DNA of 64,000 nt, taken from contig JANRLT010000033.1 in assembly GCA_033762255.1 (NCBI GenBank), positions 1 to 64,000 of the forward strand, given 5' to 3'. Positions 1 to 64,000 of the stretch are shown here, one piece after another; the first letter of the stretch is position 1, and each line of letters starts with the position of its first letter. A program made the translations under genes and the position numbers. The notes under the pieces were generated by a model. That model did not search any database. It saw only the letters and a list, made by a program, of their open reading frames with translations, and was not told the origin of the DNA. This stretch comes from Pirellulales bacterium. Lineage in GTDB: Bacteria > Planctomycetota > Planctomycetia > Pirellulales > JALHPA01.

Positions 1-351
1 CACCGGCCCCTCGAGGTAGGCCCCTTTAAGCTCAAACTGCCCCGCCACTTCGCCACATTTCCAGTCCGGCTGGCCGCTATCGCGCAATAAAAACTCCAGC
101 GCGGTCTCGCCGGGGATAAACGGATCATGCTGGCGCAGGTACCCCAGCCGCAGCTTGGGATGGCGAATGATTTCCCCTTTGTCCAACTCCTCCTCGCCGA
201 GCAAGATTTTTAACAGCGTACTTTTGCCCGCGCCGTTCCGCCCGACAAAGCCCACTTTTTCATCATCGGTGATCGTCGCCTCCGCTCCGTCCAGGAGAAT
301 CTGATCGCCGTAACTTTTGTGGGCGTTTTTGATTTGTAACAGCACGGCCAT
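1..351 (-). CDS. ABC-F family ATPase (N-terminal part, runs off window)
   Basis: The first 117 codons of a gene that continues beyond the left edge, starting at the ATG at 351. The translation opens MAVLLQIKNAHKSYGDQILL and carries a Walker A motif GRNGAGKS around residue 38, followed by LLKILLGEEELDKG. No membrane segment is seen. This matches soluble duplicated-ATPase ABC-F proteins (Uup/EttA type), which act on ribosomes or nucleic acids rather than in transport. The second ATPase domain and the linker are outside the window, so the subfamily cannot be set. Confidence 0.85.
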   Translation of the reverse strand, partial: MAVLLQIKNAHKSYGDQILLDGAEATITDDEKVGFVGRNGAGKSTLLKILLGEEELDKGEIIRHPKLRLGYLRQHDPFIPGETALEFLLRDSGQPDWKCGEVAGQFELKGAYLEGPV

Positions 352-709
352 GCGGAAAGCTGCCTGGGGGGTGTGATAAACGTAGTAAAGGCTTTTGCCC
401 GTAGTAAAATACCGTGTAATTTTACCTAAATATGGCTATTTTGGCTATGCATCTGGGCGAACGGCCCCAAAACATCCCAGCCTATGGCAAGCGCAGCGTC
501 TAGCTAGATTAACGAAAAAAACAATTACAAGGTCCAACGGCCCGCAAAAGGTTTCCGGATGCCTTAAATCGACTCTTGGAGGGAATCGCTGGATCGCGGT
601 AGCATGAAGATTATTATGCGAGAAAGTAGGTTGGTTAAGCGAAATTTTGACTTGGTTTGCTAATAACAGGATTGAAAATGCTATGGGCAAGAATCCAATT
701 ATGAAGTCC
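352..709. other. Intergenic stretch without a supported gene
   Basis: About 360 bases between the ABC-F start and the end of the next minus-strand gene. Short open frames of 70-81 codons exist on both strands over the same bases. Neither has a ribosome binding site or a recognisable protein, so no gene is called. It should contain the ABC-F promoter, which I cannot place. Confidence 0.5.
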
Positions 710-1870
710 TTACATTTTCAAAAGTACGAAAAATCCAGTTTCACGCAGATAGTCTTCTTTTGATTTTATGAACACGAATACCACAACATCCATAGCATTA
801 TTAATAAACGCATGTGCGAGGTAGTTGTTACCCAGCGTTTCTTGCATGATTTTTGATTCAAGTTTGCCACAGTAACGGCCCGCTTTAAAATCCCACAGCA
901 GAATTTCCCGATCATCTGTCACCAACAACATTCGATTGCCCGACACAAACATTTTATAGCCACTCAAAGAATCGAAATCCTTCGGTAATTTATTATTCCG
1001 ATCACTAGAGATAATTGATACCCTGCTGTTCTCTCGCGTCATAACTAGCGTGCCATCATCCGAAAGTCCCGAGATGTACTCCTCTAATCGCAAATTATCC
1101 ACCGTGCTTTCCATGCCGGTTTCAAAGTTAAAAAGTTGGGCTTCAGTTTGCGTGCTATCTTTTTGATACGCGCAGATTATGGCGGCGGAGGGCGAAAACC
1201 ACGGCGCGGTCACAACCCAGTGGGGAATGTTTAACTTGGTGTAAAGACCGCTGCTAGCATCAATATCGTAACTGTTGCTTTCCGCCCAGCCATCGCGCGC
1301 TAACACGCGAAAACGTTCCCCGGGCAATGAAAAAACCTTGGTAATTCTAAAGTCATCCCGCTCGCCAAAAGACCGGCGGGAAACGAGTCTCCCGGCCCAG
1401 CAATCCCAGATAGCCAAGTCTACCCCATCATGATAAAGCTTGATGAGCGCATAACGATTACCGCTGGAAAACCATGCAAAAAATTCAGGGCAATCCATTG
1501 GCAACACGCCCACGAGCTTATCCTGCCTTCCGTAAACCAGGTTCGGCGTGCCTTCCAGTCCCTCGCTGTCCCGGGCAATAAATCCATCCCTGACATTATC
1601 GTAAATAAAACGCGATTTCTGTGTTGTCAATCCAGCAAGCTGGGGTTTTGGCACAGGTAGACGGATGACAGTAGCCTGGATGATAGGTATGGGCGTCTTT
1701 GGATCGACGGGGACATACTGAACAAGATCGGCTCTGTATCTGGGATTTTTGGGGACAACCGGAGGACTGGGAAAAGGATCATCAATGATTGGCTCGCCCG
1801 CTCTGCCGCTTTGACCAGTGAACAATGCCAATCCAAACAACAACGACAACACCACCAACCAGCGCAACAT
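710..1870 (-). CDS. Exported protein of unknown function, beta-propeller-like
   Basis: 386 residues from the ATG at 1870. This start gives a clean signal peptide (MLRWLVVLSLLFGLALFTG, then SGRAGEP). The frame is open upstream to a TTG at 2002 and an ATG at 1936, but those would bury the signal sequence 22-44 residues inside. After the signal comes a proline-rich stretch, then repeated short strands ending in W-D turns (LAIWDCWAGRLVSRR, ILLWDFKAGRYCGKL), which recall WD40/propeller blades without a clear sevenfold set. No catalytic motif is seen. It lies downstream of transketolase on the same strand but is separated by a hairpin repeat region. Function unknown; propeller fold is an inference. 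Confidence 0.6.
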   Translation of the reverse strand: MLRWLVVLSLLFGLALFTGQSGRAGEPIIDDPFPSPPVVPKNPRYRADLVQYVPVDPKTPIPIIQATVIRLPVPKPQLAGLTTQKSRFIYDNVRDGFIARDSEGLEGTPNLVYGRQDKLVGVLPMDCPEFFAWFSSGNRYALIKLYHDGVDLAIWDCWAGRLVSRRSFGERDDFRITKVFSLPGERFRVLARDGWAESNSYDIDASSGLYTKLNIPHWVVTAPWFSPSAAIICAYQKDSTQTEAQLFNFETGMESTVDNLRLEEYISGLSDDGTLVMTRENSRVSIISSDRNNKLPKDFDSLSGYKMFVSGNRMLLVTDDREILLWDFKAGRYCGKLESKIMQETLGNNYLAHAFINNAMDVVVFVFIKSKEDYLRETGFFVLLKM

Positions 1871-2166
1871 TCGCGATGGCAAGATTTGCTCGGCGAAATG
1901 CGTGAATCTTTTCGATTTAGGACTAAAATCCCGCATGCTTAAGTACTTGGATAGCTTATCAACAGGACTGAGTAAAGTTCCATAGGGTGGAACAAGCAGC
2001 AAATACGTTAGCTATTGGTTTATGGATGCCTGCGCTGTCCCACCTTTTGTTGCTATTCACTATCTGGAAAATCGCCCAGGTGGGACTGGGCGAAAATGGC
2101 ATTCCGCGACGGCGGCTGGCCCCACCCTACGATCTTTGTTCCTGCGCCACGCAGCGATAACACGCT

Positions 2167-2380
2167 ACTTCGGCAACTCGGTGCTGTTCGGCAACGGAGT
2201 TGCCTCCTACATGCTGCTGTTTGCCCACGGAGTTGCCTCCTACCAAATACCAGCCTACTTCTTCGGCAACAGAGTTGCCTCCTACAAACAAAATTCTTCG
2301 GCGACAGAGTCGCACCACCAAATACCTGCCACCAAAATACCAACCCGCCTCTTCGGCGACGGACTCGCCTCCTACAAAAC
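2167..2380 (-). repeat. Cluster of five GTAG-headed hairpin repeats after transketolase
   Basis: Read on the minus strand, units start at about 2375, 2318, 2285, 2243 and 2210. Intact units begin GTAGGAGGC and end GCCGAA(G), with a short stem-loop between: GGCAAC-TCT-GTTGCC (2261-2285), GGCAAC-TCC-GTTGCC (2187-2210), GCGAC-TCT-GTCGC (2296-2318) and a GGCGA/TCGCC version (2351-2375). The stem changes AAC/GTT to GAC/GTC on both sides. Two units are partly decayed. The first starts five bases after the transketolase stop codon. Confidence 0.8.
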
Positions 2381-5305
2381 CTACACCAGCGACTGCGCCG
2401 CGGCCACGATCCCGTCCGTCGTGATGCCAAAGTTCTTGTACAGTGTCCCCGCCGGAGCGGAGGCCCCGTAACCGTTCATCCCGATAAAAATCCCGCGGCT
2501 GCCGAGATACCGCTCCCAACCAAATTTGCAGCCCGCCTCGCACGCCACCCGTGCGGTCACCGCGGCGGGAAGCACGCTCTCTTTATACTCCGCCGATTGC
2601 GCCTCAAAGAGTTCCCAACTGGGCATGCTGACCACCCGCGCTGCCACGCCCGCCGCAGCCAGTTTCTCATACGCTTCCACGCACAAGCTAAGCTCGCTCC
2701 CCGTGCCAATAAGGATCACACTGGGCAGGCCATTCGCCGTTTGGGCCACCTGCGGCGCGTCGGCCAACACATACGCTCCCCGCGCGGTCCCCGCGGCGCT
2801 GGCGTATTTCGTCCGATCCAGCGTCGGCAGGTTTTGCCGCGTCAATACAAATAGCGTGGGCCGGTCCTTGATCGGCATGATCGTCCGCCAGGCGGCGGAA
2901 ACCTCGTTCGCGTCGCCGGGGCGGAGCACGATCAGGTTGGGAATCGCCCGCGCGGCGGCCAGGTGCTCGATCGGCTGGTGGGTGGGGCCGTCCTCACCCA
3001 CGCCGATCGAATCATGCGTAAAGATATAAATCACCGGCAGTTTGCCCAGCGCGCTGAGCCGCACGCTTGGTTTGCAGTAATCAAAAAAGACAAAGAACGT
3101 CGCGCCGTAGGGACGGACCTTGCACAGGGCCATGCCGTTCAGAGCAGCGGCCATGGCATGTTCGCGAATGCCAAAGTGAAAATTTCGCCCGCCATAGTTA
3201 TGAGCGTCAAAGTCTCCGCCATTGCCGTCAAACGTCAACAGCGTCATGGTGGAGGGGGCCAGATCGGCCGAACCGCCAATCAACCACGGCACCTGCCGCG
3301 CCACGGCGTTCAGTACCTTGCCGCCACTCACGCGGGTGGCCAGTCCCTTGGCATCGGCGACAAATTCAGGAATTTCGCTCGCCCAATTTGCGGGCAATTC
3401 CCCGCGGTCAATCATCTGCCATTCCGCCGCGGCTTCGGGATATTTGCGCGTGTAATCGGCAAATTGATTTTGCCACGTGGCATGCAGGCGTTCGCCCCGG
3501 GCCTGCACCCCCTGGCGAAAATGCTCACGCACTTCGTCGGGAACCAGAAATGTCTGGTCGTCCGGCCAGCCATAGGCTTGCTTGGTCAGTTTGACTTCAT
3601 CCGGACCCAGCGGCGCGCCATGCGCGCCATGCGTGTTGGCCTTATTCGGTGAGCCATAGCCAATAACCGAGCGCACGATAATGAGCGTGGGCTTATTCTG
3701 GCAGGAGTGAAACGACCGGTACGCACCGGCCAGGGCGTCCAGGTCATTGGCGTCAGCCACATGCACCACATTCCAGCCCAGCCCCTCGAATCGGCGGCCG
3801 ACATCCTCGGAAAAAGCCAGGTCGGTTTCTCCCTCGATTGTGATCTTGTTATCGTCATAAATCCAACACAGATTATCCAGCCGCAAATGCCCCGCCAGAC
3901 TGGCGGCCTCGCAGGCGACCCCTTCCATCAAATCGCCATCACTGCAAATCACGTACACGTTATAGTCAAACAGCCTAAAACCAGGCCGATTGAACCGCGC
4001 GCCTAGCCACCGCGAGGCAATCGCCATCCCCACGCTGTTGCCGCAGCCCTGGCCGAGGGGTCCGGTGGTGGTCTCTACCCCGGAGGTTTCATAATGTTCG
4101 GGATGGCCCGGGCAGCGGCTGTGCCACTGACGAAAATTCTTCACATGTTCAATAGGGCAAGCCAGTTCCCCCGTCGGCTGGCCAGCGGCGTCCAACTGCC
4201 GCACTTCGGCCAGATGCAGCATCGAATACAACAGCATCGACGCATGCCCACAGGAAAGCACAAACCGGTCGCGCGCGGGCCAATTAGGGGCGGCGGGGTC
4301 GTAGCGCATCTCGTTTTGCCACAGGGTATACGCCACGGGAGCTAGGGCCATCGGCGTGCCGGGATGGCCGGAATTTGCCGCCTGGACGCCATCCATGGAC
4401 AACGTCCGAATCGTGTTAATCGCCAGTTGCTCGATACTGGGCCGGGAGGGAGTGGAACTGACAGCGGCGGAAGAAAGGGTGGTCGACATCGAAGATTCAA
4501 GAGTGGGCGACTGCAAAGTCGCGGGGGATAAGGGAGTGGATTTTTGATCAACAAGATTGACGGCAACTGCGGGCAATTTTTTGCCAATTCGGAGGTTGGT
4601 GGTGGAGGAGGCCACGTGTAAGTGGCGGGCTGGCGTCAGCTTTTTTGGCAGCTTGTTTTTAGATCTCGTGCCAGGCGGTTTAGCGGCCATTTTTCGCCCC
4701 CGGGTCGTCGGGAGGGACGATTTTTGTTGAATAGTTGTCTTTGGCCCGGAAAGTCCCCCACTGGCTTTTGTTGGACTTCCTCGACCCGCCACATCAGCCC
4801 GAGGCCCGGGGAGAATTTGTTTTTTTGCTGAGCCAGCGGCTGTTTTCTTCCCCCGGAGCGTGCTGGACCGGGACTCTCGTACCTGTTTTTTTGACTTCGG
4901 TAGGATTTTGGCTGTTTTGCCGGTCCGCTGGGATTTGCCGCGGGAGGCCGATGGGGGGGGATTTTCTCCCTGCGGATCAAATAAAAATAGTTGTGTTTCG
5001 GCGGACTTGGCGCGAGCAAAGGGGGATCCCGGGCGATTATTTTCCGCTCGTACGCGGGGTAGGGTTGGGGAGGGGAAGGCCGCCAGGCTCTTTCGAGCAT
5101 TGCCCAGGCTGGTCCGTGAATTGCCAGCAGCTAAGGGGGTGATTTTTTTGGAAAGCGGTCGTTGCGCTTTTTTGGCTGATTGAGCGGGATTTTTTGTGGA
5201 ATGTTTGTTAGCACCGGACGTCGATACCAGCGCGCGTACCCCGGGGAGCGTGGACCGTGTTTTTTCCGCTGTACCTGGTTGTCCCGATTTTTGTTTGCGT
5301 GCCAT
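2381..5305 (-). CDS. tkt: Transketolase with a long basic N-terminal extension
   Basis: Thiamine-diphosphate enzyme that moves two-carbon units between sugar phosphates in the pentose phosphate pathway. The catalytic part starts near the internal ATG at 4489 (702 residues, the normal family length). It shows NSGHPGTPMALAP, the TPP/Mg motif CSDGDLMEGVA...DDNKITIEG, HGAHGAPLG, FGIREHAMAAALNG and HDSIGVGEDGPTHQPIEHL. Upstream of 4489 the frame stays open for another 272 codons to the ATG at 5305. That part is rich in Lys, Arg, Ser and Pro, low in hydrophobic residues and predicted disordered. Neither start has a convincing Shine-Dalgarno sequence. So many codons without a stop suggests the extension is translated, but initiation at 4489 is possible. 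The gene is divergent from a lactonase gene. Confidence 0.93.
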   Translation of the reverse strand: MARKQKSGQPGTAEKTRSTLPGVRALVSTSGANKHSTKNPAQSAKKAQRPLSKKITPLAAGNSRTSLGNARKSLAAFPSPTLPRVRAENNRPGSPFARAKSAETQLFLFDPQGENPPPSASRGKSQRTGKTAKILPKSKKQVRESRSSTLRGKKTAAGSAKKQILPGPRADVAGRGSPTKASGGLSGPKTTIQQKSSLPTTRGRKMAAKPPGTRSKNKLPKKLTPARHLHVASSTTNLRIGKKLPAVAVNLVDQKSTPLSPATLQSPTLESSMSTTLSSAAVSSTPSRPSIEQLAINTIRTLSMDGVQAANSGHPGTPMALAPVAYTLWQNEMRYDPAAPNWPARDRFVLSCGHASMLLYSMLHLAEVRQLDAAGQPTGELACPIEHVKNFRQWHSRCPGHPEHYETSGVETTTGPLGQGCGNSVGMAIASRWLGARFNRPGFRLFDYNVYVICSDGDLMEGVACEAASLAGHLRLDNLCWIYDDNKITIEGETDLAFSEDVGRRFEGLGWNVVHVADANDLDALAGAYRSFHSCQNKPTLIIVRSVIGYGSPNKANTHGAHGAPLGPDEVKLTKQAYGWPDDQTFLVPDEVREHFRQGVQARGERLHATWQNQFADYTRKYPEAAAEWQMIDRGELPANWASEIPEFVADAKGLATRVSGGKVLNAVARQVPWLIGGSADLAPSTMTLLTFDGNGGDFDAHNYGGRNFHFGIREHAMAAALNGMALCKVRPYGATFFVFFDYCKPSVRLSALGKLPVIYIFTHDSIGVGEDGPTHQPIEHLAAARAIPNLIVLRPGDANEVSAAWRTIMPIKDRPTLFVLTRQNLPTLDRTKYASAAGTARGAYVLADAPQVAQTANGLPSVILIGTGSELSLCVEAYEKLAAAGVAARVVSMPSWELFEAQSAEYKESVLPAAVTARVACEAGCKFGWERYLGSRGIFIGMNGYGASAPAGTLYKNFGITTDGIVAAAQSLV

Positions 5306-5618
5306 AACGCGGTTCCACAAAAACAGTTGATCGATGCCAGTTGAGTTTAAATTTACCCGGCCAAATAATCAATTGGCGGCAAAAAACTGCCCCGCCGACC
5401 TCCTCTCCGTTAATTTAAAACGGGTTGGGTAACATACAGCATTCAAACCATCAATTAACCTTGTGAGCATCTTACCCGAAGTTAAAAGATTTCTTGCCGA
5501 ATTGCCGTGGATTTTGGGGGCAGCCAGGGGCGGGAATTGGCCTTTTTGGGCTAAATTTGGCATAATGTCCGCCTCCGGGGGGCGTTTTGGCCAATTCATT
5601 TTTGGGGGAGTCTGTTGT
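5306..5618. promoter_or_regulatory. Divergent intergenic region between tkt and lactonase genes
   Basis: About 310 bases separating two divergently transcribed genes, so it must hold both promoters. It is locally AT-rich around 5325-5400. I see no clear -35/-10 pair or operator. A frame open leftwards from 5619 to a GTG at 5463 lies here but has no ribosome binding site and would place the lactonase signal peptide internally. Confidence 0.4.
5604..5610 (+). promoter_or_regulatory. Ribosome binding site that fixes the lactonase start
   Basis: GGGGGAG lies eight bases before the ATG at 5619. It supports that start over upstream in-frame GTG and ATG codons. Confidence 0.6.
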
Positions 5619-6803
5619 ATGCTGTGTCACATATCCGCTGCGAGATTGCCGTTGGCCCGTAAAATTTCATTGCTTTTTACATTACTGTGCGCTTTCCTGA
5701 CGGGAAATTTGTTCCATATGCCTACATCCGCCGCCGAGCGCTGGGTCTGGTTTGGTACGTACACCGGTGACACCAGCGAGGGAATTTATGTCAGCCGCTT
5801 TGATGACGCCACGGGCAAACTGAGCGAACCAAAACTCGCGGCCAAGATCGCCAGTCCGTCGTTTTTAGCCCTGCACCCCAATGGCAAATACTTGTACGCG
5901 GTCCAGGAACTGGATCAATACAAAGGGGAAAACAGCGGCGCAATCAACGCCTTTGCCATTCATGATGACGGCACGCTGAAGCCCTTGAATGAAGTGACAT
6001 CCAAGGGAGCGGCCCCCTGCCAAATCAGCGTCGACAAAACCGGCGGGACGCTGGTCGCGGCTAACTATACCGGCGGCAGTGTGATCGCCTACAAATTGTT
6101 GCCGGATGGCTCGATCGGGCCGGAAAGCTCGTTTCACCAGCACGCGGGATCCAGTGTCAACCCCGATCGCCAAAAAGAACCACACGCCCATTGCGCGCGG
6201 TTGAGTCGCGATCAGCGATATGTTCTGGCCTGTGATCTAGGCATGGACCAGGTGCTGGTGTATGAACTGGACGCGGCCGCGGGAAAGCTGACACCCCACC
6301 CAGATAAGTCGCTTTCTGTCTCTCCCGGCAGTGGACCGCGTCATTTGGCCTTTCATCCCCATGGCAAAAAGCTGTATATCCTGAACGAACTCCTTTGCAC
6401 GGTGACCACTTTTGACTGGGACGCGGCGACGGCAACCGGCAAAGAGCAAGGCGTGGTCAGCACCCTGCCCGCGGGGGAACAGCGTAAAAATTACATGAGC
6501 ACGGCGGAGATTGTCGCCCATCCGAATGGCAAATTTTTATATGCGTCGAACCGGGGCCATGACACAATCGCCGTGTATGCCCTGGATGAAACGGGCGTGC
6601 CAAAACTGATCCAAAACGCCCTGACAGGGGGGAAGACACCCCGTAACTTTAACATCGATTCCAGTGGCAAATGGCTCTTGGCGGCAAACCAGGATTCGCA
6701 AAGCGTGGTGGTCTTTGCCATTGATCCCGCAAACGGCAAGCTGAGCGAGACGGACAACCGCGTGACCGTGGATAAGCCGGTGTGCGTGGTGTTTGGGAAT
6801 TAA
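5619..6803 (+). CDS. Exported lactonase, 7-bladed propeller (6-phosphogluconolactonase-like)
   Basis: 394 residues of the lactonase/Pgl beta-propeller family (PF10282 type). From the ATG at 5619 there is a basic start, a hydrophobic segment (KISLLFTLLCAFLTGNLF) and a likely cleavage after PTSAA. The mature part begins WVWFGTYTGDTSEGIYVSRF, typical of the family, and repeats blade motifs such as LALHPNGKYLYAVQEL, LAFHPHGKKLYILNEL and IVAHPNGKFLYASNRG. Family members hydrolyse 6-phosphogluconolactone or other lactones. The export signal argues against a simple cytosolic pentose phosphate role, despite the divergent transketolase gene next door. Substrate unknown. Confidence 0.88.
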   Translation: MLCHISAARLPLARKISLLFTLLCAFLTGNLFHMPTSAAERWVWFGTYTGDTSEGIYVSRFDDATGKLSEPKLAAKIASPSFLALHPNGKYLYAVQELDQYKGENSGAINAFAIHDDGTLKPLNEVTSKGAAPCQISVDKTGGTLVAANYTGGSVIAYKLLPDGSIGPESSFHQHAGSSVNPDRQKEPHAHCARLSRDQRYVLACDLGMDQVLVYELDAAAGKLTPHPDKSLSVSPGSGPRHLAFHPHGKKLYILNELLCTVTTFDWDAATATGKEQGVVSTLPAGEQRKNYMSTAEIVAHPNGKFLYASNRGHDTIAVYALDETGVPKLIQNALTGGKTPRNFNIDSSGKWLLAANQDSQSVVVFAIDPANGKLSETDNRVTVDKPVCVVFGN

Positions 6804-7200
6804 TTGCAAATTACGAATTTTTAAAAGATAGTTTCCGTTGGGTGCCGGGGGCGACGTGCGCAGCACTGCCCCCGATCTAGGCCTAGAAACACTCCATTCG
6901 GACAAATTGTGCGGCTTAACCCGGTTGATGACTATCCCGCATCCCTTGGTGTTAATTCCGTAGTATGTTGTCACTCGATGAGTGTTTCCTTTTAGCAGCA
7001 TTTGCCTGCGCCAACCCGCGCCGGGTAAAATTCTTTGACGCGAAATTTGACTCGGTCGTTTTTTGACCTACGGTTTGAATTGGGTGCGGAATTTCCTGTT
7101 CTGGATCATCCGACTTGGTTGTCCCGGCGCGATAAAACGTACCGTGAACAACACCCAACTTATCTTGTCCGGGGCAGATTACCGCCAAAGGGAGTCAGCC
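6804..7200. other. Intergenic region with one GC-rich double hairpin
   Basis: At 6847-6873 there is a nested palindrome: outer arms GGGGGC and GCCCCC around ACGTGCGCAGCACT, in which GTGC-GCA-GCAC forms an inner stem. It lies 44 bases after the lactonase stop codon and may terminate it, although no T-run follows. An almost identical element occurs at 9381-9406. The rest of the region shows no supported gene; the frame open from 7063 is better started at 7201. Confidence 0.5.
7187..7194 (+). promoter_or_regulatory. Ribosome binding site for the gene at 7201
   Basis: AAAGGGAG ends six bases before the ATG at 7201. It decides that start over the longer frame that opens at 7063. Confidence 0.6.
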
Positions 7201-7911
7201 ATGCCCGCTTGTCGTCGGGATTGCCGGACTGTGTTGTGTTTCCAGCCTTGCCAATGGGGAATCACTGCTCCGCGACAAAAGCTGTTCCCGGGGATATTGC
7301 TGGGCCTATTGTGTTGGGGGGCCTGGCTGTCACTATCCCCGCCGTGCCAATCCTCGGAGCCAGCGGTCAATGTCACCATGATTGAGGAGGATTGGGAGTT
7401 GGTGGTGCATAACCCCGACCCCAATATCACCGCTCCACAAATCTCCTGCGTGATGTCCACGGACGGCACACTGGACCATCTGCATGCCGTGCTGGAGTTA
7501 AACTGCCATAGTCAACCCGAATTTTCCCCTGGCGGCATTCAACTGCAAGTATGGAACGGAGATCAGCTCGTCGCGGTTCAAAACCACTCCAACCGCGGGG
7601 CTTTGGCCAATAATTCAGAAACGATTCGCTGGACGATGCGAATGAAATTGCATGATGACAACGTGACGTGGTCGGTCAGGGACGTGACTTCCCAGACGTG
7701 GGGGGATTTTAGCTCAGGACTGTCGGTCTCGGCGGAAGCCGGCCAAAATCACCTCAACAATTATTCCGCGGCGCATTCCCAAGCCAAATCCGGCATCGGG
7801 TTCGCGTCGAATCGCGTGCATTCGCTAAAAATCACGCGCGTCCGGCGTTACGCGGGGACCACCCTGGTGGACGAGCAATCCCAGCCGTTGATTGTGCACG
7901 AACAGGAATGA
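7201..7911 (+). CDS. Exported protein of unknown function
   Basis: 236 residues from the ATG at 7201. A long N-region with four cysteines precedes a hydrophobic segment (LFPGILLGLLCWGAWLSL) at about residues 29-46, so it is probably exported or anchored. The rest is a mixed, strand-rich region (VNVTMIEEDWELVVHNPDP; TIRWTMRMKLHDDNVTW) with no motif I recognise. It is followed by a hairpin and then a TadG-like gene on the same strand, so a link to a Tad-type surface system is possible but rests only on adjacency. Confidence 0.65.
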   Translation: MPACRRDCRTVLCFQPCQWGITAPRQKLFPGILLGLLCWGAWLSLSPPCQSSEPAVNVTMIEEDWELVVHNPDPNITAPQISCVMSTDGTLDHLHAVLELNCHSQPEFSPGGIQLQVWNGDQLVAVQNHSNRGALANNSETIRWTMRMKLHDDNVTWSVRDVTSQTWGDFSSGLSVSAEAGQNHLNNYSAAHSQAKSGIGFASNRVHSLKITRVRRYAGTTLVDEQSQPLIVHEQE

Positions 7912-7922
7912 TCACACCCCTG

Positions 7923-7948
7923 GGCTCCCTCGCGAAACCCAGGGAGCC
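7923..7948 (+). terminator. Candidate hairpin terminator
   Basis: GGCTCCCT (7923-7930) pairs with AGGGAGCC (7941-7948), eleven bases past a stop codon. No T-run follows, so factor-independent termination is uncertain. Confidence 0.4.
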
Positions 7949-8038
7949 GCGCGAAAACTTCTTGCCAACTGTCAATTGTTAACTTTCCCAGGGGCCGCGC
8001 TGCGTTAGACTCATTACTTTTCACTAGGATTTTTTGTC

Positions 8039-9292
8039 ATGACCGCGACCTATCCACGGGTTAACGAAGAATTGCTGGATCGCGACCCGCCGCTTTCGCT
8101 ACATCAACGCTTGTCCCGCGTCCACCCGTATCGGCAACTGAGCCAGCATGCCAAACGCGCAGGCAACGTGATGATGCTGACGTTGTTTTTGCTGGTGGGT
8201 CTCTTGGGATGCGTGGCGTTTGCCGTCGATTTGGGGTATTTGTCGATGGCCCGCACGGAATTGCAACGCACCGCGGATGCGGCCGCCCTGGCGGCGGGAT
8301 GGGATTTATTAAACAACAACGCCGTCAAATTTGACTTTGACATGCAGGCGGAAATCACCGCCGCCCGCGCCCAGGCCCAATCCTATTCCTTGTTGAACAC
8401 GGTTTGCAACACCGGCCCGTCCCTGGATGCGAACACTTCCAACAGTCAATCCGGCGATATCGTGATAGGATATTTATCCAACCCGTCCGATCCCGCCTGC
8501 GCGTGGAGTTTTAATAACTCCCAGCTATTTAACGCCGTGCAGGTCACGGTGAATCGCGGCATCAACCAAAACGGCGAAGTGCCGTTGTTTTTCTCGCGGA
8601 TTTGGGGACTCACGGGACAAACCATGTCCGCCACCGCCACGGCCGCGCTCAACAATAACTTTGGCGGATTTGAGATCTCTAGCGGGGGCGGGGGAAATCT
8701 ACAAATCCTCCCCTTTGCCCTGGATGAAGTGACCTGGAATGCGCTAATGAACGGAAACGGCAGCGACAATTATTCTTACGACCCAGCCACGGGCAATGTT
8801 ACCAGCGGATCCGATGGCGTGCTGGAAGTCAACCTCTACCCACAAGGAACCGGTTCGCCCGGTAATCGCGGCACGGTCGATATCGGCGGCGGAAACAACA
8901 GCACCAATGACATCGCCCGCCAAATTGTCGATGGCATCAGCCCCGCGGATCTGGAAGCCCTGGGCAAACCCCTCAAACTAAACGAATCCGGCGAATTGAC
9001 CCTCAACGGCGACACGGGCATTAGCGCGGGCGTCAAAGACGAGCTGGCCAGCATTATTGGCCAGCCCCGGATCATTCCGATCTTTCGCACGGTGGTCGGC
9101 CCGGGAAATAACGCCACCTACACCATCGTAAAGTTTGCGGGCGTGCGTCTATTGAATGTCAAGCTGACGGGGAGCATGTCCAGCAAAAAAGTCATGATTC
9201 AACCCGCGCGCCTGGTCGTCAAAGGGGGCATCCCCAGCACCACCCAAGGGACAAGCTATTTTCTGTACTCGCCGGTGCGGCTGGTACGGTAG
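8039..9292 (+). CDS. TadG-like protein (putative Flp pilus-assembly domain)
   Basis: 417 residues. After a basic N-terminus a single membrane segment at about residues 44-65 (MMLTLFLLVGLLGCVAFAVDLGY) leads into LSMARTELQRTADAAALAAG. This is the signature of the TadE/TadG-like 'putative Flp pilus-assembly' family (PF13400), in which the protein is membrane anchored with a large exported part. The remaining 320 residues are Gly/Asn-rich and unfamiliar. Most relatives sit in tad pilus clusters; no tadA/B/C or flp gene is visible here, only an exported unknown upstream. The stop codon TAG at 9290-9292 is part of a GTAGGTAG sequence. Confidence 0.8.
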   Translation: MTATYPRVNEELLDRDPPLSLHQRLSRVHPYRQLSQHAKRAGNVMMLTLFLLVGLLGCVAFAVDLGYLSMARTELQRTADAAALAAGWDLLNNNAVKFDFDMQAEITAARAQAQSYSLLNTVCNTGPSLDANTSNSQSGDIVIGYLSNPSDPACAWSFNNSQLFNAVQVTVNRGINQNGEVPLFFSRIWGLTGQTMSATATAALNNNFGGFEISSGGGGNLQILPFALDEVTWNALMNGNGSDNYSYDPATGNVTSGSDGVLEVNLYPQGTGSPGNRGTVDIGGGNNSTNDIARQIVDGISPADLEALGKPLKLNESGELTLNGDTGISAGVKDELASIIGQPRIIPIFRTVVGPGNNATYTIVKFAGVRLLNVKLTGSMSSKKVMIQPARLVVKGGIPSTTQGTSYFLYSPVRLVR

Positions 9293-9309
9293 GTAGTGGG
9301 AGAGAGCTT

Positions 9310-9406
9310 GATTGGTAGGCGAAGCGCGGGAGCGGAGGGGCAGGGGTGCGGAGGGGCGGGGGAGCGGGGGAGCGGGGGGAGGGGGCACGTGCGCAGCACT
9401 GGCCCC
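9310..9406 (+). repeat. G-rich tract and GTGC-GCA-GCAC hairpin
   Basis: From about 9328 to 9386 the plus strand consists largely of runs of four to six G separated by one to three bases (GGGG-C-GGGGG-AGC-GGGGG-AGC-GGGGGG-A-GGGGG), enough for a G-quadruplex. It ends in a nested palindrome at 9381-9406 sharing the core ACGTGCGCAGCACTG with the element at 6847-6873. No gene is supported between 9293 and 9493. Confidence 0.6.
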
Positions 9407-9493
9407 GCTGAAAGTGCGGACTGTGTGTAACAGTGTACTAGACATCTCGTGCAGTGGTTCTCAGATAAATAAATGGCGGCGTAAGTATCTCGG

Positions 9494-9967
9494 TCACCAT
9501 AACTCTTTACTGGAAATCGTATTTAACACAAATACACCTCTAGAAGTACATGGTTTAGCTCGGCTGTCGTAGTAATTAGTGTCATCATGTTCGGCTTCGA
9601 GCTTGAACACAATCGTGGTACCACGAATTTCAGTGACCGTGAATTTTAAATTCACGAATTGAGGATGAAAGCCAAAATAAGCACTAGCAGTTGGAGTTAG
9701 TTCCAAAGTAAGTTCTTCTTCATCGAACTCTGCTTCATCGATTAGCAAACCTCCCTCACATGCAAAGCAGCTTCCAACCATAAGACTTCCATTTATGGAA
9801 CAATGACGTATTTGAAACCATGCAATATCCGGATAGCTATCAGAGTCTATGTTTTTACATTTAGCGAAAATAGATAGATAGTTGTCATCAATGCAATATC
9901 CTCCCTTTACAAGTTTAAACGTCAACACACCATCTTGATGCAACATTTCAAGAGTGTTTTCTTGCAT
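9494..9967 (-). CDS. Small acidic cytoplasmic protein of unknown function
   Basis: 157 residues from the ATG at 9967, with AGGAG at 9976-9980 eight bases upstream. The gene is much richer in A+T than its neighbours. The product is acidic, has no signal peptide or membrane segment, and contains several cysteines (FAKCKNID, RHCSING, SCFACEGG). The composition resembles small stand-alone proteins of immunity or accessory type, but I recognise no family. It lies between a TadG-like gene and the DUF1549 gene and is not obviously in an operon with either. Confidence 0.6.
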   Translation of the reverse strand: MQENTLEMLHQDGVLTFKLVKGGYCIDDNYLSIFAKCKNIDSDSYPDIAWFQIRHCSINGSLMVGSCFACEGGLLIDEAEFDEEELTLELTPTASAYFGFHPQFVNLKFTVTEIRGTTIVFKLEAEHDDTNYYDSRAKPCTSRGVFVLNTISSKELW

Positions 9968-10023
9968 TGAGACAACTCCTACTCACTGTATTAATTTTTC
10001 CATTTGTAATTTGTAATTGATCC

Positions 10024-12660
10024 TCACTCCACGTACGCAAACTCATTCAAATTGAGGATCACCCGGCAAAGTTCCTCGAGCGACCGCTCCGCCAGTAGCT
10101 TTTCGCAAATTGCCAGTTCCGCCGCGTCCGCCTCGCGTTGCAAGGCCAGTGAAAACGCTGTTTGAATCTGCCGGATAGTATCGGGGCGTCCTGGTTCGCT
10201 ATTGGTCGTCTCCTCCGCCACCCGCCGGGCAAAGGCCCGCGCCGCCTCCACCGCCAACGGGCTATTTAACAGGCTGAACGCTTGTGTCGGCACCGTCGAA
10301 ACATTGCGCCGCGCGCAAGAGACACTATTATCCGGCAAGTCCAACACTTCCATTAGCGGTACTCGCACGGTTCGCTTTTGAATGAGAAACACGCTCCGCG
10401 CCCCTTGCTCCGCCGCTGGCGAGGGATACCACCCCTTGGTCTTCTCCGCATTGTCGTCCAAAAACGCCGGATTCGCTTCCAGCACTTCTGTGGGCAAGTC
10501 CGGCCACACCGGAGCTCCCCCGGTTTTATCCGTTAGCAGACCGCTGGTTTGCAACAGGGCGTCCCGCAGTTGCTCGGCCGTCAATCGCCGCGGATTACGC
10601 AGGGGATACGCCGCTTCTCCATAAGTGGATGTCTGACAATAGGTTGCGCTGGTGGCTATGTGACGCACCAGTTGTTTCACCGACCAATTTTCCTTTATAA
10701 AACGGTCGGCTAGGTAATCTAATAGCTCTTGATCAACCGGCCGCGATCCCGCCAGTCCAAAATCGTTGGGCGTGGCCACCAGCGGCTGCCCCAGCATTTG
10801 CAGCCAGACACGATTGACCATCACCCGTGCGGTGAGGGGATTTGTGGGGGAGGCGATCCAATTCGCCAGGGCCAGCCGCCTGCCGGTAGTACGCCCATGA
10901 GCCGGAGTGGAAATGCTGGCGGGTTGGGGATCTAGAACGGAAATAAATCCCGGTTGCACAGCGGCCTGGGGCGATATGTGGTCGCCGTTGGCCAGGACAT
11001 GCAGCGTGGGGACTTCCGCCGGTTGATCCGTCATGAGCAGGCCCAACGTGGGCTGGAGTCGTTCACTATCAATCGCGGCAATTTTTTCCCGTGTGGCGGC
11101 CAATGCCGCCTCGCGGGTGGCTTTGGCCGAGTCGGTTTCTCCTTCGGGAGCTTTTTCGTGCTTGGTCAGTTCGTCCCGCAAAGGCTGCAGGCGTTCGTCC
11201 AGGGCGGCGTTGTGCTGATTTTGCGCGTCTTGTTCCGCGGCCAGGTCCAACGGCAGGTCGTCGGCAAATTTGACCGCGGCAAAGAATGACCGCAGGCGGT
11301 AATGGTCGGCATGCAAGAGCGGATCGTATTTGTGGTCGTGGCAGCGGCAACAACTAAGGGTCAGACCCAGAAACGCGCTGCCGGTGGTCTCGGTCAGGTC
11401 GGCTAATAACTCGGCCCGGCTGCGGTCTTGTTCATTAAACAGCGGCGCGGCATTGTCAAAGGGGCCTAATCGCAGATAGCCCGTCGCCAAGAGAAAATCT
11501 TGTTCGGCGGGGGATTGCGGCGGACCAGCCAGCAGTTCGTCCCCGGCAAGCTGCTCGCGGATGAATTGATCGTACGGTTTATCAGCGTTAAAAGAGCGGA
11601 TCACATAATCACGATAGCGCCACGCCTGGGGGCGAAATTCGTCCCAGTCAAAACCGTTACTGTCGCTATAACGAACCACATCCAGCCACATACGGGCAAA
11701 ATGCTCGCCATAGCGGGGACTGGACAGTAAATCATCGACCAGAGCCTCGCACACTTGTCTAGTTGCGACAGAATCCTGTTTGGCTGACTGGTCCGCCTGC
11801 TCAAATTTCTCCATCCATCCACGCAGTTGCTCCGGCGTGGGAGGCAATCCCGTTAGATCTAAATAGAGTCGCCGGATCAACGTGCGGGCGTCGGCCCGTG
11901 GCGGGGGAGGAATTTTTTGTTCGACCAGTCGCGTAAAAGTCCATTGATCGATGTCGTTAACGATCCAGGGATTCACATGACGTGGCACGGGTTGCGGCAG
12001 AACTGGCTTTAAGGACCATAGATCGAGCCGTTCTCCCAAAAACCGCACCGTGACGGGATTTTGCGGATTTTCCAAGGCACTACCGGCTGTGGCCACAGCC
12101 TCGCCGGGCGAGGTAGCTTGCGCCGTATTTTGAGGATCCCCCTGCGGCATTGGGTTCCCGTTTTCCCGCACAACCTCTTCCGCCGGCCATGCCGCGCCAT
12201 CCCTGATCCATTGTTCCAATAACGTGATTTCCTTAACCGATAACTTTTCCTTGGGCGGCATTTTTAGGTCCACGTTGGCGTGGTTGATCGCCGTAAGGAG
12301 CAGCGATTTTTCCACCGAACCAGGGACCACCGAGGGGCCGTTGTCTCCTCCCGCCAAAGCCGCGTCACGCGTATCCAGCCGCAACCCCCCTTCGGCTTTT
12401 TCCGCGCCGTGACAGGCAAAACACCGACTAGCCAAGAGCGGCCGCACCTGCTGGACAAACTGCCGCACTTGCGCGGGCGTGTAATCTTTTTCTTGGGGAA
12501 CCTCCGAACTGGCCATGGAGGCGTTATTTGCAGAGTCGGCCGCCGGTTCGACCGCTGCGTCTTCAGCGATGGCCACCGCGAAAAGAAAAAGACCGCTACC
12601 GTAAAAAATCAGCAGTGCCAGCCAAAAATTGTATCCCAGGTGATGAAGATATTTGCTCAT
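10024..12660 (-). CDS. PSCyt1-DUF1549-DUF1553 protein (planctomycete cytochrome c family)
   Basis: 878 residues from the ATG at 12660. A signal segment (LALLIFYGSGLFLFAVAIA) is followed by a cytochrome-c-like domain with one haem c motif CFACH, about residues 70-130. Next comes a DUF1549 domain (DARTLIRRLYLDLTGLPPT) and, towards the C-terminus, DUF1553 (NPLTARVMVNRVWLQMLG; RRLTAEQLRDALLQTSG). The coiled, charged middle around residues 480-530 (LRDELTKHEKAPEGE) is usual for the family. These proteins are abundant in Planctomycetes, periplasmic and of unproven function, and almost always pair with a DUF1501 gene, as here: ATG and the DUF1501 stop overlap in ATGA, implying translational coupling. 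Confidence 0.93.
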   Translation of the reverse strand: MSKYLHHLGYNFWLALLIFYGSGLFLFAVAIAEDAAVEPAADSANNASMASSEVPQEKDYTPAQVRQFVQQVRPLLASRCFACHGAEKAEGGLRLDTRDAALAGGDNGPSVVPGSVEKSLLLTAINHANVDLKMPPKEKLSVKEITLLEQWIRDGAAWPAEEVVRENGNPMPQGDPQNTAQATSPGEAVATAGSALENPQNPVTVRFLGERLDLWSLKPVLPQPVPRHVNPWIVNDIDQWTFTRLVEQKIPPPPRADARTLIRRLYLDLTGLPPTPEQLRGWMEKFEQADQSAKQDSVATRQVCEALVDDLLSSPRYGEHFARMWLDVVRYSDSNGFDWDEFRPQAWRYRDYVIRSFNADKPYDQFIREQLAGDELLAGPPQSPAEQDFLLATGYLRLGPFDNAAPLFNEQDRSRAELLADLTETTGSAFLGLTLSCCRCHDHKYDPLLHADHYRLRSFFAAVKFADDLPLDLAAEQDAQNQHNAALDERLQPLRDELTKHEKAPEGETDSAKATREAALAATREKIAAIDSERLQPTLGLLMTDQPAEVPTLHVLANGDHISPQAAVQPGFISVLDPQPASISTPAHGRTTGRRLALANWIASPTNPLTARVMVNRVWLQMLGQPLVATPNDFGLAGSRPVDQELLDYLADRFIKENWSVKQLVRHIATSATYCQTSTYGEAAYPLRNPRRLTAEQLRDALLQTSGLLTDKTGGAPVWPDLPTEVLEANPAFLDDNAEKTKGWYPSPAAEQGARSVFLIQKRTVRVPLMEVLDLPDNSVSCARRNVSTVPTQAFSLLNSPLAVEAARAFARRVAEETTNSEPGRPDTIRQIQTAFSLALQREADAAELAICEKLLAERSLEELCRVILNLNEFAYVE

Positions 12661-14168
12661 GCCAGCACCCCCGGAATAATTTTTGCGCTTCCCGCCACGC
12701 CGGTCAGCCGTTCGTCCCGGCCGCTGGTCGTAAAAAACAAATCGTCGCAGTGCAGGCCCAATGCCGCTAAAATGGTGGCGTGCAAATCGCGAAAATGGAT
12801 TGGTTGGTCCACCGCCATGTAGCCCAGTTCGTCGGTCGCGCCGATCCGCTGGCCCGGCTTTACCCCGCCCCCTGCCATCCAAATGGTAAACCCCGCGGAA
12901 TTATGGTTGCGGCCGTTGTTCCCCTGCATGAGCGGTGTGCGGCCAAATTCGCTGGCCCAGATCACCAGCGTCTCGTCCAAGAGGCCGCGCTGCGAGAGAT
13001 CCTCGAGCAGGGCGGCCACGGGTTGATCGGTCCAGAGCGCGCGGGGCGTGTGGTTTTTTGTCAGGCTGTCATGCGCGTCCCAGCCATCCTTGTCCGGCAT
13101 ATCGTACAACTGGACAAAGCGCACGCCACGCTCGACCAACCGCCGGGCCAGCAGGCATTTGCGGCCAAAATTGCGGGTCCGTTCTTCGCCATGATCCAGG
13201 CCATAAGCGGTTTGCGTGGCGGCGGTTTCCTCGGCCAGGTTTCCCACCGCCAGCGCGCTGGCCTGCATGCGGTACGACAATTCATAACTGGCCAGCCGGG
13301 CGTCAAATTCGGTAAAGCCCTGCCGTGTCTGGCGATGACGCAAATTTAATTCGCGCAAGGCATCCAAACTGGCGCGCTGCCCCGGGGCAAATTCCTCCGG
13401 CGGCAAGAGGTCCAGCACCGGCGTCCCCTGGTCCCGCAGCCGGGTCGGCTGAAACGCCGCCGGCAAAAAACCATTGGTGTAATTATTCGCCCCGCCCAGC
13501 GGCCCCGCGTCAAACAGCACCACGTAACCGGGCAAGTCTTGATTTTCCGATCCCAAGCCATAGGTGGTCCAGCTACCCAGGCTTGCCTTTCCGGCGCGGA
13601 CATCGCCCGTGTGCAACTGATAACTGGCGGGGGCGTGATTGTTAGAATCCGCCTGCAGGGAATGAATCAAGCAAAGTTTGTCCACATGTTTGGCCACATG
13701 GGGGAAAAGCTCGCTCACCCATAGGCCGCTTTGGCCATACTGGCTCCACTTGTAGGGGCTAGCCAACAGTTCTTCCTTGCAACCGTGGGTGACATTGGCA
13801 AATTTGGTCGCGGCGATGGCGGATTTAATGGAATCCGGCAGCGGCTGGCCGTTTAGCTTTTGCAACGTGGGCTTGTAATCAAACGTGTCGATCTGCGATG
13901 GCCCCCCGACCATAAAGAGAAAAATAACCGACTTGGCCCGTGGGTTAAAATGGGGCGGGCGGGGGGCATAGGGACGGAGCGGGTCGATGACGGGCTGCCG
14001 GGCGGCCCCGTGCGCGGGTGGGGTTGCGGTGCCCGCAGTGGTAGGTGTTCCGGTATCCGCCGCACGAACCTGGGCCGAGGCCAACGCCGAATACGCCAGC
14101 GCGCCAAAGCCACAGCCCAGGCGGGAAAGGAAATCGCGGCGGGAAGGGGGGAGCATAGAGAAAGGCAT
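12657..14168 (-). CDS. DUF1501 protein with Tat signal (sulfatase-like fold)
   Basis: 503 residues from the ATG at 14168; an ATG at 14156 and a GTG at 14186 are alternatives, and none has a clear ribosome binding site. The N-terminus holds a twin-arginine signal (SRRDFLSRLGCGFGALAYSA), so the folded protein should leave through Tat. Family motifs include VIFLFMVGGPSQIDTFDYKP, NHAPASYQLHTG, WASEFGRTPLMQG and GRNHNSAGF. DUF1501 has the alkaline phosphatase/sulfatase superfold in general, but its activity is not established. First gene of a two-gene unit with the PSCyt/DUF1549 gene. Two tatA genes occur at 35 kb. Confidence 0.92.
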   Translation of the reverse strand: MPFSMLPPSRRDFLSRLGCGFGALAYSALASAQVRAADTGTPTTAGTATPPAHGAARQPVIDPLRPYAPRPPHFNPRAKSVIFLFMVGGPSQIDTFDYKPTLQKLNGQPLPDSIKSAIAATKFANVTHGCKEELLASPYKWSQYGQSGLWVSELFPHVAKHVDKLCLIHSLQADSNNHAPASYQLHTGDVRAGKASLGSWTTYGLGSENQDLPGYVVLFDAGPLGGANNYTNGFLPAAFQPTRLRDQGTPVLDLLPPEEFAPGQRASLDALRELNLRHRQTRQGFTEFDARLASYELSYRMQASALAVGNLAEETAATQTAYGLDHGEERTRNFGRKCLLARRLVERGVRFVQLYDMPDKDGWDAHDSLTKNHTPRALWTDQPVAALLEDLSQRGLLDETLVIWASEFGRTPLMQGNNGRNHNSAGFTIWMAGGGVKPGQRIGATDELGYMAVDQPIHFRDLHATILAALGLHCDDLFFTTSGRDERLTGVAGSAKIIPGVLA

Positions 14169-14304
14169 GGGGTTAAGGTTAAGCACGGCTTATCTTGAGG
14201 GGAGAATATTGATATTATCCAGGAAACTAAATTGACTTTAAAGAGCGATTTGTAAAAAATGGCTTGATTGCAGCATGAGGAAAAATCTTTTTTAGCCAAA
14301 ATTC

Positions 14305-15705
14305 ATGACAATAGCACTAAGCTCCACAAGCAAATATGCTTCTGAATCCGCCTTGCCTGGGGGAGTTGAACGCTATTTTGACACCCTTGTACTCATACTA
14401 AAACAGATTAGAGATAACGATTCTACATCCGAGGGGTTAGTGGATTGGATGATGCGGCAATTCCCACAAGTAACTAGCCGCTCCGCTATCAATTCCCAAT
14501 TGTCCACACTCGCCAGACTAGAATTATGGACACAAGTACACGATATTTGCAAACTCACCCCGACTGGCACAGCGTTGTTATCAACATACGAAACGAATAT
14601 AGCGAACGCACAACAAATGATCATCGACCTTAAATATTCCATTTGCTTGGGTTATGCCGAGTTATTGGAATGCTTGAGTAGCGGTCCTAAAAGTTCAGAG
14701 GAACTAAGTAATCATTTGACACAAACTTTAGATGTGAATTGGACTAGCCCAAATCAATCTAGCTTTCGCATGTATTGGCTAAGAAGCTTAGGGTGTGTGG
14801 AACGTGAAGGCACCGAATATCGCTTGACCGAAGCCGGTTTTAACGCTTACCGGCGATTGCAAGTCGCCAACGAAATCAGTGCCAACTGTAATTCAGTCCC
14901 TGCGAAAACTGAAATAGAACTACTGCACCCGCCGTATGGGCAATCAGTACAGGAATTAGCGGATCGGTTGCAGAGCATGGCCACGATCGGAGGTGATGGC
15001 CGGGATTTCGAGGTGGTAACGGAAGCCGCATTTCAATTTCTCGGCTTCGACACGCAACTAATCAGCGGATCGGGAAATCCCGATGTGCTGATTTTTGCGA
15101 ACATGGGGGAAAAATCGTATCGAGTGGTAATTGACTCCAAAAGTCGTACATCAGGAATAGTTCAGCAAAACGATGTGCACATTAATGTACTGTTACAACA
15201 AAAACAACGAGCGAGTGCTGATTTTGTAATGGTGCTGGGCGCTGCTTTTGCTGGAGGAAACTTGGAAGAATTCGCGAAATCCCATCAAGTGCGGCTGCTA
15301 AGCGTTCCAGAACTACACGAGTTGCTCATCGCACACGCCAGATCCGCTTTTACGCTAGACGGTCTACGCCAGTTATTTGATGGTGGCGGCAAAACTGACG
15401 AAAGCGTATTGAGCGATTTACTTAGTCAATCAGAAAGTCAAGGAGAGTTGATGCAAATTGCATATAAAGTTTTCGCCGCAGTTTTAAAATATCAGGATCG
15501 ACCAGGCGCATTGCATACGGATTCCTTATTTTTCATTTTAGGCTGCGAACATCCTTTATCCACGATTCGCATGACTGTGGACTTTCTCACGTCCGAACTT
15601 ATCTGTGGCTTGGGAGTTACACGCGGCGAGAGTTTGTATACTCGCGTATCCACACAAACCCTACTGAGAAAACTTGCGCAAATTAGTCGTGCAATGAGCG
15701 GCTGA
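14305..15705 (+). CDS. Lone restriction-endonuclease-like protein (winged helix + PD-(D/E)XK)
   Basis: 466 residues, AT-rich compared with its neighbours. Residues 20-95 and about 115-185 look like two winged-helix units (SRSAINSQLSTLARLELW...LTPTGTALL; YWLRSLGCVEREGTEYRLTE). From about residue 230 a nuclease-like core appears: DFEVVTEAAFQFLGF, then GSGNPDVLIF and, about 15 residues later, VVIDSKSR. The spacing and order E...PD...DSK fit a PD-(D/E)XK nuclease with D in place of the usual E. The helix-rich C-terminus is unassigned. This architecture recalls FokI-type and Mrr-type enzymes. No methyltransferase is adjacent, so it could be modification-dependent, an orphan, or not a defence enzyme at all. 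Confidence 0.65.
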   Translation: MTIALSSTSKYASESALPGGVERYFDTLVLILKQIRDNDSTSEGLVDWMMRQFPQVTSRSAINSQLSTLARLELWTQVHDICKLTPTGTALLSTYETNIANAQQMIIDLKYSICLGYAELLECLSSGPKSSEELSNHLTQTLDVNWTSPNQSSFRMYWLRSLGCVEREGTEYRLTEAGFNAYRRLQVANEISANCNSVPAKTEIELLHPPYGQSVQELADRLQSMATIGGDGRDFEVVTEAAFQFLGFDTQLISGSGNPDVLIFANMGEKSYRVVIDSKSRTSGIVQQNDVHINVLLQQKQRASADFVMVLGAAFAGGNLEEFAKSHQVRLLSVPELHELLIAHARSAFTLDGLRQLFDGGGKTDESVLSDLLSQSESQGELMQIAYKVFAAVLKYQDRPGALHTDSLFFILGCEHPLSTIRMTVDFLTSELICGLGVTRGESLYTRVSTQTLLRKLAQISRAMSG

Positions 15706-15837
15706 ATGAAAATGATACCCATCTGACTTAAAGTTAATCTTGGTACTGTCCGAGAATACGCAGCGGGTACCGGGAGCCTAGGCGAAAGTGATTGTGTTAT
15801 CCTAGACTTAAACTCCGATCAAAACACCCGCGCCCGG

Positions 15838-17409
15838 CTAAGTCACCATTCGGCGGACTAGACCTTTTGTGTAGACACATATGCCCAGCAACACCCCCAT
15901 CGCCAGCAACGCTCCCACGCCCGGCTCTGGCACCGCCGTCAGGTACACGTTGGGTATTTCGATCGTTTGCACGGTATTGGCCGGAAACCACAGCCGGACT
16001 TGGCCGTTACTGACTGTCAGATTATCGTAAGGGCGATAAAACTCATTTCCCCCGGTGATGGTGCGCCAGTACTTTGCGGGACCATCCGCCACGCTGGCAA
16101 AATCGTCTAAGGAAAACGTGATCCATTGCGGCGTGCCGTAGTTCGTGACGACCAGCACCAGCTTATTCGCCACGGGATCATAGGCGGTGACCGTGTTTCC
16201 GTCCCCGCTATCCAGGATCGTCATGCCTGGCCGGATATGCCGCGTGTATTGGGCCAGTACAAAGTACTTGGGATTGGCATTGCCGATCCAGTTGTCCCCG
16301 GGATTGCTCTGCACCAACCCCCAACCGCCACTGTCAAATGGCTGCCAATACGACCAGGCCGTCATTTGCAACCAACGAAAGTCGAGATTTAAATTCGAAG
16401 CCAGGGACATTCCGCTGGCGTCGCTTTCGCCATATTCCGAATTCCACAGTTCCTTCCCGGCAATCGCCGCGTGTAGCAAATCCCGCCGGCCCCCGCCGTA
16501 TTGATAACCATGCACATTCACGCGCCCCACGGCGGATCGCGTCATTGAGTCAAACGAATTCCACGTGGTCGTCGCCTGGTCAAAATAGGACTCGTCGGAA
16601 GCCGCGATCACCGTGTTCGTCAGACCCCGGGCATTAAGTTCATTGCGCAAATGGTTAATCACCGTGGCTTGGGTGGAGCGGTCAAAATGCGCCCCCTCCT
16701 GGGTGCCATTGGCCACCCACCAATTGGCGGAAGGTTCATTAAATGGCGCAACCGAGTCAAACGTGATCCCCCAATTGTCTTTGGCCCGCTTGGCGACCGT
16801 CGCCATATACACGGCGTGTTGCTGGTGGTTCCAGGACTGCAGATTGTCGGTCGCGCCGGTCGGGCTGCCAGAGGGATTGTGGTTGTACAGCATCCACCAC
16901 ATCGGCGAATTGGAAAACAACTCAAAATGATTCACGCCGCGGGCTTTGGCAAACTGTAGCATCGACCGTTGGTTTCCGTCCAGGTTCCAGTTCCAGCTGG
17001 ATGACGCGGGGTCGGTGCTATTCCAGTTCAGCCAGTAGCCCTGAATTTGTTTAAATGGGGGGATATTTGGCGAAGCGACCATCCGCTCGCCATTGGCGGG
17101 GACGTTACTGCTGGCCCCCAAGTTGTAGCGGACAATATTCAAATTCAAACCGGGAAGCTGCTGCCCATTAAGCGTTGTCGTTTGGGGAGTAAACAGGATA
17201 TTTGCCAGATCGGTCCGCCTGCCAAAAACATTGGCCCACCACGCCAGTGACGTGCCCCAACCGTCCCAAGTTCCCCGGTTCGACTGGCTATCGATGCGGG
17301 TTGTATAGTCGGCCCGCGCCGCCGCTGGCGGACACAGCAGACTAAGGATGCCCACGATTACCCCCACGGGCAAGAGACGTGAGGGATTTTTTAGCAGGAG
17401 GTGAATCAT
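15838..17409 (-). CDS. GH30-family glycoside hydrolase with PEP-CTERM anchor
   Basis: 523 residues with a signal peptide (LLPVGVIVGILSLLCPPAAARA). The mature part opens GTWDGWGTSLAWWANVFG, typical of GH30 endo-galactanase-like and glucosylceramidase-like enzymes. The acid/base Glu is in FNEPSANWW near residue 225 and the nucleophile Glu in WNSEYGESDASG near residue 325. A C-terminal beta-sandwich (about 400-490) precedes VPEPG, a hydrophobic helix and a basic tail RRMVT, a PEP-CTERM sorting signal, so the enzyme is probably processed by exosortase and surface associated. Substrate not determinable; beta-1,6-galactan is one option in the family. It lies upstream on the map of a GH32 gene on the same strand. 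Confidence 0.88.
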   Translation of the reverse strand: MIHLLLKNPSRLLPVGVIVGILSLLCPPAAARADYTTRIDSQSNRGTWDGWGTSLAWWANVFGRRTDLANILFTPQTTTLNGQQLPGLNLNIVRYNLGASSNVPANGERMVASPNIPPFKQIQGYWLNWNSTDPASSSWNWNLDGNQRSMLQFAKARGVNHFELFSNSPMWWMLYNHNPSGSPTGATDNLQSWNHQQHAVYMATVAKRAKDNWGITFDSVAPFNEPSANWWVANGTQEGAHFDRSTQATVINHLRNELNARGLTNTVIAASDESYFDQATTTWNSFDSMTRSAVGRVNVHGYQYGGGRRDLLHAAIAGKELWNSEYGESDASGMSLASNLNLDFRWLQMTAWSYWQPFDSGGWGLVQSNPGDNWIGNANPKYFVLAQYTRHIRPGMTILDSGDGNTVTAYDPVANKLVLVVTNYGTPQWITFSLDDFASVADGPAKYWRTITGGNEFYRPYDNLTVSNGQVRLWFPANTVQTIEIPNVYLTAVPEPGVGALLAMGVLLGICVYTKGLVRRMVT

Positions 17410-17830
17410 TAATGCGGCCTATTGAATGGAGATAAGAATGGCGGGAAATTGGGGGGATGTAACAGGCCTGGTATAAAAACTGTTACTCTTGTAAAAACAA
17501 TCAACATTGCCAAAAAATCTCAAACATGATTGCACGGGGCCCTTAGACGCGGCAACTTTCAAAAAAGTTCCCCAACCGCAATGATAAACAAATTCCATCA
17601 TAGCCCAAATCATGGTTGAAATATCCAAAAATCCTTGAAAAACCTGGTCGCATTATTTTTTACCACGAGAGAACAAAAACGCGGGGTTGACCAGGACATC
17701 CCTCGCCAGAAATAACAGTGTGCCCCATTTCTGACCCGCTGTTAGACTGGATGAATAACCAATTCTGACCAATATCCGCGCCGCACATCCGGGGAGAGCC
17801 AGGGCTAAAACGCTTTGTCATGGCAAAGCC
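17410..17830. other. Intergenic region between GH32 and GH30 genes
   Basis: About 420 bases containing the GH30 promoter and the GH32 3' end. A GTAG hairpin lies at its right edge. The rest is AT-rich with no supported gene. Confidence 0.5.
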
Positions 17831-17834
17831 CTAC
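17801..17834 (-). repeat. GTAG-headed hairpin overlapping the GH32 stop codon
   Basis: On the minus strand the sequence is GTAGGGCTTTGCC-ATGA-CAAAGCG-TTTT-AGCCCT. The arms AGGGCT/AGCCCT and CTTTG/CAAAG form a nested stem. The TAG of GTAG is the stop codon of the GH32 gene. Confidence 0.7.
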
Positions 17835-19996
17835 CGCTCTTGCCAAGCCGAACGCAACTCGTGAATTTCCAACGCATGCACCTGGCTTGTCCCCCCTTGA
17901 ACCTCCAGCGACAACCCCCGTTTCTCTGGCGAAAGATTGACAGGCAGGGGCATGTAGCACAGCCCGTTACTGGCAAAAACTTCTAGCCCGGTCCGGTCAC
18001 AATAAACCGTGAGCTGCAATTTGCCATCGCGGAGAGGCGCGGGAGCGCGGCGATCTTCCACCCGCATTTCTTCTGTTTGGGGAAAGTAAGTAAGCGGCAC
18101 TCCCCGTACATTGAGCACAATTTCCCGTGCGTTGCCTGGTTCAATTACCGCGCGAATTTCCACCAATTCCGCGCTATAGTCCGCCAGCGGGTTTTTATCA
18201 CCGGGGCGGAGCGTTAACCCCTCCTGGCGGTGCGATTTAGCGCGCAGCGCCGCTAATTCTCGCACTGGCGTATACGTCAACCGCGGACCTTCTGCGGTGC
18301 TGATCAAACGCAATTCCAACGGCAAGGTCATGCTTTGGTTAAAGGGCATGCCGGGCGTTTCGGTTTGCCACCACCCGATGTAGATTCTTCGGCCATCAGT
18401 TACCGGAATATCGCTAAACGTCTGGGGCGCATAACACCCTTTTCCGCGATGTCCGGGCAAATTGCGCTGCTCGGGCGTAAAGCGCATGCCATCAAAAGTC
18501 CCCGTGGCGTAGGACCCATTCGCCGCCAGCAACACCCATTTGGTATTATTGGCGATCTCCGAATTGCCATCCACGGACAATTCAAAAAAGTCCGGGCATT
18601 CATACAAGTAGGGTTGGCCGACCGGGTCTCCCTCGGTAATGCTGGCCAACGTCCACTCGCGCAGGTTAAGCGAGGTAAAAAAGTGAACGGTATGACGTTT
18701 GTCTTTTTCGACATACAACACCATCACCCAGCGTTTGGTGGGATGGTGCCAAAAGACTTTGGGGTCGCGATTGCCGCCGGTGATTTGCCGCAGCACCGGG
18801 TTGCCGGCGTATTTTGCAAATGCGCGCCCATCCGTGCTAGAGGCGATACATTGGACCGTGGGATTGCCGGCGGCGGTATAGATCAAAACCAGCGGAGGCT
18901 TTCCGTCTTTACCTAAGCCGCTGGAATTATTTCCGTCGACCACCGCGCTGCCGCTAAACATGGGCCCCATTTCGTCCGGCAATAACTTATCCCCTAATTC
19001 CCGCCAATGCACCAGGTCCTTGCTGACCGCATGCCCCCAGTGCATGTTACCCCAGCCCCAGCCATACGGATTATGCTGAAAAAAGAGATGATATTCGCCA
19101 TTATAATAGACCAAACCGTTGGGGTCGTTATTCCAACCGCGGCGAGGTGAAAAATGAAATTGCCCGCGCAATGGTTCCTGATAAAGCTGGTCGGCGTCCT
19201 GAAGCGTTTCGCTGGGAATAATTGCACTCAGCGCCGTTGAATCGGCTGGCAAGCGATCAACCCGCAACGTCAATTCTTTTCCCGGCCAGGCGCTGACATC
19301 CAGCGGTGCCCACCAATCGGCGGCCCCATCGGCCAGTTCAATCTCGTTGCGCACCACGGGCTGGCCGTTTACCAGCAAGGTCACCACGCGCTTGGCCGCC
19401 CCATTTTTTATCGGCAGATTTAAATAGCGGACATTCGCGGTGAACTGCCGCTCGGCGTCCAGTTGCGGCCCCGCGGGCCGGCTGTCAGTCTGGACGATAT
19501 GATCCACGTTAATGTGTCCCCAGCCTCCTTGGGCGTTGTCCACAATTTGCAAAATCGCGGCTTGACCCGCGAATTCGCCCACATCCCAGGATTGTTGCTC
19601 AAGTTGCTCGCTCCCCCCCGCCTGGTTATTAAGCCCCGTCCCGCTGCGAACAACCTTCCCCTTGATCAGCAGTTGTAATGCGAGTTTGTCTTGATTTTTG
19701 CCCCCGCCAATCAGAAACGCCAAAAATTTTCGCTCGATTTTAAACTCGGGCGAAGTCAGGGTACCCGTGGCGTCGTCCCCTTTATAAAACGTATTCACCA
19801 GTCCCTGGCCATGAAATCCATTCACCTGCATCTGTCCCGGCAGCGTGCCCCGCGCCGGCCCCGGTCCAAAAGCCTCGCCGGTCGTTTTCCAGGGAGCGTA
19901 AGTTTCCCCTTCAAAATCGGCGATGAGGATATCCTCGGCTAAAACAGTAGCTTTCCAGCAACACACGGTTAGCATAATCGCGAGTAACTTATTCAT
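17831..19996 (-). CDS. Secreted GH32 fructan hydrolase (levanase/fructosidase-like)
   Basis: 721 residues with a signal peptide (MNKLLAIMLTVCCWKATVLA). Residues 22-180 form a beta-sandwich-like module seen in planctomycete and Bacteroidetes relatives (ILIADFEGETYAPWKTTG). The GH32 five-bladed propeller starts near residue 275 with the nucleophile motif WNNDPNG, then RDPKVF (transition-state Asp) near 410 and ECPD (acid/base Glu) near 466. A C-terminal beta-sandwich follows. The family cleaves beta-fructosides such as levan, inulin or sucrose; the exact substrate is unknown. No transporter or fructokinase lies nearby, so products may be taken up elsewhere. The gene at 20108 is divergent. Confidence 0.92.
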   Translation of the reverse strand: MNKLLAIMLTVCCWKATVLAEDILIADFEGETYAPWKTTGEAFGPGPARGTLPGQMQVNGFHGQGLVNTFYKGDDATGTLTSPEFKIERKFLAFLIGGGKNQDKLALQLLIKGKVVRSGTGLNNQAGGSEQLEQQSWDVGEFAGQAAILQIVDNAQGGWGHINVDHIVQTDSRPAGPQLDAERQFTANVRYLNLPIKNGAAKRVVTLLVNGQPVVRNEIELADGAADWWAPLDVSAWPGKELTLRVDRLPADSTALSAIIPSETLQDADQLYQEPLRGQFHFSPRRGWNNDPNGLVYYNGEYHLFFQHNPYGWGWGNMHWGHAVSKDLVHWRELGDKLLPDEMGPMFSGSAVVDGNNSSGLGKDGKPPLVLIYTAAGNPTVQCIASSTDGRAFAKYAGNPVLRQITGGNRDPKVFWHHPTKRWVMVLYVEKDKRHTVHFFTSLNLREWTLASITEGDPVGQPYLYECPDFFELSVDGNSEIANNTKWVLLAANGSYATGTFDGMRFTPEQRNLPGHRGKGCYAPQTFSDIPVTDGRRIYIGWWQTETPGMPFNQSMTLPLELRLISTAEGPRLTYTPVRELAALRAKSHRQEGLTLRPGDKNPLADYSAELVEIRAVIEPGNAREIVLNVRGVPLTYFPQTEEMRVEDRRAPAPLRDGKLQLTVYCDRTGLEVFASNGLCYMPLPVNLSPEKRGLSLEVQGGTSQVHALEIHELRSAWQER

Positions 19997-20107
19997 GTGA
20001 TGATAGTTTGGTTGTCAACGGAGTTAGGCACACTTACACTAAAATTCATACCCTAACATCATAGCAAGATCAAGAAAAAAATTCTTGTTCCGGGGAGAGA
20101 CGCTTGC
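19997..20107. promoter_or_regulatory. Divergent promoter region between GH32 and the gene at 20108
   Basis: A 111-base AT-rich gap between divergent start codons, including an imperfect palindrome CAAGAAAAAAATTCTTG near 20072-20088. It must hold two promoters. GGGGAGAG upstream of 20108 may be its ribosome binding site. Confidence 0.4.
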
Positions 20108-22105
20108 ATGAATCGCCGTCAACATTTGATGAACCGTGCCACGCCTGTAAGGACGAAGATTTTTTTACTCTGGTGTGGGTTACTTCTTTTTCAGTTCCAA
20201 ATCCACTGGACGCGGGTCCCGCTTTTCGCACAGGACATTCCCCGCATCGTTCCACAAGAACCGCGGAACCACTGGCCTAGCGAGTGGGAAAGCGAATTTC
20301 AAGAACGCGGCCAACGCGTCTTGCAAGCTCAATGCGCCGCCAACCGCGCCGCCGGCCTGGGGGGCCGTACTTATTTTGAAAACGAAAAGCGGGCGTATGG
20401 CTATCTGCTGGCGCATGTTGTGGCCGGGGACCGCGACACGGCGATTGCGGAGTTGCAGCGAGAGGACGCCCAAGCCAAAGAGTGGCACTCCGCGACCGCG
20501 GGCATCGACTACTACGCCTGCTTTACGCTGAAACATCAAATACGCAAATATTTTCTGTGCGGCGAACTCTTTGCCCCAGAATACAAATCGCGCATGTTCG
20601 CTGGAGCTAAAGCCTGGACCGCGCAGGACCCACTGAACCGGCCTCATCCCGCGTTCAAAGGGAACGGTCCCGGTTGGGGCCCCGACGCCCGCAATAGCTG
20701 GGTCGATATCCGCAACACTGAAAATCTGTTTCTCATGCGCGTGAGCGCGGTCTATCTGATGGCCGAAGAAACTGGCAACGCCCAAACCCGCGATCAATAC
20801 AAAAAGATTCTGCTCGGCTACGCCCACGCGCTCTATCGCGTCGGCATGGGCGAATGGGACTCCGAGAATTATCATGGGCACTCGCTCTCGCCGCTTCTTA
20901 ATCTCTATGACTTTGCCAAGGACCAGGAAGTGCGCGCCGCGGCAAAGGCCTGCCTGGACTACATGTGCGCGATCGGCGCGGTCAAATACTATCGCGGCGC
21001 GTTCAATGGACCCGGCAATCGCGATTACAATCACGCCCAACCGTTTGGCGGCAGCGCGGCGAACATGCTCTGGCTGTACTTTGGCGATACGCCGCTGGCC
21101 AATACGCGTTTTGAGTCCGACGAAGTCCACGCGCTGACCAGCGGCTACCGCCCCCCCGCGGCCGTGGTCCACCTGGCGCGAAAAAACTTTCCTAAACCCG
21201 TGGAGATTCTAGCCAGCAAACCAGTTTATACCGCTTCCACAAAGCCTGATTTAACCTCGCCGCCAGAATCTTTTGAAACCCACTTTTTTGGCCGGACGTA
21301 TCAATTTGGCTCACTCGTCAATGGCACCTCCCCGGGTCAAACGGCGACCAACGGCTGGAAAATCCTCCTGGCCGACGAAAAACGCGGCGCTCTCGCCATC
21401 CAGGGCGTCCCCGGTCCGGACCCGCGGTTTGCCGGCTCTGCCCGTTATGAACGCGGAAAAGTCGCGGGGGAAAATCGTTGTGCCCAGTATCGGAATGTGG
21501 GCCTATGGCTAGCCCAGCCAGGTGACGCGCCCTGGGTGTGGCTTTTTCCCGATAGTATTCAGGTCGAGGCCCAAGGGGGCGTGACGTTCTTGCGCGGGGA
21601 GCAAACTTGGATCGCGCTGCGCCCCATTCACCTCAGCCAGCCCGCAGTGGATAAAAAATGGACCCAGCAATTGCTCGCGGATGAAAAAGAGGGGGCTTCC
21701 TGGGCGGGGCATCACATCGTCGCGGCCAAAGGGCAAGGGGGCGAATACTGCGGAATCGCGGTGGAGATTGGCGAAGCGCCGGACCACGCCGATTATGCCG
21801 CTTTTGTACGGGCGGTGCTGGCAACATCGCGGGTTGATCTGTCCGGACTGGCTGATGGTGTCGTGGAATACACCGGCAGTCAGGGTCAAACAGTAAAGCT
21901 AGCCTTTGACGCCGTGGTACAAGAAACCGGCGTTTGGCGAAATGACCAACGGCACGATTGGGCCGACCACGCGAAATATGTGTATCAAACCGTGACTGAG
22001 AAGGATAACGCAAGAGATAGTGCGCCGCTAATCGAACAAGAATGGCTGGGAGGCAAGCTTACAATCCGTGCTGGCGGTGAAATCTTTGTGGGCGAAGTGA
22101 AATAA
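20108..22105 (+). CDS. Large exported protein of unknown function
   Basis: 665 residues. A basic N-terminus and hydrophobic segment (FLLWCGLLLFQFQIHW, residues 18-33) with cleavage likely after PLFA indicate export. The N-terminal 300 residues are helix-rich with many aromatic and His/Asn residues (RTYFENEKRAYGYLLAH; DSENYHGHSLSPLLNLYDFA; GPGNRDYNHAQPFGGSAANM), like alpha/alpha-toroid polysaccharide lyases or glycosidases. The C-terminal half is strand-rich (EYTGSQGQTVKLAFD). I cannot name a family. Its position divergent to a GH32 enzyme makes a carbohydrate role plausible. The stop codon is followed after one base by a hairpin repeat array. Confidence 0.7.
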   Translation: MNRRQHLMNRATPVRTKIFLLWCGLLLFQFQIHWTRVPLFAQDIPRIVPQEPRNHWPSEWESEFQERGQRVLQAQCAANRAAGLGGRTYFENEKRAYGYLLAHVVAGDRDTAIAELQREDAQAKEWHSATAGIDYYACFTLKHQIRKYFLCGELFAPEYKSRMFAGAKAWTAQDPLNRPHPAFKGNGPGWGPDARNSWVDIRNTENLFLMRVSAVYLMAEETGNAQTRDQYKKILLGYAHALYRVGMGEWDSENYHGHSLSPLLNLYDFAKDQEVRAAAKACLDYMCAIGAVKYYRGAFNGPGNRDYNHAQPFGGSAANMLWLYFGDTPLANTRFESDEVHALTSGYRPPAAVVHLARKNFPKPVEILASKPVYTASTKPDLTSPPESFETHFFGRTYQFGSLVNGTSPGQTATNGWKILLADEKRGALAIQGVPGPDPRFAGSARYERGKVAGENRCAQYRNVGLWLAQPGDAPWVWLFPDSIQVEAQGGVTFLRGEQTWIALRPIHLSQPAVDKKWTQQLLADEKEGASWAGHHIVAAKGQGGEYCGIAVEIGEAPDHADYAAFVRAVLATSRVDLSGLADGVVEYTGSQGQTVKLAFDAVVQETGVWRNDQRHDWADHAKYVYQTVTEKDNARDSAPLIEQEWLGGKLTIRAGGEIFVGEVK

Positions 22106-22106
22106 A

Positions 22107-22310
22107 GTAGCAGGCACGGTCCCCGTGCCGTATAGCAAACGTAGTAGGCACGCTCCTCGTGCCGTATAGCAAAAGTAGTAGGCACGCTCCTCGTGCCGTA
22201 TAACAAAAGTAGTAGGCACGCTCCTCGTGCCGTATAACAAACGTAGTAGGCACGGTCCCCGTGCCGTGTAACAAACGTAGTAGGCACGGTCCCCGTGCCG
22301 TTCTGGAATT
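22107..22310 (+). repeat. Six tandem 34-bp hairpin units
   Basis: Units start at 22107, 22141, 22175, 22209, 22243 and 22277, exactly 34 bases apart. Each begins GTAGTAGGCACG (first unit GTAGCAGG), folds as GGCACGG-TCC-CCGTGCC or GGCACG-CTCCT-CGTGCC, and ends in CCGTATAACAAA(C/A) or similar. The stem differs between units 2-4 and units 1, 5 and 6 while staying paired. There are no spacers, so it is not a CRISPR array. Confidence 0.9.
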
Positions 22311-22548
22311 TAGTCCCCAAATCGCTCTTACTCTTGAAAATCCCTTCACACTCAACCAGCCCCCACGGCAGCGAGACGCTGCCTGCTACTTTCCAAACTC
22401 ATCGTAGTAGGCACGGTCCCCGTGCCGTGTAACAAACGTAGTAGGCACGGTCCCCGTGCCGTTCTGGAATTTATTCCCCACATCGCTCTTACTCTTGAAA
22501 ATCCCACAATACCAAACAGCCCCCACGGCAGCGGGACGCTGTCTTCTA
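22243..22548 (+). repeat. Direct duplication of a ~145-bp block carrying two hairpin units each
   Basis: Block 22243-22388 and block 22404-22548 share two hairpin units, then TCTGGAATTTA, then CATCGCTCTTACTCTTG/AATCGCTCTTACTCTTG, AAAATCCC, and CCCCCACGGCAGCG followed by a third palindrome (GCAGCG-AGA-CGCTGC in the first copy). The second copy ends directly at the ATG of the acetyltransferase gene at 22551. Confidence 0.88.
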
Positions 22549-22550
22549 CC

Positions 22551-23099
22551 ATGACCCTCACCACCCCGCGTCTCATTCTGCGACTCTGGCGGGATGACGA
22601 CCTGCCCCATTTCGCCGCGATTAACACTGACCCACGCGTCATGCGCTATCTGCCGGGCGTCCTGGACCGCGCCACCAGCGACGCCCGCGCGGCGCGCATC
22701 CGCCAGCATTTTGATCAGCATGGGTTTGGGTTATTTGCGGTGGAAATTCCCCAGATTGCGCCGTTTATCGGGTTCGTGGGCCTAAGCGTCCCCAACTTTA
22801 CCGCCCCTTTTACGCCTTGTGTGGAGATCGGCTGGCGGCTGGCATTTGATCATTGGGGGCGGGGCTACGCGACCGAGGCCGCCCAGGGGGTGGTGGCGCA
22901 CGCCTTTGGCCCGCTGGGGCTGAGGGAACTGGTGTCATTCACCGTGCCAGGGAACGTGGCGTCGAGGCGGGTGATGGAAAAGCTGGGCATGACGCGCGAC
23001 CCGGCGGAGGATTTTCACCACCCGGCGTTGCCGGCGGAGCACCCGCTGAGCCAGCATGTGCTGTATCGGTTAACGCGCAAGACTCAATTGCAGTCGTAA
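22551..23099 (+). CDS. GNAT N-acetyltransferase (RimJ/RimL type)
   Basis: 182 residues from the ATG at 22551; the frame is open further left but only through repeat sequence. It begins MTLTTPRLILRLWRDDDLPH, the usual opening of RimJ/RimL-like acetyltransferases, and carries EIGWRLAFDHWGRGYATEAA, where the RGYATEA loop binds acetyl-CoA, followed by NVASRRVMEKLGM. Such enzymes acetylate protein N-termini or small amines; the substrate is unknown. No Shine-Dalgarno sequence precedes the start, because the upstream bases belong to a duplicated repeat. The 3' end overlaps the convergent gene by 16 bases. Confidence 0.9.
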   Translation: MTLTTPRLILRLWRDDDLPHFAAINTDPRVMRYLPGVLDRATSDARAARIRQHFDQHGFGLFAVEIPQIAPFIGFVGLSVPNFTAPFTPCVEIGWRLAFDHWGRGYATEAAQGVVAHAFGPLGLRELVSFTVPGNVASRRVMEKLGMTRDPAEDFHHPALPAEHPLSQHVLYRLTRKTQLQS

Positions 23100-25000
23100 A
23101 TGGGATTGGTCGTCCAGATGATCCAGTCGCAGTCCAATGGTTCTGAATCCAAGGGCTGCGTGGGTTGGTCTTGCAGTAACGCCGCATAGTGCATCCAGGC
23201 ATGATCGAATCCCGACACACCCTCGCGCGGGAGGAATTTACCCCCATCGTCGTCGCCATCCTCCGCGACCGAATAAACCACGGGTTGGCCTTCCACGATT
23301 TTGTACTGAAAGTTCCCCCCGTACATGGGATCAAGGGGGATGCGGGGTATAAATCGCGGGGTCAAATCCGCGAGTGTCGCGGGCCAATCCCCATTTTCGC
23401 GACGGTAAAGCTCCAGGGCAATACCGATTTGCGTGCCAATGAGATAACCCTCGGGAATGCGGTGATATCTGACATTGTCAGTAGGGTTCAATGGAGCTAA
23501 AAAATCCTGCCCATGCGCGGACTTTAATTGAGTAGTTTTTTGCAGACGATTATATTCCGCTTGGTACTCTTTTAGTTGGGTGGGATAATCGAAAGCTTTT
23601 TGAGTGATTGCCAAGATTTGATCGTACAGATCACTTTGATAGCGACGCGTTCCATACAGCCTTTGTAGGTAAGGCAATGTCCAAGGGGATTGCTCCTGCG
23701 GTCCGTCACTTATCTTGTCCTGTCCTTTAATATGCTGATGTCTACGTAACAATTCGAGGCCCGCAGCGGTAATCTGGCCATCTCCCTGCCCGTCATCGCT
23801 ATAGATACGCTGTAGGGCATCTTGAAACTCTTGACGCTTAAGCTCGAGTTCCCGCTGGGGGGAAAACCCCACCGTTGATAGAAGATGGGCAATTTTGATG
23901 AGCTCCTCATCACTCCAAAAATCAGGACGGTCGCGTAAAATGCCATGCACCTGGGTAAGAACATCGTAAAGAATATGAAAACTGGAACTTCTCACCATGA
24001 AGGCTGAATACTCTAACTGCGTTTGTAAATTGACCCTGAGTAATGCCCGCAGCGTGTTTAATGCCTGGGCGGGCTGATTAAGCCAGATTTGCCGCTGTAA
24101 ATTCAAGCGTAAAATCTGTCTGATCAGATTGTATACATTATTATGCGGTGAAATAAATGCGTTGCTCATTCCAAAATCAGCATTCTGGGGAAGATTGTCC
24201 TTTTGATTTAGATACCTTGCAATTAGTGGAAATTTCGCAAAAGTTTGCTGTGTTTTTCCATCATAGTTAGAAAGTGATGGCCAGAGTGCCAAACCCAGGT
24301 AAGGTTTTTCACTGCCACGCTCAATCAGTTTGATGACTTCCTCATGCTCTTCCAACCATTTCACTACCTCGGGCCATTCCGGATCACCAGGCTCGACTTC
24401 TGTATAAGCATAAGCCAGCCATGCAGGAAAAGTTTGGAAATCTATCAAATCCAGCGCAGCATGGTAATCGTCCCAAGCGCGTTGTTCTGGCGGGAGAGCC
24501 TGAATGGGTGCGTTCAACTGCGCTAAATAATCAACAGAGATACGCGGCACTAGCGAAGCCTGCCATAGGGCATAAACCACATAGAGCACGGCCAGCACCA
24601 CCAACCCCCGACTCCCCCACCACCACGCCTGCCACCACAGCGGCCGGCAGCGGCGTTTGGCGGAGCGCATTAGTCGCGCTGTCGCGCGCACATCGCCAAA
24701 GTCGGCAATCAATTGCTCGGCGGAGACACCCGCCTCCAGCCCATCCGCAAAGTGCGCGACCAGCTCCGCCGCGATGCTCGCCTTTTCGCTGCGCCACAGG
24801 CGGGTGCGCAGGGTAACTTCGCGTATGGTTTTCCGCGCCGCGGCCGGTAATTCAGCGTTATCAATGATCGCCCGCCAATCCGTCCGCTCGGTCAGGGTGA
24901 GCGTATTTCCCAACCTCGTCGACACACGCGTATTTTGCCACGTTTGCCATAACTTGCGAAATGTGGGGAACCAGTCTGAATTGGGCAGGGTGGCGCTCAT
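23084..25000 (-). CDS. Membrane protein of unknown function coupled to a PadR regulator
   Basis: 638 residues from the ATG at 25000, which overlaps the padR-like stop codon by one base (TGATG); a longer frame exists but is unlikely. Residues 1-110 form a helical domain ending LIADFGDVRATARLMRSAKRR, similar to the short regions seen in membrane partners of PadR regulators (HAAS/DUF1700-like). One membrane segment follows at about 131-152 (GLVVLAVLYVVYALWQASLV). The remaining ~480 residues look extracytoplasmic and helix-rich, ending in YRRENGDWPATLADLTPRF and DPMYGGNFQYKIVEGQPVVYSVAEDGDDD, a C-terminal pattern common in planctomycete membrane proteins. Function unknown. Confidence 0.8.
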   Translation of the reverse strand: MSATLPNSDWFPTFRKLWQTWQNTRVSTRLGNTLTLTERTDWRAIIDNAELPAAARKTIREVTLRTRLWRSEKASIAAELVAHFADGLEAGVSAEQLIADFGDVRATARLMRSAKRRCRPLWWQAWWWGSRGLVVLAVLYVVYALWQASLVPRISVDYLAQLNAPIQALPPEQRAWDDYHAALDLIDFQTFPAWLAYAYTEVEPGDPEWPEVVKWLEEHEEVIKLIERGSEKPYLGLALWPSLSNYDGKTQQTFAKFPLIARYLNQKDNLPQNADFGMSNAFISPHNNVYNLIRQILRLNLQRQIWLNQPAQALNTLRALLRVNLQTQLEYSAFMVRSSSFHILYDVLTQVHGILRDRPDFWSDEELIKIAHLLSTVGFSPQRELELKRQEFQDALQRIYSDDGQGDGQITAAGLELLRRHQHIKGQDKISDGPQEQSPWTLPYLQRLYGTRRYQSDLYDQILAITQKAFDYPTQLKEYQAEYNRLQKTTQLKSAHGQDFLAPLNPTDNVRYHRIPEGYLIGTQIGIALELYRRENGDWPATLADLTPRFIPRIPLDPMYGGNFQYKIVEGQPVVYSVAEDGDDDGGKFLPREGVSGFDHAWMHYAALLQDQPTQPLDSEPLDCDWIIWTTNPIYDCN

Positions 25001-25347
25001 CACGCCCCCTTCCAGCCGGGAACCGGCAGGATCTGGAGCGCCTCGAAACCACGGAACAGCGCCTGCCATTGCCGGGCATCAGCGGCCAACTTCGCCTGCC
25101 CCTGCGAAGTTAGCCGATAATACCGGCGGGGCCGGGGCCCCGTTTCGTCCTGACGCGATTTGATGTACCCCTTGGCCTCCAGGTTATACAGCAACGGATA
25201 GAGCGTGCTTTGGCCCAGGTTGAGGACCCCCGCGGACTGCTCCGCCAGGGCCTGGACAATTTGGTAACCGTACATTTCCCCGGAGGAGAGCAGCTTTAAC
25301 ACCGCCGTCGGCCCCGCCCCGCGTAAAAGTTCACTTTCCAGCTTCAT
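25000..25347 (-). CDS. PadR-family transcriptional regulator
   Basis: 115 residues. The winged-helix core reads LLSSGEMYGYQIVQAL, LGQSTLYPLLYNLEAKGYI and GPRPRRYYRLTSQGQAKL, which is diagnostic for PadR. AGGGGG lies about nine bases before the ATG at 25347. The gene heads a two-gene unit with the membrane protein that overlaps its stop codon. A perfect palindrome 29 bases upstream is its likely operator, so autorepression relieved by an unknown ligand is expected from the family. Confidence 0.93.
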   Translation of the reverse strand: MKLESELLRGAGPTAVLKLLSSGEMYGYQIVQALAEQSAGVLNLGQSTLYPLLYNLEAKGYIKSRQDETGPRPRRYYRLTSQGQAKLAADARQWQALFRGFEALQILPVPGWKGA

Positions 25348-25375
25348 TATGGCACCCCCTTAGGCTAGATCAAGC

Positions 25376-25396
25376 ATACTATGCATTGCATAGTAT
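25376..25396. promoter_or_regulatory. Perfect 9+3+9 palindrome, probable PadR operator
   Basis: ATACTATGC-ATT-GCATAGTAT lies 29 bases upstream of the padR-like start. The arms are fully complementary, and ATGC/GCAT half-sites resemble known PadR sites. Assignment to this regulator is by position. Confidence 0.72.
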
Positions 25397-25430
25397 CGAA
25401 CTCTTAAGTTTAAGTCAAGAGAGCAAGCGC

Positions 25431-25460
25431 AAAAAAACAGGAGCGTAAAATACGCTCCTG
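25431..25460 (-). terminator. Rho-independent terminator of the DUF1559 gene
   Basis: On the minus strand CAGGAGCGTA (25460-25451) pairs with TACGCTCCTG (25447-25438) across a three-base loop and is followed by seven T (25437-25431). It lies about 95 bases after the DUF1559 stop codon. Confidence 0.82.
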
Positions 25461-25553
25461 CTGCTTTTTGAAGATCAAAATAGATTTGGCCACCGGAGAA
25501 ACAGCCGTCAGTTAATCATAACGGCTGGTTTGTTACAGGCTGGCCGTGGTTGC

Positions 25554-26819
25554 TTACTGGCCGGTGGGTGCTTCGTTTCCCGCGCGGGTGCAGAGCGCCT
25601 GCCAAGCCGCCAGATTAATATCCTCTGACACAAATTCCACACTGGCATCCGCCCGTGCGGTATTCACCCCACCGGGATGGGCGCTGCGGGCGCTGGCATA
25701 AATATTGCCGCCGCTGTCAGTGTTTTCAAAGCACGGCGGCGCGCCGGGGGTGTCCTTGACCAGGGTGCCGCAGGCGGGAATAACGTCTGGTTCCGGGGAA
25801 TTCGGCTGAAAACGACCCGTAAACGCGCTAGCCCCCACACTGGGGATCATCCAGGCCCCGCGCCAGTCGTCATTGCCCGGCTCTCCCCCTTCGCCCGCGT
25901 TATTGCCGTCAATCACATCAAATGTCAGCACCTCGCTGATCATAACGCTTTTAGACATGCCGTCGGTGATGCGCTTGACAGAGTTCCCTTTACCCATGCG
26001 GGCTTGGGGGGGGTATTTTTGGATGCGGACCATGCCCATGACGCCCGCTAGGTGGGGCTTGGGGTTTTTGGGGCTAGTGGACTGGCTGGGGACGGCGTGT
26101 AACATGCTATCCCCGCCAAAGCAGGCAGCGTAATTTCCCTTGCTCAGATGGCCCAGGGCCATGCTGCCGCTTTGATACGGACCGCTGCTTTGGCCGCCAT
26201 TGTATGTTCCCGTATCGTCCTGGTCATTATAAAACACATTCTCGGCGGAAGTGGAACTGGGGCAACGCCATGAACCATTGACCCGCCCGCCGATCCCGCC
26301 AAAATTATCGCGCTTGAGGTCCCAATTGTCCGGGGGATTGGCTTCGTACGAATCTTCGGGAAATTCCCGGATCGCCCGCGCCACAAAGTCCGCGATTGCT
26401 TTTTCTTCTAAATAGGCCAAGACCTGTACCGCCCAATTGGGGCCGTAACATTCGGCCTTGGTCCCGCCAGGAGCCTGTGTGCCGCTGACCCACCACGAGG
26501 GGACCTTGCCGTTTTTGTAGCCAGCCTTGGGGTAGCCCTCTGGTGTTACCTGTTCAGGCTGAATATCGACGCAAGTTGGCCCGCCAGGGGGCAAAAATTT
26601 ATTGGCCGATTCAAAATTAACGCAGGCGATGGCGATTTGCCGCACGTTGTTGTTACATGCGGAACGCCGCGCGGCTTCGCGGGCGGACTGAATGGCCGGT
26701 AATAACAACGCGACCAAAATGCCAATAATCCCAATAACGACTAACAACTCGACCAAAGTGAACGCCCGCGGGCGAACTGGCGAGCGTCGAGTCCTGACGC
26801 AACTAAAAAAACATAACAT
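25554..26819 (-). CDS. DUF1559 prepilin-like protein
   Basis: 421 residues from the ATG at 26819; a TTG further upstream is less likely. The N-terminus has a type IV prepilin/pseudopilin signal: a basic leader [11 protein letters not shown], then [14 protein letters not shown] and a long hydrophobic helix, followed by [19 protein letters not shown]. This is the standard opening of the planctomycete DUF1559 family (also called SBP_bac_10). The C-terminal family motif is [22 protein letters not shown]. Members occur in dozens of copies per planctomycete genome; roles as minor pseudopilins have been proposed but not shown. Termination is at the hairpin near 25431-25460. Confidence 0.93.
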
Positions 26820-26903
26820 CCTTGAAACCCTTATCAAAAAAAGTATGCCACTTTGCCCAAAAGCAGGCAAAGAGGCGATGAAAAAATGATGAATTAGTAA
26901 AAA

Positions 26904-26935
26904 CCCGCCCCCCCGGGATAATCGGGGGGAGCGGG
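26904..26935 (-). terminator. Rho-independent terminator of the large surface protein gene
   Basis: On the minus strand a GC-rich stem (CCCGCTCCCCCC pairing with GGGGGGGCGGG) around GATTAT is followed by TTTTT. It lies about 60 bases past the stop codon of the gene at 26996. Confidence 0.75.
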
Positions 26936-26995
26936 AATATTAGATATTAACATATCTGGGCATTATTCCCAGGGAAGAAGTTAATGAAACTTGAC

Positions 26996-29900
26996 TTACT
27001 TCCAATCGCTACCAAAGATTTCCGCCGCGGCATGGGCGGCGGTCTTTTTGGTCTTGCCGCCGACGTTGGCAATGGCTTGTTCCCAAGCCGAGCCAGCGCG
27101 AACTTGCTCCAAACGCCAGTCTTGTTCCTCGGCAAAGAGGGCCGTGACTGTCGCTGCGGTCAGGGGATTCCCCACCCCGCTGCCAAAGTTGGAGTCGATC
27201 GGCAGGTAATCCGCGGGTTCGATGAAACCGCTAAAGTCGCCATCACCCAGAGTCCAGCCACCGGAGAGTCCGGGGGTCGGGGTGCCCAGGTTAGAATCGA
27301 CCACGGTGTAGTCGGCGCCGTCCACTTGGCCATCCAGGTTATAGTCACCCGGATAGGTAAAGCGAACCACGATTTGATTAAAGCCAGTCCCCAGGGTGCT
27401 ATTGCCCAAGGTCAAATCGTAGAACGGATTGCCGACATCGCCAAATTGGCTGTTGGCGTTATCCACGGGGATAATGACGCGGGAACCACCAGAGGAATCA
27501 ACCGTGGTACTGCCAATAACGGGCAAACCGCTGCCGGGAACCGCGCCCGAACTGTAGGAATTATCCACATAACCGGTGATGGTGGTCAGTGGGTTGGGTC
27601 CCAGCGGATCATAGGTCAGAACCAGATCATTATCGTTCAGGTCCAACACGGCGTCATTGGCCACGGTCAAGCTGTCCAAAACCACGAGGCCGGTCGCTCC
27701 GCCATTTGGCAGAATCTCGGCGATGGCACTGGCACCAGCCAGATTCAGTCCCCGTTGGCGGATACCAGAGGTGACCAAAGTGGCTCCACCCAGCACGGTG
27801 GTGTCCAGGATGCCGCCCGTGGCGTTGCTATCGACCCGGGCCTCGCCAGCGGTCAGTTCCAGGGTGTTGGTATCGCCACCGGGATTGTACGCGATCCGGT
27901 TGAGACCCAGGGTCGCGTTACCGTTGGTATTCACCAGCAGGGCGTCGTTGCCACCGAGGGTGTTGATCGTCAACAAGCCCGTGGTCATGGCCGCCAGTTC
28001 AGCCGAGTAATCGGGAGTCACGCCCACACCGGGAACGGTGTTTTCGTACACTTCCAACAACGTGCCGACGCGGCGGACACGGTAGGTGTCGGCATTCGCG
28101 GTACCGGTGATCACCTCGAGCACGGTGCTTTCCACATCGGTATTGGACGGAGCGGAATCAACCGCGCCGGTCGCCACTACGCGATAGGTGTAGTTGATAT
28201 ACGACTGCACCTGGGTGTTGACGTAGCTGGTGGTGTTGGCTGGCAGTGTGGCGATGGTGGTGAACGGCCCGCCGGTGGAGCGTTCCACACGGTAACCGGT
28301 CTCGTTGGTGGCGTTGTCCGACCAAGCCAAGGAGATCTTGTTAGCCGCGGTCGCGGTGGCGGTGAGTCCGGTCGGAGCAGCCGGGGCGTTATTGACGGTA
28401 AAGTCAAAGAACGCGTTGCTGCCCGTGGTGGTGCCGTTATTTGCGGCGTCCACGGCCCGGCCATTGCCGATGAGGCTATCACCCACAAAGTTCAGCCGGA
28501 AGTTACCGGATGGGAGCAACCCGCCGCTGACGCCGATCCCGGTAAAGGAGAGCGTGAGGGTGTTGGTAAACAGACCGCTGATCTGCGGAATGACATCAAC
28601 TTGCGGGAAAGGCTGGCCATTTGGCTGGGTGATGGAGATGCCGTTCAACCCACTTGGGTCAAGCACTTGGCTAACTGGGCCGTTGAAGGTGAGTGTGACC
28701 GTCCCCACTGGGGCATTCGGCACGACTGATAACAGCGATACCAGCGGGCTTTGCACGGGCGTACCAGTGTTGATCTCGCCGGGTGTCAGCGCCGCTCCCG
28801 GTGCTGGCAGGCCCACGGCATTGGGCACGTTGTACTTCGCGGGATCGTCCCCATTTGGCACCAAGTCGCCGTGGAACCAGGCCGAAGCAGTATTTGCAGT
28901 GGTGTTACCACGGAAGCGGCTGATGGCGTCCGCCACATACAGGTTGGGATTGAGGAGGGCATCAATCACGCTGCCCGCACCACCCGGCCCATAAGCCCGA
29001 TCCGACGCACCCGTATCCCTAACGGTGACCGAGTCAATAAAGACTGTTCCGGCGGGCAATTCCAACGTGCCGTCATTATCCCAGTCGTAGTCAAACGAGG
29101 TCGTCGTCAAGCTCGAAGAGGGACTAAACATCAACGCGTAAGTGGCGGTGTCATTGGCCAAGGCTTCGACGTTCAGTTCCGGACGACCGATAAAGGTCGC
29201 ATCGGAGGGCAAGCTAAAGTCAAAGTTTGTGCCAGCGCCGATCACGGTTTGACCATTGGCACCGTTGACAAATGTGCCGATGTCCACGACCAAGTCGCCG
29301 GAGCCTTCGGCGGGACCGACGTCACCATCAATTACCACAAAGTAGAGCGAACCCAGGCCCGCGCCGGCCAAACCGGTCAATTCCGCGAATTCATGCGTGC
29401 CGTCGTTGCCGGGGGAATTGATAAAGAACTCGTTGAGCAATAATGTCGGGTTGGCGGTGTTAAAGTCGTTATCACGAATGGTGAGCACGGCCGCATTACG
29501 GGCATAAGTCGCCCCGCCGCCAGAGATCGACAGATTGAGTGTTTCATTCCGTTCCAATGTGGAATCGTTATTAATCGGAATGGTGATCGTTTCGAAGAGT
29601 TCGCCGGGGCTGAACGTCAAACTACCCGAAGCCGATCCGGTGATATCGGTCGTTGCGGAACCGGTCCCATCGGTGATTTGGTAGTTGATCGTTACCGTCC
29701 CCGCCGAGCCACCTTCGCGGTGCACCTTGATGCTGGCAGTGCCGTTTTCGTTCACTTTGTAATCGGCATCGGAGAACGAGAATGTTCCCTGGCCGGTCGG
29801 CGCGGTATACAGAATAGTCAACTTCGGCAGTAAAGCCGCGTCGAATGAATCAGAACTGTTAAAGTTCCAGTCATTGCCGCCATCATTAATGATGGCCCAG

Positions 29901-32554
29901 CCATAATTGGGGAGGGTGTTATTTGCCCAAGCTTGCACTAGGTCTGTATCCAGCGGAATTTGGACCAAACCGGCCACGCCGGGGGTAGGGACGACTGAGC
30001 TAATATCAGCAGTGGCTTCCACATCGTCCGGTGTGACACCATTCACAATATCCGAACCGAGATTACCCTGGGGATCAGAGAAAGTCGCGGTGGATTCATC
30101 CCAATCCTTCAGCATTTGGAACAAACGAATCTGTGAGGTGGGAGTGCTGGGATTATTCACGTTCAGCGTCAGAAACGCGCTGAAAATCTGCGACCCGGCG
30201 GGAACTTGATTGATGGCGTTACCAAACAGGTTGCCAAACTTAAGCAAGCCCTGGGCGGGACGGGAATCCTGGCCAGTCAAGGCGCCAACTTCTTCATCAA
30301 TACTGACCGCCGTGGTTCCACCAAACGAATCATTTGGCTGGATGCTGTTAAGCGTCACATCATCGGTACTGTTATATCCGTTCACACCATCTTGGAAGGT
30401 CTGCACGCTGACGTTGGCGTCAACAATCGTCACGGTCACAGTCGGCACGACAATTTGGAAGGGGCTGGTCACGCTGCTGAGCGTGACGGTAAAGCTTTCG
30501 AACCCTTCCGCGATCATGTCGGGTAGAATGGCGATATCAATCGTCTCGCTGGAATCTCCAATACCAAAGTTGATCGGACCGCTTTCGGCGGTAAAGTCCA
30601 CATTGGAGGTGGCGGTGCCGCCGGATGTGGCGTAATTGACACTAATCGCTTGAGACAAATCCCCGGCGCGGGTGATGGTCAAGCTGACAATGCCAGCGGC
30701 TTCGTCCACGCTGATCGCCGAAACGCTAAAGCCAATTGTCCGCAAAATATTAAGGGCGCCAGGGGTAATTTGAGCACCGGCGGGGGTTACCACGCTGGAG
30801 TAAGTTTCTGTAGCGGAAGGAGCGGCATACACGCCCGTAGCGCCATTCGGAATATCGCCGTTGTACCACACCCCAATCGAGTTGGGATCGCGTTCATCAA
30901 ACCGGCGGGTAACAACGTCCGAGGTCGTGTTGCTGCTACCTAGGCCGTTCGGCTGATGCACATGGATACCGGGATGCTGCAAAGTCGCTGCACGATCACG
31001 GTCGCCACCACCACCTTCGACCACAAACACCGAGTCCATAATCTCGGCACCCACAGGAAGTTGATCTAAAATCCCCACACCGGGACCGTCCGCTGTAGCG
31101 GTCGTATTAGCATAGGCACCCACGGTGTCATAATCCGTACCTTGCACGATCGGATTGATCGGGCTGCGGATCAAGGCATACGTTTGGGAGGAATCTTCCA
31201 ACACGCCCCCCACACCATTTAACGCGGCGGTGGCAAAGACGCTGGAAGCCGGATCAGGGGTGTACGACCAAGCGGTCGGCGTAATCACTAAAATACCGTT
31301 GCTGCCAAAAAACTGTCCGCTCAGATCCAGCACAAAGTCGGCCCGACCACTGCCCGATCCACCGTTTTCTTCTTCTTCTCCTTCGAACACGACAAAGTAA
31401 TACCCATTCAGGCTAGCACCCGGCGTCCCCAAAAGTTCAATGTATTCACGGTTGGTTTCGTCGGAACCGGCATTCGTCACATTGGCCAAGACTTCGCTGA
31501 TCAACGCGTCGTCATCGGCAATAGATAATGTGGCATTCGCACCGGAGATACTGGACCCATTTTGCGGGTTGCTGAGAGTGATGTTGACTGTTTCCAGGCC
31601 TTCCAATGTCGTGTCACCATTGACCGTGATGGAAATTGGCTGAGTGGCCACGCCGTCATTGAATGTTAATTGTCCGTTCCCCAACACAAAGTCACTACCG
31701 CCGGTTGCTGTGCCCGCGGTAATCGTGTAATCAACCGTCACGGTACCTGTGGTCCCGCCAATTCGCGCCACATCCACAATCGCCGTGCTGGTACCGGTGT
31801 TGCCTTCGGGGTGCAAGCTATTCGTGGTCAAAAACTTGAAGGACCCCGCACCGCTGGGTGGGGTGTAATCAACCGTTAAGACTGGCCGATTTGCCAAGGT
31901 CGCTTCCGAGGTGTCAAAGTCCCAACCGTTGGTCGCCGCGGATTCAATCAACCAGCCAAAGTTAGTTTCGCCGGTGACCCAATGCTCCAACGACGTCTTA
32001 ACATTAAATACTTTGACACCGGTTGTGGAATCAAACAAGATCGCGTCGGGTGGCAAGCCTTGAACTTCGTTCTCCGACGCATTCACGCCACCAATAGAGC
32101 CAAAGGAATTCCACGTGGCCACGTTTTGATCCCAATTTACATTCATCCGATACAGACTCATCTGCATCGAGGCATTGGAATCATTAAATACCGATACCGT
32201 CAAGGTCGCGGAGTTGATCGTAGAACCAAATGGAATCTGGCCCGCACCCGTCCCAAAAATCCCGTCATATCGCAACAAACCCTGGCGAACCCCCCCCGCA
32301 TCCTGCTGATCCACGCTGATCCCGGTCTCTGTTCCAAAATTCACCGACGGTTCCTTAGAGAACAACACCGTATCCTGAGTACCGGTATAACCACCAACAC
32401 CCTCTGTAAATGAGGCGACGGCCATCATGGACCGATTTTCCAGGGATTCGTACATCAAGCGGGTTCGCTTGGCATGGGTGGCGGCCTGTTGGGCCTGGGC
32501 GCCTTTACGCTGACGGGAATTGCGGAACATCGACCAGTTGGACATCGATCGCAT
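26996..32554 (-). CDS. 1852-residue surface protein: LEPR-XLL, DNRLRE, Calx-beta, FN3, dockerin-like
   Basis: Starts at the ATG at 32554 with TGGAG eight bases upstream. There is no classical signal peptide; instead residues 30-48 (RTRLMYESLENRSMMAVAS) match the LEPR-XLL N-terminus of planctomycete surface proteins. Approximate domain order: DNRLRE-like 50-235, Calx-beta 236-345, lamin-tail-like 350-600, Calx-beta 606-708, DNRLRE-like 711-920, Calx-beta 923-1025, lamin-tail-like 1035-1258, Ig-like 1270-1385, FN3 1387-1480, repetitive beta region 1485-1730, dockerin-like pair 1733-1790 (PGDYNLDGQVDGADY; GDGDFSGFIEPADYLP), charged tail to 1852. The N-terminal half is thus an internal duplication of DNRLRE/Calx-beta/lamin-tail units. 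Calcium binding is expected for Calx-beta and dockerin loops. Probably adhesive or structural. Confidence 0.87.
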   Translation of the reverse strand: MRSMSNWSMFRNSRQRKGAQAQQAATHAKRTRLMYESLENRSMMAVASFTEGVGGYTGTQDTVLFSKEPSVNFGTETGISVDQQDAGGVRQGLLRYDGIFGTGAGQIPFGSTINSATLTVSVFNDSNASMQMSLYRMNVNWDQNVATWNSFGSIGGVNASENEVQGLPPDAILFDSTTGVKVFNVKTSLEHWVTGETNFGWLIESAATNGWDFDTSEATLANRPVLTVDYTPPSGAGSFKFLTTNSLHPEGNTGTSTAIVDVARIGGTTGTVTVDYTITAGTATGGSDFVLGNGQLTFNDGVATQPISITVNGDTTLEGLETVNITLSNPQNGSSISGANATLSIADDDALISEVLANVTNAGSDETNREYIELLGTPGASLNGYYFVVFEGEEEENGGSGSGRADFVLDLSGQFFGSNGILVITPTAWSYTPDPASSVFATAALNGVGGVLEDSSQTYALIRSPINPIVQGTDYDTVGAYANTTATADGPGVGILDQLPVGAEIMDSVFVVEGGGGDRDRAATLQHPGIHVHQPNGLGSSNTTSDVVTRRFDERDPNSIGVWYNGDIPNGATGVYAAPSATETYSSVVTPAGAQITPGALNILRTIGFSVSAISVDEAAGIVSLTITRAGDLSQAISVNYATSGGTATSNVDFTAESGPINFGIGDSSETIDIAILPDMIAEGFESFTVTLSSVTSPFQIVVPTVTVTIVDANVSVQTFQDGVNGYNSTDDVTLNSIQPNDSFGGTTAVSIDEEVGALTGQDSRPAQGLLKFGNLFGNAINQVPAGSQIFSAFLTLNVNNPSTPTSQIRLFQMLKDWDESTATFSDPQGNLGSDIVNGVTPDDVEATADISSVVPTPGVAGLVQIPLDTDLVQAWANNTLPNYGWAIINDGGNDWNFNSSDSFDAALLPKLTILYTAPTGQGTFSFSDADYKVNENGTASIKVHREGGSAGTVTINYQITDGTGSATTDITGSASGSLTFSPGELFETITIPINNDSTLERNETLNLSISGGGATYARNAAVLTIRDNDFNTANPTLLLNEFFINSPGNDGTHEFAELTGLAGAGLGSLYFVVIDGDVGPAEGSGDLVVDIGTFVNGANGQTVIGAGTNFDFSLPSDATFIGRPELNVEALANDTATYALMFSPSSSLTTTSFDYDWDNDGTLELPAGTVFIDSVTVRDTGASDRAYGPGGAGSVIDALLNPNLYVADAISRFRGNTTANTASAWFHGDLVPNGDDPAKYNVPNAVGLPAPGAALTPGEINTGTPVQSPLVSLLSVVPNAPVGTVTLTFNGPVSQVLDPSGLNGISITQPNGQPFPQVDVIPQISGLFTNTLTLSFTGIGVSGGLLPSGNFRLNFVGDSLIGNGRAVDAANNGTTTGSNAFFDFTVNNAPAAPTGLTATATAANKISLAWSDNATNETGYRVERSTGGPFTTIATLPANTTSYVNTQVQSYINYTYRVVATGAVDSAPSNTDVESTVLEVITGTANADTYRVRRVGTLLEVYENTVPGVGVTPDYSAELAAMTTGLLTINTLGGNDALLVNTNGNATLGLNRIAYNPGGDTNTLELTAGEARVDSNATGGILDTTVLGGATLVTSGIRQRGLNLAGASAIAEILPNGGATGLVVLDSLTVANDAVLDLNDNDLVLTYDPLGPNPLTTITGYVDNSYSSGAVPGSGLPVIGSTTVDSSGGSRVIIPVDNANSQFGDVGNPFYDLTLGNSTLGTGFNQIVVRFTYPGDYNLDGQVDGADYTVVDSNLGTPTPGLSGGWTLGDGDFSGFIEPADYLPIDSNFGSGVGNPLTAATVTALFAEEQDWRLEQVRAGSAWEQAIANVGGKTKKTAAHAAAEIFGSDWK

Positions 32555-32996
32555 GGAGTACTCCAGATGAGAAACGGTTTAAATTGCCTAGTCTGCCCAG
32601 TGTTACAGGGGTGAACCATTCACCCAATTAAGCAATCAGTACGCGCGAGGCACGAGGACTCGCCCAATAACGTCTGCAAGGATTCAAACGGAGAAACAGA
32701 TATTACAGTCCGATCATTTGCGCATGATTAGGGGTTTATGAGAAAATCCACGTTCTTTGATGAGAATGCTTGCAAAGAGAAATAAATCATCCATCATTTC
32801 CATGCATTTTTATGTCCAAAGATAAGAATTAATCTGGGGAAATATGGCTACTTTTGGATTGAGACAATCATTTTCTAACGTATCGCTAACGTATTATTAA
32901 CGCATGGGTCATGTTGTTTACCTTTAATAATTGTTTCACGTCCACCTCGCAGGAACGGCCACCCTTAGCCGCTGATGAAGCGCAGCGATACCACCG
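32555..32996. other. AT-rich intergenic region upstream of the large surface protein
   Basis: About 440 bases, strongly AT-rich at 32700-32930. It should carry the promoter of the 1852-residue protein gene. No supported gene, tRNA or clear repeat was found. Confidence 0.5.
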
Positions 32997-33407
32997 CTAC
33001 TCACCAAGAACCGATCCTTTACCACCGCCACCATTGGATTCCCGCATCCGTCGCTCGTGGTGTTTCGTGGCCGCATCATATTTTTCAAATCCAATAAATC
33101 GACCTTCTTGATCATAGTTGTCATGGTTAAAGAGTCTTAGTGATTGACAACAGTAATGAGCCACAGTTTCAGAAAACCCCATAAATTCTGTTTCATAATA
33201 ATCTTCTAAATCTGGATTGGCGGTGAGTTCTGCTGCGGCAAAAGAAGAAAACTGTTTACACACTTCCCACACTTCGTCTCTTGCCTGAGGGGTCATTCCA
33301 AGAGACACGAAATACTTGGCGGCTACAAGTGTATATTCTTTCCCAACCGCGCGCTTACGCCAGCATTCCTTGAGTTCCTCTAAGAGCTGCAATTGGTCGG
33401 TTGTCAT
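32997..33407 (-). CDS. Small acidic protein of unknown function
   Basis: 136 residues from the ATG at 33407, AT-rich relative to most of the window. It is predicted helical and cytoplasmic, with two adjacent cysteines (HYCCQSLRLF) and a Gly-rich tail. No family recognised. Its neighbour at 33730 is also small, AT-rich and immunity-like, so both could be accessory genes acquired together. Confidence 0.6.
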   Translation of the reverse strand: MTTDQLQLLEELKECWRKRAVGKEYTLVAAKYFVSLGMTPQARDEVWEVCKQFSSFAAAELTANPDLEDYYETEFMGFSETVAHYCCQSLRLFNHDNYDQEGRFIGFEKYDAATKHHERRMRESNGGGGKGSVLGE

Positions 33408-33518
33408 CGTGATACTTTTATGGAGGAGAAACGGGTTGCCAATTCAAGTTACCGAAAATGACAATGGCGTCACCAATAGACATTGGTTTTTGTGGCGCTA
33501 TAAGAATGTGATCGTTGT

Positions 33519-33691
33519 TAGCGGGTAGCCCAGTTATTCTCAAGGGTACCCAAGGAACTTGTTCCTTGGCCGCGCAGCGGCAAGAAGCATTTCTTCAAAT
33601 TTTTCTGCTACTGTCAGTGGGCTTCTTGTGCTGCGCACACTGGAACAAGTTCCAGTGCTAGCCAATGGGCGATTAGCTGGGCTACCCGCTA
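33519..33691. repeat. 173-bp symmetrical element with inverted, co-varying hairpins
   Basis: Outer arms TAGCGGGTAGCCCAG (33519-33533) and CTGGGCTACCCGCTA (33677-33691) are perfect inverted repeats. Inside, the left half carries CAAGGAAC-TT-GTTCCTTG and GCCGC-GCA-GCGGC followed by AAGAAG. The right half, read in reverse, carries ACTGGAAC-TT-GTTCCAGT and GTGC-GCA-GCAC followed by AAGAAG. The halves therefore share order and loops but differ in stem sequence. It occupies the gap between two small genes. Confidence 0.8.
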
Positions 33692-33729
33692 GCCTGCTTC
33701 CACTGCGACAGGGCGTTCTAGATGTCAGA

Positions 33730-34353
33730 TCATTTTTTTGCATCCGGCTTGTATGCCTCGATCCAATCAAATTTCAAGCCTTTGATGCGGTGTTGCTTGC
33801 AAAGCTTCAGCACTTTAGCCGTGGCCATCCAGCGATGACCCTCACTTAAAAAGAGATCATATTCAGGTAACCTTTCTGGTTGTATGTAAAGTTTTTTACA
33901 ATAGGCAAGGCTAAACACTTGTGGTTTACCATCCAGCGCTGGAGTTCCATCCAATTGAGAATGTTTGTAGTCCAAAACAGGTATGCGATCAGCAGATTTT
34001 ACATCAAAAACATGATAGACACTTAATTGCTGCTTTGAGCGATTGAGTAATATTATCTTATGATTACGATGCGGTTGAATGAATATGTTTGAAGCAACGC
34101 GTTCAACAAATTTATCACTACAACACATGGCAATGCTTTTCTCTGACAATTTGACAATATCCGCGACTTCCGCTAGCTCCTTTGGTTCGAAATCACCGGG
34201 ACGATAGGGAATGGTGGCAAAGATTTTCCCTGTATAGCCATTTTCCCACTCCATAGCGTCGATATTCTTAAAATTCTCATCCACCGGACCCAAGGCCCAG
34301 CTATGGAGCGAGAATTCCAGCTTGTAAATCCCATGTTTTTCCTCGGCGGACAT
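33730..34353 (-). CDS. Immunity-like protein (possible Imm43/DUF1629 relative)
   Basis: 207 residues from the ATG at 34353, with AAGGAAG at 34359-34365 fixing that start over a GTG at 34410. AT-rich, cytoplasmic. The C-terminal part (YDLFLSEGHRWMATAKVLK...RIKGLKFDWIEAY) resembles the end of DUF1629/Imm43 proteins, in which a 'lfvse...GlkF' pattern closes the domain. This is a recall-level resemblance only. No polymorphic toxin gene is adjacent. Confidence 0.6.
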   Translation of the reverse strand: MSAEEKHGIYKLEFSLHSWALGPVDENFKNIDAMEWENGYTGKIFATIPYRPGDFEPKELAEVADIVKLSEKSIAMCCSDKFVERVASNIFIQPHRNHKIILLNRSKQQLSVYHVFDVKSADRIPVLDYKHSQLDGTPALDGKPQVFSLAYCKKLYIQPERLPEYDLFLSEGHRWMATAKVLKLCKQHRIKGLKFDWIEAYKPDAKK

Positions 34354-34468
34354 GTGGACTTCCTTCAAGGCATATTGTGAAAAATGTTCAGTCTGGTCAT
34401 TGCCGCTCACAAAAATAGTGAATCCTGATGCTCTGTTTTGGTTTAGGAGGAAGGCTCGGAAACTTACT

Positions 34469-34498
34469 CCAGTGTCCGTAGCACTAGCAGCCCACTGG
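34469..34498. repeat. Degenerate GTAG/CACTGG palindrome
   Basis: CCAGTG (34469-34474) and CACTGG (34493-34498) flank TCCGTAGCACTAGCAGCC. It resembles half of the 33519-33691 element and lies about 115 bases upstream of the immunity-like gene. Confidence 0.4.
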
Positions 34499-34633
34499 AT
34501 ATTTCGTAACTATTTAAAAAACAGCTTCCGTCCGCTGTCTGGCTCGGGAACGAAAGTGCTTGGCTAGCCCGGCACAGAGAGAATGCGTATCGCCCGGGAT
34601 TACGCTAACTGTGGAAAAAATGAAAAGAATAAT

Positions 34634-34707
34634 TGGGCGCAACAGGGCTCGAACCTGTGACCTCGACGGTGTGAGCATCGCGCTCTAACCAACTGAGCTA
34701 TGCGCCC
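34634..34707 (-). tRNA. tRNA-Val (CAC)
   Basis: 74 bases that fold as a full cloverleaf: acceptor GGGCGCA/TGCGCCC, D arm GCTC...GAGC, anticodon stem CGATG/CGTCG with one U-G pair, loop CTCACAC (anticodon CAC), T arm ACAGG-TTCGAGC-CCTGT and discriminator A. CCA is not encoded. Confidence 0.95.
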
Positions 34708-34936
34708 GCAGCCTCTTACCGCTGTTATTTGCTAAACCGCGGTTATGTGACCAGAGGATACGCTAAACAACCAACCAGTCAAAACCTCATCCCCCTGGCC
34801 AATTCACACAAAATGAGTTTATCGCGCCCCGGGGCGGCTGCCAAGGTGCAAAAACGCCCCGTTTCCCCGAAGAAGAAATTCCAGCAACTTCCCAAAACTC
34901 TGTTTATTAACTCCCCACGTGTCTGACGCCTGAAAA

Positions 34937-35251
34937 TTAAGAGACCTGTTCGATGGGGCGGGGTTCGCCCGTTGGCGGAGAAAAATCACTATTTTTCGTC
35001 GCGGGGGGCTCAAATCGCGGGGCCGTGGGTTCCTGGTAATCGTCACTGCTACGGTAGCCCGAACTACGATTCGCCGCGGGGGTGTCATTGACCGCCGAAT
35101 TGATCTGCTCCTGGATACCGCTTAGGCCTTTTTTAAATTCGACAAAACTCCGGCCCAGGCTGCGCCCGACGGAAGGGAGATTTTTGCCGAATAACAGGAC
35201 GGCAATCACGCCAATCACCACCATTTCCACCGAGCCAATATTGGGGAGCAT
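34937..35251 (-). CDS. tatA: Sec-independent translocase TatA/E (longer copy)
   Basis: 104 residues. The N-terminus MLPNIGSVEMVVIGVIAVLLFG forms the short TatA membrane helix, followed by the FG hinge, KNLPSVGRSLGRSFVEFKKG amphipathic helix and a Pro/Ser-rich tail. TatA oligomers form the conduit for folded, twin-arginine proteins, of which the DUF1501 protein here is one. The tail is unusually long compared with the second copy 87 bases upstream in the same orientation. No tatC is present. Confidence 0.92.
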   Translation of the reverse strand: MLPNIGSVEMVVIGVIAVLLFGKNLPSVGRSLGRSFVEFKKGLSGIQEQINSAVNDTPAANRSSGYRSSDDYQEPTAPRFEPPATKNSDFSPPTGEPRPIEQVS

Positions 35252-35338
35252 AATTAACCTGATTTAGTGCCAAAAGTTATGTTGCGAGAGGATTTGCCAG
35301 CTTGCCCCAAACCGCCCATTCACCAACGGAAAAAGGTG

Positions 35339-35527
35339 TTAATTCTTTTCCTTGGTAAATTCACGCGGGGTGGTTTCGTCCTCGATACCAGCCACCCCTT
35401 TCTTAAATTCGGTAACACCCTGGCCCAGCGAGCGCATGACCCCCGGCAGGCGATTGCCAAACAGCAGCAAAATGACCACACCGACCACCACAATTTCGAC
35501 AGGTCCAAAAGTAAAGCCGTACAGCAT
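35339..35527 (-). CDS. tatA: Sec-independent translocase TatA/E (shorter copy)
   Basis: 62 residues, a minimal TatA: FGPVEIVVVGVVILLLFG helix, FG hinge and LPGVMRSLGQGVTEFKKG amphipathic helix with a short tail. It precedes the 104-residue copy in transcription order. Tandem tatA-like genes are frequent in Planctomycetes and may act as TatA and TatB or as interchangeable subunits; sequence alone does not separate these. Confidence 0.92.
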   Translation of the reverse strand: MLYGFTFGPVEIVVVGVVILLLFGNRLPGVMRSLGQGVTEFKKGVAGIEDETTPREFTKEKN

Positions 35528-35749
35528 AATTATTTCCTAACAGTCAAAAGACGGCCAAAGCCGGGGGACCAAGATCCAACCCGGTGGGAGCGGCAACCCG
35601 GCCGCCAGGGTGGGAAGGGGTTTACAATACCTAATTATTGCCTTAGGCGGGATGAGTGTCAAACTACCTCTATCGACGTATGCCGCAAAAGCCGGTTTTC
35701 AGCCGAATTCCCAATTTTTTCCATGTTACGCCAGTTCCCATCAGGAAAA

Positions 35750-37864
35750 TTAGCGTTCCCTCTGATACATGGGCAAGTACCGATAATAAATTTCCAAGCA
35801 GAGGGCCCCCATAGCCGTAGAATAGACCCGCCCCCCGTAGCCTCCCCAGACACAGTCGGGATCCCAGCTTCCGGCGTGGGTACCGCTGATGACTTGTCGG
35901 GGCAATAACGTCGCTTGCAGGGCCTGATTCCATTTTTCCCAGGCGGGCCCGCCCTGTTGGTACATTCCCAACGTGCCATAGTACCAGTAATACAAGTTAA
36001 TTCGCTGCGGGTGGGGCAATTCCCCCAGCAAATACACCGCCGCTTCTTGGCCCGCCGGATTGGAGGACTGCATGCCCAGGAACTGCCGGCAGACCAAACC
36101 TTCGGCGGTCATTGGGCGTGTCATTCGTTCCCCCGCGCGGTAAGCGGCCAGTCCCCCATGCGTCCCTCCCGAGGCGGAGCGAATAAATCGCACCATGCCC
36201 TCCCGCGTGGCCGCGGGAATCGATATTCCGGCCGCTTCGCCACTTTTGAGCGCCATCAGTTGCCAGCCCAACTGGCTCATGTCTCCTGGTTCGTTGGTTT
36301 GATACCGCCAGCTTCCCGTGGGGAGGTGTTGGGCCGCAATTGTGAAATTAAGGGCTTTACGTACGGCGGATTCTAGCCGTGTGTCGCGGGACATGGCCAG
36401 GGCTTCGCTAATGGCCAACGTCGCCATGCCATGGGCGTACATCGCGGCAAACAGTTCCGCCTGGCCGCTAAGGTTGCCATCGCGCGCTTGGACACTTAAT
36501 AAATATTCCAACCCAAGGCGGACGTTGGTGCTATATTTCCCCTCGAGATGGGTGTGCCCGGCCCCTAAAAAGGCAAGCAACGCCAAGCCGGTCATGGCGG
36601 TGTCGGCCTTGGCGCCGGCACCGGCGCGATTATGCCCCAAAACTTGGCGTTCGGCCCCCGCGCCATACTTTGCCGCATTCCAACTGCCATCGGGGGATTG
36701 GGCCGCCGCCAGCCAAGCGAGCGCGGCCTGGACGGCGGCCTCGGACTCGATTGTGCCGCCGCGACTTTTCAGCAGCGTGAGCCGATCCGCGGCAAAGCGG
36801 TCTTGATAAATCGCAGGGACATGAATCCCCGGGTTTGACGGGGGAGTGCTGGCAATCGACTGAACATTTTGCCCGGAAACCGCCGGGGAATCGACCTGCC
36901 GCGCGGCGGAAGAGGGTAAACTGGCCGGGAGAGTATTTCCAGGATTATCCGGGATTGCTCCCGATGCGTTCGAGCTTAGCGCCGCTTGTGGAACAGCTGT
37001 CGACGCGGCGACAACAGAGCCGGGCTGATTTGTGTTCGTCGCGGGGAACGAGGGAGCGATGGGAGGGGAACCAACAGCCGCGGGAGGTAACTCCCCTGAA
37101 GGTTGGGGTTCGGCCGGTGGTTGTAACGCGGTGGATAACGTACTGTCCTGGGTGATGGACTTTGCCGTTACGTCAGTCCCGGTTACCGGCAAGGCCGTTT
37201 TGGCCACGATGGCCACTGGGACGGCGGCCATTGCCGGGGAAACGGGGGAAGGGGGGGAAGCGGCTTTGTGCGTTACAGGGAGGGGATCCTGCGCGGGAAG
37301 TGGGGTCATCCGCGCAACCTGATCGCTAGCTTTGGGCGAGGCGTCCAGCGTGGGGGGGGCATTTTCGGGTAGGGGTTGCGGCTCCGATGTCGCAGCTTGT
37401 GCGGCGGGGTCTTTGGCGACCGTGGCGTTATATTTGCTAGCGCGCAGCAGTTCGCCTGACCGCTGCGGAGCCAGTTGGGCCAGATGTTCCAAGTCGGTGG
37501 CGGATTGCAATTCGGGAGCGTCGCCGGGCGTTGAATGAGCGTCCGTGGAAGGTTGATCAACGGGTGGGGCCAGTTGCTCCCAGGCGACCGGCCCCAAATC
37601 AATCAACGTGGCATGGATTCCCTGACCAACAGACGCACCCGCCGGAGAGTGGACAATTTCGATGGTCATGGCGTACAGTGCCAAGAGCAAATGCGCCAGC
37701 ACCGATAACCCGATGCATTTGGTGAGGGGCTGGGTTTGGCCCCACTTGGTGCGCATCAGCACCATAACCGCCAGTGACAGCAGAGCCAGGCCCACATACA
37801 GGGCAATACTGGTCCAACTGGCACGGTTCCAAATAACGGCAATGTGATTCCAAAAATCTTGCAC
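35750..37864 (-). CDS. Membrane-anchored squalene-cyclase/prenyltransferase-repeat protein
   Basis: 704 residues from a GTG at 37864; the next in-frame ATG lies inside the first membrane helix. Two membrane segments (about 17-36 and 48-66) precede a 280-residue Pro/Ala/Ser/Thr-rich linker. From about residue 350 an alpha/alpha-barrel of prenyltransferase/squalene-oxidase repeats follows (EAAVQAALAWLAAAQSPDGSW; LEYLLSVQARDGNL; GSWRYQTNEPGDMSQLGWQL; INLYYWYYGTLGMYQQGG). No DxDD cyclase motif was seen, so cyclase activity is doubtful; such barrels also serve as binding domains. The gene follows exbB and exbD on the same strand, a recurrent planctomycete arrangement, suggesting an energised envelope complex. 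Confidence 0.83.
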   Translation of the reverse strand: MQDFWNHIAVIWNRASWTSIALYVGLALLSLAVMVLMRTKWGQTQPLTKCIGLSVLAHLLLALYAMTIEIVHSPAGASVGQGIHATLIDLGPVAWEQLAPPVDQPSTDAHSTPGDAPELQSATDLEHLAQLAPQRSGELLRASKYNATVAKDPAAQAATSEPQPLPENAPPTLDASPKASDQVARMTPLPAQDPLPVTHKAASPPSPVSPAMAAVPVAIVAKTALPVTGTDVTAKSITQDSTLSTALQPPAEPQPSGELPPAAVGSPPIAPSFPATNTNQPGSVVAASTAVPQAALSSNASGAIPDNPGNTLPASLPSSAARQVDSPAVSGQNVQSIASTPPSNPGIHVPAIYQDRFAADRLTLLKSRGGTIESEAAVQAALAWLAAAQSPDGSWNAAKYGAGAERQVLGHNRAGAGAKADTAMTGLALLAFLGAGHTHLEGKYSTNVRLGLEYLLSVQARDGNLSGQAELFAAMYAHGMATLAISEALAMSRDTRLESAVRKALNFTIAAQHLPTGSWRYQTNEPGDMSQLGWQLMALKSGEAAGISIPAATREGMVRFIRSASGGTHGGLAAYRAGERMTRPMTAEGLVCRQFLGMQSSNPAGQEAAVYLLGELPHPQRINLYYWYYGTLGMYQQGGPAWEKWNQALQATLLPRQVISGTHAGSWDPDCVWGGYGGRVYSTAMGALCLEIYYRYLPMYQRER

Positions 37865-38070
37865 GGAAAGACGATGGCCAGGCGGTGTGAATCTGCAAGC
37901 TGTGACTCGCTTGCCAACTAAGAGCGCGTATCTGTAGAAGTATCGGCTAAAGTACCGACGGGCTATGGCACGATGTTGGAAAACATCCGGGGAGCATGAT
38001 CAATTGCGTCCCTGCGCAGGCATTAATTCCCGGAAAATATTATGTAATTGCTAGTTTTACCGTAGAATGC

Positions 38071-38496
38071 CTATTTTCTAAGGTTCTCCGACGTCGTGTA
38101 GGCGATGCCTAATTCCGGCACGCCCGCCTGCCGGACGGCATGATAAACTTCGGCCATGCGGCCATGGGTGGTAAATTGATCCCCGCGCACGATGACCTGG
38201 ATCTTTGGTTGCTGGATGCGCAGTTGCGTCAATTGCAGGGTCAGTTGTTCTAGGGAGACCGACTGGGCTCCGAGGAATATCCCTCCATCCGCCTGGACGT
38301 TGACCACTTTGGGCGTCAAGGCCGACGCCGCTTCGCTGTTAGAACTTTTTGCCGTGGGTAAACGCAGATCGATGCTTCGTTCCTCTTCGGTGAATTTGGT
38401 CGCCACCATAAAGAAGATGATCAGCGTCATGATCACGTCGATCATCGGCGTGAGATTGAGCGTTGGTTCTTCGAGGGGGAGGGTTTTGAGAGGCAT
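38071..38496 (-). CDS. exbD: ExbD/TolR biopolymer transport protein
   Basis: 141 residues from the ATG at 38496; an extension to 38580 would run through a hairpin and is rejected. The N-terminus reads LNLTPMIDVIMTLIIFFMV, where the single membrane helix carries the functional Asp of PMIDV. A periplasmic domain follows, ending VRQAGVPELGIAYTT. ExbD and ExbB form a proton-driven motor that energises outer-membrane or envelope functions. exbB lies just upstream, separated by a 73-base hairpin. Confidence 0.93.
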   Translation of the reverse strand: MPLKTLPLEEPTLNLTPMIDVIMTLIIFFMVATKFTEEERSIDLRLPTAKSSNSEAASALTPKVVNVQADGGIFLGAQSVSLEQLTLQLTQLRIQQPKIQVIVRGDQFTTHGRMAEVYHAVRQAGVPELGIAYTTSENLRK

Positions 38497-38518
38497 GCTA
38501 ATGGAGGCTGGAGATATT

Positions 38519-38591
38519 GAGTTTGGAGAATTGGAGTAGGCTAGTAAATAGCGACAAGTCGGGAGGTCGCGTAACTCCAACCTCCAAACTC
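38519..38591 (-). repeat. Large inverted repeat between exbB and exbD
   Basis: GAGTTTGGAG (38519-38528) with TTGGAGT (38531-38537) pair with ACTCCAA (38574-38580) and CTCCAAACTC (38582-38591). The loop holds a second small palindrome, CGAC-AAGTCGGGAG-GTCG. In the transcript it would form a long stem between the two coding regions, a possible processing or attenuation site that sets the ExbB:ExbD ratio. Confidence 0.7.
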
Positions 38592-38602
38592 GAAACTCCC
38601 AC

Positions 38603-39481
38603 TTATGCCGCTTTTTTTAGTTTGGCCGGGCGTGCCCGTTCCTGCAGAGCCTCGGCGGAGATTAACTCCACCAGTTCCTGGCCCAAGGCATCCAAACGAA
38701 TCAACAGCCGATCCACGCGGCTGGCAAAATACATATAAAACGCGACCGCCGGTATGGCGACCGCCAGACCGGTCGCCGTGGTTAAGAGCGCCTCGCTAAT
38801 ACTGTGGCTCAGCATTTCCATACGGCCCGGGGCATCCGCCGCGGCGATATCCTTAAAGGCCTGGATAATGCCAAAGACGGTGCCCAAGAGACCCAACAGC
38901 GGTCCGATGGTGGCCAGGCTATTAAAGACGCGTAAAAAACGGCGCAGCTCGTGGGCTCCCCGTTCGCCGGCGTCGATCAGGGCTTGTTCCATTTCAGCGG
39001 CCGAACGGCCCCATTTTTTGACCCCCGCCGCCAGCACCCGGGCGGCGATGCTGCCATTTTCGGCACAGACCAAGAGTGCCTGTTCCTTATCGAGTTGGTT
39101 TTCCCCTAATTGCTGAATCAATCGTTTGACAAACGGTCCCGGAATGATCCGCGCGGTATGCAGGCTGATAAACCGTTCAAAGGTAAACACCAACAGCACA
39201 AAGGAACAGCCGACCAGCGGAATCATCAGATATCCGCCATCGGTGATAAAGCTAAACAGATTTTTACTGACCGCGGGGGGCGGAGCATCCGCCGCGGATG
39301 GGGGGGACGTGCTTTCCCGTGCGGAGGGGGAAGAGGCGGACGCGGGTTGTGCCGGATTTTGTCCGTAGAGATACGTCGAGCAACAGGCCAACCCGCACAA
39401 CACCGCAATCCAAAACAAGCGCAACAGCGTCCAGGCGCGCCCGGGCGTTTGATCCGCTGGTGTCCAAAGATGGGTCAACAT
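38603..39481 (-). CDS. exbB: MotA/TolQ/ExbB proton channel protein
   Basis: 292 residues from the ATG at 39481. A membrane/signal segment (LLRLFWIAVLCGLACCSTYLYG) and a Pro/Ser-rich linker precede the typical ExbB body: GGYLMIPLVGCSFVLLVFTF, a cytoplasmic domain, ATIGPLLGLLGTVFGIIQAF and LLTTATGLAVAIPAVAFYMY. It forms the pentameric channel around ExbD. The extra N-terminal segment, longer than in enteric ExbB, is common in Planctomycetes and resembles signal-peptide-bearing TolQ homologues. First gene of a unit with exbD and the squalene-cyclase-repeat protein. Confidence 0.93.
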   Translation of the reverse strand: MLTHLWTPADQTPGRAWTLLRLFWIAVLCGLACCSTYLYGQNPAQPASASSPSARESTSPPSAADAPPPAVSKNLFSFITDGGYLMIPLVGCSFVLLVFTFERFISLHTARIIPGPFVKRLIQQLGENQLDKEQALLVCAENGSIAARVLAAGVKKWGRSAAEMEQALIDAGERGAHELRRFLRVFNSLATIGPLLGLLGTVFGIIQAFKDIAAADAPGRMEMLSHSISEALLTTATGLAVAIPAVAFYMYFASRVDRLLIRLDALGQELVELISAEALQERARPAKLKKAA

Positions 39482-39628
39482 GACTGCACCTAAACCGCGA
39501 TGAGTTTTTTTGACCAACAACCCGCTACGCAGGGCAAATTACCCTATAACACGCGAACAGCCCGGGGTAAGGGACCCCGAGCTGTGTCGACGTTCATTCG
39601 ATTGCGCGGCCCACGGGCAAGTCGCGTG

Positions 39629-40204
39629 TTAGTAGGGGCTACCCACGCCCGTATCGACATTCCCCACCATGTGAAAGTGGTTATGGTCGATATACACCAC
39701 TTCGACTTCCTCGGGTTTGTGCAAGGTGTGCGGAATCGGCCAACCGACCCGGGTGGTTTCGTCAAAGTAAATAATGCACTTGTAATGGGCGTGGTGCAGT
39801 TGCGCGGGGCCTAGCAAGGGGTAAAACCGCGGTTCATCGACATAGTCGGCGAACTTTTCCTTGACAATGCGCACATTATTGCGTTGCTTTTCCTCGAGGT
39901 AGGGCCAGCCGCCGCGCACCGGACGGGCTTTTTCCAAAGCCCGCATGACTTCGTCATCGCTAGGGGGATCAATGGCCTGAACCGGCCCGCCAGCGGTGAT
40001 CGGGCCTAAAATCGGCACGCGGTCATAGCGCTCGTGCATGTGATGCCGGTATTCCTGCTCTTCTTGCATATAAGGAGAAACAGGGATTGGAAACGACAGG
40101 AAACCCAGGTTGGGTCCCTGCGACACAATCCAAAAGCAGCCGGTGCTGCCCAAAATCCAGAGCGAACAGAACGCCGCGAACGCGGCTTTGAACTTGAGCG
40201 ACAT
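39629..40204 (-). CDS. Putative lipoprotein of unknown function
   Basis: 191 residues from the ATG at 40204, supported by AAGGAG at 40211-40216. The signal region AAFAAFCSLWILGSTGC ends in a plausible lipobox (GSTG-C), so lipid anchoring is likely. The mature part contains VSPYMQEEQEYRHHMHERY and a His-rich segment AQLHHAHYKCIIYFDE, and ends VVYIDHNHFHMVGN. No family named. It lies 148 bases upstream of exbB on the same strand and may belong to the envelope cluster. Confidence 0.7.
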   Translation of the reverse strand: MSLKFKAAFAAFCSLWILGSTGCFWIVSQGPNLGFLSFPIPVSPYMQEEQEYRHHMHERYDRVPILGPITAGGPVQAIDPPSDDEVMRALEKARPVRGGWPYLEEKQRNNVRIVKEKFADYVDEPRFYPLLGPAQLHHAHYKCIIYFDETTRVGWPIPHTLHKPEEVEVVYIDHNHFHMVGNVDTGVGSPY

Positions 40205-40210
40205 GCACCA

Positions 40211-40216
40211 CTCCTT
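40211..40216 (-). promoter_or_regulatory. Ribosome binding site that fixes the lipoprotein start
   Basis: AAGGAG on the minus strand, six bases before the ATG at 40204; it excludes the 32-codon upstream extension. Confidence 0.65.
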
Positions 40217-40293
40217 GGGACCTGATGGCTCAATTCGCCGGACCGGGCAAAGAAACCTTCCTTGACGCGCGGCACCCTGGCGAATGCGGGTGT

Positions 40294-40310
40294 GTGCCAA
40301 TGCTTGGCAC
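40294..40310. repeat. Perfect short hairpin with TGC/GCA loop
   Basis: GTGCCAA-TGC-TTGGCAC, seven paired bases around a three-base loop, between the lipoprotein and the LEPR-XLL gene. Read on the other strand the loop is GCA, like the hairpins at 6856, 9390 and 33570. Confidence 0.55.
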
Positions 40311-40477
40311 TTTCATGACTACCAAAATTATCGTGTAAAACTTTGCCGAACTTGCGGATATTTCGGAATATGCCAAAGAAAACATTCCTTGCGCGCTCCG
40401 CTATCAACAAGCGGGGGTGTATATCCGGGCCAAGAACAGCCGCTAGCATCCATCGCGTCCTGATTTATCGGGCTAAA

Positions 40478-40537
40478 CAAAAAAACGCCGCGACCCGCAC
40501 AGCTAGCTGCTGGCACCGAAAGGTGCTGGCTGTGCGA
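40478..40537 (-). terminator. Terminator of the LEPR-XLL repeat protein gene
   Basis: On the minus strand CGCACAGC...GCTGTGCG arms enclose GGTGCTGG/CACCTTTC-type inner pairing (loop TTTC between GCACC and GGTGC). About twenty bases further a run of seven T occurs. It lies roughly 70 bases past the stop at 40608. Confidence 0.55.
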
Positions 40538-40607
40538 ATCGGACGGCGTCTGCAGGGGGAGTAAGGCTTCCCCGCGCAATCCCGGCAATTTTGGCAAACC
40601 CGGCGGA

Positions 40608-41543
40608 CTAGATAAACGACTCGATTTCCTTGACTTCGGTCTTGGTCGTGCCAAAGAAGCCGTTATCGTCGAACGCGTCAAAACCGGCTCCCCCCGCTAG
40701 CACGGCGTCCAGCGCGGCGCGAACGTTGGTGGCGATGATGGTATCGTTGCCGGAGTCGGTATTGATGTTGATGGATTTGCTGGAAGTAACTGAGGTCAGC
40801 GTCACGCGGTCGTTGTTATCGCCGGTTTCGATGTTCAAATCCTCGGTCGAGCTGTAATTCGACAGGCTGACGCGGTCATCCCCCAGGTCGGTGGTGATCC
40901 CCAGGGCAAAGGCCGAACCGTTGATCAGGGTGACGCTGTCATTGCCGGCCTTGGATTCGACGCTCAGGTTTCCCCCCACGATAAGGCCGTTGCTGGTAAT
41001 CACGTCATTGCCGGCATCGGTAATGATGGTGGCATTGAACCCGACCGAGGTGTTGTTGAGCACCACCCGCCCGGCGTCCTGGCCCAAATCGACCACCAAA
41101 TCGCCGCGAATAATCGCGTTATTCACATTGGCCTGGTCGCTGCCGGCGTCACCAATGATCGAGACGTTATTGGCCACGCGGGCTCCCACGGCGACAAAAT
41201 CATTTCCCGTCCCCAAATCGACATTCAAATCCCCTTCCAGGCTGACGCGGCCAACCGTGACGCGGTCGTTGCCATCGCCCATGCGAATGTCCAGCTTTTC
41301 CAAGCCGGGATTAAGCAATGTTACCGCGGGCAGGCCGTTCACGGTGGTCCCATTGAGACCGCGAATCGTGACATTCCCTGCATCGCTTTGAGTGATGTTG
41401 ATTTCATTACCCAGGTTGTCACCGGTCACATTGAGCAGCGTTCCCTCTAGGGCGATGGCCACATCGCCCGCCAGCGCGATGCGCGATTCACATTGTTCAA
41501 ACTTTAGCTGGCGGCCGTTACGCAAACGATTTCTGACTGACAT
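40608..41543 (-). CDS. LEPR-XLL protein with ~21-residue beta-helix repeats
   Basis: 311 residues from the ATG at 41543; GGGAG lies ten bases upstream. The N-terminus LKFEQCESRIALAGD is an LEPR-XLL-type sequence with Cys in place of the usual aliphatic residue. From about residue 75 the chain is a run of roughly nine imperfect repeats of 21-23 residues, each with an 'l.v.lg.GND.v.l.n..v.g' pattern (MGDGNDRVTVG, LGTGNDFVAVG, TDAGNDVITSN, SKAGNDSVTLI, TDSGNDTIIAT). The GND turns recall RTX-type calcium sites in a right-handed beta-helix, though repeats are longer than the canonical nine residues. Probably a surface or secreted structural protein. Confidence 0.75.
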   Translation of the reverse strand: MSVRNRLRNGRQLKFEQCESRIALAGDVAIALEGTLLNVTGDNLGNEINITQSDAGNVTIRGLNGTTVNGLPAVTLLNPGLEKLDIRMGDGNDRVTVGRVSLEGDLNVDLGTGNDFVAVGARVANNVSIIGDAGSDQANVNNAIIRGDLVVDLGQDAGRVVLNNTSVGFNATIITDAGNDVITSNGLIVGGNLSVESKAGNDSVTLINGSAFALGITTDLGDDRVSLSNYSSTEDLNIETGDNNDRVTLTSVTSSKSININTDSGNDTIIATNVRAALDAVLAGGAGFDAFDDNGFFGTTKTEVKEIESFI

Positions 41544-41803
41544 AGTGTTACACTCCCGTGTAAATGACCGAGGCCCGGGGTGGGCGGGTCAGGGTGCGAA
41601 ATTGCCAGCGGCACATGCCGCCGACCTTCATCCCAAAGGACCAATGGAACTGCCCCGAACCGTCAGCAAAAACGTAAAATCTGGAATTTACGTGGACTTT
41701 TTTGGAATTGGCGGGGAACGTGGCGGTTTACCTGTCTTTTTGCGGTCCTCTAACTAGAATAAAGCCAAGCAAGGCTCTGTTTTTACCCAGATTCGCGTGT
41801 TTC
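41544..41803. promoter_or_regulatory. Divergent region between LEPR-XLL and sigma factor genes
   Basis: 260 bases containing both promoters. A frame open to the left of 41804 (GTG/ATG codons from 41702) is rejected because the sigma factor homology begins after 41804. No operator was recognised. Confidence 0.4.
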
Positions 41804-42451
41804 ATGACTATCCTTCCCTCTCAGGACCCGCCAGATCGAACCGCGCGCGGTTTTTCGGATTCAGAGGAAAAACCGCATAGCGACGGGTCGTTATTGCAGT
41901 TTTATCGGCAGGGAAACAACGCTGCGGCGGAACAGTTATTTGCACGATACGCGGCCAAATTGGAGCGCCTAGCAAAATACAATTTATCCCGCGCCGCGGG
42001 CCAAAGAATCGACGCCGAAGATATCGTGCAATCGGTTTTTCGCCGATTCTTTGCATCGGTGGATCGGGGGAATTACGATTTGCCCCGGGGGGCCGATTTG
42101 TGGTCGCTGCTGATGGTTATTGCCCTCAACCGTGTTCGCTCTGAAGAAGCCCTGCAGCGGGCGGGGATGCGCGACATCCGCTGCACGGTCCCCTTTGAAG
42201 ATCAACATCCCGCCGGTCCCGGACTCTCGGCCGAACAGGGGGATTTGACCCGGTTGCTCATCGCCGAGGCGATCGAGGATCTCCCCGCCCAACACCGGGC
42301 GGTGGTGGAACTGCGGATCCAAAATTACGAGGTTGCCGAAATTGCCGCGCGGGTACAGCGTTCCAAACGGACAGTGGAACGACTCTTGCAAGAAGCCCGC
42401 GCTGCTTTACTTAAAAACCTGGGAGACGATGCCCCGGAGCCACTGTTATGA
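41804..42451 (+). CDS. ECF-type RNA polymerase sigma factor (kinase-linked group)
   Basis: 215 residues. Region 2 reads QLFARYAAKLERLAKYNLS...RIDAEDIVQSVFRRFF, with the DAEDIVQ segment contacting the -10 element, and region 4 reads IEDLPAQHRAVVELRIQNYEVAEIAARVQRSKRTVERLLQEA (split here only by the reader at the helix-turn-helix from YEVAEIA onward). No anti-sigma gene is nearby. Instead its stop codon overlaps the start of a Ser/Thr kinase gene in ATGA, as in planctomycete ECF groups known to be linked to Pkn2-type kinases. Control by phosphorylation is a family-based expectation. Confidence 0.92.
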   Translation: MTILPSQDPPDRTARGFSDSEEKPHSDGSLLQFYRQGNNAAAEQLFARYAAKLERLAKYNLSRAAGQRIDAEDIVQSVFRRFFASVDRGNYDLPRGADLWSLLMVIALNRVRSEEALQRAGMRDIRCTVPFEDQHPAGPGLSAEQGDLTRLLIAEAIEDLPAQHRAVVELRIQNYEVAEIAARVQRSKRTVERLLQEARAALLKNLGDDAPEPLL

Positions 42452-45400
42452 ATATTCCCGCCCCCGCGCGCCAACTTTCCCCCGTTACCCCGGCGGAATT
42501 ACTGCTGGACGACTATGTGCAGGTCTTTGAAAATGCCAATCCCGACGCGGCGGGCCGGGATTTGCGCGAATTTGCTCCCGCCGCCAGCCATCCCCAGTAT
42601 TTGGATATCTTGTGCGAACTAGCCCGGGTGGACCTGGAACAGCGGGCGGACCGGGGCGAATCGTTGTTGCTGGACGAATACCGGCAGCGCTATCCCGAAC
42701 TATTCCAGGTCTCGGCTATTAGCTCGCGGCTGGAATATGAATACCGGCGACTGGTGGGGGCCTGCGCCGCGGAACAATTGGGCGATAGCCTGGATCCGTG
42801 GCGGTTTTCCCCCAGTCTGCTCCGCGAACTATCTCTCCCCGCGCCGGCAGGCGCGTCGCGGGGCGATAGCGCGCAATCCACCGCGGTGGAGGATTGCGGT
42901 TTTACAATTTTAGGAGAATTAGGTAGCGGCACCTTTGGCAAGGTCTATTTAGCACGGCAAGCTATTCTGGCCCAGCGATTGGTCGTGTTGAAAATCACCT
43001 CCGCCGAACTGAGCGAGCCGCAAATCCTGGCCCGCCTGCAACATGCCAACATCGTCCCGATCTACTCCGTACATGTGGGGCGGGGGCAGACCACGCTTTG
43101 CATGCCGTATTACGGAGCAACCACGTTTGCCCAGGTGCTGCGGGGATTGCCGGGAGGGGACCGTCCTCCGCATTCCAGCCAGGCATTGTTGTCCACATTG
43201 TGCAATCAACAATCGACGTTGTGTAATCAGCAATCCACGCTGGGTAAGGAACCATCCCTATCGACCAGCGCTGGTGCATCCCAAGTTCCCGACATCCTGG
43301 ATCGGCTCACTCACCCGGAGGCGGAAGAGTTGTTGGTGGGACCGCACCCGGCGTTGCAGCGGTTGCAAAACTCCGACTACGCGACGGCGGTTCTATGGCT
43401 CTTTGCGCGGTTGGCCGATGGCCTGCAGCACGCGCATTCCCGCGGTATTTTGCATCTGGATATCAAACCGGCGAATATTCTGCTTGCCGATGATGGCACG
43501 CCCCTCTTGCTGGATTTTAATTTAGCCCGCGACCAACGGAGGGAATCGACAACCGAAGTCGAAAAAGTTGGCGGGACGTTGGGCTATATGTCCCCGGAAC
43601 AATTACGGCACTTTAATACTGGCAATGAAAAACTGGATGAACGGAGCGATATTTATTCGCTGGGCCTGGTCCTTTATGAATTTTTGCGGGGGGAACGACG
43701 CGTCACGGCCAACGCACAAACAATCGGGAAGGAACAAATTGCGGCGCAACTGGACGAACGCCGTCGCGTACCCGCCGCACTCGCCGGAAAAAGCCCCGGG
43801 TTAACCCCCGCCGTGGATGCCATCGTCGCCAAGTGCTTGGCCTTTGACCCCGCCGCTCGTTATCAAACCGCTGCGGAATTGCGGACGGATTTGGATCGGC
43901 AATTGGAAAATTTTCCGCTGCGGTACGCGCGTGAAAAATCCTGGCTGGAACGGCTGTCCAAATGGCGGCGGCGACAACCCCGCTTGGCCACGGGTTTGGC
44001 CACCGCGGCGTTGGCCGCTTGTATTCTGATTCCCTTGGCGACTTTGAGTTGGTCTCGGGGTAACGCGTTGCTGACCTCGCGGCATGATTTGCTCGTCGCC
44101 GATATTCGTGACACGCAAGCCAATTTTTACACCGCCAAGGATCGTAGCGAACTCCTGCTGTCACTATCTGGCGGTGATCTGGATTTGACGACGCCCGGCA
44201 TCTTTCAAGCCCAAACGGCGTTACAAACCCTCGAGGAGGCCGCGTTTCACCCCGAACGCCAGACCGCGTTAGCCGCCGCCCTGACCCCCGCGGAACAAAA
44301 AAAATTACGACACGCCGCCGGTGAACTGTCCCTCAGTCTGTCGCGGGTATTTTTACAACAATCACAATCCAGCGCCGATCAAAACGTTCGCCAAGTGGCC
44401 TGGAACCAGGCCCGGATGTGGCAAGAACACGCGGCCAAGCAATTCTCGCCCGAACGGCCCCTAGGATTGCGTTGGCAAGCCGAAAATCTTTCATCCCCGG
44501 TCAATACAGAAATGCTCTTGGCCAGGGTCGAGAATGCCTCCCGTGAAAAAACGGCCAGTGCCGCCGATTTGCTGGTTGCCAGTCAAGAGTTGTGCCGTCG
44601 TGGCGCGTATGGCCAGGCGATTCCGCTGTTAGAGCGGGCAGCGCTCTTGGAAGCACGCAATTACGCCATCTGGCTGACACTGGGACAGGCCTACTACCAC
44701 CAAGAAAAATTCCCCTCCGCGGCCGCCGCCTTCGCTGTCTGCATGGCTCTGCGCGAGGATGTGGCCTGGGCTTACTTTGGCCGAGGACTATGCCATCTGC
44801 GCAGTCGGGATTTTGCCGCCGCGGAGGCCGATTTTTCGGCTGCCAGCCAACGCGAACGGAATTTTTGGGCCGCCGATATCAACCGCGCGTTAGCGTTACT
44901 AGAACTCAATCAACCCCTCCCGGCCAAGCAACTACTGGATGATGTCCTGGCCGTCGGTCAACACCAGACCCGGGCATTACTATGGCGGAGCAAGGCGCAT
45001 ACGTTACTCGGCGATGCCGCCGCCGCCCAGCGCGACAAAGCCGCCGCCCTGGCCAGCACACCCACGGACGAGACGGGCTGGGTGGCCCTGGGATACGAGC
45101 AACTGGACAGTGCGCCTGGCCAGGCCATCACGTGTTTTGACAAAGCGCTACAATTAAATCCCCATTCGCGCGAGGCACTGCAAAACAAGGCCCATGCCTT
45201 GTCGGAACAATTAGGCCAGGTTGAGGAGGCGGTGGCGGTCTTGGATCAGTTGCTAAAGCTGGACCCCGCTTACCTGCCCGCGCTGGGGGGACGGGGCGTG
45301 CTTTTGGCGCGGTTGGGTAAGCGCGAACAGGCCCACGCCGATGCCCAGGCTTGTCTCAAACTGGATCGCAATCCCCAAACACTTTATCAATTGGCGGGGA

Positions 45401-45639
45401 TATACGCGCTGACCTCTCGGCAGGACAAAGGGGATAAAGCCCAAGCTTATAACCTAGCCACCCTGGCATTCCAGGCTGAACCGCGTTTACTGGACTGGGT
45501 CGCCACGGATCGGGACCTGGACCCACTACGGTCGGATGCGGAATTTTTAGAATTGTTAAATAGATTTTCACAATTACCCGGCGAAATGAGCCACTCTGCC
45601 GCTGGGGAAACAACCGTCACTCCCCCCGTTTCCCAATAA
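42448..45639 (+). CDS. Transmembrane Ser/Thr protein kinase with TPR region
   Basis: 1063 residues, translationally coupled to the sigma gene. A 150-residue N-terminal region precedes the kinase domain (about 150-490): Gly loop ELGSGTFGKVYLA, Lys in VVLKITS, catalytic loop HLDIKPANILL (Leu replaces the usual Arg of HRD), DFNLA in place of DFG, and GTLGYMSPEQL. A membrane helix lies near 515-535 (LATGLATAALAACILIPLAT). The exported C-terminal part has a helical linker and, from about 700 to 1040, tetratricopeptide-like repeats (YAIWLTLGQAYYHQEKFPSA; AWAYFGRGLCHLRSRDFAAA). An unusual insert with the doubled STLCNQQ unit sits in the kinase domain near residue 247. Likely signals envelope state to the sigma factor. 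Confidence 0.9.
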   Translation: MNIPAPARQLSPVTPAELLLDDYVQVFENANPDAAGRDLREFAPAASHPQYLDILCELARVDLEQRADRGESLLLDEYRQRYPELFQVSAISSRLEYEYRRLVGACAAEQLGDSLDPWRFSPSLLRELSLPAPAGASRGDSAQSTAVEDCGFTILGELGSGTFGKVYLARQAILAQRLVVLKITSAELSEPQILARLQHANIVPIYSVHVGRGQTTLCMPYYGATTFAQVLRGLPGGDRPPHSSQALLSTLCNQQSTLCNQQSTLGKEPSLSTSAGASQVPDILDRLTHPEAEELLVGPHPALQRLQNSDYATAVLWLFARLADGLQHAHSRGILHLDIKPANILLADDGTPLLLDFNLARDQRRESTTEVEKVGGTLGYMSPEQLRHFNTGNEKLDERSDIYSLGLVLYEFLRGERRVTANAQTIGKEQIAAQLDERRRVPAALAGKSPGLTPAVDAIVAKCLAFDPAARYQTAAELRTDLDRQLENFPLRYAREKSWLERLSKWRRRQPRLATGLATAALAACILIPLATLSWSRGNALLTSRHDLLVADIRDTQANFYTAKDRSELLLSLSGGDLDLTTPGIFQAQTALQTLEEAAFHPERQTALAAALTPAEQKKLRHAAGELSLSLSRVFLQQSQSSADQNVRQVAWNQARMWQEHAAKQFSPERPLGLRWQAENLSSPVNTEMLLARVENASREKTASAADLLVASQELCRRGAYGQAIPLLERAALLEARNYAIWLTLGQAYYHQEKFPSAAAAFAVCMALREDVAWAYFGRGLCHLRSRDFAAAEADFSAASQRERNFWAADINRALALLELNQPLPAKQLLDDVLAVGQHQTRALLWRSKAHTLLGDAAAAQRDKAAALASTPTDETGWVALGYEQLDSAPGQAITCFDKALQLNPHSREALQNKAHALSEQLGQVEEAVAVLDQLLKLDPAYLPALGGRGVLLARLGKREQAHADAQACLKLDRNPQTLYQLAGIYALTSRQDKGDKAQAYNLATLAFQAEPRLLDWVATDRDLDPLRSDAEFLELLNRFSQLPGEMSHSAAGETTVTPPVSQ
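43186..43275 (+). repeat. Short tandem repeat inserted in the kinase domain
   Basis: Two 21-base units (TCCACATTGTGCAATCAACAA-like) and a third partial one encode STLCNQQ, STLCNQQ, STLGKEP. The frame is preserved, and the segment falls between the N-lobe and the helix before the catalytic loop. Confidence 0.65.
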
Positions 45640-45687
45640 TCACCGCGCCACGCGCGGGGCAAGACTGGCGATTACACTTCAGGAACG

Positions 45688-47691
45688 ATGCAACGACCTT
45701 TTTCCATCAACCGTCGCCACCACCGCCGCCTGAATATCGAGCGGCTGGAGTCGCGCGATCTATTTACGACCTGGGGTAATCCCTGGCCGGAGCCAGAGCG
45801 GCTGACGGTCAGCTTTGCGGAGGATGGCACGCAAATCGACGGACAAGCAAGCGCGTTGTTTGCCCAACTGGACGCGCAACTGACGCGCGAAACCTGGCAA
45901 ACCCAAACATTGTTGGCCCTGCAAACCTGGGCCAATTATGCGAACTTAAATTTTCACGTGACAGACGACGGCCCGGCCCCTTTTGGCAAAACCACCAGCG
46001 CGCAGGGCTTGAGCGGCGCGGGAGATATTCGCATCGGCGCGGTGCCGCTGTCGAATAATGAATTGGCCGTCGCGGCTCCCTACAATCTTTACAGCGATTG
46101 GTCGGGCGAGGTGGTGGTCAACACGCAATTCACTTTTGGAGTGGGTCCAGGCGCGGCTTTTGACCTTTTCACGGTTCTGTTACAAGAGACCGGCCACGCC
46201 CTCAGCCTGGCTCCCAGCGTGGCTCCAGAATCGGTGTTATTCGGCAATTATCTAGGCCCACGGACGGATTTGTCCTCCTTGGATATCCAGGAAGTCCAGC
46301 GTTTATACGGACCCCGGCGCGCGGACCGTTTTGAGGGGACCGGAGGCAACAACCAGTCCTCCACCGCCACGCCGCTAAGTTTTATTAGCGATGTGGATCA
46401 ATACATCGGAATTGATCCCCGGGCCGGAGCAGCCCCGTTTATCGCCGCCGCCGATCTGACCACGCGGACCGATGTGGATTTTTATCAATTCACCCTTCCC
46501 GCCGGGCTGAATGATTATCGGGTGGTATTGCGCACCAGTAATATCAGTTTATTACAAGCCCAGATAACAGTTCGTGACTCGCAAGGAAACATCGTCGGTC
46601 AGGCGGCGGCCAGTAGTCCGACCATCGGTGACCTGGAATTATATGTGGCAAATGCCCAGGAAGGCGAAGTTTATTCCGTGTCGGTCGCGGGAGCGGCGGG
46701 CAATGCCTTTGACGTGGGTGGTTATGAGCTGGCGATTGGACTGGAGGCGCAGGAAGCGCTCTTCCCTTCGGTGTCGACTTTTATCAATGACGACCGGGGG
46801 GATGACGACGATGGCATAGACACGCTGGTGGTGCTCAACCCCAAAGTCAGTACAATTGGCGTACCATGGGATTATAGCCAGCGGGCCAGCCTGAGTTTTT
46901 CCACCGATCGCGACTTCTACCGCATCACTGCGCCAGCGGACGCAAATACCATGGCCGCGCTGGTTGTGGCGGTTTGGCCGCTTAATCCCCAAGATTTTCA
47001 ACCGGCGTTGAGTGTTTCCGCCATGGCGGATTTTTCCAGCTTGTTACCCGCCACGGTATTAAGAAATGACTCTGGCGCGTATTCCCTGGAAATCAAAAAC
47101 ATCACCCCCGGGGCAAATTACTACATCAAGATCGCCGCCGCGCAGCCCAACGGTTCGCAGTTGGAGGGAAATTATCTGTTAGCCGCCGATTTTCGTCGGA
47201 CACAAACTTTTTTTCGCAGTTTGGCCGCGGGCTGGCTGAATGAAACCACGCTAGAGCAAACCTACCTGCTGCGGAACACCGAATCGCGCCTGCATCATTG
47301 GCGCCTGACCGTGAATGCCCCCGCGGGCTCCACCACGCCCGCAACGGTTCGACTAGGTATTTATAACTCGACGATGCAACTCGTCGGGACCTTTACCGCC
47401 ACTACTGGAGAACCAGCCACTTTTTCGGCCTTGCTGCGTCCCGGGGTTTATACCCTTAAATTCATGGTGGATGGCGTTAACCCGCAGCTCAACCAGCGCC
47501 TGACATTTCATTTAGCCGCGCTTGTTCTTAGCGATCCCCTTGGTCCCACGCGCGTCGACCCGGGGGGTACGCCCGTGGGCGGAGGCTATGTTCCCACCTA
47601 CACTGTTCCCACGCGTCCCTATTACAGCTTTTATTTCTTTGGACGCAACTTTACCTGGGTGCGACCCCGGGTACCCGTTGGCTCGCCATAA
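45688..47691 (+). CDS. LEPR-XLL protein with degenerate matrixin-like metalloprotease domain
   Basis: 667 residues, start at 45688 with AGGA just upstream, 48 bases after the kinase stop. N-terminus LNIERLESRDLFTTWG is of LEPR-XLL type. Residues about 25-215 align by pattern with matrixin/M10-like proteases: NLNFHVTDDG, then LLQETGHALSLAPS where HExxHxxGxxH is expected, and LSSLDIQEVQRLYGPR. The first His is Gln and the third zinc ligand is missing, so zinc proteolysis is doubtful. Residues about 225-330 and later sections resemble PPC-type beta-sandwiches (DVDFYQFTLPAGLNDYRVVL). The C-terminus ends FYFFGRNFTWVRPRVPVGSP. Probably extracellular; co-transcription with the kinase is possible. 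Confidence 0.75.
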   Translation: MQRPFSINRRHHRRLNIERLESRDLFTTWGNPWPEPERLTVSFAEDGTQIDGQASALFAQLDAQLTRETWQTQTLLALQTWANYANLNFHVTDDGPAPFGKTTSAQGLSGAGDIRIGAVPLSNNELAVAAPYNLYSDWSGEVVVNTQFTFGVGPGAAFDLFTVLLQETGHALSLAPSVAPESVLFGNYLGPRTDLSSLDIQEVQRLYGPRRADRFEGTGGNNQSSTATPLSFISDVDQYIGIDPRAGAAPFIAAADLTTRTDVDFYQFTLPAGLNDYRVVLRTSNISLLQAQITVRDSQGNIVGQAAASSPTIGDLELYVANAQEGEVYSVSVAGAAGNAFDVGGYELAIGLEAQEALFPSVSTFINDDRGDDDDGIDTLVVLNPKVSTIGVPWDYSQRASLSFSTDRDFYRITAPADANTMAALVVAVWPLNPQDFQPALSVSAMADFSSLLPATVLRNDSGAYSLEIKNITPGANYYIKIAAAQPNGSQLEGNYLLAADFRRTQTFFRSLAAGWLNETTLEQTYLLRNTESRLHHWRLTVNAPAGSTTPATVRLGIYNSTMQLVGTFTATTGEPATFSALLRPGVYTLKFMVDGVNPQLNQRLTFHLAALVLSDPLGPTRVDPGGTPVGGGYVPTYTVPTRPYYSFYFFGRNFTWVRPRVPVGSP

Positions 47692-47728
47692 GACTGCCCA
47701 TACTCGCGGCGCATCCATACCCCCGCAA

Positions 47729-47767
47729 TAAAAAAAACACCCCGAACCGCGCTATCGCGATTCGGGG
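47729..47767 (-). terminator. Terminator with A/T-run between convergent genes
   Basis: CCCCGAACCGCG (47740-47751) pairs with CGCGATTCGGGG (47756-47767) with one mismatch. On the minus strand the stem is followed by a run of T (complement of 47729-47737). It is 200 bases past the minus-strand BON gene and 40 past the plus-strand gene; the T-run favours minus. Confidence 0.65.
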
Positions 47768-47973
47768 GGCGGGGTCAGTCAACATAACTTTCTGTGGAGA
47801 ATCACGGATCAATCACTGCCCTAGGCAATATCCGCCAGGGCGGTCCTAGAACTAGCTTTTCCCGAGACGGCAACCATTGGATAAACTAATATTCGTGGTA
47901 GCCGTGTTTCGGCGACGGGACAGGCTGCTGTGTCCTGCGGGCAACCTTTCCTTTCGCCGTTAATCACACAACC

Positions 47974-48978
47974 TTAGTCCTTAAAGTCCAGGAACCACCA
48001 TCCATCATCCCATTCCAGCGACACTTTCCGCCAACCCAGCGGAACTTGCGGATAGGGATAAAACGGCCCAATGTACGGCCAAGCCGTCGCGGAATACTGC
48101 TTGGGATAGTTCACCGCGGCGTAGTTGGGATAAGCCGCGTAGCTAGGCCAGGCGTAATTCGGCATGTTGGGGCTGTCATACATCGCCGGAGGCGGGCACG
48201 ACGCGGGGCTAGGAATGTGCGCCGGCAGGGGCGCTCCCTGAACTCCTAATTCTCCCGGAACGGCATAACTATCGCCAGCCGCTGGTACTTGGCGGCTCGC
48301 CAGTTGGGGATAACCCAACGGACGGGCTCCTTGGGTGTTCACCTTGCGTGGTGTGGAACCAGTGTTGGCATAGGTAATCTTGCCGCTGGTCCCAGAGGCC
48401 GTTCCCACCGGGCGACCGGCGGATTGCGGTAGGGGTTGGGCGTATTGCGCCGGACGGGGCTGCGCTGCATACTGCGGAGCCGGCGCGTATTGCTGAGCCA
48501 TGGGGTATTGTTGCGGACGCGATTGCGCCATTTGCCGTTGCTGCATTGGCATCGGCCGTTGGCTGGTCGCCTGCGGGGCATAAGTGGGCTGGGTCGGCAT
48601 CGCCGCCGAGACCCGTTGCACTTCCGCCGGGGCGGGGGTGGGCTGGTTGGCAAATAAATTGTTCGGCTGGCGAAGGCCGTTAGCGGCCCCCCGCGGAGCG
48701 GGAGCCTTGATTTCCAGATTATTAACCACCCGTTCGATCCCGGGGGTCACCTCGGCCAGGGCAATCGCACGATCCAGTTGATCGGCGTTGCTAACGCGGC
48801 CGTTCAACTCGACGATCCCCCCTTCCACGACCACATTGATGCTGTAGCCCTTCAACTGGCCGCTGTTCTTAAAATTCTCGGCAATCTGCTGGGCTAAATC
48901 CTGGTCGTCGGCCCGGCCCACCGTGGGCAGCAGGGCAGCGCACCCGGAAATCGCCAATCCTAACCAAAACCGTCGCAT
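47974..48978 (-). CDS. Exported BON-domain protein with Gln/Pro-rich region
   Basis: 334 residues from the ATG at 48978, fixed by AGGAGGG at 48983-48989. A signal segment (WLGLAISGCAALLPTVGRA) leads to one BON domain, about residues 25-90 (DLAQQIAENFKNSGQLKGYSINVVVEGGIVELNGRV region, split by its GIVELNG core). A 170-residue Gln/Pro/Ala-rich stretch follows. The last 60 residues (YPKQYSATAWPYIGPFYPYP; GWRKVSLEWDDGWWFLDF) are a C-terminal signature I associate with planctomycete BON proteins. BON domains bind membranes or envelope partners; a structural envelope role is inferred. Confidence 0.85.
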   Translation of the reverse strand: MRRFWLGLAISGCAALLPTVGRADDQDLAQQIAENFKNSGQLKGYSINVVVEGGIVELNGRVSNADQLDRAIALAEVTPGIERVVNNLEIKAPAPRGAANGLRQPNNLFANQPTPAPAEVQRVSAAMPTQPTYAPQATSQRPMPMQQRQMAQSRPQQYPMAQQYAPAPQYAAQPRPAQYAQPLPQSAGRPVGTASGTSGKITYANTGSTPRKVNTQGARPLGYPQLASRQVPAAGDSYAVPGELGVQGAPLPAHIPSPASCPPPAMYDSPNMPNYAWPSYAAYPNYAAVNYPKQYSATAWPYIGPFYPYPQVPLGWRKVSLEWDDGWWFLDFKD

Positions 48979-49415
48979 GTTTCCCTCCTGTAGCACGCGT
49001 CGAATCGTGTGGCAAACCTTTGGGGCATCCTACGGATGTTCCCGCCAGGCATCCCTGCCGCTGACCACGGCAGTCCACGCGATTCCTTGTTGTTGACTAG
49101 ATCCCGTTAGCCACCGCACGTTATCTGCCGGGTGGGCATAGCGGCGAATTCCTTTACGCGGGTGTAAAAGAATCCCAAAAATCAGCCGCTGTGGCATCCT
49201 CCAGCGCAGTGCACGCAAGTGACTGATATTCAGTGTCGGATACCGATTGTGCCGTTGGGGAGTTTTTTTCGGGATTTATTGAAAATGGCAATTCTGCCGG
49301 GCATAGCAGATATAAGACACGTCTCTTAAACCCATACCAGCCATAGGCTTATAAAAACAAAACGGCATTCAAACCACTCTTTGGCAAGCTGCCCAATCTA
49401 AGAAAACCTTGCCGA
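48979..49415. other. Intergenic region between BON protein and sensor kinase
   Basis: About 440 bases with the BON gene promoter and the kinase 3' end. AGGAGGG at 48983-48989 is the BON ribosome binding site. The rest is AT-rich from 49260 on; no gene or terminator is clear. Confidence 0.5.
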
Positions 49416-51233
49416 TTATGCCGTTGCCTTTAAGACCTGTTTGACGCTAGCAGTAGCGGGAAAGGCAAGTTCCTGCCGCGCGGGCATTTCTCTGCGCGCC
49501 CAGGGTAATTGCACGGTAAAAGTGCTTCCCTTACCCAATTCACTATGCAGGTTTATTTCTCCCCCCAGCAATTTGCACAGTTCCTTCACAATCGACAGTC
49601 CTAGACCCGTCCCCGAATACTCGCGGGTCATGGCATCGCCGCGGGCCAGGACCTGGGTCCCCTGGCGAAATTTTTCAAAAATCGCGGTTTGATCCTCGGG
49701 CGAGATCCCCACGCCGGTGTCCGCCACGCTGAGTAGCAGGTCGCCATAGACCACTTGGCCATTTTCGCTCGCATGGTTCTCTCCCGCCAAAGTCGCCGGG
49801 ACCATCCGGGCGGAGACAGTAATTCGCCCCCCTTCGGGGGTAAATTTGATGGCATTGGACAGCAAGTTGTTTAAGATTTGCTGCAATTTGCCCAAGTCCT
49901 GAAAGAGGGGCGGTAAATCGGGCTCGATCGCGGCCTCGAGATCGATATTTTTCCGCTCGGCCAGGGGGCGGGCCATGTCGCACTGCGCGGAAATGGCGTG
50001 ATCAATGCGAAATTCGCTCAACCGCAGTTCCATCTTGCCGCTTTCAATTTTTGCCAGGTCCAAGATGTCATTGATCATGTCGAGCAGCATCCGCCCCGAC
50101 TTTTGAATATTGGTCACGTAGCGCTGCTGTTTGTCATCGAGCGATTTGATGGAACTTAACACATCGCTAAAGCCAATAATGCTGTTCAGCGGCGTGCGCA
50201 GCTCGTGACTCATGGTGGCGAGAAAATCGCTTTTCAGACGGTTCATCTCGTACAGCCGCATATTCAGCTGCGCTAGTTCGTCAACCTTTAGATCCAATTC
50301 GGTCTTCCCCTGCGTTAATTCTTCCTGGGCTTCGACCAGATGCCGCACCATTTTATTAAACGAATTGGCCAAGTCCTCAAACTCGTCGGCGGTTTGAATT
50401 TCGGCCCGGGCATCCAGCTTGCCGCGGGCGACTTCGTCGCTGACATCACGCAGGTGTTTTAGCGGTTTGACAATGACATACCGCACGATCACATAGACCG
50501 CCACCACGGCGAAGAACGTCGTAATGATCGCCGCTCCCAAAAAGATCGCCCGATTAAAATTAATCGCTTTTTGAGTATCGGAATCCGGCAGGATAATTTT
50601 TACCACGCCCAGCAGATCCCCTTCCCGCAATTCCGTTTTGGTGGGATCAAAGGCGATCCCCTGACGAGTAAGATAGTTTTTATACATGGTGTCATGGCAG
50701 ATGATACACTGCGAATTTGACGCCCAGACCGGCTGATAATAGGAATAGATACCCCGGGCGTTATCCCGAAATTCCTCAAATAACTCGTCGTTATTTCCCG
50801 CATAAGCAATTCCGGTTTGATTCTCGACGGGTGCGGTTTTTTTATAGGGTTGCAGTTTAAAAAATCGTTCGTAGACCTGCCGTTCTTCCTCGGTAGCCGG
50901 ATGATGCTTTTGATCCTTATTATACAAAGAAAAAACTTGATATTTGTATTTTTTGGATTGCCAGTCTTTGCCTAATTCCTCGACAACTTCTTCGTATCCT
51001 TGAAGCGAGGGAATATTCTTTTCGTCGTTTTCCCAATGCACCTGGACCAGGACCGGATCGACCAGAGCCTGTCCGGTATTACGGGTATTGGCATAGACCA
51101 GTTCCTCGGTCCGGTTGCCATACCACCAAAAACTTCCCAAGATCAAAACCAATAAACATCCAGCAAACAGCAGCAGGCATTTGATTTCCAGCCTGGATTC
51201 GCCCAAGACGCGTTTAAAGGATTGATACGACAT
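49416..51233 (-). CDS. Membrane sensor histidine kinase with haem-c motif
   Basis: 605 residues. A membrane helix at about 17-38 is followed by a periplasmic domain (40-233) of DUF3365/Tll0287 type that includes a c-type haem motif CIICH near residue 175 (NSQCIICHDTMYKNY). A second helix at about 234-256, HAMP (KPLKHLRDVSDEVARGKLDA), a coiled coil, HisKA with SHELRTPLNSIIGFSDVL near 345, and an ATPase domain with NLLSNAIKFTPEGG, DTGVGI and GTGLGLSIVKEL follow. Covalent haem suggests sensing of redox state or a diatomic gas. No response regulator gene is adjacent, so the partner lies elsewhere. Confidence 0.92.
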   Translation of the reverse strand: MSYQSFKRVLGESRLEIKCLLLFAGCLLVLILGSFWWYGNRTEELVYANTRNTGQALVDPVLVQVHWENDEKNIPSLQGYEEVVEELGKDWQSKKYKYQVFSLYNKDQKHHPATEEERQVYERFFKLQPYKKTAPVENQTGIAYAGNNDELFEEFRDNARGIYSYYQPVWASNSQCIICHDTMYKNYLTRQGIAFDPTKTELREGDLLGVVKIILPDSDTQKAINFNRAIFLGAAIITTFFAVVAVYVIVRYVIVKPLKHLRDVSDEVARGKLDARAEIQTADEFEDLANSFNKMVRHLVEAQEELTQGKTELDLKVDELAQLNMRLYEMNRLKSDFLATMSHELRTPLNSIIGFSDVLSSIKSLDDKQQRYVTNIQKSGRMLLDMINDILDLAKIESGKMELRLSEFRIDHAISAQCDMARPLAERKNIDLEAAIEPDLPPLFQDLGKLQQILNNLLSNAIKFTPEGGRITVSARMVPATLAGENHASENGQVVYGDLLLSVADTGVGISPEDQTAIFEKFRQGTQVLARGDAMTREYSGTGLGLSIVKELCKLLGGEINLHSELGKGSTFTVQLPWARREMPARQELAFPATASVKQVLKATA

Positions 51234-51333
51234 GCTTGGATCGGGAAGGGAAAAGGTAAACCGCCGCTTAAATTGTCGCGCAAATCCCCCAAATTGTCAA
51301 AATCATTTTACCTGCTGCCAAATTGGTGCCTGC

Positions 51334-53616
51334 TTAGAGCATTTCCTGCGGGTCGATATCGACCACCCATTGGACTTCTTCCGGGGGAGCCGCCGAAAGT
51401 TGCGCCTGCCGCAGGGCTGTCCGCAAATGCCCTTCGTCCGCCGCCTGCGCCAAAAAATGAAACCGGTACAGATTGCGCAGCTTGGGCATGGGGGCCGCCG
51501 CGGGACCCAGCAATCGCAGGTCCGGGGTGAGTTGTTCCAAATTTTTCCGTACCTGGTCGGCCAGGGTTTGCGCGGTCGCCTGGGCCACTTGCTCGTTAGG
51601 ACCACGGACAATCACCCGCGCCAGGGGCCAAATGGGAGGAAAATGACCTCCCTCGCGCAAGGGCATTTCTTGTGCGGCAAACTGGGCATAATCATGGCGG
51701 GAGGCGGCTTGAATAGCGTAATGATCGGGATTGAGGGTCTGGACCAGGACGCGGCCGCCACGTTCTCCCCGCCCTGTGCGACCCGCGACCTGCGTCACCA
51801 GTTGAAACGTTCGCTCCGCCGCGCGAAAGTCCGGCAAATGCAACGCCGTGTCGGCATTGACCACCCCCACGAGCAGCACATTGGGAAAATCCAGACCCTT
51901 GGCGATCATTTGCGTCCCCAGCAAAATATCCACCTCGTGCTTGCTAAACGCCTCAAACGCCCGCGCGTGGCTGTCGGGCTGTTTCATGGTGTCGGTATCC
52001 ATGCGCAGCACGCGTGCTTCGGGAAAACTGGCTTTGACTTCGGCTTCTAATCGTTGGGTGCCCATCCCCGAATAGCGCAGTCCAGGAAGCTTGCATTGGG
52101 GACAAGCCGCGGGGGCGCGTTCGGAATGGTCGCAATAATGGCAAACCGCAATTTCACCGGTGCGATGGTGTGTCAGGGGCAATTCACAATCGGGACAGCG
52201 CACGACAAAACCACAGCCTGGACACTGGATATGCGTGGAATATCCGCGCCGATTGAGTAGTAAAATGATCTGCCCCCGGTCGGCCAGGGTTTGTTTCATG
52301 GCGTTTTGCAACTGCCGACTCAATGCGCCGCGCACTTGCCGGGCGTCGCGCATGTCCACCGTCAGCACATCGGGCAGGGGACGATTGGAAACCCGGCGCG
52401 GAAGTTCGCACAGGACCGCCTGGCCGGACTGGGCCCGGTGCCAACTTTCGATTGCCGGAGTGGCCGATCCCAACACCAGGGGGACAGATTCTTCCCGCGC
52501 GCGCCACAGCGCCACATCCCGCGCGTGATACCGCGGTGTTTCGCTTTGTTTGAAACTCCCCTCGTGCTCTTCATCGAGAATTATCAACCCCAGGCGCGAG
52601 CAAGGGGCAAACACCGCGCTGCGCGCCCCCACAATGACCGATACCTCTCCCCGGGCAATCCGCTCCCAATGCCACAACCGTTCGGCATCGCGCAAATGGC
52701 TGTGCAACACCGCCACCTGGGCAAAGCGGGCTTGAAAGCGTTCGCGGGTTTGGGGGGTGAGGCTGATTTCCGGCACGAGCATGATTGCCTGTCGGCCAAA
52801 GCTCAGTGTCTCATCGATGGCCTGCATATACACTTCGGTTTTTCCGCTGCCAGTGACTCCATGAATAAGAATCGTGGCGTGCTCTCCAGCGCGCATCGGA
52901 TCGATGATGGCGGCCAAGGCCCGCGTTTGATCCTGGTTCAGCTTTAATTGGGCCTCGGACGGCGTGTCCGCCTCCACGCCCACCCCTTCGCCAACAAAGC
53001 GTTTGGTCAGCTTGATGAGCCCTTTTTTTGCCAGGGATTGAATCGGCCCCGGCGTGCATTCACACTGCCGTGCCAAATCCGCCAGACTGATCGTCGCGGG
53101 GTTTTTAGTCAGATAGGCCAGGACTGCCTGCTGTTTGGGCGTGATTTTAGGTGGTTGAGAAGCGGCCAAACGCTGGTGAACCTGGGGATGAAGCGTAACC
53201 TGGGTAATTTCCCGCAGGGTTTGCTTGGCCCGTACGGCGGCCGGCAGGACCGTTTGTAACGTCGTTCCCCAAGTACATAGGTAATGGTCCGCCATCCAGC
53301 GTGTCAGATTCAACATCGCGGGGGTCAATAACGGACGCTCGTCAATGATGCGACCCACGCTTTTCAGCTTGTGCTGGCTCGTGGTGTTGGGGGCTAATTT
53401 TACACAATAGCCCACCGTGGGGCGATTTCCCCGTCCCAACGGCACCTCGACCCGCTGACCAATTTTTATGCTCGCCCGCAGAGGCTCGGGGACTTCGTAA
53501 TCAAACGGCTGTTCCACGCCCGCGGGAAAAACCACCGTGGCGATCAACCGATCGCGACGATCGTCCGCCTCCCACGGTTCAGCTTCAAAGGTAAACAGAT
53601 TTTGCTGTGCGGCCAT
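51334..53616 (-). CDS. priA: Primosomal replication protein N' (PriA helicase)
   Basis: 760 residues, normal length. PriA restarts stalled replication forks. The N-terminal 3'-end-binding domain is followed by a winged helix, helicase motifs GVTGSGKTEVYMQA (Walker A) and LIILDEEHEGSFKQ (DEEH), then the zinc-binding cysteines CPGCGFVVRCPDCELPL and CHYCDHSERAPAACPQC. Later motifs are LLGTQMIAKGLDFPNV and VAGRTGRGERGGRVLVQT. The C-terminus carries RNLYRFHFLAQA. Divergent from nadD with 124 bases between the start codons. Confidence 0.96.
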   Translation of the reverse strand: MAAQQNLFTFEAEPWEADDRRDRLIATVVFPAGVEQPFDYEVPEPLRASIKIGQRVEVPLGRGNRPTVGYCVKLAPNTTSQHKLKSVGRIIDERPLLTPAMLNLTRWMADHYLCTWGTTLQTVLPAAVRAKQTLREITQVTLHPQVHQRLAASQPPKITPKQQAVLAYLTKNPATISLADLARQCECTPGPIQSLAKKGLIKLTKRFVGEGVGVEADTPSEAQLKLNQDQTRALAAIIDPMRAGEHATILIHGVTGSGKTEVYMQAIDETLSFGRQAIMLVPEISLTPQTRERFQARFAQVAVLHSHLRDAERLWHWERIARGEVSVIVGARSAVFAPCSRLGLIILDEEHEGSFKQSETPRYHARDVALWRAREESVPLVLGSATPAIESWHRAQSGQAVLCELPRRVSNRPLPDVLTVDMRDARQVRGALSRQLQNAMKQTLADRGQIILLLNRRGYSTHIQCPGCGFVVRCPDCELPLTHHRTGEIAVCHYCDHSERAPAACPQCKLPGLRYSGMGTQRLEAEVKASFPEARVLRMDTDTMKQPDSHARAFEAFSKHEVDILLGTQMIAKGLDFPNVLLVGVVNADTALHLPDFRAAERTFQLVTQVAGRTGRGERGGRVLVQTLNPDHYAIQAASRHDYAQFAAQEMPLREGGHFPPIWPLARVIVRGPNEQVAQATAQTLADQVRKNLEQLTPDLRLLGPAAAPMPKLRNLYRFHFLAQAADEGHLRTALRQAQLSAAPPEEVQWVVDIDPQEML

Positions 53617-53740
53617 AGCCCGTTATGATACCAAATTCCCGGAAAGTCGGACGGGGGAGGGGACCGGCCGAATGTCGCGGTAAAATCGTGTCCCCCGGGA
53701 GACCGCGTTCTTTGGATGTGGATTTTTACGGTAGAATTTT

Positions 53741-54349
53741 ATGCGATTGGGAATTTTTGGCGGAAGTTTTGATCCCGTGCATTATGGGCATTTGTTGTTG
53801 GCGGAATCCTCTCGGCAGCAGGCCCGGCTGGATCGGGTCTATTTTGTACCGGCCAATATTCCCCCGCATAAACTGGGCCAGCTGCGGGCCGATGGGGCGG
53901 ATCGGGTGGAAATGCTGAAGCTGGCCATCAGCGGCCAGGATACGTTTGCCTATTCCACCTGCGAACTGGATCGCGGCGGGATTAGCTATACCGTGGAAAC
54001 GCTGCGATATTTTCATAAAACAGAACCAGCCGCCGATTTATTTTTATTGTTGGGAGCGGATTCCCTGCACGACCTGCCAAACTGGAAAGAACCTGCCGAA
54101 ATCTGCACGCTGGCTCTCCCGCTGGTAGTAAATCGAGAAGGGCACACTTCGCCCGACTGGCAACTGTTGGCTCCGTTTGTCTCTTCGCAGCGGTTAAAAG
54201 AAATCGCCGCTAACGGGGTCGTCATGCCCGGCATGGGGCTAAGTTCTAGCCAGATACGCCAGGCCGCCGCGGCTGGATCCAGTATTCGCTACCAAACCCC
54301 CCGCGCTGTCGAGTTATATTTAATCACGCACAAGCTGTATGGTGCGTAG
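53741..54349 (+). CDS. nadD: Nicotinate-nucleotide adenylyltransferase
   Basis: 202 residues. Transfers AMP from ATP to nicotinate mononucleotide in NAD synthesis. The opening MRLGIFGGSFDPVHYGHLLL contains the GGSFDPVHxGH nucleotide-binding motif. FVPANIPPHK, LLLGADSLHDLPNW and the C-terminal SSSQIRQ (ISST-like) complete the family pattern. Its TAG stop codon is the TAG of a GTAG hairpin element. Confidence 0.96.
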   Translation: MRLGIFGGSFDPVHYGHLLLAESSRQQARLDRVYFVPANIPPHKLGQLRADGADRVEMLKLAISGQDTFAYSTCELDRGGISYTVETLRYFHKTEPAADLFLLLGADSLHDLPNWKEPAEICTLALPLVVNREGHTSPDWQLLAPFVSSQRLKEIAANGVVMPGMGLSSSQIRQAAAAGSSIRYQTPRAVELYLITHKLYGA

Positions 54350-54455
54350 CAGAATTCGCAAGACGTAGCAGAATTCGCAAGAATTCTGACCCTAACAAAT
54401 TCCGCTACAAAGAACCCTCGGAACTTCTTGCTAGTTCCGCTACTAGTTCCGCTAC
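54346..54455. repeat. Convergent GTAG hairpin elements between nadD and the gene at 54457
   Basis: Plus strand: a truncated unit GTAGCAGAATTCGCAA at 54346-54361 and a full one at 54365-54388 (GTAG + CAGAATTC-GCAA-GAATTCTG). Minus strand: units headed GTAGCGGAACT at 54455 and 54443, the latter folding as CGGAACT-AGCAAGA-AGTTCCG (54419-54439), and GTAGCGGAATT at 54407. Each outer unit starts at or one base after the stop codon of its own gene. Confidence 0.8.
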
Positions 54456-54456
54456 C

Positions 54457-54735
54457 TTACGCCGCACGCGCCTGAAATTGCAGCGTTCGCAGCAATTCCG
54501 CGCTCAAGGCCACCCGCGAACCCAGCGCGGGCTCTCTTCGCAGGGCATCCAGCACGACGTGCAATTGCTCCCGCGGGGCTTGATTGGGATCCAGGATCAG
54601 CCACGGTTTGCCCTTTAATTCGCAAACGCTACTCTGGCCCAATTCTGGCTCAATCCGCAACTGATAACCTAGCTTTTGCAGGGCGGCAATTCCCTGATCC
54701 AATAAATCGACGGTATGGACACGTTCGCTGGGCAT
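54457..54735 (-). CDS. Small protein of unknown function
   Basis: 92 residues from the ATG at 54735, with AGGAGG at 54742-54747. It contains LGYQLRIEPELGQSSVCELKG, then KPWLILDPNQAPREQLHVVLDALRR, patterns seen in small conserved planctomycete proteins near metabolic genes. Cytoplasmic, no motif assigned. It converges on nadD, and its TAA is followed after one base by a GTAG hairpin. Confidence 0.75.
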   Translation of the reverse strand: MPSERVHTVDLLDQGIAALQKLGYQLRIEPELGQSSVCELKGKPWLILDPNQAPREQLHVVLDALRREPALGSRVALSAELLRTLQFQARAA

Positions 54736-55100
54736 GGTTGGCCTCCTGCCTGGTAAACGCACAAACGGCGGAAATCTTCCTGATTTTTACCTTGCTAGCG
54801 GTGAATGGGTCGCGCCGGCTTGCCCTGGCGGATTCCCCGTTAACCTCTAGCACCTAGCTTTGAATTCTAACGGGGGCTATTCCAGTCTCCTAGGTTAGTT
54901 GGACGATACCCCTGTTACGACTTAAAACTTCCCCAAATAATGCCCTTAAACCTGCGCAAGGCAGTTAACATCGGCCAAATGGGAAGTTTAATTTGGGAGA
55001 TTTACCCAAAGCGGGCAAATCTCCCCGCCTGATGTTTTCGCCAGGGAACTTGCGGAAAATTTGCTGCACCGCTTTTTACGGCAAGCAAAGGAACTATTGA
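54736..55100. other. Divergent intergenic region with one hairpin
   Basis: GGGAGATTT (54995-55003) and AAATCTCCC (55017-55025) form a nine-base stem about 75 bases before the histidine kinase start; it may be an operator or leader structure. AAAGGA upstream of 55101 is a plausible ribosome binding site. No gene is supported. Confidence 0.5.
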
Positions 55101-55922
55101 ATGTCCACGGTCAGTTCTGAGCATTCTGTGTCAATTGCCCCGTTTTCCCCCGTTGCCACAACAGAGCAGGAATTAGTCGCCGCCCGCCAGCAAATCGCGC
55201 ATTTAACAAAACAACTCCAGCATGCGCAGCGTTTAACAGCCTTGGGGGACTTGGTGGGAACCACCACGCATGAGTTTAACAATGTTCTAACAACTGTCAT
55301 TAACTACGCTAAACTAGGTTTGCGCCACGCGGATAACCCCACGCGTGAAAAAGCACTGACAAAAATCCTGGAAGCGGGACAACGCGCGGCACGGCTCACA
55401 AATGGCGTGTTGGGATTTGCCCGAAACCGCACCAGCGAGTTTGAGCCGACCGACCTGCATAAAGTCATCGAGGATGTGCTGGTTTTGCTCGAACGGGAAC
55501 TGCAAAAATACAAAATCCGGCTAGATCTGCAGCTTGAACCGACCACGCCCGCTGTCTGGGCGAATGGCAATCAAATCCAGCAGGTGCTGCTAAATTTGGT
55601 GGTTAATGCCCGTCAAGCCATGCCGCAGGGGGGACAACTGGTGTTACGTTTAGCCCCGGCCCAAGAACCGGGTTACGTGGATATCTTTGTTCGGGACACT
55701 GGCTGCGGGATGCCGCCGGAAACGCTTCGACGCATTTTTGATCCGTATTTCACAACCAAAAGTGGGCCAGATGCCACTGGCAAAGGGGGAACCGGCCTGG
55801 GGTTATCCCTGTGTAAGGACATTATCGAAGCCCATCATGGGCGGATTCGCGTGGAAAGCAGCGTTGGTAAAGGGACGGCCTTTACACTTAAACTACCCGT
55901 CGCCAGCGGAAAAATCTCTTAA
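55101..55922 (+). CDS. Soluble sensor histidine kinase (NtrB-like core)
   Basis: 273 residues without membrane segments. A short coiled coil (residues 22-45) precedes the H-box THEFNNVLTTVINYAKLGL near residue 58, of the HEFNN type. The ATPase domain shows QVLLNLVVNARQAM (N-box), DTGCGMP (G1) and GKGGTGLGLSLCKDI (G2). There is no PAS domain, so it may receive its signal from a partner protein. No response regulator adjoins it. Confidence 0.92.
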   Translation: MSTVSSEHSVSIAPFSPVATTEQELVAARQQIAHLTKQLQHAQRLTALGDLVGTTTHEFNNVLTTVINYAKLGLRHADNPTREKALTKILEAGQRAARLTNGVLGFARNRTSEFEPTDLHKVIEDVLVLLERELQKYKIRLDLQLEPTTPAVWANGNQIQQVLLNLVVNARQAMPQGGQLVLRLAPAQEPGYVDIFVRDTGCGMPPETLRRIFDPYFTTKSGPDATGKGGTGLGLSLCKDIIEAHHGRIRVESSVGKGTAFTLKLPVASGKIS

Positions 55923-56031
55923 ATTTGGCAAGTTCTCGGAACGAGAACGGGGTTCGCCGAGGCTGGCTTTGCTATGATAATGAGTTAGGCAAGGTCATCG
56001 TGCAATTGTCTTTCCCCCCGACGCGCTCCCC

Positions 56032-58863
56032 ATGCTTTCTATTTTTTCCCCCGCAAAATGGGGATTATGTCTGTGTTTTGTGGCTTTTATCAGCACACAA
56101 CTCCATGCCATCGACATCATCGGCATTCAGTATGCGGGGCTAGACCAACCGCGCATTAATGCCGTTTTGCGCCGCTCGCCCAATGGAGCCCCCCTGGTGG
56201 CGGATTTTGGCTTTGGCATCACTACCATCAATATTCAGGCCTTTTATGATACCGGTGCCAGCGGTTTACTACTAAGCGACCAAACAGCGGACTTTATGGG
56301 AATTGCCAAGTCTCGCTTTCCCGAACCAAACGGGCCGTTGGTCTCTTATTTTGACGTGGGTGTCGCCGGGGCCGAGGAATTTCACGTTTCCGAACCCCTA
56401 TATGTGGGCTTGGCGCCATTTGAAGATACCCTGGATGCGGAAAATCCAGCCAATTACACCCAAAACTTTGGCCCGATCCGCTTGCAGATGGCGTTTCCCC
56501 CCTCAAATCCCCTGTTAGATGGGTTAGACGTCTTTGGAATGCCTATTTTTGCGGGAAAAGTCGTGGTTATCGACCCCACCCCGGTCGATGTGGACCCCAC
56601 GATCGGTCTCCCCCTGGGGACGATGCGGACGTTTGTTTACAACCCTGGAACTCCCTTTAACCCCAATAGTCTCGCGACCAATCCCGGCATTCCCCCGACC
56701 CCCTATCAAGTGCAGATGAGCTACGCCCAACTGGACGAATTTACCGAAGTTGACCCTGTCGGGGCACCCGGCCCCACCCTCGCCCATAATCCGTTTATCG
56801 GTCCCAACCCCGTCCTTCAGCTCCACCCAAATCCCCCGACCGATAATACACCGCCGGTGGTTCTGGGTTATAACGGGCACCAAACAAGCGGGAGTTTGCT
56901 GCTCGATACCGGGGCGGCGGCATCAATGATCTCCAGCCGCGTGGCGGCCGATCTGCATGTGCGCTACCGGCCCGGCACGGAAGGGACCGAAAACCCCCGC
57001 CTCGAGGAATTTGATCCGCAAAACCCCCAATTGCCAGGCACCCTGGTCCCGGGACAATACACCCTGGAAGTGGGTGGAATTGGCGGGACCAAAAAAATCG
57101 CTGGGTTTTACCTAGACACGATGCTCTTACGAACTTTACAGGGAAATACTAGCGACTTTGGCGATCCAAATCACCTTAACTATGGCTTGGCACCGGTCCT
57201 GGTCAACGATATTTCGGTGCAAAACCCCACCACCGGGCAAGTTTTAACCATTGACGGGTTGATCGGCACGAATATGTTTGCCGCCAGTACCGAAATCATC
57301 GCCGGGCCAATCCCCAGCTTTGGCGATATTGTCGATGGACCGTTTCGCTGGGTCGTTGTGGATGAGCCGAATGGGCGGTTTTCCGTCCAACCAAAGGAAA
57401 TTCTAACGCCCAATCAATGGGCGCTGGCAGGTGGAGGGAACTGGTCTGAAGCAGCTAACTGGACGGAACAAGCCATTCCTAACAGTATTTTTGACCAGGC
57501 GCTTTTGGGTCAGAATTTTACCGGCGGAGGAAGTGTCGATCTTCAAAATCAAACGATCACGGTCGCCGGGCTTCGTTTTGATAATACCATGGCGGGCTAC
57601 ACGGTCGCGGCTAGCGGCACGGGCAAACTCATTTTAGAAGCCAACGGCAACAACCCCTATTTGACAAATTTGCTTAGCAATACTCAACAACACACGATTT
57701 CCGCGCCTGTGGAAATCCGGGGAAAACTGCATGTTTTAGCGGGAAATCAGCCAATTCAGCTGACGGGATCAACAACCTTTACCTCCGGGAGTTCGCTGGT
57801 GATAGAGACTGGCACACTGGCCTTTGCCCTGCCTCAGGGGGCAACTTCCACTTTGCCCCCGGGCATAACCGTGGAGGTTCAATCGGGGGCCAAACTAGAG
57901 TTAGGGGGGGTCGTATCCCCCCTAGGCAGCATCACCGGCAATAAAGCCGCTGTCATTACCACAGCCAGTGATAGCCAATTATCAATTACCGCGGGAAATC
58001 ATGTTTTAGGCCATGTTTCGGGCGAAATCAGCTTCGCCACGCCTTTGGGAGCCACGGTCGGCCAAACCTACTTATCCGCGGGAGCTACGCTATCCGTCAT
58101 GGGACTGCGGCTAAACCGGCTGGAACTAACGGCGGGAACAGCCAACCAACCCACGACGTTGACGGCTTTAACTACCGATGGCGGCTCTGACGGACTAGTG
58201 TTGCTGGACAATCGCCAAGCAAATGGCGGAAGCGGCATTCCGGGGCTGATTTTGGGCCAAAATAGCGTCCTGGACCTGCAAGACAACGATCTGGTGCTCC
58301 ATTATAGTTCCACCCCCAGTGACCCTAATCCGGGGGCTTTAATCACGCAATACGTCGATAATTTTTTCACCGACACGCCGAATCTCCCGCGGATCGCGTC
58401 TACCACGGTCCTGAACAGTGGCGGCACCCGCATCATTGTTCCGGTGGATAACGCCGTGGCAAATTTTGGAGATGTGGGGAATCCGTTTTATGATCTGACA
58501 CTAGGGAATTCGACGGCGGGAACCGGTTTTCAGCAAATTTTAGTGCGATTTACCTTTCCGGGGGATTACAACCTCGATGGCAAGGTGGATGGCCTGGATT
58601 ACTTGGTGGTGGACTCTAACCAGGGGTATATGGGGAGTGGCGGGGTAGGGGGGTGGATCTTTGGAGACGGAAATTTTGACGGAATCGTCGATACCGCCGA
58701 TTATTTGCCCGTGGACAGCTATTTAGGCTCGGGAATGGGAAATCCCCTGGCGGAGGCCACTGTAACCGCCACTCCCGAGCCAAATTCCGCGTGGGGGTTA
58801 GCTTTTTTGGCGGGACTGGGGGCGGGTTTCGGCCTTTTCCGCCGTCGGGCCAAAACAGCCTAA
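56032..58863 (+). CDS. Aspartyl-protease-like protein with dockerin-like and PEP-CTERM ends
   Basis: 943 residues. Signal peptide WGLCLCFVAFISTQLHA. Two pepsin/retropepsin-like Asp motifs occur, FYDTGASGLLLS near residue 74 and LLLDTGAAASMIS near residue 290, consistent with a two-lobed aspartic protease, though activity is unproven. From about residue 465 NWSEAANWTE starts an autotransporter-like repetitive beta region. The C-terminal 170 residues (DLQDNDLVLHY; GDVGNPFYDLTLGNST; PGDYNLDGKVDGLDY; GDGNFDGIVDTADYLP) are shared with the 1852-residue protein. It ends in TPEPNSAWGLAFLAGLG and a basic tail, a PEP-CTERM signal. Confidence 0.85.
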   Translation: MLSIFSPAKWGLCLCFVAFISTQLHAIDIIGIQYAGLDQPRINAVLRRSPNGAPLVADFGFGITTINIQAFYDTGASGLLLSDQTADFMGIAKSRFPEPNGPLVSYFDVGVAGAEEFHVSEPLYVGLAPFEDTLDAENPANYTQNFGPIRLQMAFPPSNPLLDGLDVFGMPIFAGKVVVIDPTPVDVDPTIGLPLGTMRTFVYNPGTPFNPNSLATNPGIPPTPYQVQMSYAQLDEFTEVDPVGAPGPTLAHNPFIGPNPVLQLHPNPPTDNTPPVVLGYNGHQTSGSLLLDTGAAASMISSRVAADLHVRYRPGTEGTENPRLEEFDPQNPQLPGTLVPGQYTLEVGGIGGTKKIAGFYLDTMLLRTLQGNTSDFGDPNHLNYGLAPVLVNDISVQNPTTGQVLTIDGLIGTNMFAASTEIIAGPIPSFGDIVDGPFRWVVVDEPNGRFSVQPKEILTPNQWALAGGGNWSEAANWTEQAIPNSIFDQALLGQNFTGGGSVDLQNQTITVAGLRFDNTMAGYTVAASGTGKLILEANGNNPYLTNLLSNTQQHTISAPVEIRGKLHVLAGNQPIQLTGSTTFTSGSSLVIETGTLAFALPQGATSTLPPGITVEVQSGAKLELGGVVSPLGSITGNKAAVITTASDSQLSITAGNHVLGHVSGEISFATPLGATVGQTYLSAGATLSVMGLRLNRLELTAGTANQPTTLTALTTDGGSDGLVLLDNRQANGGSGIPGLILGQNSVLDLQDNDLVLHYSSTPSDPNPGALITQYVDNFFTDTPNLPRIASTTVLNSGGTRIIVPVDNAVANFGDVGNPFYDLTLGNSTAGTGFQQILVRFTFPGDYNLDGKVDGLDYLVVDSNQGYMGSGGVGGWIFGDGNFDGIVDTADYLPVDSYLGSGMGNPLAEATVTATPEPNSAWGLAFLAGLGAGFGLFRRRAKTA

Positions 58864-59302
58864 AATCGGGCATTTTTTACTAAAAGCCCGCTAACGAATT
58901 TGCCAATTAGTGGACCTGGAGAAATTTTTTGGGATTTTTTGGACTGGACCTAGCCAAAAGCTTGACCAATCAGCTAGCTCTGGTTAAGGTATGTGTAGTT
59001 CGACCTGCGCAGTGCAGGCACGGTTGTAAGTGTTCTTTGAGGTAATCGCGGCAAAGATAGCCCAACGGAAATCTTCGCTTTTACTTCTCTTTTTTGGAGT
59101 CGCTAGTGGTTTAGAGAAGCAGCCATCTTCATTGGCTTGCTAGGTTTTCATCTCACGGGACGGAAGTCGGGTAACCGGCACTATACCCGCTTCTGAAGAA
59201 AGCACTAAATCACTTTTTCTGACTTACTTGGTTACGGTTGCACCTCATCATGGCAACCCACCAATTTACTCCGAGGCCTACACACTTAAGCGAGGATTGA
59301 AC
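58864..59302. other. Long leader upstream of the first PEP-CTERM paralogue
   Basis: About 440 bases. A weak hairpin CGGGC...GCCCG at 58866-58888 follows the previous gene. The last 45 bases hold the shared leader element. No gene is supported; a GTG frame from 59228 is rejected in favour of the ATG at 59303, which has GCGAGGA upstream. Confidence 0.5.
59262..59285 (+). promoter_or_regulatory. Leader element shared by PEP-CTERM paralogues (copy 1)
   Basis: AATTTACTCCGAGG then CCTACACAC, 17 bases before the ATG at 59303. It differs by one inserted base from the copy at 61931-61951. Confidence 0.65.
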
Positions 59303-60223
59303 ATGAACTTGAAGAACAAATTTTTGCTTGGCGCGATTGCAACTGTTGGCACTGGCATTTTTGCCGCCCCCGCCTTTTCCGCTTTGACCTACGATCTGCG
59401 CTTTGCCGATGGTACCAAGGTTAAAGACGCAGCTGTGGGCAATTACACAGTTAACCTATATGCCATCATCGATCAGGGAACTGGTGGATTTGCCGACGAT
59501 TCGATCACTGGCGGTCTGCTGAATATCTATAGCAGTTCCACTGGTGGCGGAGCCATGAACGCTGGTAGTGGTGTTACCGCCCGCGTTGCTCCCGGCACCG
59601 GCGCTTTGACCACCCCCAACCTCAGCTTGGCCACCACGGCTGACGCGTCAGGCGATCTGCTCCGTTCCACGGTCCCCAACACCGCTGGCACGGGTGACGG
59701 CATCCTCGACTGGGGTGCCGACGAACGCTACATCACGTCGGGTGGCGGTGCCACTGCCGCTAATCCCCTGTTGTCCAACTACTTTGTGAATGGCGCTTCA
59801 GTTGCCGCTACGACCCGTTCCTACAACTGGCGCTTCACCCAGCCGTTTGTTCCTGGGACAGCGATTCCTGGTGGAATTTCCCAAGCCTCCACCGTTCGTC
59901 CCAATTCCTGGGAAGTCCTGATTGGCCAATTTACAATTAATGTAAACGGTGTTGGTGGTACTGGTACGACTTCCTTTACTCCCTTTTCTTGGCACCGTAA
60001 TCGTGCCAGTTCCACGGCTCCCTCCGCCGCGGGTGGCAGTAACTACGTGCAAGACGGTGCCCTGGGTACGACTTTGCCGGGTGGTGTGAACGTACCTTAT
60101 GCCGATGGTTCCTTTAGCGGTGTGACATTTAATGGTGTCATTCCCGAACCTTCCACGATTGTCCTGTGCGGCTTGGCCGCCATCGCCAGTGTCTACGGAC
60201 TCCGTCGCCGCCTGACTGCCTAG
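59303..60223 (+). CDS. PEP-CTERM protein, paralogue 1 of 3
   Basis: 306 residues. Signal peptide KFLLGAIATVGTGIFAAPAFSA. The mature protein starts LTYDLRFADGTK and contains the family hallmark WGADERYITSGGGATAANP near residue 140, FRFTQPF-type NWRFTQPFVPG, and NSWEVLIGQFTINV. The C-terminus IPEPSTIVLCGLAAIASVYG plus LRRRLTA is a PEP-CTERM sorting signal, so exosortase processing and surface attachment are expected. The function of the ~240-residue mature domain is unknown. A strong terminator follows, so each paralogue is its own transcription unit. Confidence 0.88.
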   Translation: MNLKNKFLLGAIATVGTGIFAAPAFSALTYDLRFADGTKVKDAAVGNYTVNLYAIIDQGTGGFADDSITGGLLNIYSSSTGGGAMNAGSGVTARVAPGTGALTTPNLSLATTADASGDLLRSTVPNTAGTGDGILDWGADERYITSGGGATAANPLLSNYFVNGASVAATTRSYNWRFTQPFVPGTAIPGGISQASTVRPNSWEVLIGQFTINVNGVGGTGTTSFTPFSWHRNRASSTAPSAAGGSNYVQDGALGTTLPGGVNVPYADGSFSGVTFNGVIPEPSTIVLCGLAAIASVYGLRRRLTA

Positions 60224-60267
60224 TTGATGACTAGGGCAGATTGGTTATTCCTCGCTTTTTTTGTGCC

Positions 60268-60303
60268 AACGGGGTTGTCCAGTTCTTGGACAACCCCGTT
60301 TTT
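60268..60303 (+). terminator. Strong terminator after PEP-CTERM paralogue 1
   Basis: AACGGGGTTGTCCA (60268-60281) pairs perfectly with TGGACAACCCCGTT (60287-60300) and ends in five T. Confidence 0.92.
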
Positions 60304-60574
60304 GTATTGGCACACAGTCGGAAATGCTGATATCAATATTTTAATTTCTATAAAACTGCCCACCACAATTGCCAGCCTCATACTGGATTATTGTGAGAGA
60401 CGTGTGTGCATTAGGTATGTTTTGCATGTCGTTTCCCGCAAAAACATGTGAGAAAATGTGGGTTTTGTTATCAATTCAACAGTTTTCAACTACTTGTCCG
60501 TCCCCCCCGTTGATTTCGTTGACCTAGCGGAAAACCTCGTTATTTTCTTCTGTATGGCACCTATGTTTTGGTTA

Positions 60575-60587
60575 CCTACACACAGGA
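60575..60587 (+). promoter_or_regulatory. Leader element of paralogue 2 (short form)
   Basis: CCTACACAC at 60575-60583 directly followed by AGGAG, upstream of the ATG at 60596. Only this core of the longer leader is kept here. Confidence 0.5.
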
Positions 60588-60595
60588 GATTGCTA

Positions 60596-61558
60596 ATGCG
60601 TTTGCGGACACAACTTTTCACGGGAGCTCTGGCGGCGGCCTGCATCGGCCAGTATTGCCAGACCGGTTTGGCGGTCATGACGTATGACCTGCGCTTTGCC
60701 CCGGGAACCGTCGGAGCCACAGCCGACAACAAGACGGTCTTGAATCCCACCACCGGCAATTATGCCGTTGAACTCTATGCCATCATCGACCGTAACAACG
60801 ACACTTTTAATGACGACACCGTGACCGGCGGCGCTGTGAATATCTACAGCCAAAACACCGGCCTGGGTGCTCTGGCCGCTGGCACCAACAGCGGCGTAAC
60901 CGCGAAATTGGCTGTCCCCACGCCTAATTTCCAATTTGTGTCCACCGCCGATCAGTCCGGCAATTTGCAACGCGATGAAAATGGTATCGCCCAGCCGAAC
61001 GCCTTTGAAGCGGGCGTGAACTATGTGAGCGACGGCATTCTGGATTGGGGTGCTGACGAACGTTACATCACCAACGGTGGTGGTGCCACCGTGGCCAGCC
61101 CGATCCTGTCCGGTTATCACCGCGAAGGCTCGCTCATTAACGCCTCCAAGATCTATGCTTTCCGCTTTACGCAGCCATTTCAGTTGGGCCAAGCTGTGAT
61201 CCCCGGTGTTTCTCAGCCATCCGCCGCCCGTGCCAATTCCTGGGAAGTGCTCGTGGGTCGGTTTACGATTGCGGTTAATGGATTAAACCCCGCCGCTGGC
61301 GGCAACGATGTGACCTCGTTTGTTCCGTTTTCCCAAAACCGCTACCGCGCGACCAGCACCTCCCCGACGACCAACGCCGGTGCCAACTACAGCCAAGATG
61401 GGAGCGCCCCCAACACCAATCCTGGTGGTTTGAATGTGCCGTTTGGACCTGATTCCTTTAGTGGTGTCAGCTTTGTCGTCCCCGAACCTTCCACCTACCT
61501 CATGTGCGGGTTGGCCGCATTTGCGGGGTTGTTCGGCCTCCGTCGTAAGTTTGCGTAG
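60596..61558 (+). CDS. PEP-CTERM protein, paralogue 2 of 3
   Basis: 320 residues from the ATG at 60596; upstream in-frame codons lie in the leader. Signal peptide LFTGALAAACIGQYCQTGLA. It shares the whole mature domain with its neighbours: MTYDLRFAPG, DGILDWGADERYITNGG, FRFTQPFQLG, NSWEVLVGRFTIAVNG, and ends VPEPSTYLMCGLAAFAGLFG-LRRKFA. It is the most divergent of the three. Function unknown; PEP-CTERM sorting expected. Confidence 0.88.
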   Translation: MRLRTQLFTGALAAACIGQYCQTGLAVMTYDLRFAPGTVGATADNKTVLNPTTGNYAVELYAIIDRNNDTFNDDTVTGGAVNIYSQNTGLGALAAGTNSGVTAKLAVPTPNFQFVSTADQSGNLQRDENGIAQPNAFEAGVNYVSDGILDWGADERYITNGGGATVASPILSGYHREGSLINASKIYAFRFTQPFQLGQAVIPGVSQPSAARANSWEVLVGRFTIAVNGLNPAAGGNDVTSFVPFSQNRYRATSTSPTTNAGANYSQDGSAPNTNPGGLNVPFGPDSFSGVSFVVPEPSTYLMCGLAAFAGLFGLRRKFA

Positions 61559-61584
61559 TTTGCGGTGACTAGAAAAACCAGCTA

Positions 61585-61616
61585 GGTGGGGCTGTCATGA
61601 CCGTGACAGCCCCACC
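61585..61616 (+). terminator. Terminator after PEP-CTERM paralogue 2
   Basis: GGTGGGGCTGTCA (61585-61597) pairs with TGACAGCCCCACC (61604-61616). The following AATTTGT is a weak T-run. Confidence 0.8.
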
Positions 61617-61930
61617 AATTTGTCCCATGAGGCAGGTTGGAAGAATTAGGAATTCTGGCGGAGAACCTCCCTTTTGAATCCAGGCAGTACTCATGATCCT
61701 GAATCATCACTAACTTACTAATCAACACTCAACTTATGGCAAATTGGGCAATTTTTTCCATAAGTGAATGTAATGACTAGAGTTACGCCAAATATACCAC
61801 CAACAAAACCAGCTAATGCCAGTTAAATACTGGGGATTTGTGAGGATTATTTTAGTTTTTTCTTAGATTCCAGATTACCAAATTGTTGACTCCCTTTGTG
61901 GCTGCATGTTAAAGTAAGCCTCGGCACCCA

Positions 61931-61951
61931 ATTACTCCGAGGCCTACACAC
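61931..61951 (+). promoter_or_regulatory. Leader element shared by PEP-CTERM paralogues (copy 2)
   Basis: AATTACTCCGAGG then CCTACACAC, 15 bases before the ATG at 61967, with AGGGAG between as ribosome binding site. Confidence 0.65.
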
Positions 61952-61966
61952 ATAGGGAGAAAGCTC

Positions 61967-62914
61967 ATGAGTTTGCAGAAGAAAATGCTGGCGGGCATGA
62001 TTGCCGCCGCATGCTCGGGCATGTTTGCCACGAGCGCGATGGCCATTATGACATACGATCTTCGTTTTGCTGATGGCACCAAATCTAAGGACGCCCTTCC
62101 TGGCGCCTACGTTGTTAATCTTTATGCCGTGATCGATCATGGCGGAGATAACAGCTTTAACACTGACAGCATCACTGGCGGTCAGCTTAACATTTACAGC
62201 GGGAAGGTTGGCGCGGGGGCTGTCGCCCCGGGCACCAATAGCGGCGTTACCGCCCGTGCCGCCACGCTGCCGACTCCGAATTTTAGCTTAGCCACAACCG
62301 CCGATGAGTCTGGCGATTTGATGCGTGATGCCAATGGCGCTGCCGCTCCGAACAATGTTGCCGACGTCCTGGGCGACGGCATTTTGGACTGGGGTGCTGA
62401 CGAACGCTACATCACCTCGGGTGGTGGCGCGACTGCGGCCAATCCCCTCCTTTCGGCTTATCACCGTCAAGGAGTGTTGATTCCCAGCGCGACCAAGACC
62501 TACAACTGGCGGTTCACCCAGCCATTTGTTCCTGGCGGCGCAGTTGTTCCCGGCGTTTCGCAGCCCTCCAGTACCCGTCCCAATTCTTGGGAAGTTTTGA
62601 TTGGGGAGTTTACAATTAATCTGGCGGGTGTCTCCCCCACGGCGACCCCCACGGATAAGACCACCTTTACCCCGTTCTCGCATCATCGGATTCGTTCGAC
62701 CTCCTCGGCCCCCTCGGCCTCGGGTGGTTCGAACTACTCCACCGACGGCAACCTGCCTGGCAGCAATCCTGGTGGCGTGTCGACCCCCTACGGTGAAGGC
62801 GCTTTCAGCGGGGTTGAATTTGTCGGGATCGTTCCCGAACCTTCGACTTACGTTCTGTGCGGTTTAGCTGCAGCGGCTGGCGTATTTGGCCTCCGTCGCC
62901 GCAAGACCAGCTAA
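61967..62914 (+). CDS. PEP-CTERM protein, paralogue 3 of 3
   Basis: 315 residues. Signal peptide MLAGMIAAACSGMFATSAMA. The mature part follows the shared plan: MTYDLRFADGTKSKD, VVNLYAVIDHGGDNSFNTDS, LPTPNFSLATTADESGDLMR, WGADERYITSGGGATAANP, NWRFTQPFVPGG, NSWEVLIGEFTINL. It ends VPEPSTYVLCGLAAAAGVFG-LRRRKTS. It is closest to paralogue 1 in sequence and in its leader. Function unknown. Confidence 0.88.
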   Translation: MSLQKKMLAGMIAAACSGMFATSAMAIMTYDLRFADGTKSKDALPGAYVVNLYAVIDHGGDNSFNTDSITGGQLNIYSGKVGAGAVAPGTNSGVTARAATLPTPNFSLATTADESGDLMRDANGAAAPNNVADVLGDGILDWGADERYITSGGGATAANPLLSAYHRQGVLIPSATKTYNWRFTQPFVPGGAVVPGVSQPSSTRPNSWEVLIGEFTINLAGVSPTATPTDKTTFTPFSHHRIRSTSSAPSASGGSNYSTDGNLPGSNPGGVSTPYGEGAFSGVEFVGIVPEPSTYVLCGLAAAAGVFGLRRRKTS

Positions 62915-62949
62915 CACATGCACTGACGAGTAATTAGGGTTTCTTTGCC

Positions 62950-62983
62950 ACAGGGCTGTCCATTCGGACAGCCCTGTTTTTTT
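62950..62983 (+). terminator. Strong terminator after PEP-CTERM paralogue 3
   Basis: ACAGGGCTGTCC (62950-62961) pairs with GGACAGCCCTGT (62966-62977) and runs into eight T. The stem core GGGCTGTC is also present in the terminator of paralogue 2. Confidence 0.92.
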
Positions 62984-63159
62984 ATATCGATGCCTAGCAT
63001 GGCGGTTGTATTCTATTGAAATCAGCTAAAAAATTAACTCGCTGTTTAATGCAGCGCCCGCTCATACTAATCGCAAGCAATCATAGCGCGGTTTTGACCC
63101 AATTTACCAAGGGATTCCGCAACTCTGTTGGAGTAGGAGTTCCTTGGTTTTGTTCTTTT

Positions 63160-63390
63160 TCCCAGGGTTGTTCGCTGCGCTCCAACCCGTGGGCTTTGTT
63201 ACCCAGTTTTATCATTGAACAGGGCGCGTTGCGGTACCCCCTCTCCCTCTGGGAGAGGGTCGGGGTGAGGGAAGCTACCGCAACGCGGTTATGGAACTCA
63301 GCCCAGGGTTGCCGCGTAGCGGCTACCCTGGGAATACCCCCTCTCCCTCTGGGAGAGGGCCGGGGTGAGGGAAGCTACCGCAACGCGGTT
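63160..63390. repeat. Nested palindromic repeats between PEP-CTERM trio and purB
   Basis: Two copies of CCCTCTCCC-TCT-GGGAGAGGG followed by (T/C)CGGGGTGAGGGAAG and TACCGCAACGCGGTT lie at 63238-63290 and 63337-63390. The first is enclosed by CGCGTTGCGGTA (63226-63237) and TACCGCAACGCG, a perfect 12-base inverted repeat. Between them CCCAGGGT...ACCCTGGG (63302-63332) encloses GCCGC-GTA-GCGGC. At 63161-63193 CCCAGGGTTG...CAACCCGTGGG is a related palindrome. The whole region 62984-63468 has no supported gene. Confidence 0.8.
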
Positions 63391-63468
63391 GTGTCATGCG
63401 GAAATAACCCAGTATTACTGGGTGCCTTCATAAATTGCTAGCCGCGCTATGTTTAGCTAGAAAGCGTA

Positions 63469-64000
63469 TTAAACCCGCACTTCCGCCGCCAGAGCCGCAT
63501 GATGGCGATATTTTTGGCGGATCGGCCCTACCACTTCGTCCAAAAATTCCCTGGTCTGCTGTCCCGCGCGACCCGTGAATTGGCTCGTTTCCATGGCCGC
63601 GTTCAGATCAATCCCCGCAAAATCCGGATCACGTTTGAGGCGTTCCAGCAGATCGTTGGGTAATCCCTGTTCTTTCACCTGCTTCGCGGCTTCCACGCTT
63701 GCCAGGCGGATTCGTTCGTGCAGTTCCTGGCGATCCCCCCCCGCCGAAACCGCCGCCATGAGCAAACTTTCGGTCGCCATAAAAGGCAGTTCCTCACGCA
63801 AATTGCGTTCTATCACCCGGGGATAAACCACCAGACCCGCGGCAATATTTTCATAGAGGATTAAAATCGATTCCACGGCCAAAAAAGCCTGGGGGATCAC
63901 CAACCGGCGGTTCGCGCTATCATCCAGCGTCCGTTCCATCCATTGCGTGGCGGCAGTTTGTGCGGTGTTTTCGGCTAAACTAATGGCATAACGCGCCAGC
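63469..64000 (-). CDS. purB: Adenylosuccinate lyase (C-terminal part, runs off window)
   Basis: The last ~176 codons of a gene entering from the right edge. The translation [40 protein letters not shown], then [20 protein letters not shown] and EETSQF-type [18 protein letters not shown], matches the C-terminal region of PurB, which releases fumarate from adenylosuccinate and SAICAR in purine synthesis. The signature loop SSxMPxKxNP lies outside the window. No operon partner is visible on the left, where repeats follow. Confidence 0.9.

Follow-up and report, generated by a model that had tools for sequence, protein, structure and literature searches.

What kind of element has two halves that share one layout, face each other and carry different stems, and why should the stems differ? 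The question is posed by positions 33519-33691 of the window, by which we mean the whole 64,000-nucleotide stretch of Pirellulales DNA analyzed here. An earlier note had described a 173-bp symmetrical element whose halves are laid out alike with different stems, and both its extent and its layout are confirmed at exactly these coordinates. The element lies within a 322-bp gap between two minus-strand ORFs, one of which (32997-33407, 136 aa, no Pfam match) has the element upstream of its start, while the other (about 33730-34410, 226 aa) encodes an Imm11-like immunity protein (Pfam PF07791) whose stop codon is 38 bp away. We consider it very likely that the element is a REPIN, that is, a non-autonomous miniature element of two REPs facing each other, with the RAYT encoded at C35:11624-12142 as the likely mover and with halves that differ so that each REP stays foldable.

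Half A (33544-33587, plus strand) faces half B (33622-33663, minus strand) across a 34-nt spacer (33588-33621). From its outer end, half A comprises the foot GGGTAC (33544-33549), hairpin 1, CCAAGGAAC-TT-GTTCCTTGG (33550-33569), hairpin 2, CCGC-GCA-GCGG (33570-33580), which abuts hairpin 1, and the tail CAAGAAG (33581-33587). Read on the minus strand, half B has the foot GGCTAG (33658-33663), hairpin 1, CACTGGAAC-TT-GTTCCAGTG (33638-33657), hairpin 2, TGC-GCA-GCA (33629-33637), and again the tail CAAGAAG (33622-33628). These limits come from a rule parse and a covariance model (for the half B tail from the model, for the spacer from a dimer parse), joined by covariation for the hairpins of half A and by direct inspection for its foot, which occupies the site of the GTAG guide in known REPs and corresponds to GGGTGG or GGGTAG in relatives. 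The element thus consists of two inverted REP units with the feet outward and a short spacer between them. Beyond the halves lie the outer arms, TAGCGGGTAGCCCAGTTATTC (33519-33539, plus strand) and its inverted partner TAGCGGGTAGCCCAGCTAATC (33671-33691, minus strand), located by an inverted-arm search and a comparison of copies; the arms, TAGCGGGTAGCCCAG...CTGGGCTACCCGCTA, are 21 nt long and 90% complementary.

Folding the element as single-stranded DNA gives -51.9 kcal/mol against a shuffle mean of -29.5 kcal/mol (z -6.7), with 0 of 200 shuffles folding as well. A strong fold near the end of a gene would also suit an intrinsic terminator or a structured non-coding RNA of the adjacent gene that does not move. 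However, an Rfam scan of the window returned tRNA only, leaving the element without any family above the gathering score; no terminator-like site was found at the element; and tens of unlinked copies stand beside unrelated genes, in association with a RAYT. We regard a terminator or non-coding RNA as extremely improbable.

The search for further copies was fruitful. A whole-element DNA search of the 5.47-Mb genome lists 71 matches, some of which repeat the same copies as partial or reverse-strand hits; the covariance model lists 77 REPs, and a local search of fetched regions yields 29 pairs in which half A faces half B. The copies are dispersed and mostly intergenic; 7 of the 29 pairs overlap an ORF call of at least 130 aa, and several of those ORFs are doubtful. 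The 18 dimers of this genome that were parsed with the covariance model have spacers of 33-35 nt. Feet in this genome are mostly GGGTAC in half A, where the last base departs from GTAG/GTGG, and GGCTAG, GGGTGG or GGATAG in half B. A DNA search across 56 relatives found the element in its own genome only, an exact-pattern scan of named genomes for the half A core gave no match, and a search of 19 other genomes with joined flanks found no empty site, nor any match to the flanks.

Comparison of these copies bears on the outer arms, which had been described as part of both halves. This is true of the window copy, but GCGGGTAGCCCAG arms occur in only part of the family: the 13-mer has 13 occurrences in the genome, clear arms are present on both sides of the window, C1 and C60 copies, and degenerate arms are found elsewhere. 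The arm accompanies the A side of most copies, is less common on the B side, and is absent from the dimers of other genomes. Because the arms are uneven among copies and are no feature of other genomes' dimers, the conserved unit is the 120-bp core at 33544-33663, with the arms excluded. From its resemblance to the foot and first stem bases of a RAYT-side REP (GGGTACCCCAG), the arm GGGTAGCCCAG may be a truncated REP. The inverted arms of 15-21 nt in the window, C1 and C60 copies would fit a MITE of a DDE transposon, bounded by terminal inverted repeats TAGCGGGTAGCCCAG and target duplications, and the earlier note had entertained a MITE. We think this very unlikely, given that most copies, and the other genomes, have no arms or an arm on one side only, that the window copy shows no target duplication, and that the conserved part is a REP dimer. 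Target-site duplications are not expected of a Y1/HUH transposase, and their absence is no argument against mobility.

A proposed link from the element to isolated GCA-loop hairpins at 6856, 9390 and 40294 finds no support: the covariance model misses all three with its filters off. The hairpins at 6856 and 9390 have in common the 15-mer ACGTGCGCAGCACTG (6854-6868 and 9387-9401), which lies inside G-rich/C-rich hairpins 2.5 kb apart and, allowing up to one mismatch, occurs nowhere else in the genome, and the flanks at 40294 are unrelated.

If the element is a REPIN, a RAYT flanked by the same REPs should be at hand, and the genome holds one. Among ten Y1 transposase matches, only C35:11624-12142, on a contig other than that of the window, is adjoined by REPs of the window-element family: two upstream (plus strand) and one downstream (minus strand), all of the half A variant with a CCCAGG stem, and with no half B beside the gene. 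The 173-aa product matches Pfam Y1_Tnp (PF01797) and NCBIfam REP_Tyr_transpos (NF047646, 106.8 bits against a cut-off of 80), scores below the cut-off of the IS200/IS605 model NF033573, matches TnpAREP 4er8 weakly, and carries the motifs HVH, WQ and YMHQNP. By its Y1 HUH domain and REP-associated signature, the C35 gene is a RAYT, which would cleave single-stranded REPs. The window element is probably moved by this kind of single-strand transposase, encoded elsewhere in the same genome; the separate contig, the variant REP stem and the missing half B at C35 weigh against this. A fragment at C20:68903-68992, just before the REP at C20:69036-69082, matches the last 30 residues of the RAYT with 80% identity and is probably what remains of a second copy, now decayed. 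Other Y1 genes of the genome (L014, L016, L019 and L023) are flanked by different hairpins of their own, such as GTAG-tggcgact-TTT-agtcgcca at L023, which indicates that several REP or IS200-like systems coexist here.

RAYTs 45-60% identical to that of C35 occur in seven other genomes of the order, and the REPs in their flanks keep the layout while differing, with compensation, in their stems. The rule parse describes these units by a 6-nt foot (GGGTGG, GGGTAG or similar), a hairpin 1 of 7-13 bp, a hairpin 2 of 3-4 bp that follows without a gap and has a 3-5-nt loop, often GCA, and a tail CAAGARG or CAAGAAA. The REP grammar is a GGGTRS foot, hairpin 1, an abutting hairpin 2 with a GCA loop, and a CAAGARG tail. 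In 19 sequences, a set chosen partly by structure, 99.6% of cells are paired compared with 31-46% in slid controls. Two-sided changes affect 10 of 13 pairs and 74 cells, the latter against 24 for shuffles and 1-18 for slid controls; larger, model-derived sets agree, and such sets lean toward the model. The covariance model built from the 19 sequences scores half A at 64.3 bits (E = 5e-14) and recovers half B, which was left out of training, at 47.7 bits (E = 7e-10). REP stems change by compensation, and the element is neither unique in its genome nor lacking in structural conservation, which together would have refuted the earlier description.

This grammar is associated exclusively with one RAYT clade. 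At 39 loci examined with the covariance model, REPs were found at 8/8 clade RAYTs versus 0/31 other Y1 loci, and in a tree the eight clade RAYTs form one side of a branch with modest support (85/63). An independent set, obtained by a protein-only scan of named genomes, has REPs at both close relatives and, among the matches listed, at 0/78 more distant ones; these at least two further close relatives belong to an uncultured Planctomycetaceae MAG and a bacterial MAG. At the genome level, all eight clade-RAYT genomes carry 9-111 REPs, whereas 8 of the 49 others carry at least seven (Fisher p = 8e-6). The latter eight (G013, G016, G030, G041, G050, G051, G054 and G055) hold 7-41 double-hairpin REPs and no detected clade RAYT, indicating that REPs can outlive or lack a RAYT; the clade RAYT may have been lost or missed in them. 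G016 has GGTTAG as its foot and, in most cases, CAGGAAG as its tail. The note's suggestion of a REPIN, with two REP-like units in opposite orientation, is upheld by the copy number, by a RAYT that has these REPs around it, and by the fact that every related RAYT tested has REPs of this grammar at its flanks.

A REPIN family may also have ceased to move, leaving the element as a bystander that perhaps shapes mRNA ends and often lies just past a stop codon. Many copies are degenerate, the window copy starts 38 bp past a stop codon, and tandem and convergent gaps predominate (12 and 9, respectively, of the 26 copies with both neighbors called), as such a fossil would have it. However, the half A core scores the same 64.3 bits at eight places on different contigs, which makes recent spread likely; the C35 RAYT retains an open frame, with perfect REPs nearest to it; and the stems are kept by compensation. 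We therefore judge a fossil repeat unlikely and return to a REPIN that is probably mobile.

Why, then, do the halves of a REPIN differ? Our dimer set comprised 50 fetched stretches of 11 other genomes plus regions of the own genome, 12 genomes in total, in which close pairs were foot outward in 69 cases, in the opposite order in 5 and in tandem in 4. Hairpin 2, with its 4-nt arm, differs between the halves in 68/69 dimers; it is alike in 1/69 compared with 23.6 expected from random pairing within genomes, a contrast to be read with the fact that the 69 dimers are not independent but include same-genome copies of few ancestors, representing about 12 or more independent families. The outer stem, hairpin 1, is common to both halves in 11/69. 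Different stems look like a rule of this RAYT/REP clade. With DNA parameters, the gain from folding back across the spacer averages -6.6 kcal/mol in native dimers and about -38 kcal/mol in homodimers made of one half twice; since homodimers fold back better by construction, these figures give an effect size rather than proof of selection.

The different stems most likely serve to keep each REP foldable and to avoid long palindromes. In single-stranded DNA, for example at a replication fork, each REP would fold as its own double hairpin, and the RAYT, an HUH/Y1 enzyme, would read the foot and hairpin context on one strand only, cut near the REP and spread the dimer. Two identical inverted REPs would instead collapse into one long perfect hairpin, which would mask each REP and draw in nucleases that cut palindromes. 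This would be why the stems of the halves differ, those of hairpin 2 most of all, a difference that would keep each REP foldable.

Within the REPIN reading, the cause could instead be a code in which stem types mark left and right ends that a RAYT dimer tells apart, much as IS200/IS605 elements have different left and right ends, so that heterotypy would serve catalysis rather than palindrome avoidance. That hairpin 2 differs in all but one dimer, even where hairpin 1 is alike, would be expected of such a code, as would the recurrence across genomes of half-A-like (TCGC/TTGC) and half-B-like (TGCC/CGGC/CGCC) types of hairpin 2. The halves nonetheless share foot, loop and tail, and stems are swapped wholesale between genomes, which argues that there is no fixed end sequence. 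Moreover, single REPs that flank a RAYT gene at a distance are identical on its two sides at L018 and L187, as expected if only close pairs must differ. We consider a two-ended code somewhat unlikely, and the data, from a small sample, point more to long palindromes being avoided at close range than to two kinds of end being required.

Earlier work has described REPINs, RAYTs, GTAG feet and heterodimers (PMC3116915, PMC3733652, PMC6006769, PMC8266576). REPINs, described by Bertels and Rainey in 2011 (PMC3116915), and BIMEs likewise consist of two inverted REPs with a short spacer, dispersed between genes (PMC3116915, PMC8266576), and E. coli BIMEs pair different REP types, Y-Z1 or Y-Z2 (PMC8266576). 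An E. coli REP consists of one stem carrying a bulge, and a group 3 REP of one short stem, whereas the units here are two abutting hairpins with a conserved CAAGARG tail. In the part of the 2013 BMC Genomics study considered here (PMC3733652), GTAG-tagged REPs have a GTAG/GTGG foot, which the feet of relatives here resemble and from which half A of the own genome departs in the last base, and they likewise form foot-outward dimers, with Planctomycetes among their hosts; heterodimers are preferred in many families with no obvious explanation, and escape from SbcCD is suggested. The same part of that study describes the GTAG units as single stem-loops and, in Pseudomonas, degenerate REPs adjoined to a second, unrelated stem-loop as well as double palindromic TIRs; in it, we found no paired-hairpin grammar linked to a single RAYT clade. 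TnpAREP/RAYT subclasses share the HUH, WQ and YxxxNP motifs and REP-flanked genes (PMC6006769), but the motif set here (DHVH/NHVH, WQ, Y[MI]HxNP) fits no single printed subclass cleanly; that study reports several REP subfamilies per gene in nearly half of its RAYT sample and lists short, long, long with bulge, double foot and atypical REP structures. IS200/IS605 elements also depend on a Y1 transposase, and their hairpin ends too are read in single-stranded form, while the units here are inverted and the gene is of the REP-associated type.

Our literature search, which covered the text of openly readable papers, turned up no description of a planctomycete REP built from two hairpins, and the novelty of this form is provisional. 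We put forward tentatively, as a possibility that falls a little short of probable, that it represents a distinct planctomycete RAYT/REP system in which the recognition unit is the abutting hairpin pair, foot, loop and tail are fixed, stems change by compensation, and dimers are obligatorily heterotypic in hairpin 2, with a structural rule rather than a sequence under selection. These findings extend RAYT/REP biology, experimentally mainly gammaproteobacterial, to a phylum with a differently built REP. Heterotypy is near absolute across 12 genomes while the identity of the stem sequence is not kept, which makes it testable whether the transposase needs two kinds of end or the cell removes identical pairs as long palindromes.

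Several smaller observations concern the arrangement of copies in the genome. A/B copies 0.2-1.5 kb apart mostly have the same orientation (clusters C39, C45, C53, C46 and C7); integron-like cassette sites were considered on account of copies clustering about 1 kb apart in one orientation, and were set aside, as the element is accounted for by its REP grammar and its association with a RAYT. Four copies at L064, L057 and L076 (C21:333403, C21:336138, C53:15378 and C51:36306) have a common long flank joined directly to half B, with an apparent IS3-type transposase end beyond it at two of the four; the flank may be the remnant of an IS that targets REPs. At L057 (C53:16154-16258), one half B outer arm stands directly behind another, joined at TAGC, as if one copy had inserted into another or the two had recombined. 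With an Imm11-like gene beside the window element and YD-repeat/RHS-like ORFs near certain other copies (C58, C51), REPINs may gather in polymorphic-toxin neighborhoods. In the window itself, a decayed sequence at 34454-34495, between the Imm11 gene and a tRNA at 34634-34707, matches half B weakly (79% over 42 nt).

Follow-up and report, generated by a model that had tools for sequence, protein, structure and literature searches.

The window analyzed here, a stretch of 64,000 nucleotides from a Pirellulales bacterium, belongs to a genome of 5.47 Mb in 72 contigs and contains three adjoining genes for PEP-CTERM proteins of 306, 320, and 315 amino acids. The proteins are 54 to 65% identical to one another, which confirms the tandem trio of PEP-CTERM paralogs of about 310 residues named in the original prediction. 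The genes and their flanking elements are as follows.

59266–59285, + strand: leader of copy 1, TTACTCCGAGGCCTACACAC, 20 bases identical to copy 3
59292–59302, + strand: Shine-Dalgarno sequence without box, copy 1, GAGGATTGAAC
59303–60223, + strand: copy 1, PEP-CTERM protein of 306 aa; TIGR02595 16.1 bits (cut-off 16), PF07589 18.6 bits (cut-off 20.7)
60268–60300, + strand: 3' hairpin with T-rich tail, copy 1; on the list of the terminator scan
60575–60583, + strand: leader core of copy 2, CCTACACAC; position matches the leader of copies 1 and 3
60585–60595, + strand: degenerate box (GCTA), copy 2, GGAGATTGCTA
60596–61558, + strand: copy 2, PEP-CTERM protein of 320 aa; above the TIGR02595 and PF07589 cut-offs
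61585–61616, + strand: 3' hairpin without T-run, copy 2; absent from the list of the terminator scan
61932–61951, + strand: leader of copy 3, TTACTCCGAGGCCTACACAC, 20 bases identical to copy 1
61956–61966, + strand: Shine-Dalgarno sequence and GCTC box adjoining the start codon, copy 3, GGAGAAAGCTC
61967–62914, + strand: copy 3, PEP-CTERM protein of 315 aa; above the TIGR02595 and PF07589 cut-offs
62950–62977, + strand: 3' hairpin with T-run, copy 3; on the list of the terminator scan

All three copies carry the C-terminal PEP-CTERM domain. The PF07589 score of copy 1 is 18.6 in the protein scan, below the cut-off of 20.7, and 23.3 in the genome scan, above it. Copies 1 and 3 contain the motif WGADERYITSGGGATAANP without any change; copy 2 shows the version WGADERYITNGGGATVASP. 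Judged by eye, the N-termini resemble signal peptides, with a basic start followed by a hydrophobic stretch. The C-terminal PEP motif, hydrophobic stretch, and basic tail are those of the PEP-CTERM/EpsH exosortase system. Separate genes, long upstream regions, and lineage-specific paralog expansion are further features in common with this system, as far as it is described in the sections considered here of the work of Haft and colleagues (PMC1569441). The trio proteins are probably exported, exosortase-sorted surface proteins. An exosortase gene is likely to be present in the same genome, because the genome holds 53 PF07589 matches, 43 of them above the cut-off.

Compared with other TIGR02595/PF07589 proteins, the trio stands apart through an exported domain of ∼250 residues lacking a known family or PDB relative. 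No Pfam or NCBIfam family matches this domain beyond the PEP-CTERM tail, and a PDB sequence search gives no relative up to an E value of 1. An AlphaFold2 model built from 7 sequences is poor (mean pLDDT of 51), and Foldseek finds nothing for it at an E value of ≤0.001, the best hit being 0.015. Full-length members of the family occur in six copies in this genome, the trio and three dispersed paralogs on contigs C7, C29, and C44; the remaining 10 of 16 family matches span only the C-terminal part. In 195 other genomes, with at most 11 candidates scored per genome, one further Pirellulales genome (G001, the nearest one in the family of this genome) contains a single remote full-length relative with ∼30% identity, and 15 others show matches whose alignment is restricted to the C-terminal part. 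From 397 sampled genomes of the class, with at most five candidates scored in each, no additional full-length member emerges. One match in this sample, in genome G233, covers positions 172 to 315 of 318 with an E value of 9e-6 and may represent a remote relative. Of two contig scans, one was empty and the other returned only the G001 record. In the protein tree, copies 2 and 3 are grouped with a support of 92/93, the trio forms a single clade with a support of only 55/9, and most forks are without resolution when the relative from G001 is included.

The four-fold sites speak for an old duplication. Between the trio copies, 35 of 101, 48 of 121, and 45 of 110 of these sites are identical (35 to 41%), compared to about 0.33 expected from composition. 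Pairs 1-3 and 2-3, at 40 to 41%, lie slightly above 33%, which places saturation near but not complete. Upstream identity outside the leader and the hairpin amounts to 0.63 to 0.70, compared to 0.67 to 0.73 in six random alignments. Since the four-fold sites are near saturation and the residual upstream DNA is no more similar than random DNA, the trio is best regarded as an old tandem array.

Against this background, each copy retains a short leader immediately before the Shine-Dalgarno sequence and a sequence-related hairpin behind the gene, and each is likely to form its own transcription unit. The claim that copies 1 and 3 share a leader whose core persists in copy 2 is upheld by the 20 identical bases of the former and by CCTACACAC in the latter. 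In 200 Markov-resampled upstream pairs, common strings reach at most 12 nt, and among 20,000 triples drawn at random from the upstream regions of this genome, none has a 9-mer in common within the last 60 bases. The distance from the end of the leader to the Shine-Dalgarno sequence is 1 to 6 nt in all three copies. With leader and related hairpin kept at the trio copies, it also holds that the control regions were duplicated together with the genes.

The leader is nevertheless not a general feature of PEP-CTERM genes. In the whole 5.47-Mb genome, the full leader is found only at copies 1 and 3 when up to 3 mismatches are allowed, and it is missing at all three dispersed paralogs. The proposed search upstream of other PEP-CTERM genes came out negative, with CCTACAC in 0 of 50 such regions and 0 of 297 controls; together with the genome-wide search, this rules out a PEP-CTERM-wide site. 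Shorter strings give little more: TACACAC alone occurs in 2 of 50 other PEP-CTERM regions versus 2 of 297 controls (p=0.10), and ACACAC occurs in 3 of 50 versus 2 of 297 (p=0.02, uncorrected). The core CCTACACAC with GR and ATG behind it, spaced as for a ribosome-binding site, is present at four places in the genome, compared to two for the reversed control; the four are the trio and one place that looks coding by eye. Among the matches listed for 195 other genomes, none has fewer than 2 mismatches, and the number per genome is comparable to that for the reversed control. Some of these listed matches resemble, by eye, one recurrent coding stretch. A conserved RNA hairpin in the leader finds no support, as a 7-bp hairpin folds in copy 3 and not in copy 1. 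Rfam gives no match up to an E value of 1 between positions 58800 and 63500. A sigma-54 or extracytoplasmic function (ECF) promoter at the leader was discarded on account of unfit spacings, judged by eye only. The leader thus appears as a cis element private to the trio. Of the common regulatory site that had been postulated, a functional-looking and retained site in the trio stands, while the extension to other PEP-CTERM genes falls with the absence of CCTACAC from all 50 of them.

The 3' hairpins are similarly restricted. The stem core GGGNTGTC..GACANCCC is found at exactly the three trio 3' ends in 5.47 Mb, with 0 occurrences of the reversed control, and contains one U-A/C-G exchange. The terminator scan lists 8 candidates in total, no excess over the 6.2 ± 2.5 of shuffled sequences; the two long stems are exceptional in their length alone. 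The hairpin of copy 2, which has no T-run, is not a canonical intrinsic terminator. A strong, related hairpin follows each gene as described. Base pairing by itself may delay the loss of a stem, which makes the hairpin weaker evidence of retention than the leader.

The retention of leader and hairpin core is most simply explained by selection. Four-fold sites and other upstream DNA have been randomized while the leader survived, which lets the leader appear functional in the trio. The original prediction held that absence of the leader elsewhere would mean recent duplication only; this conclusion fails here, as the leader is absent elsewhere and the duplication is nonetheless old by its four-fold sites. 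A neutral leftover of a recent duplication would fit the lack of the full leader anywhere else in the genome (up to 3 mismatches), including the dispersed paralogs, but 20 identical neutral bases would not survive next to near-saturated four-fold sites and dissimilar flanks. This reading is largely refuted by the four-fold sites and is highly improbable. Recent gene conversion over a short tract could have copied the leader between copies 1 and 3 without selection. The abrupt end of the 20-nt identity would agree with such an event, as would the tree, which joins copy 3 to copy 2 (92/93) although the leader is closest in copies 1 and 3. Gene conversion is still improbable, given that copy 2 keeps CCTACACAC in place, that the tract would be very short for conversion, and that the coding stretches of copies 1 and 3 show silent differences even within the most conserved motif (by eye).

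The level at which a selected leader would act is a separate matter. As a DNA site, it could be an operator or part of the promoter of an unusual sigma factor instead of an RNA element. Conservation of its sequence without a conserved hairpin is in line with this, and according to the sections of PMC1569441 considered, a DNA site containing a sigma-54 motif serves the PEP-CTERM genes of Proteobacteria. The end of the leader 1 to 6 nt before the Shine-Dalgarno sequence in all copies points in the other direction, as does the best promoter-like match of copy 3, located upstream of the leader at 61886 to 61915. Such matches do not exceed chance (3 versus 2.7 ± 1.4), and for this reason the presence of the leader in the mRNA is something we infer. 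A DNA site is a possible if doubtful alternative. The leader is more probably part of the mRNA 5' end, where it would act beside the ribosome-binding site.

A second element, distinct from the leader, came up while the leader was being tested and is the more interesting result. It has the form GGAG-N-(C)GCTC-start codon, is fixed to the start codon, and occurs in copy 3 and the dispersed paralogs. GCTC adjoining the start codon behind a Shine-Dalgarno sequence is present at 19 of 53 PEP-CTERM starts versus 2 of 297 controls (p=2e-15), with gene starts called by a simple script in both sets. The 53 PEP-CTERM starts were pooled from 55 places, the omissions being the paralog on C44, for which the script found no frame start, and one more; 10 of the 53 PF07589 matches used lie below the cut-off. 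Without the trio, the box remains in 18 of 50 PEP-CTERM starts, and both box-bearing controls start with TTG. When a Shine-Dalgarno sequence and ATG are required in both sets, the ratio becomes 18 of 42 PEP-CTERM genes to 0 of 77 controls, 40 of which look signal bearing. The offset of GCTC is −4 in 19 genes, with any other offset in at most one gene, and the distance from the Shine-Dalgarno sequence to the box varies from 2 to 5 nt.

Independently of start calls, the pattern GGAGN(1-4)GCTCATG occurs at 20 places in the genome, compared to 0 for the reversed control. Sixteen of these places open reading frames of at least 150 amino acids, and 14 of the 16 encode PEP-CTERM proteins, with L175 and L181 as the exceptions. 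Twelve of the 14 are contained in the PF07589 list, while L169 and L177 were assigned from the tail motif alone; three of the 14 were classed from their full frame. The box was first noticed post hoc among 22 PEP-CTERM starts, with the dispersed paralogs already seen. A largely different gene set, with 28 of 31 PEP-CTERM genes outside the first 22, shows it in 10 of 31 PEP-CTERM genes versus 4 of 315 others, two of which turned out to be PEP-CTERM genes themselves. Seven of these 10 box genes are new, and the rest are copy 3 and two paralogs.

The box is best described as an element common to about a third of the PEP-CTERM genes in this genome, 34 of the 53 starts being without it. All three dispersed paralogs carry the box, with GCTC-GTG in the paralog on C44. 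Copy 1 has none and copy 2 reads GCTA, from which it follows that the box is not needed in the trio family. The T fraction further upstream is 0.44 in box genes, 0.34 in other PEP-CTERM genes, and 0.26 in controls. Masking of the Shine-Dalgarno sequence by the box is not claimed, as the difference in Shine-Dalgarno accessibility in box genes is marginal (p=0.045, one of six tests). Folding differs strongly in one comparison only, being weaker in PEP-CTERM genes that lack the box (p=4e-6).

Relatives show the box at 2 of 45 distinct readable PEP-CTERM starts, a few of them doubtful; the 45 comprise 0 of 15 (24 loci), 0 of 9 (with one gene already counted), and 2 of 22 (30 loci). This speaks against an order-wide feature of PEP-CTERM genes. 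From a longer list of GGAGNNCGCTCATG loci in relatives, 29 were considered, and four open PEP-CTERM reading frames, one genus contributing three of these. A further two of the 29 begin open-ended reading frames. The box thus seems to belong mainly to this lineage, with a trace in others.

The placement of the box at precisely −4 to −1, combined with a variable Shine-Dalgarno distance, suggests an action at translation initiation, as a transcription factor has no reason for locking to the start codon. An inherited gene-start cassette from the expansion of the PEP-CTERM family, not functional as such, would account for the rarity of the box in relatives, and lineage-specific expansions of these genes are described in the sections of PMC1569441 considered. 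The box genes are, however, scattered over 15 of 33 protein clusters (E≤1e-4), so that common protein descent does not readily explain the box, and their mean similarity at −44 to −13 is only slightly higher than in controls (0.299 versus 0.252), while the four bases are exact. A cassette is accordingly rather unlikely. The explanation we hold to be moderately probable combines an old array of exported proteins, a private leader probably at the mRNA 5' end, and a separate box which probably tunes or coregulates translation initiation across the PEP-CTERM set. Target sites of trans-acting small RNAs or proteins at ribosome-binding sites are short conserved sequences that hold a constant position to the start codon across many mRNAs. 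The box resembles such sites in being a short sequence fixed to the start codon. A PEP-CTERM translational regulon, with the GGAG-N-CGCTC box read by a small RNA or an RNA-binding protein and the trio leader as an extra, is put forward only tentatively.

According to the sections considered here of the work of Haft and colleagues, most PEP-CTERM genes stand alone as single-gene units, preceded by long upstream regions. For Proteobacteria only, they report a common upstream site that includes a sigma-54 motif and lies on average 71 nt away from the start codon; the upstream regions of many PEP-CTERM genes do not fall into this class, and control outside the Proteobacteria is left open there (PMC1569441). 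The proteobacterial PrsK/PrsR site (motif 1 and sigma-54 motif) and the box are alike as cis elements common to many PEP-CTERM genes of one genome. The former is a DNA promoter site at the average distance given in that account, whereas here four bases adjoin the start codon behind the Shine-Dalgarno sequence. A literature search of titles and abstract beginnings found no report of a start-codon box on PEP-CTERM genes, and on that basis the box is considered unreported. In the parts of two further reports considered, floc formation in one bacterium needs a PEP-CTERM gene (PMC9850573), and a cyanobacterial exosortase mutant loses motility and biofilm formation (PMC12188702). A four-base box adjoining the start codon of many unrelated PEP-CTERM genes of a single genome opens the question of their control outside the Proteobacteria to direct testing, and it would indicate control at the level of translation in place of the known control by sigma-54 promoters.

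The tandem trio of PEP-CTERM paralogues is flanked by the following features.

56032-58863, gene for a 943-aa protein, immediately upstream of the trio
63061-63460, interspersed repeat of ~400 bases, downstream of the trio

The 943-aa protein shows an aspartyl-protease match (PF13975 and PF13650) and a dockerin-like match slightly below the cut-off. A PEP-like tail was also noted by eye. The downstream repeat contains two 59-base near-copies, one at 63235-63293 and one at 63335-63393. Several other sites in the examined DNA of the genome, a sample biased to PEP-CTERM loci, carry related copies with about 70-90% identity. One of these copies adjoins the C7 paralogue, a dispersed full-length paralogue of the trio.

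In copy 3, part of the leader, which is located just before the Shine-Dalgarno sequence, forms the 3' arm of a hairpin of 7 bp (GCCTCGG..CCGAGGC, 61918-61943); copy 1 lacks this hairpin. Between copies 1 and 2, the stretch ACGTGTGTGCATTAGG (60400-60415) looks, by eye, like the leader core CCTACACAC in reverse complement with an interruption.

Outside the trio, TACACACCGTGAGG lies directly 5' of the start in two PEP-CTERM genes from different genomes: locus L059 (the gene at C21:60594 of this genome) and locus L213 (in the relative's genome G044). This shared sequence could be due to chance, or it could be a distant echo of the trio leader core.
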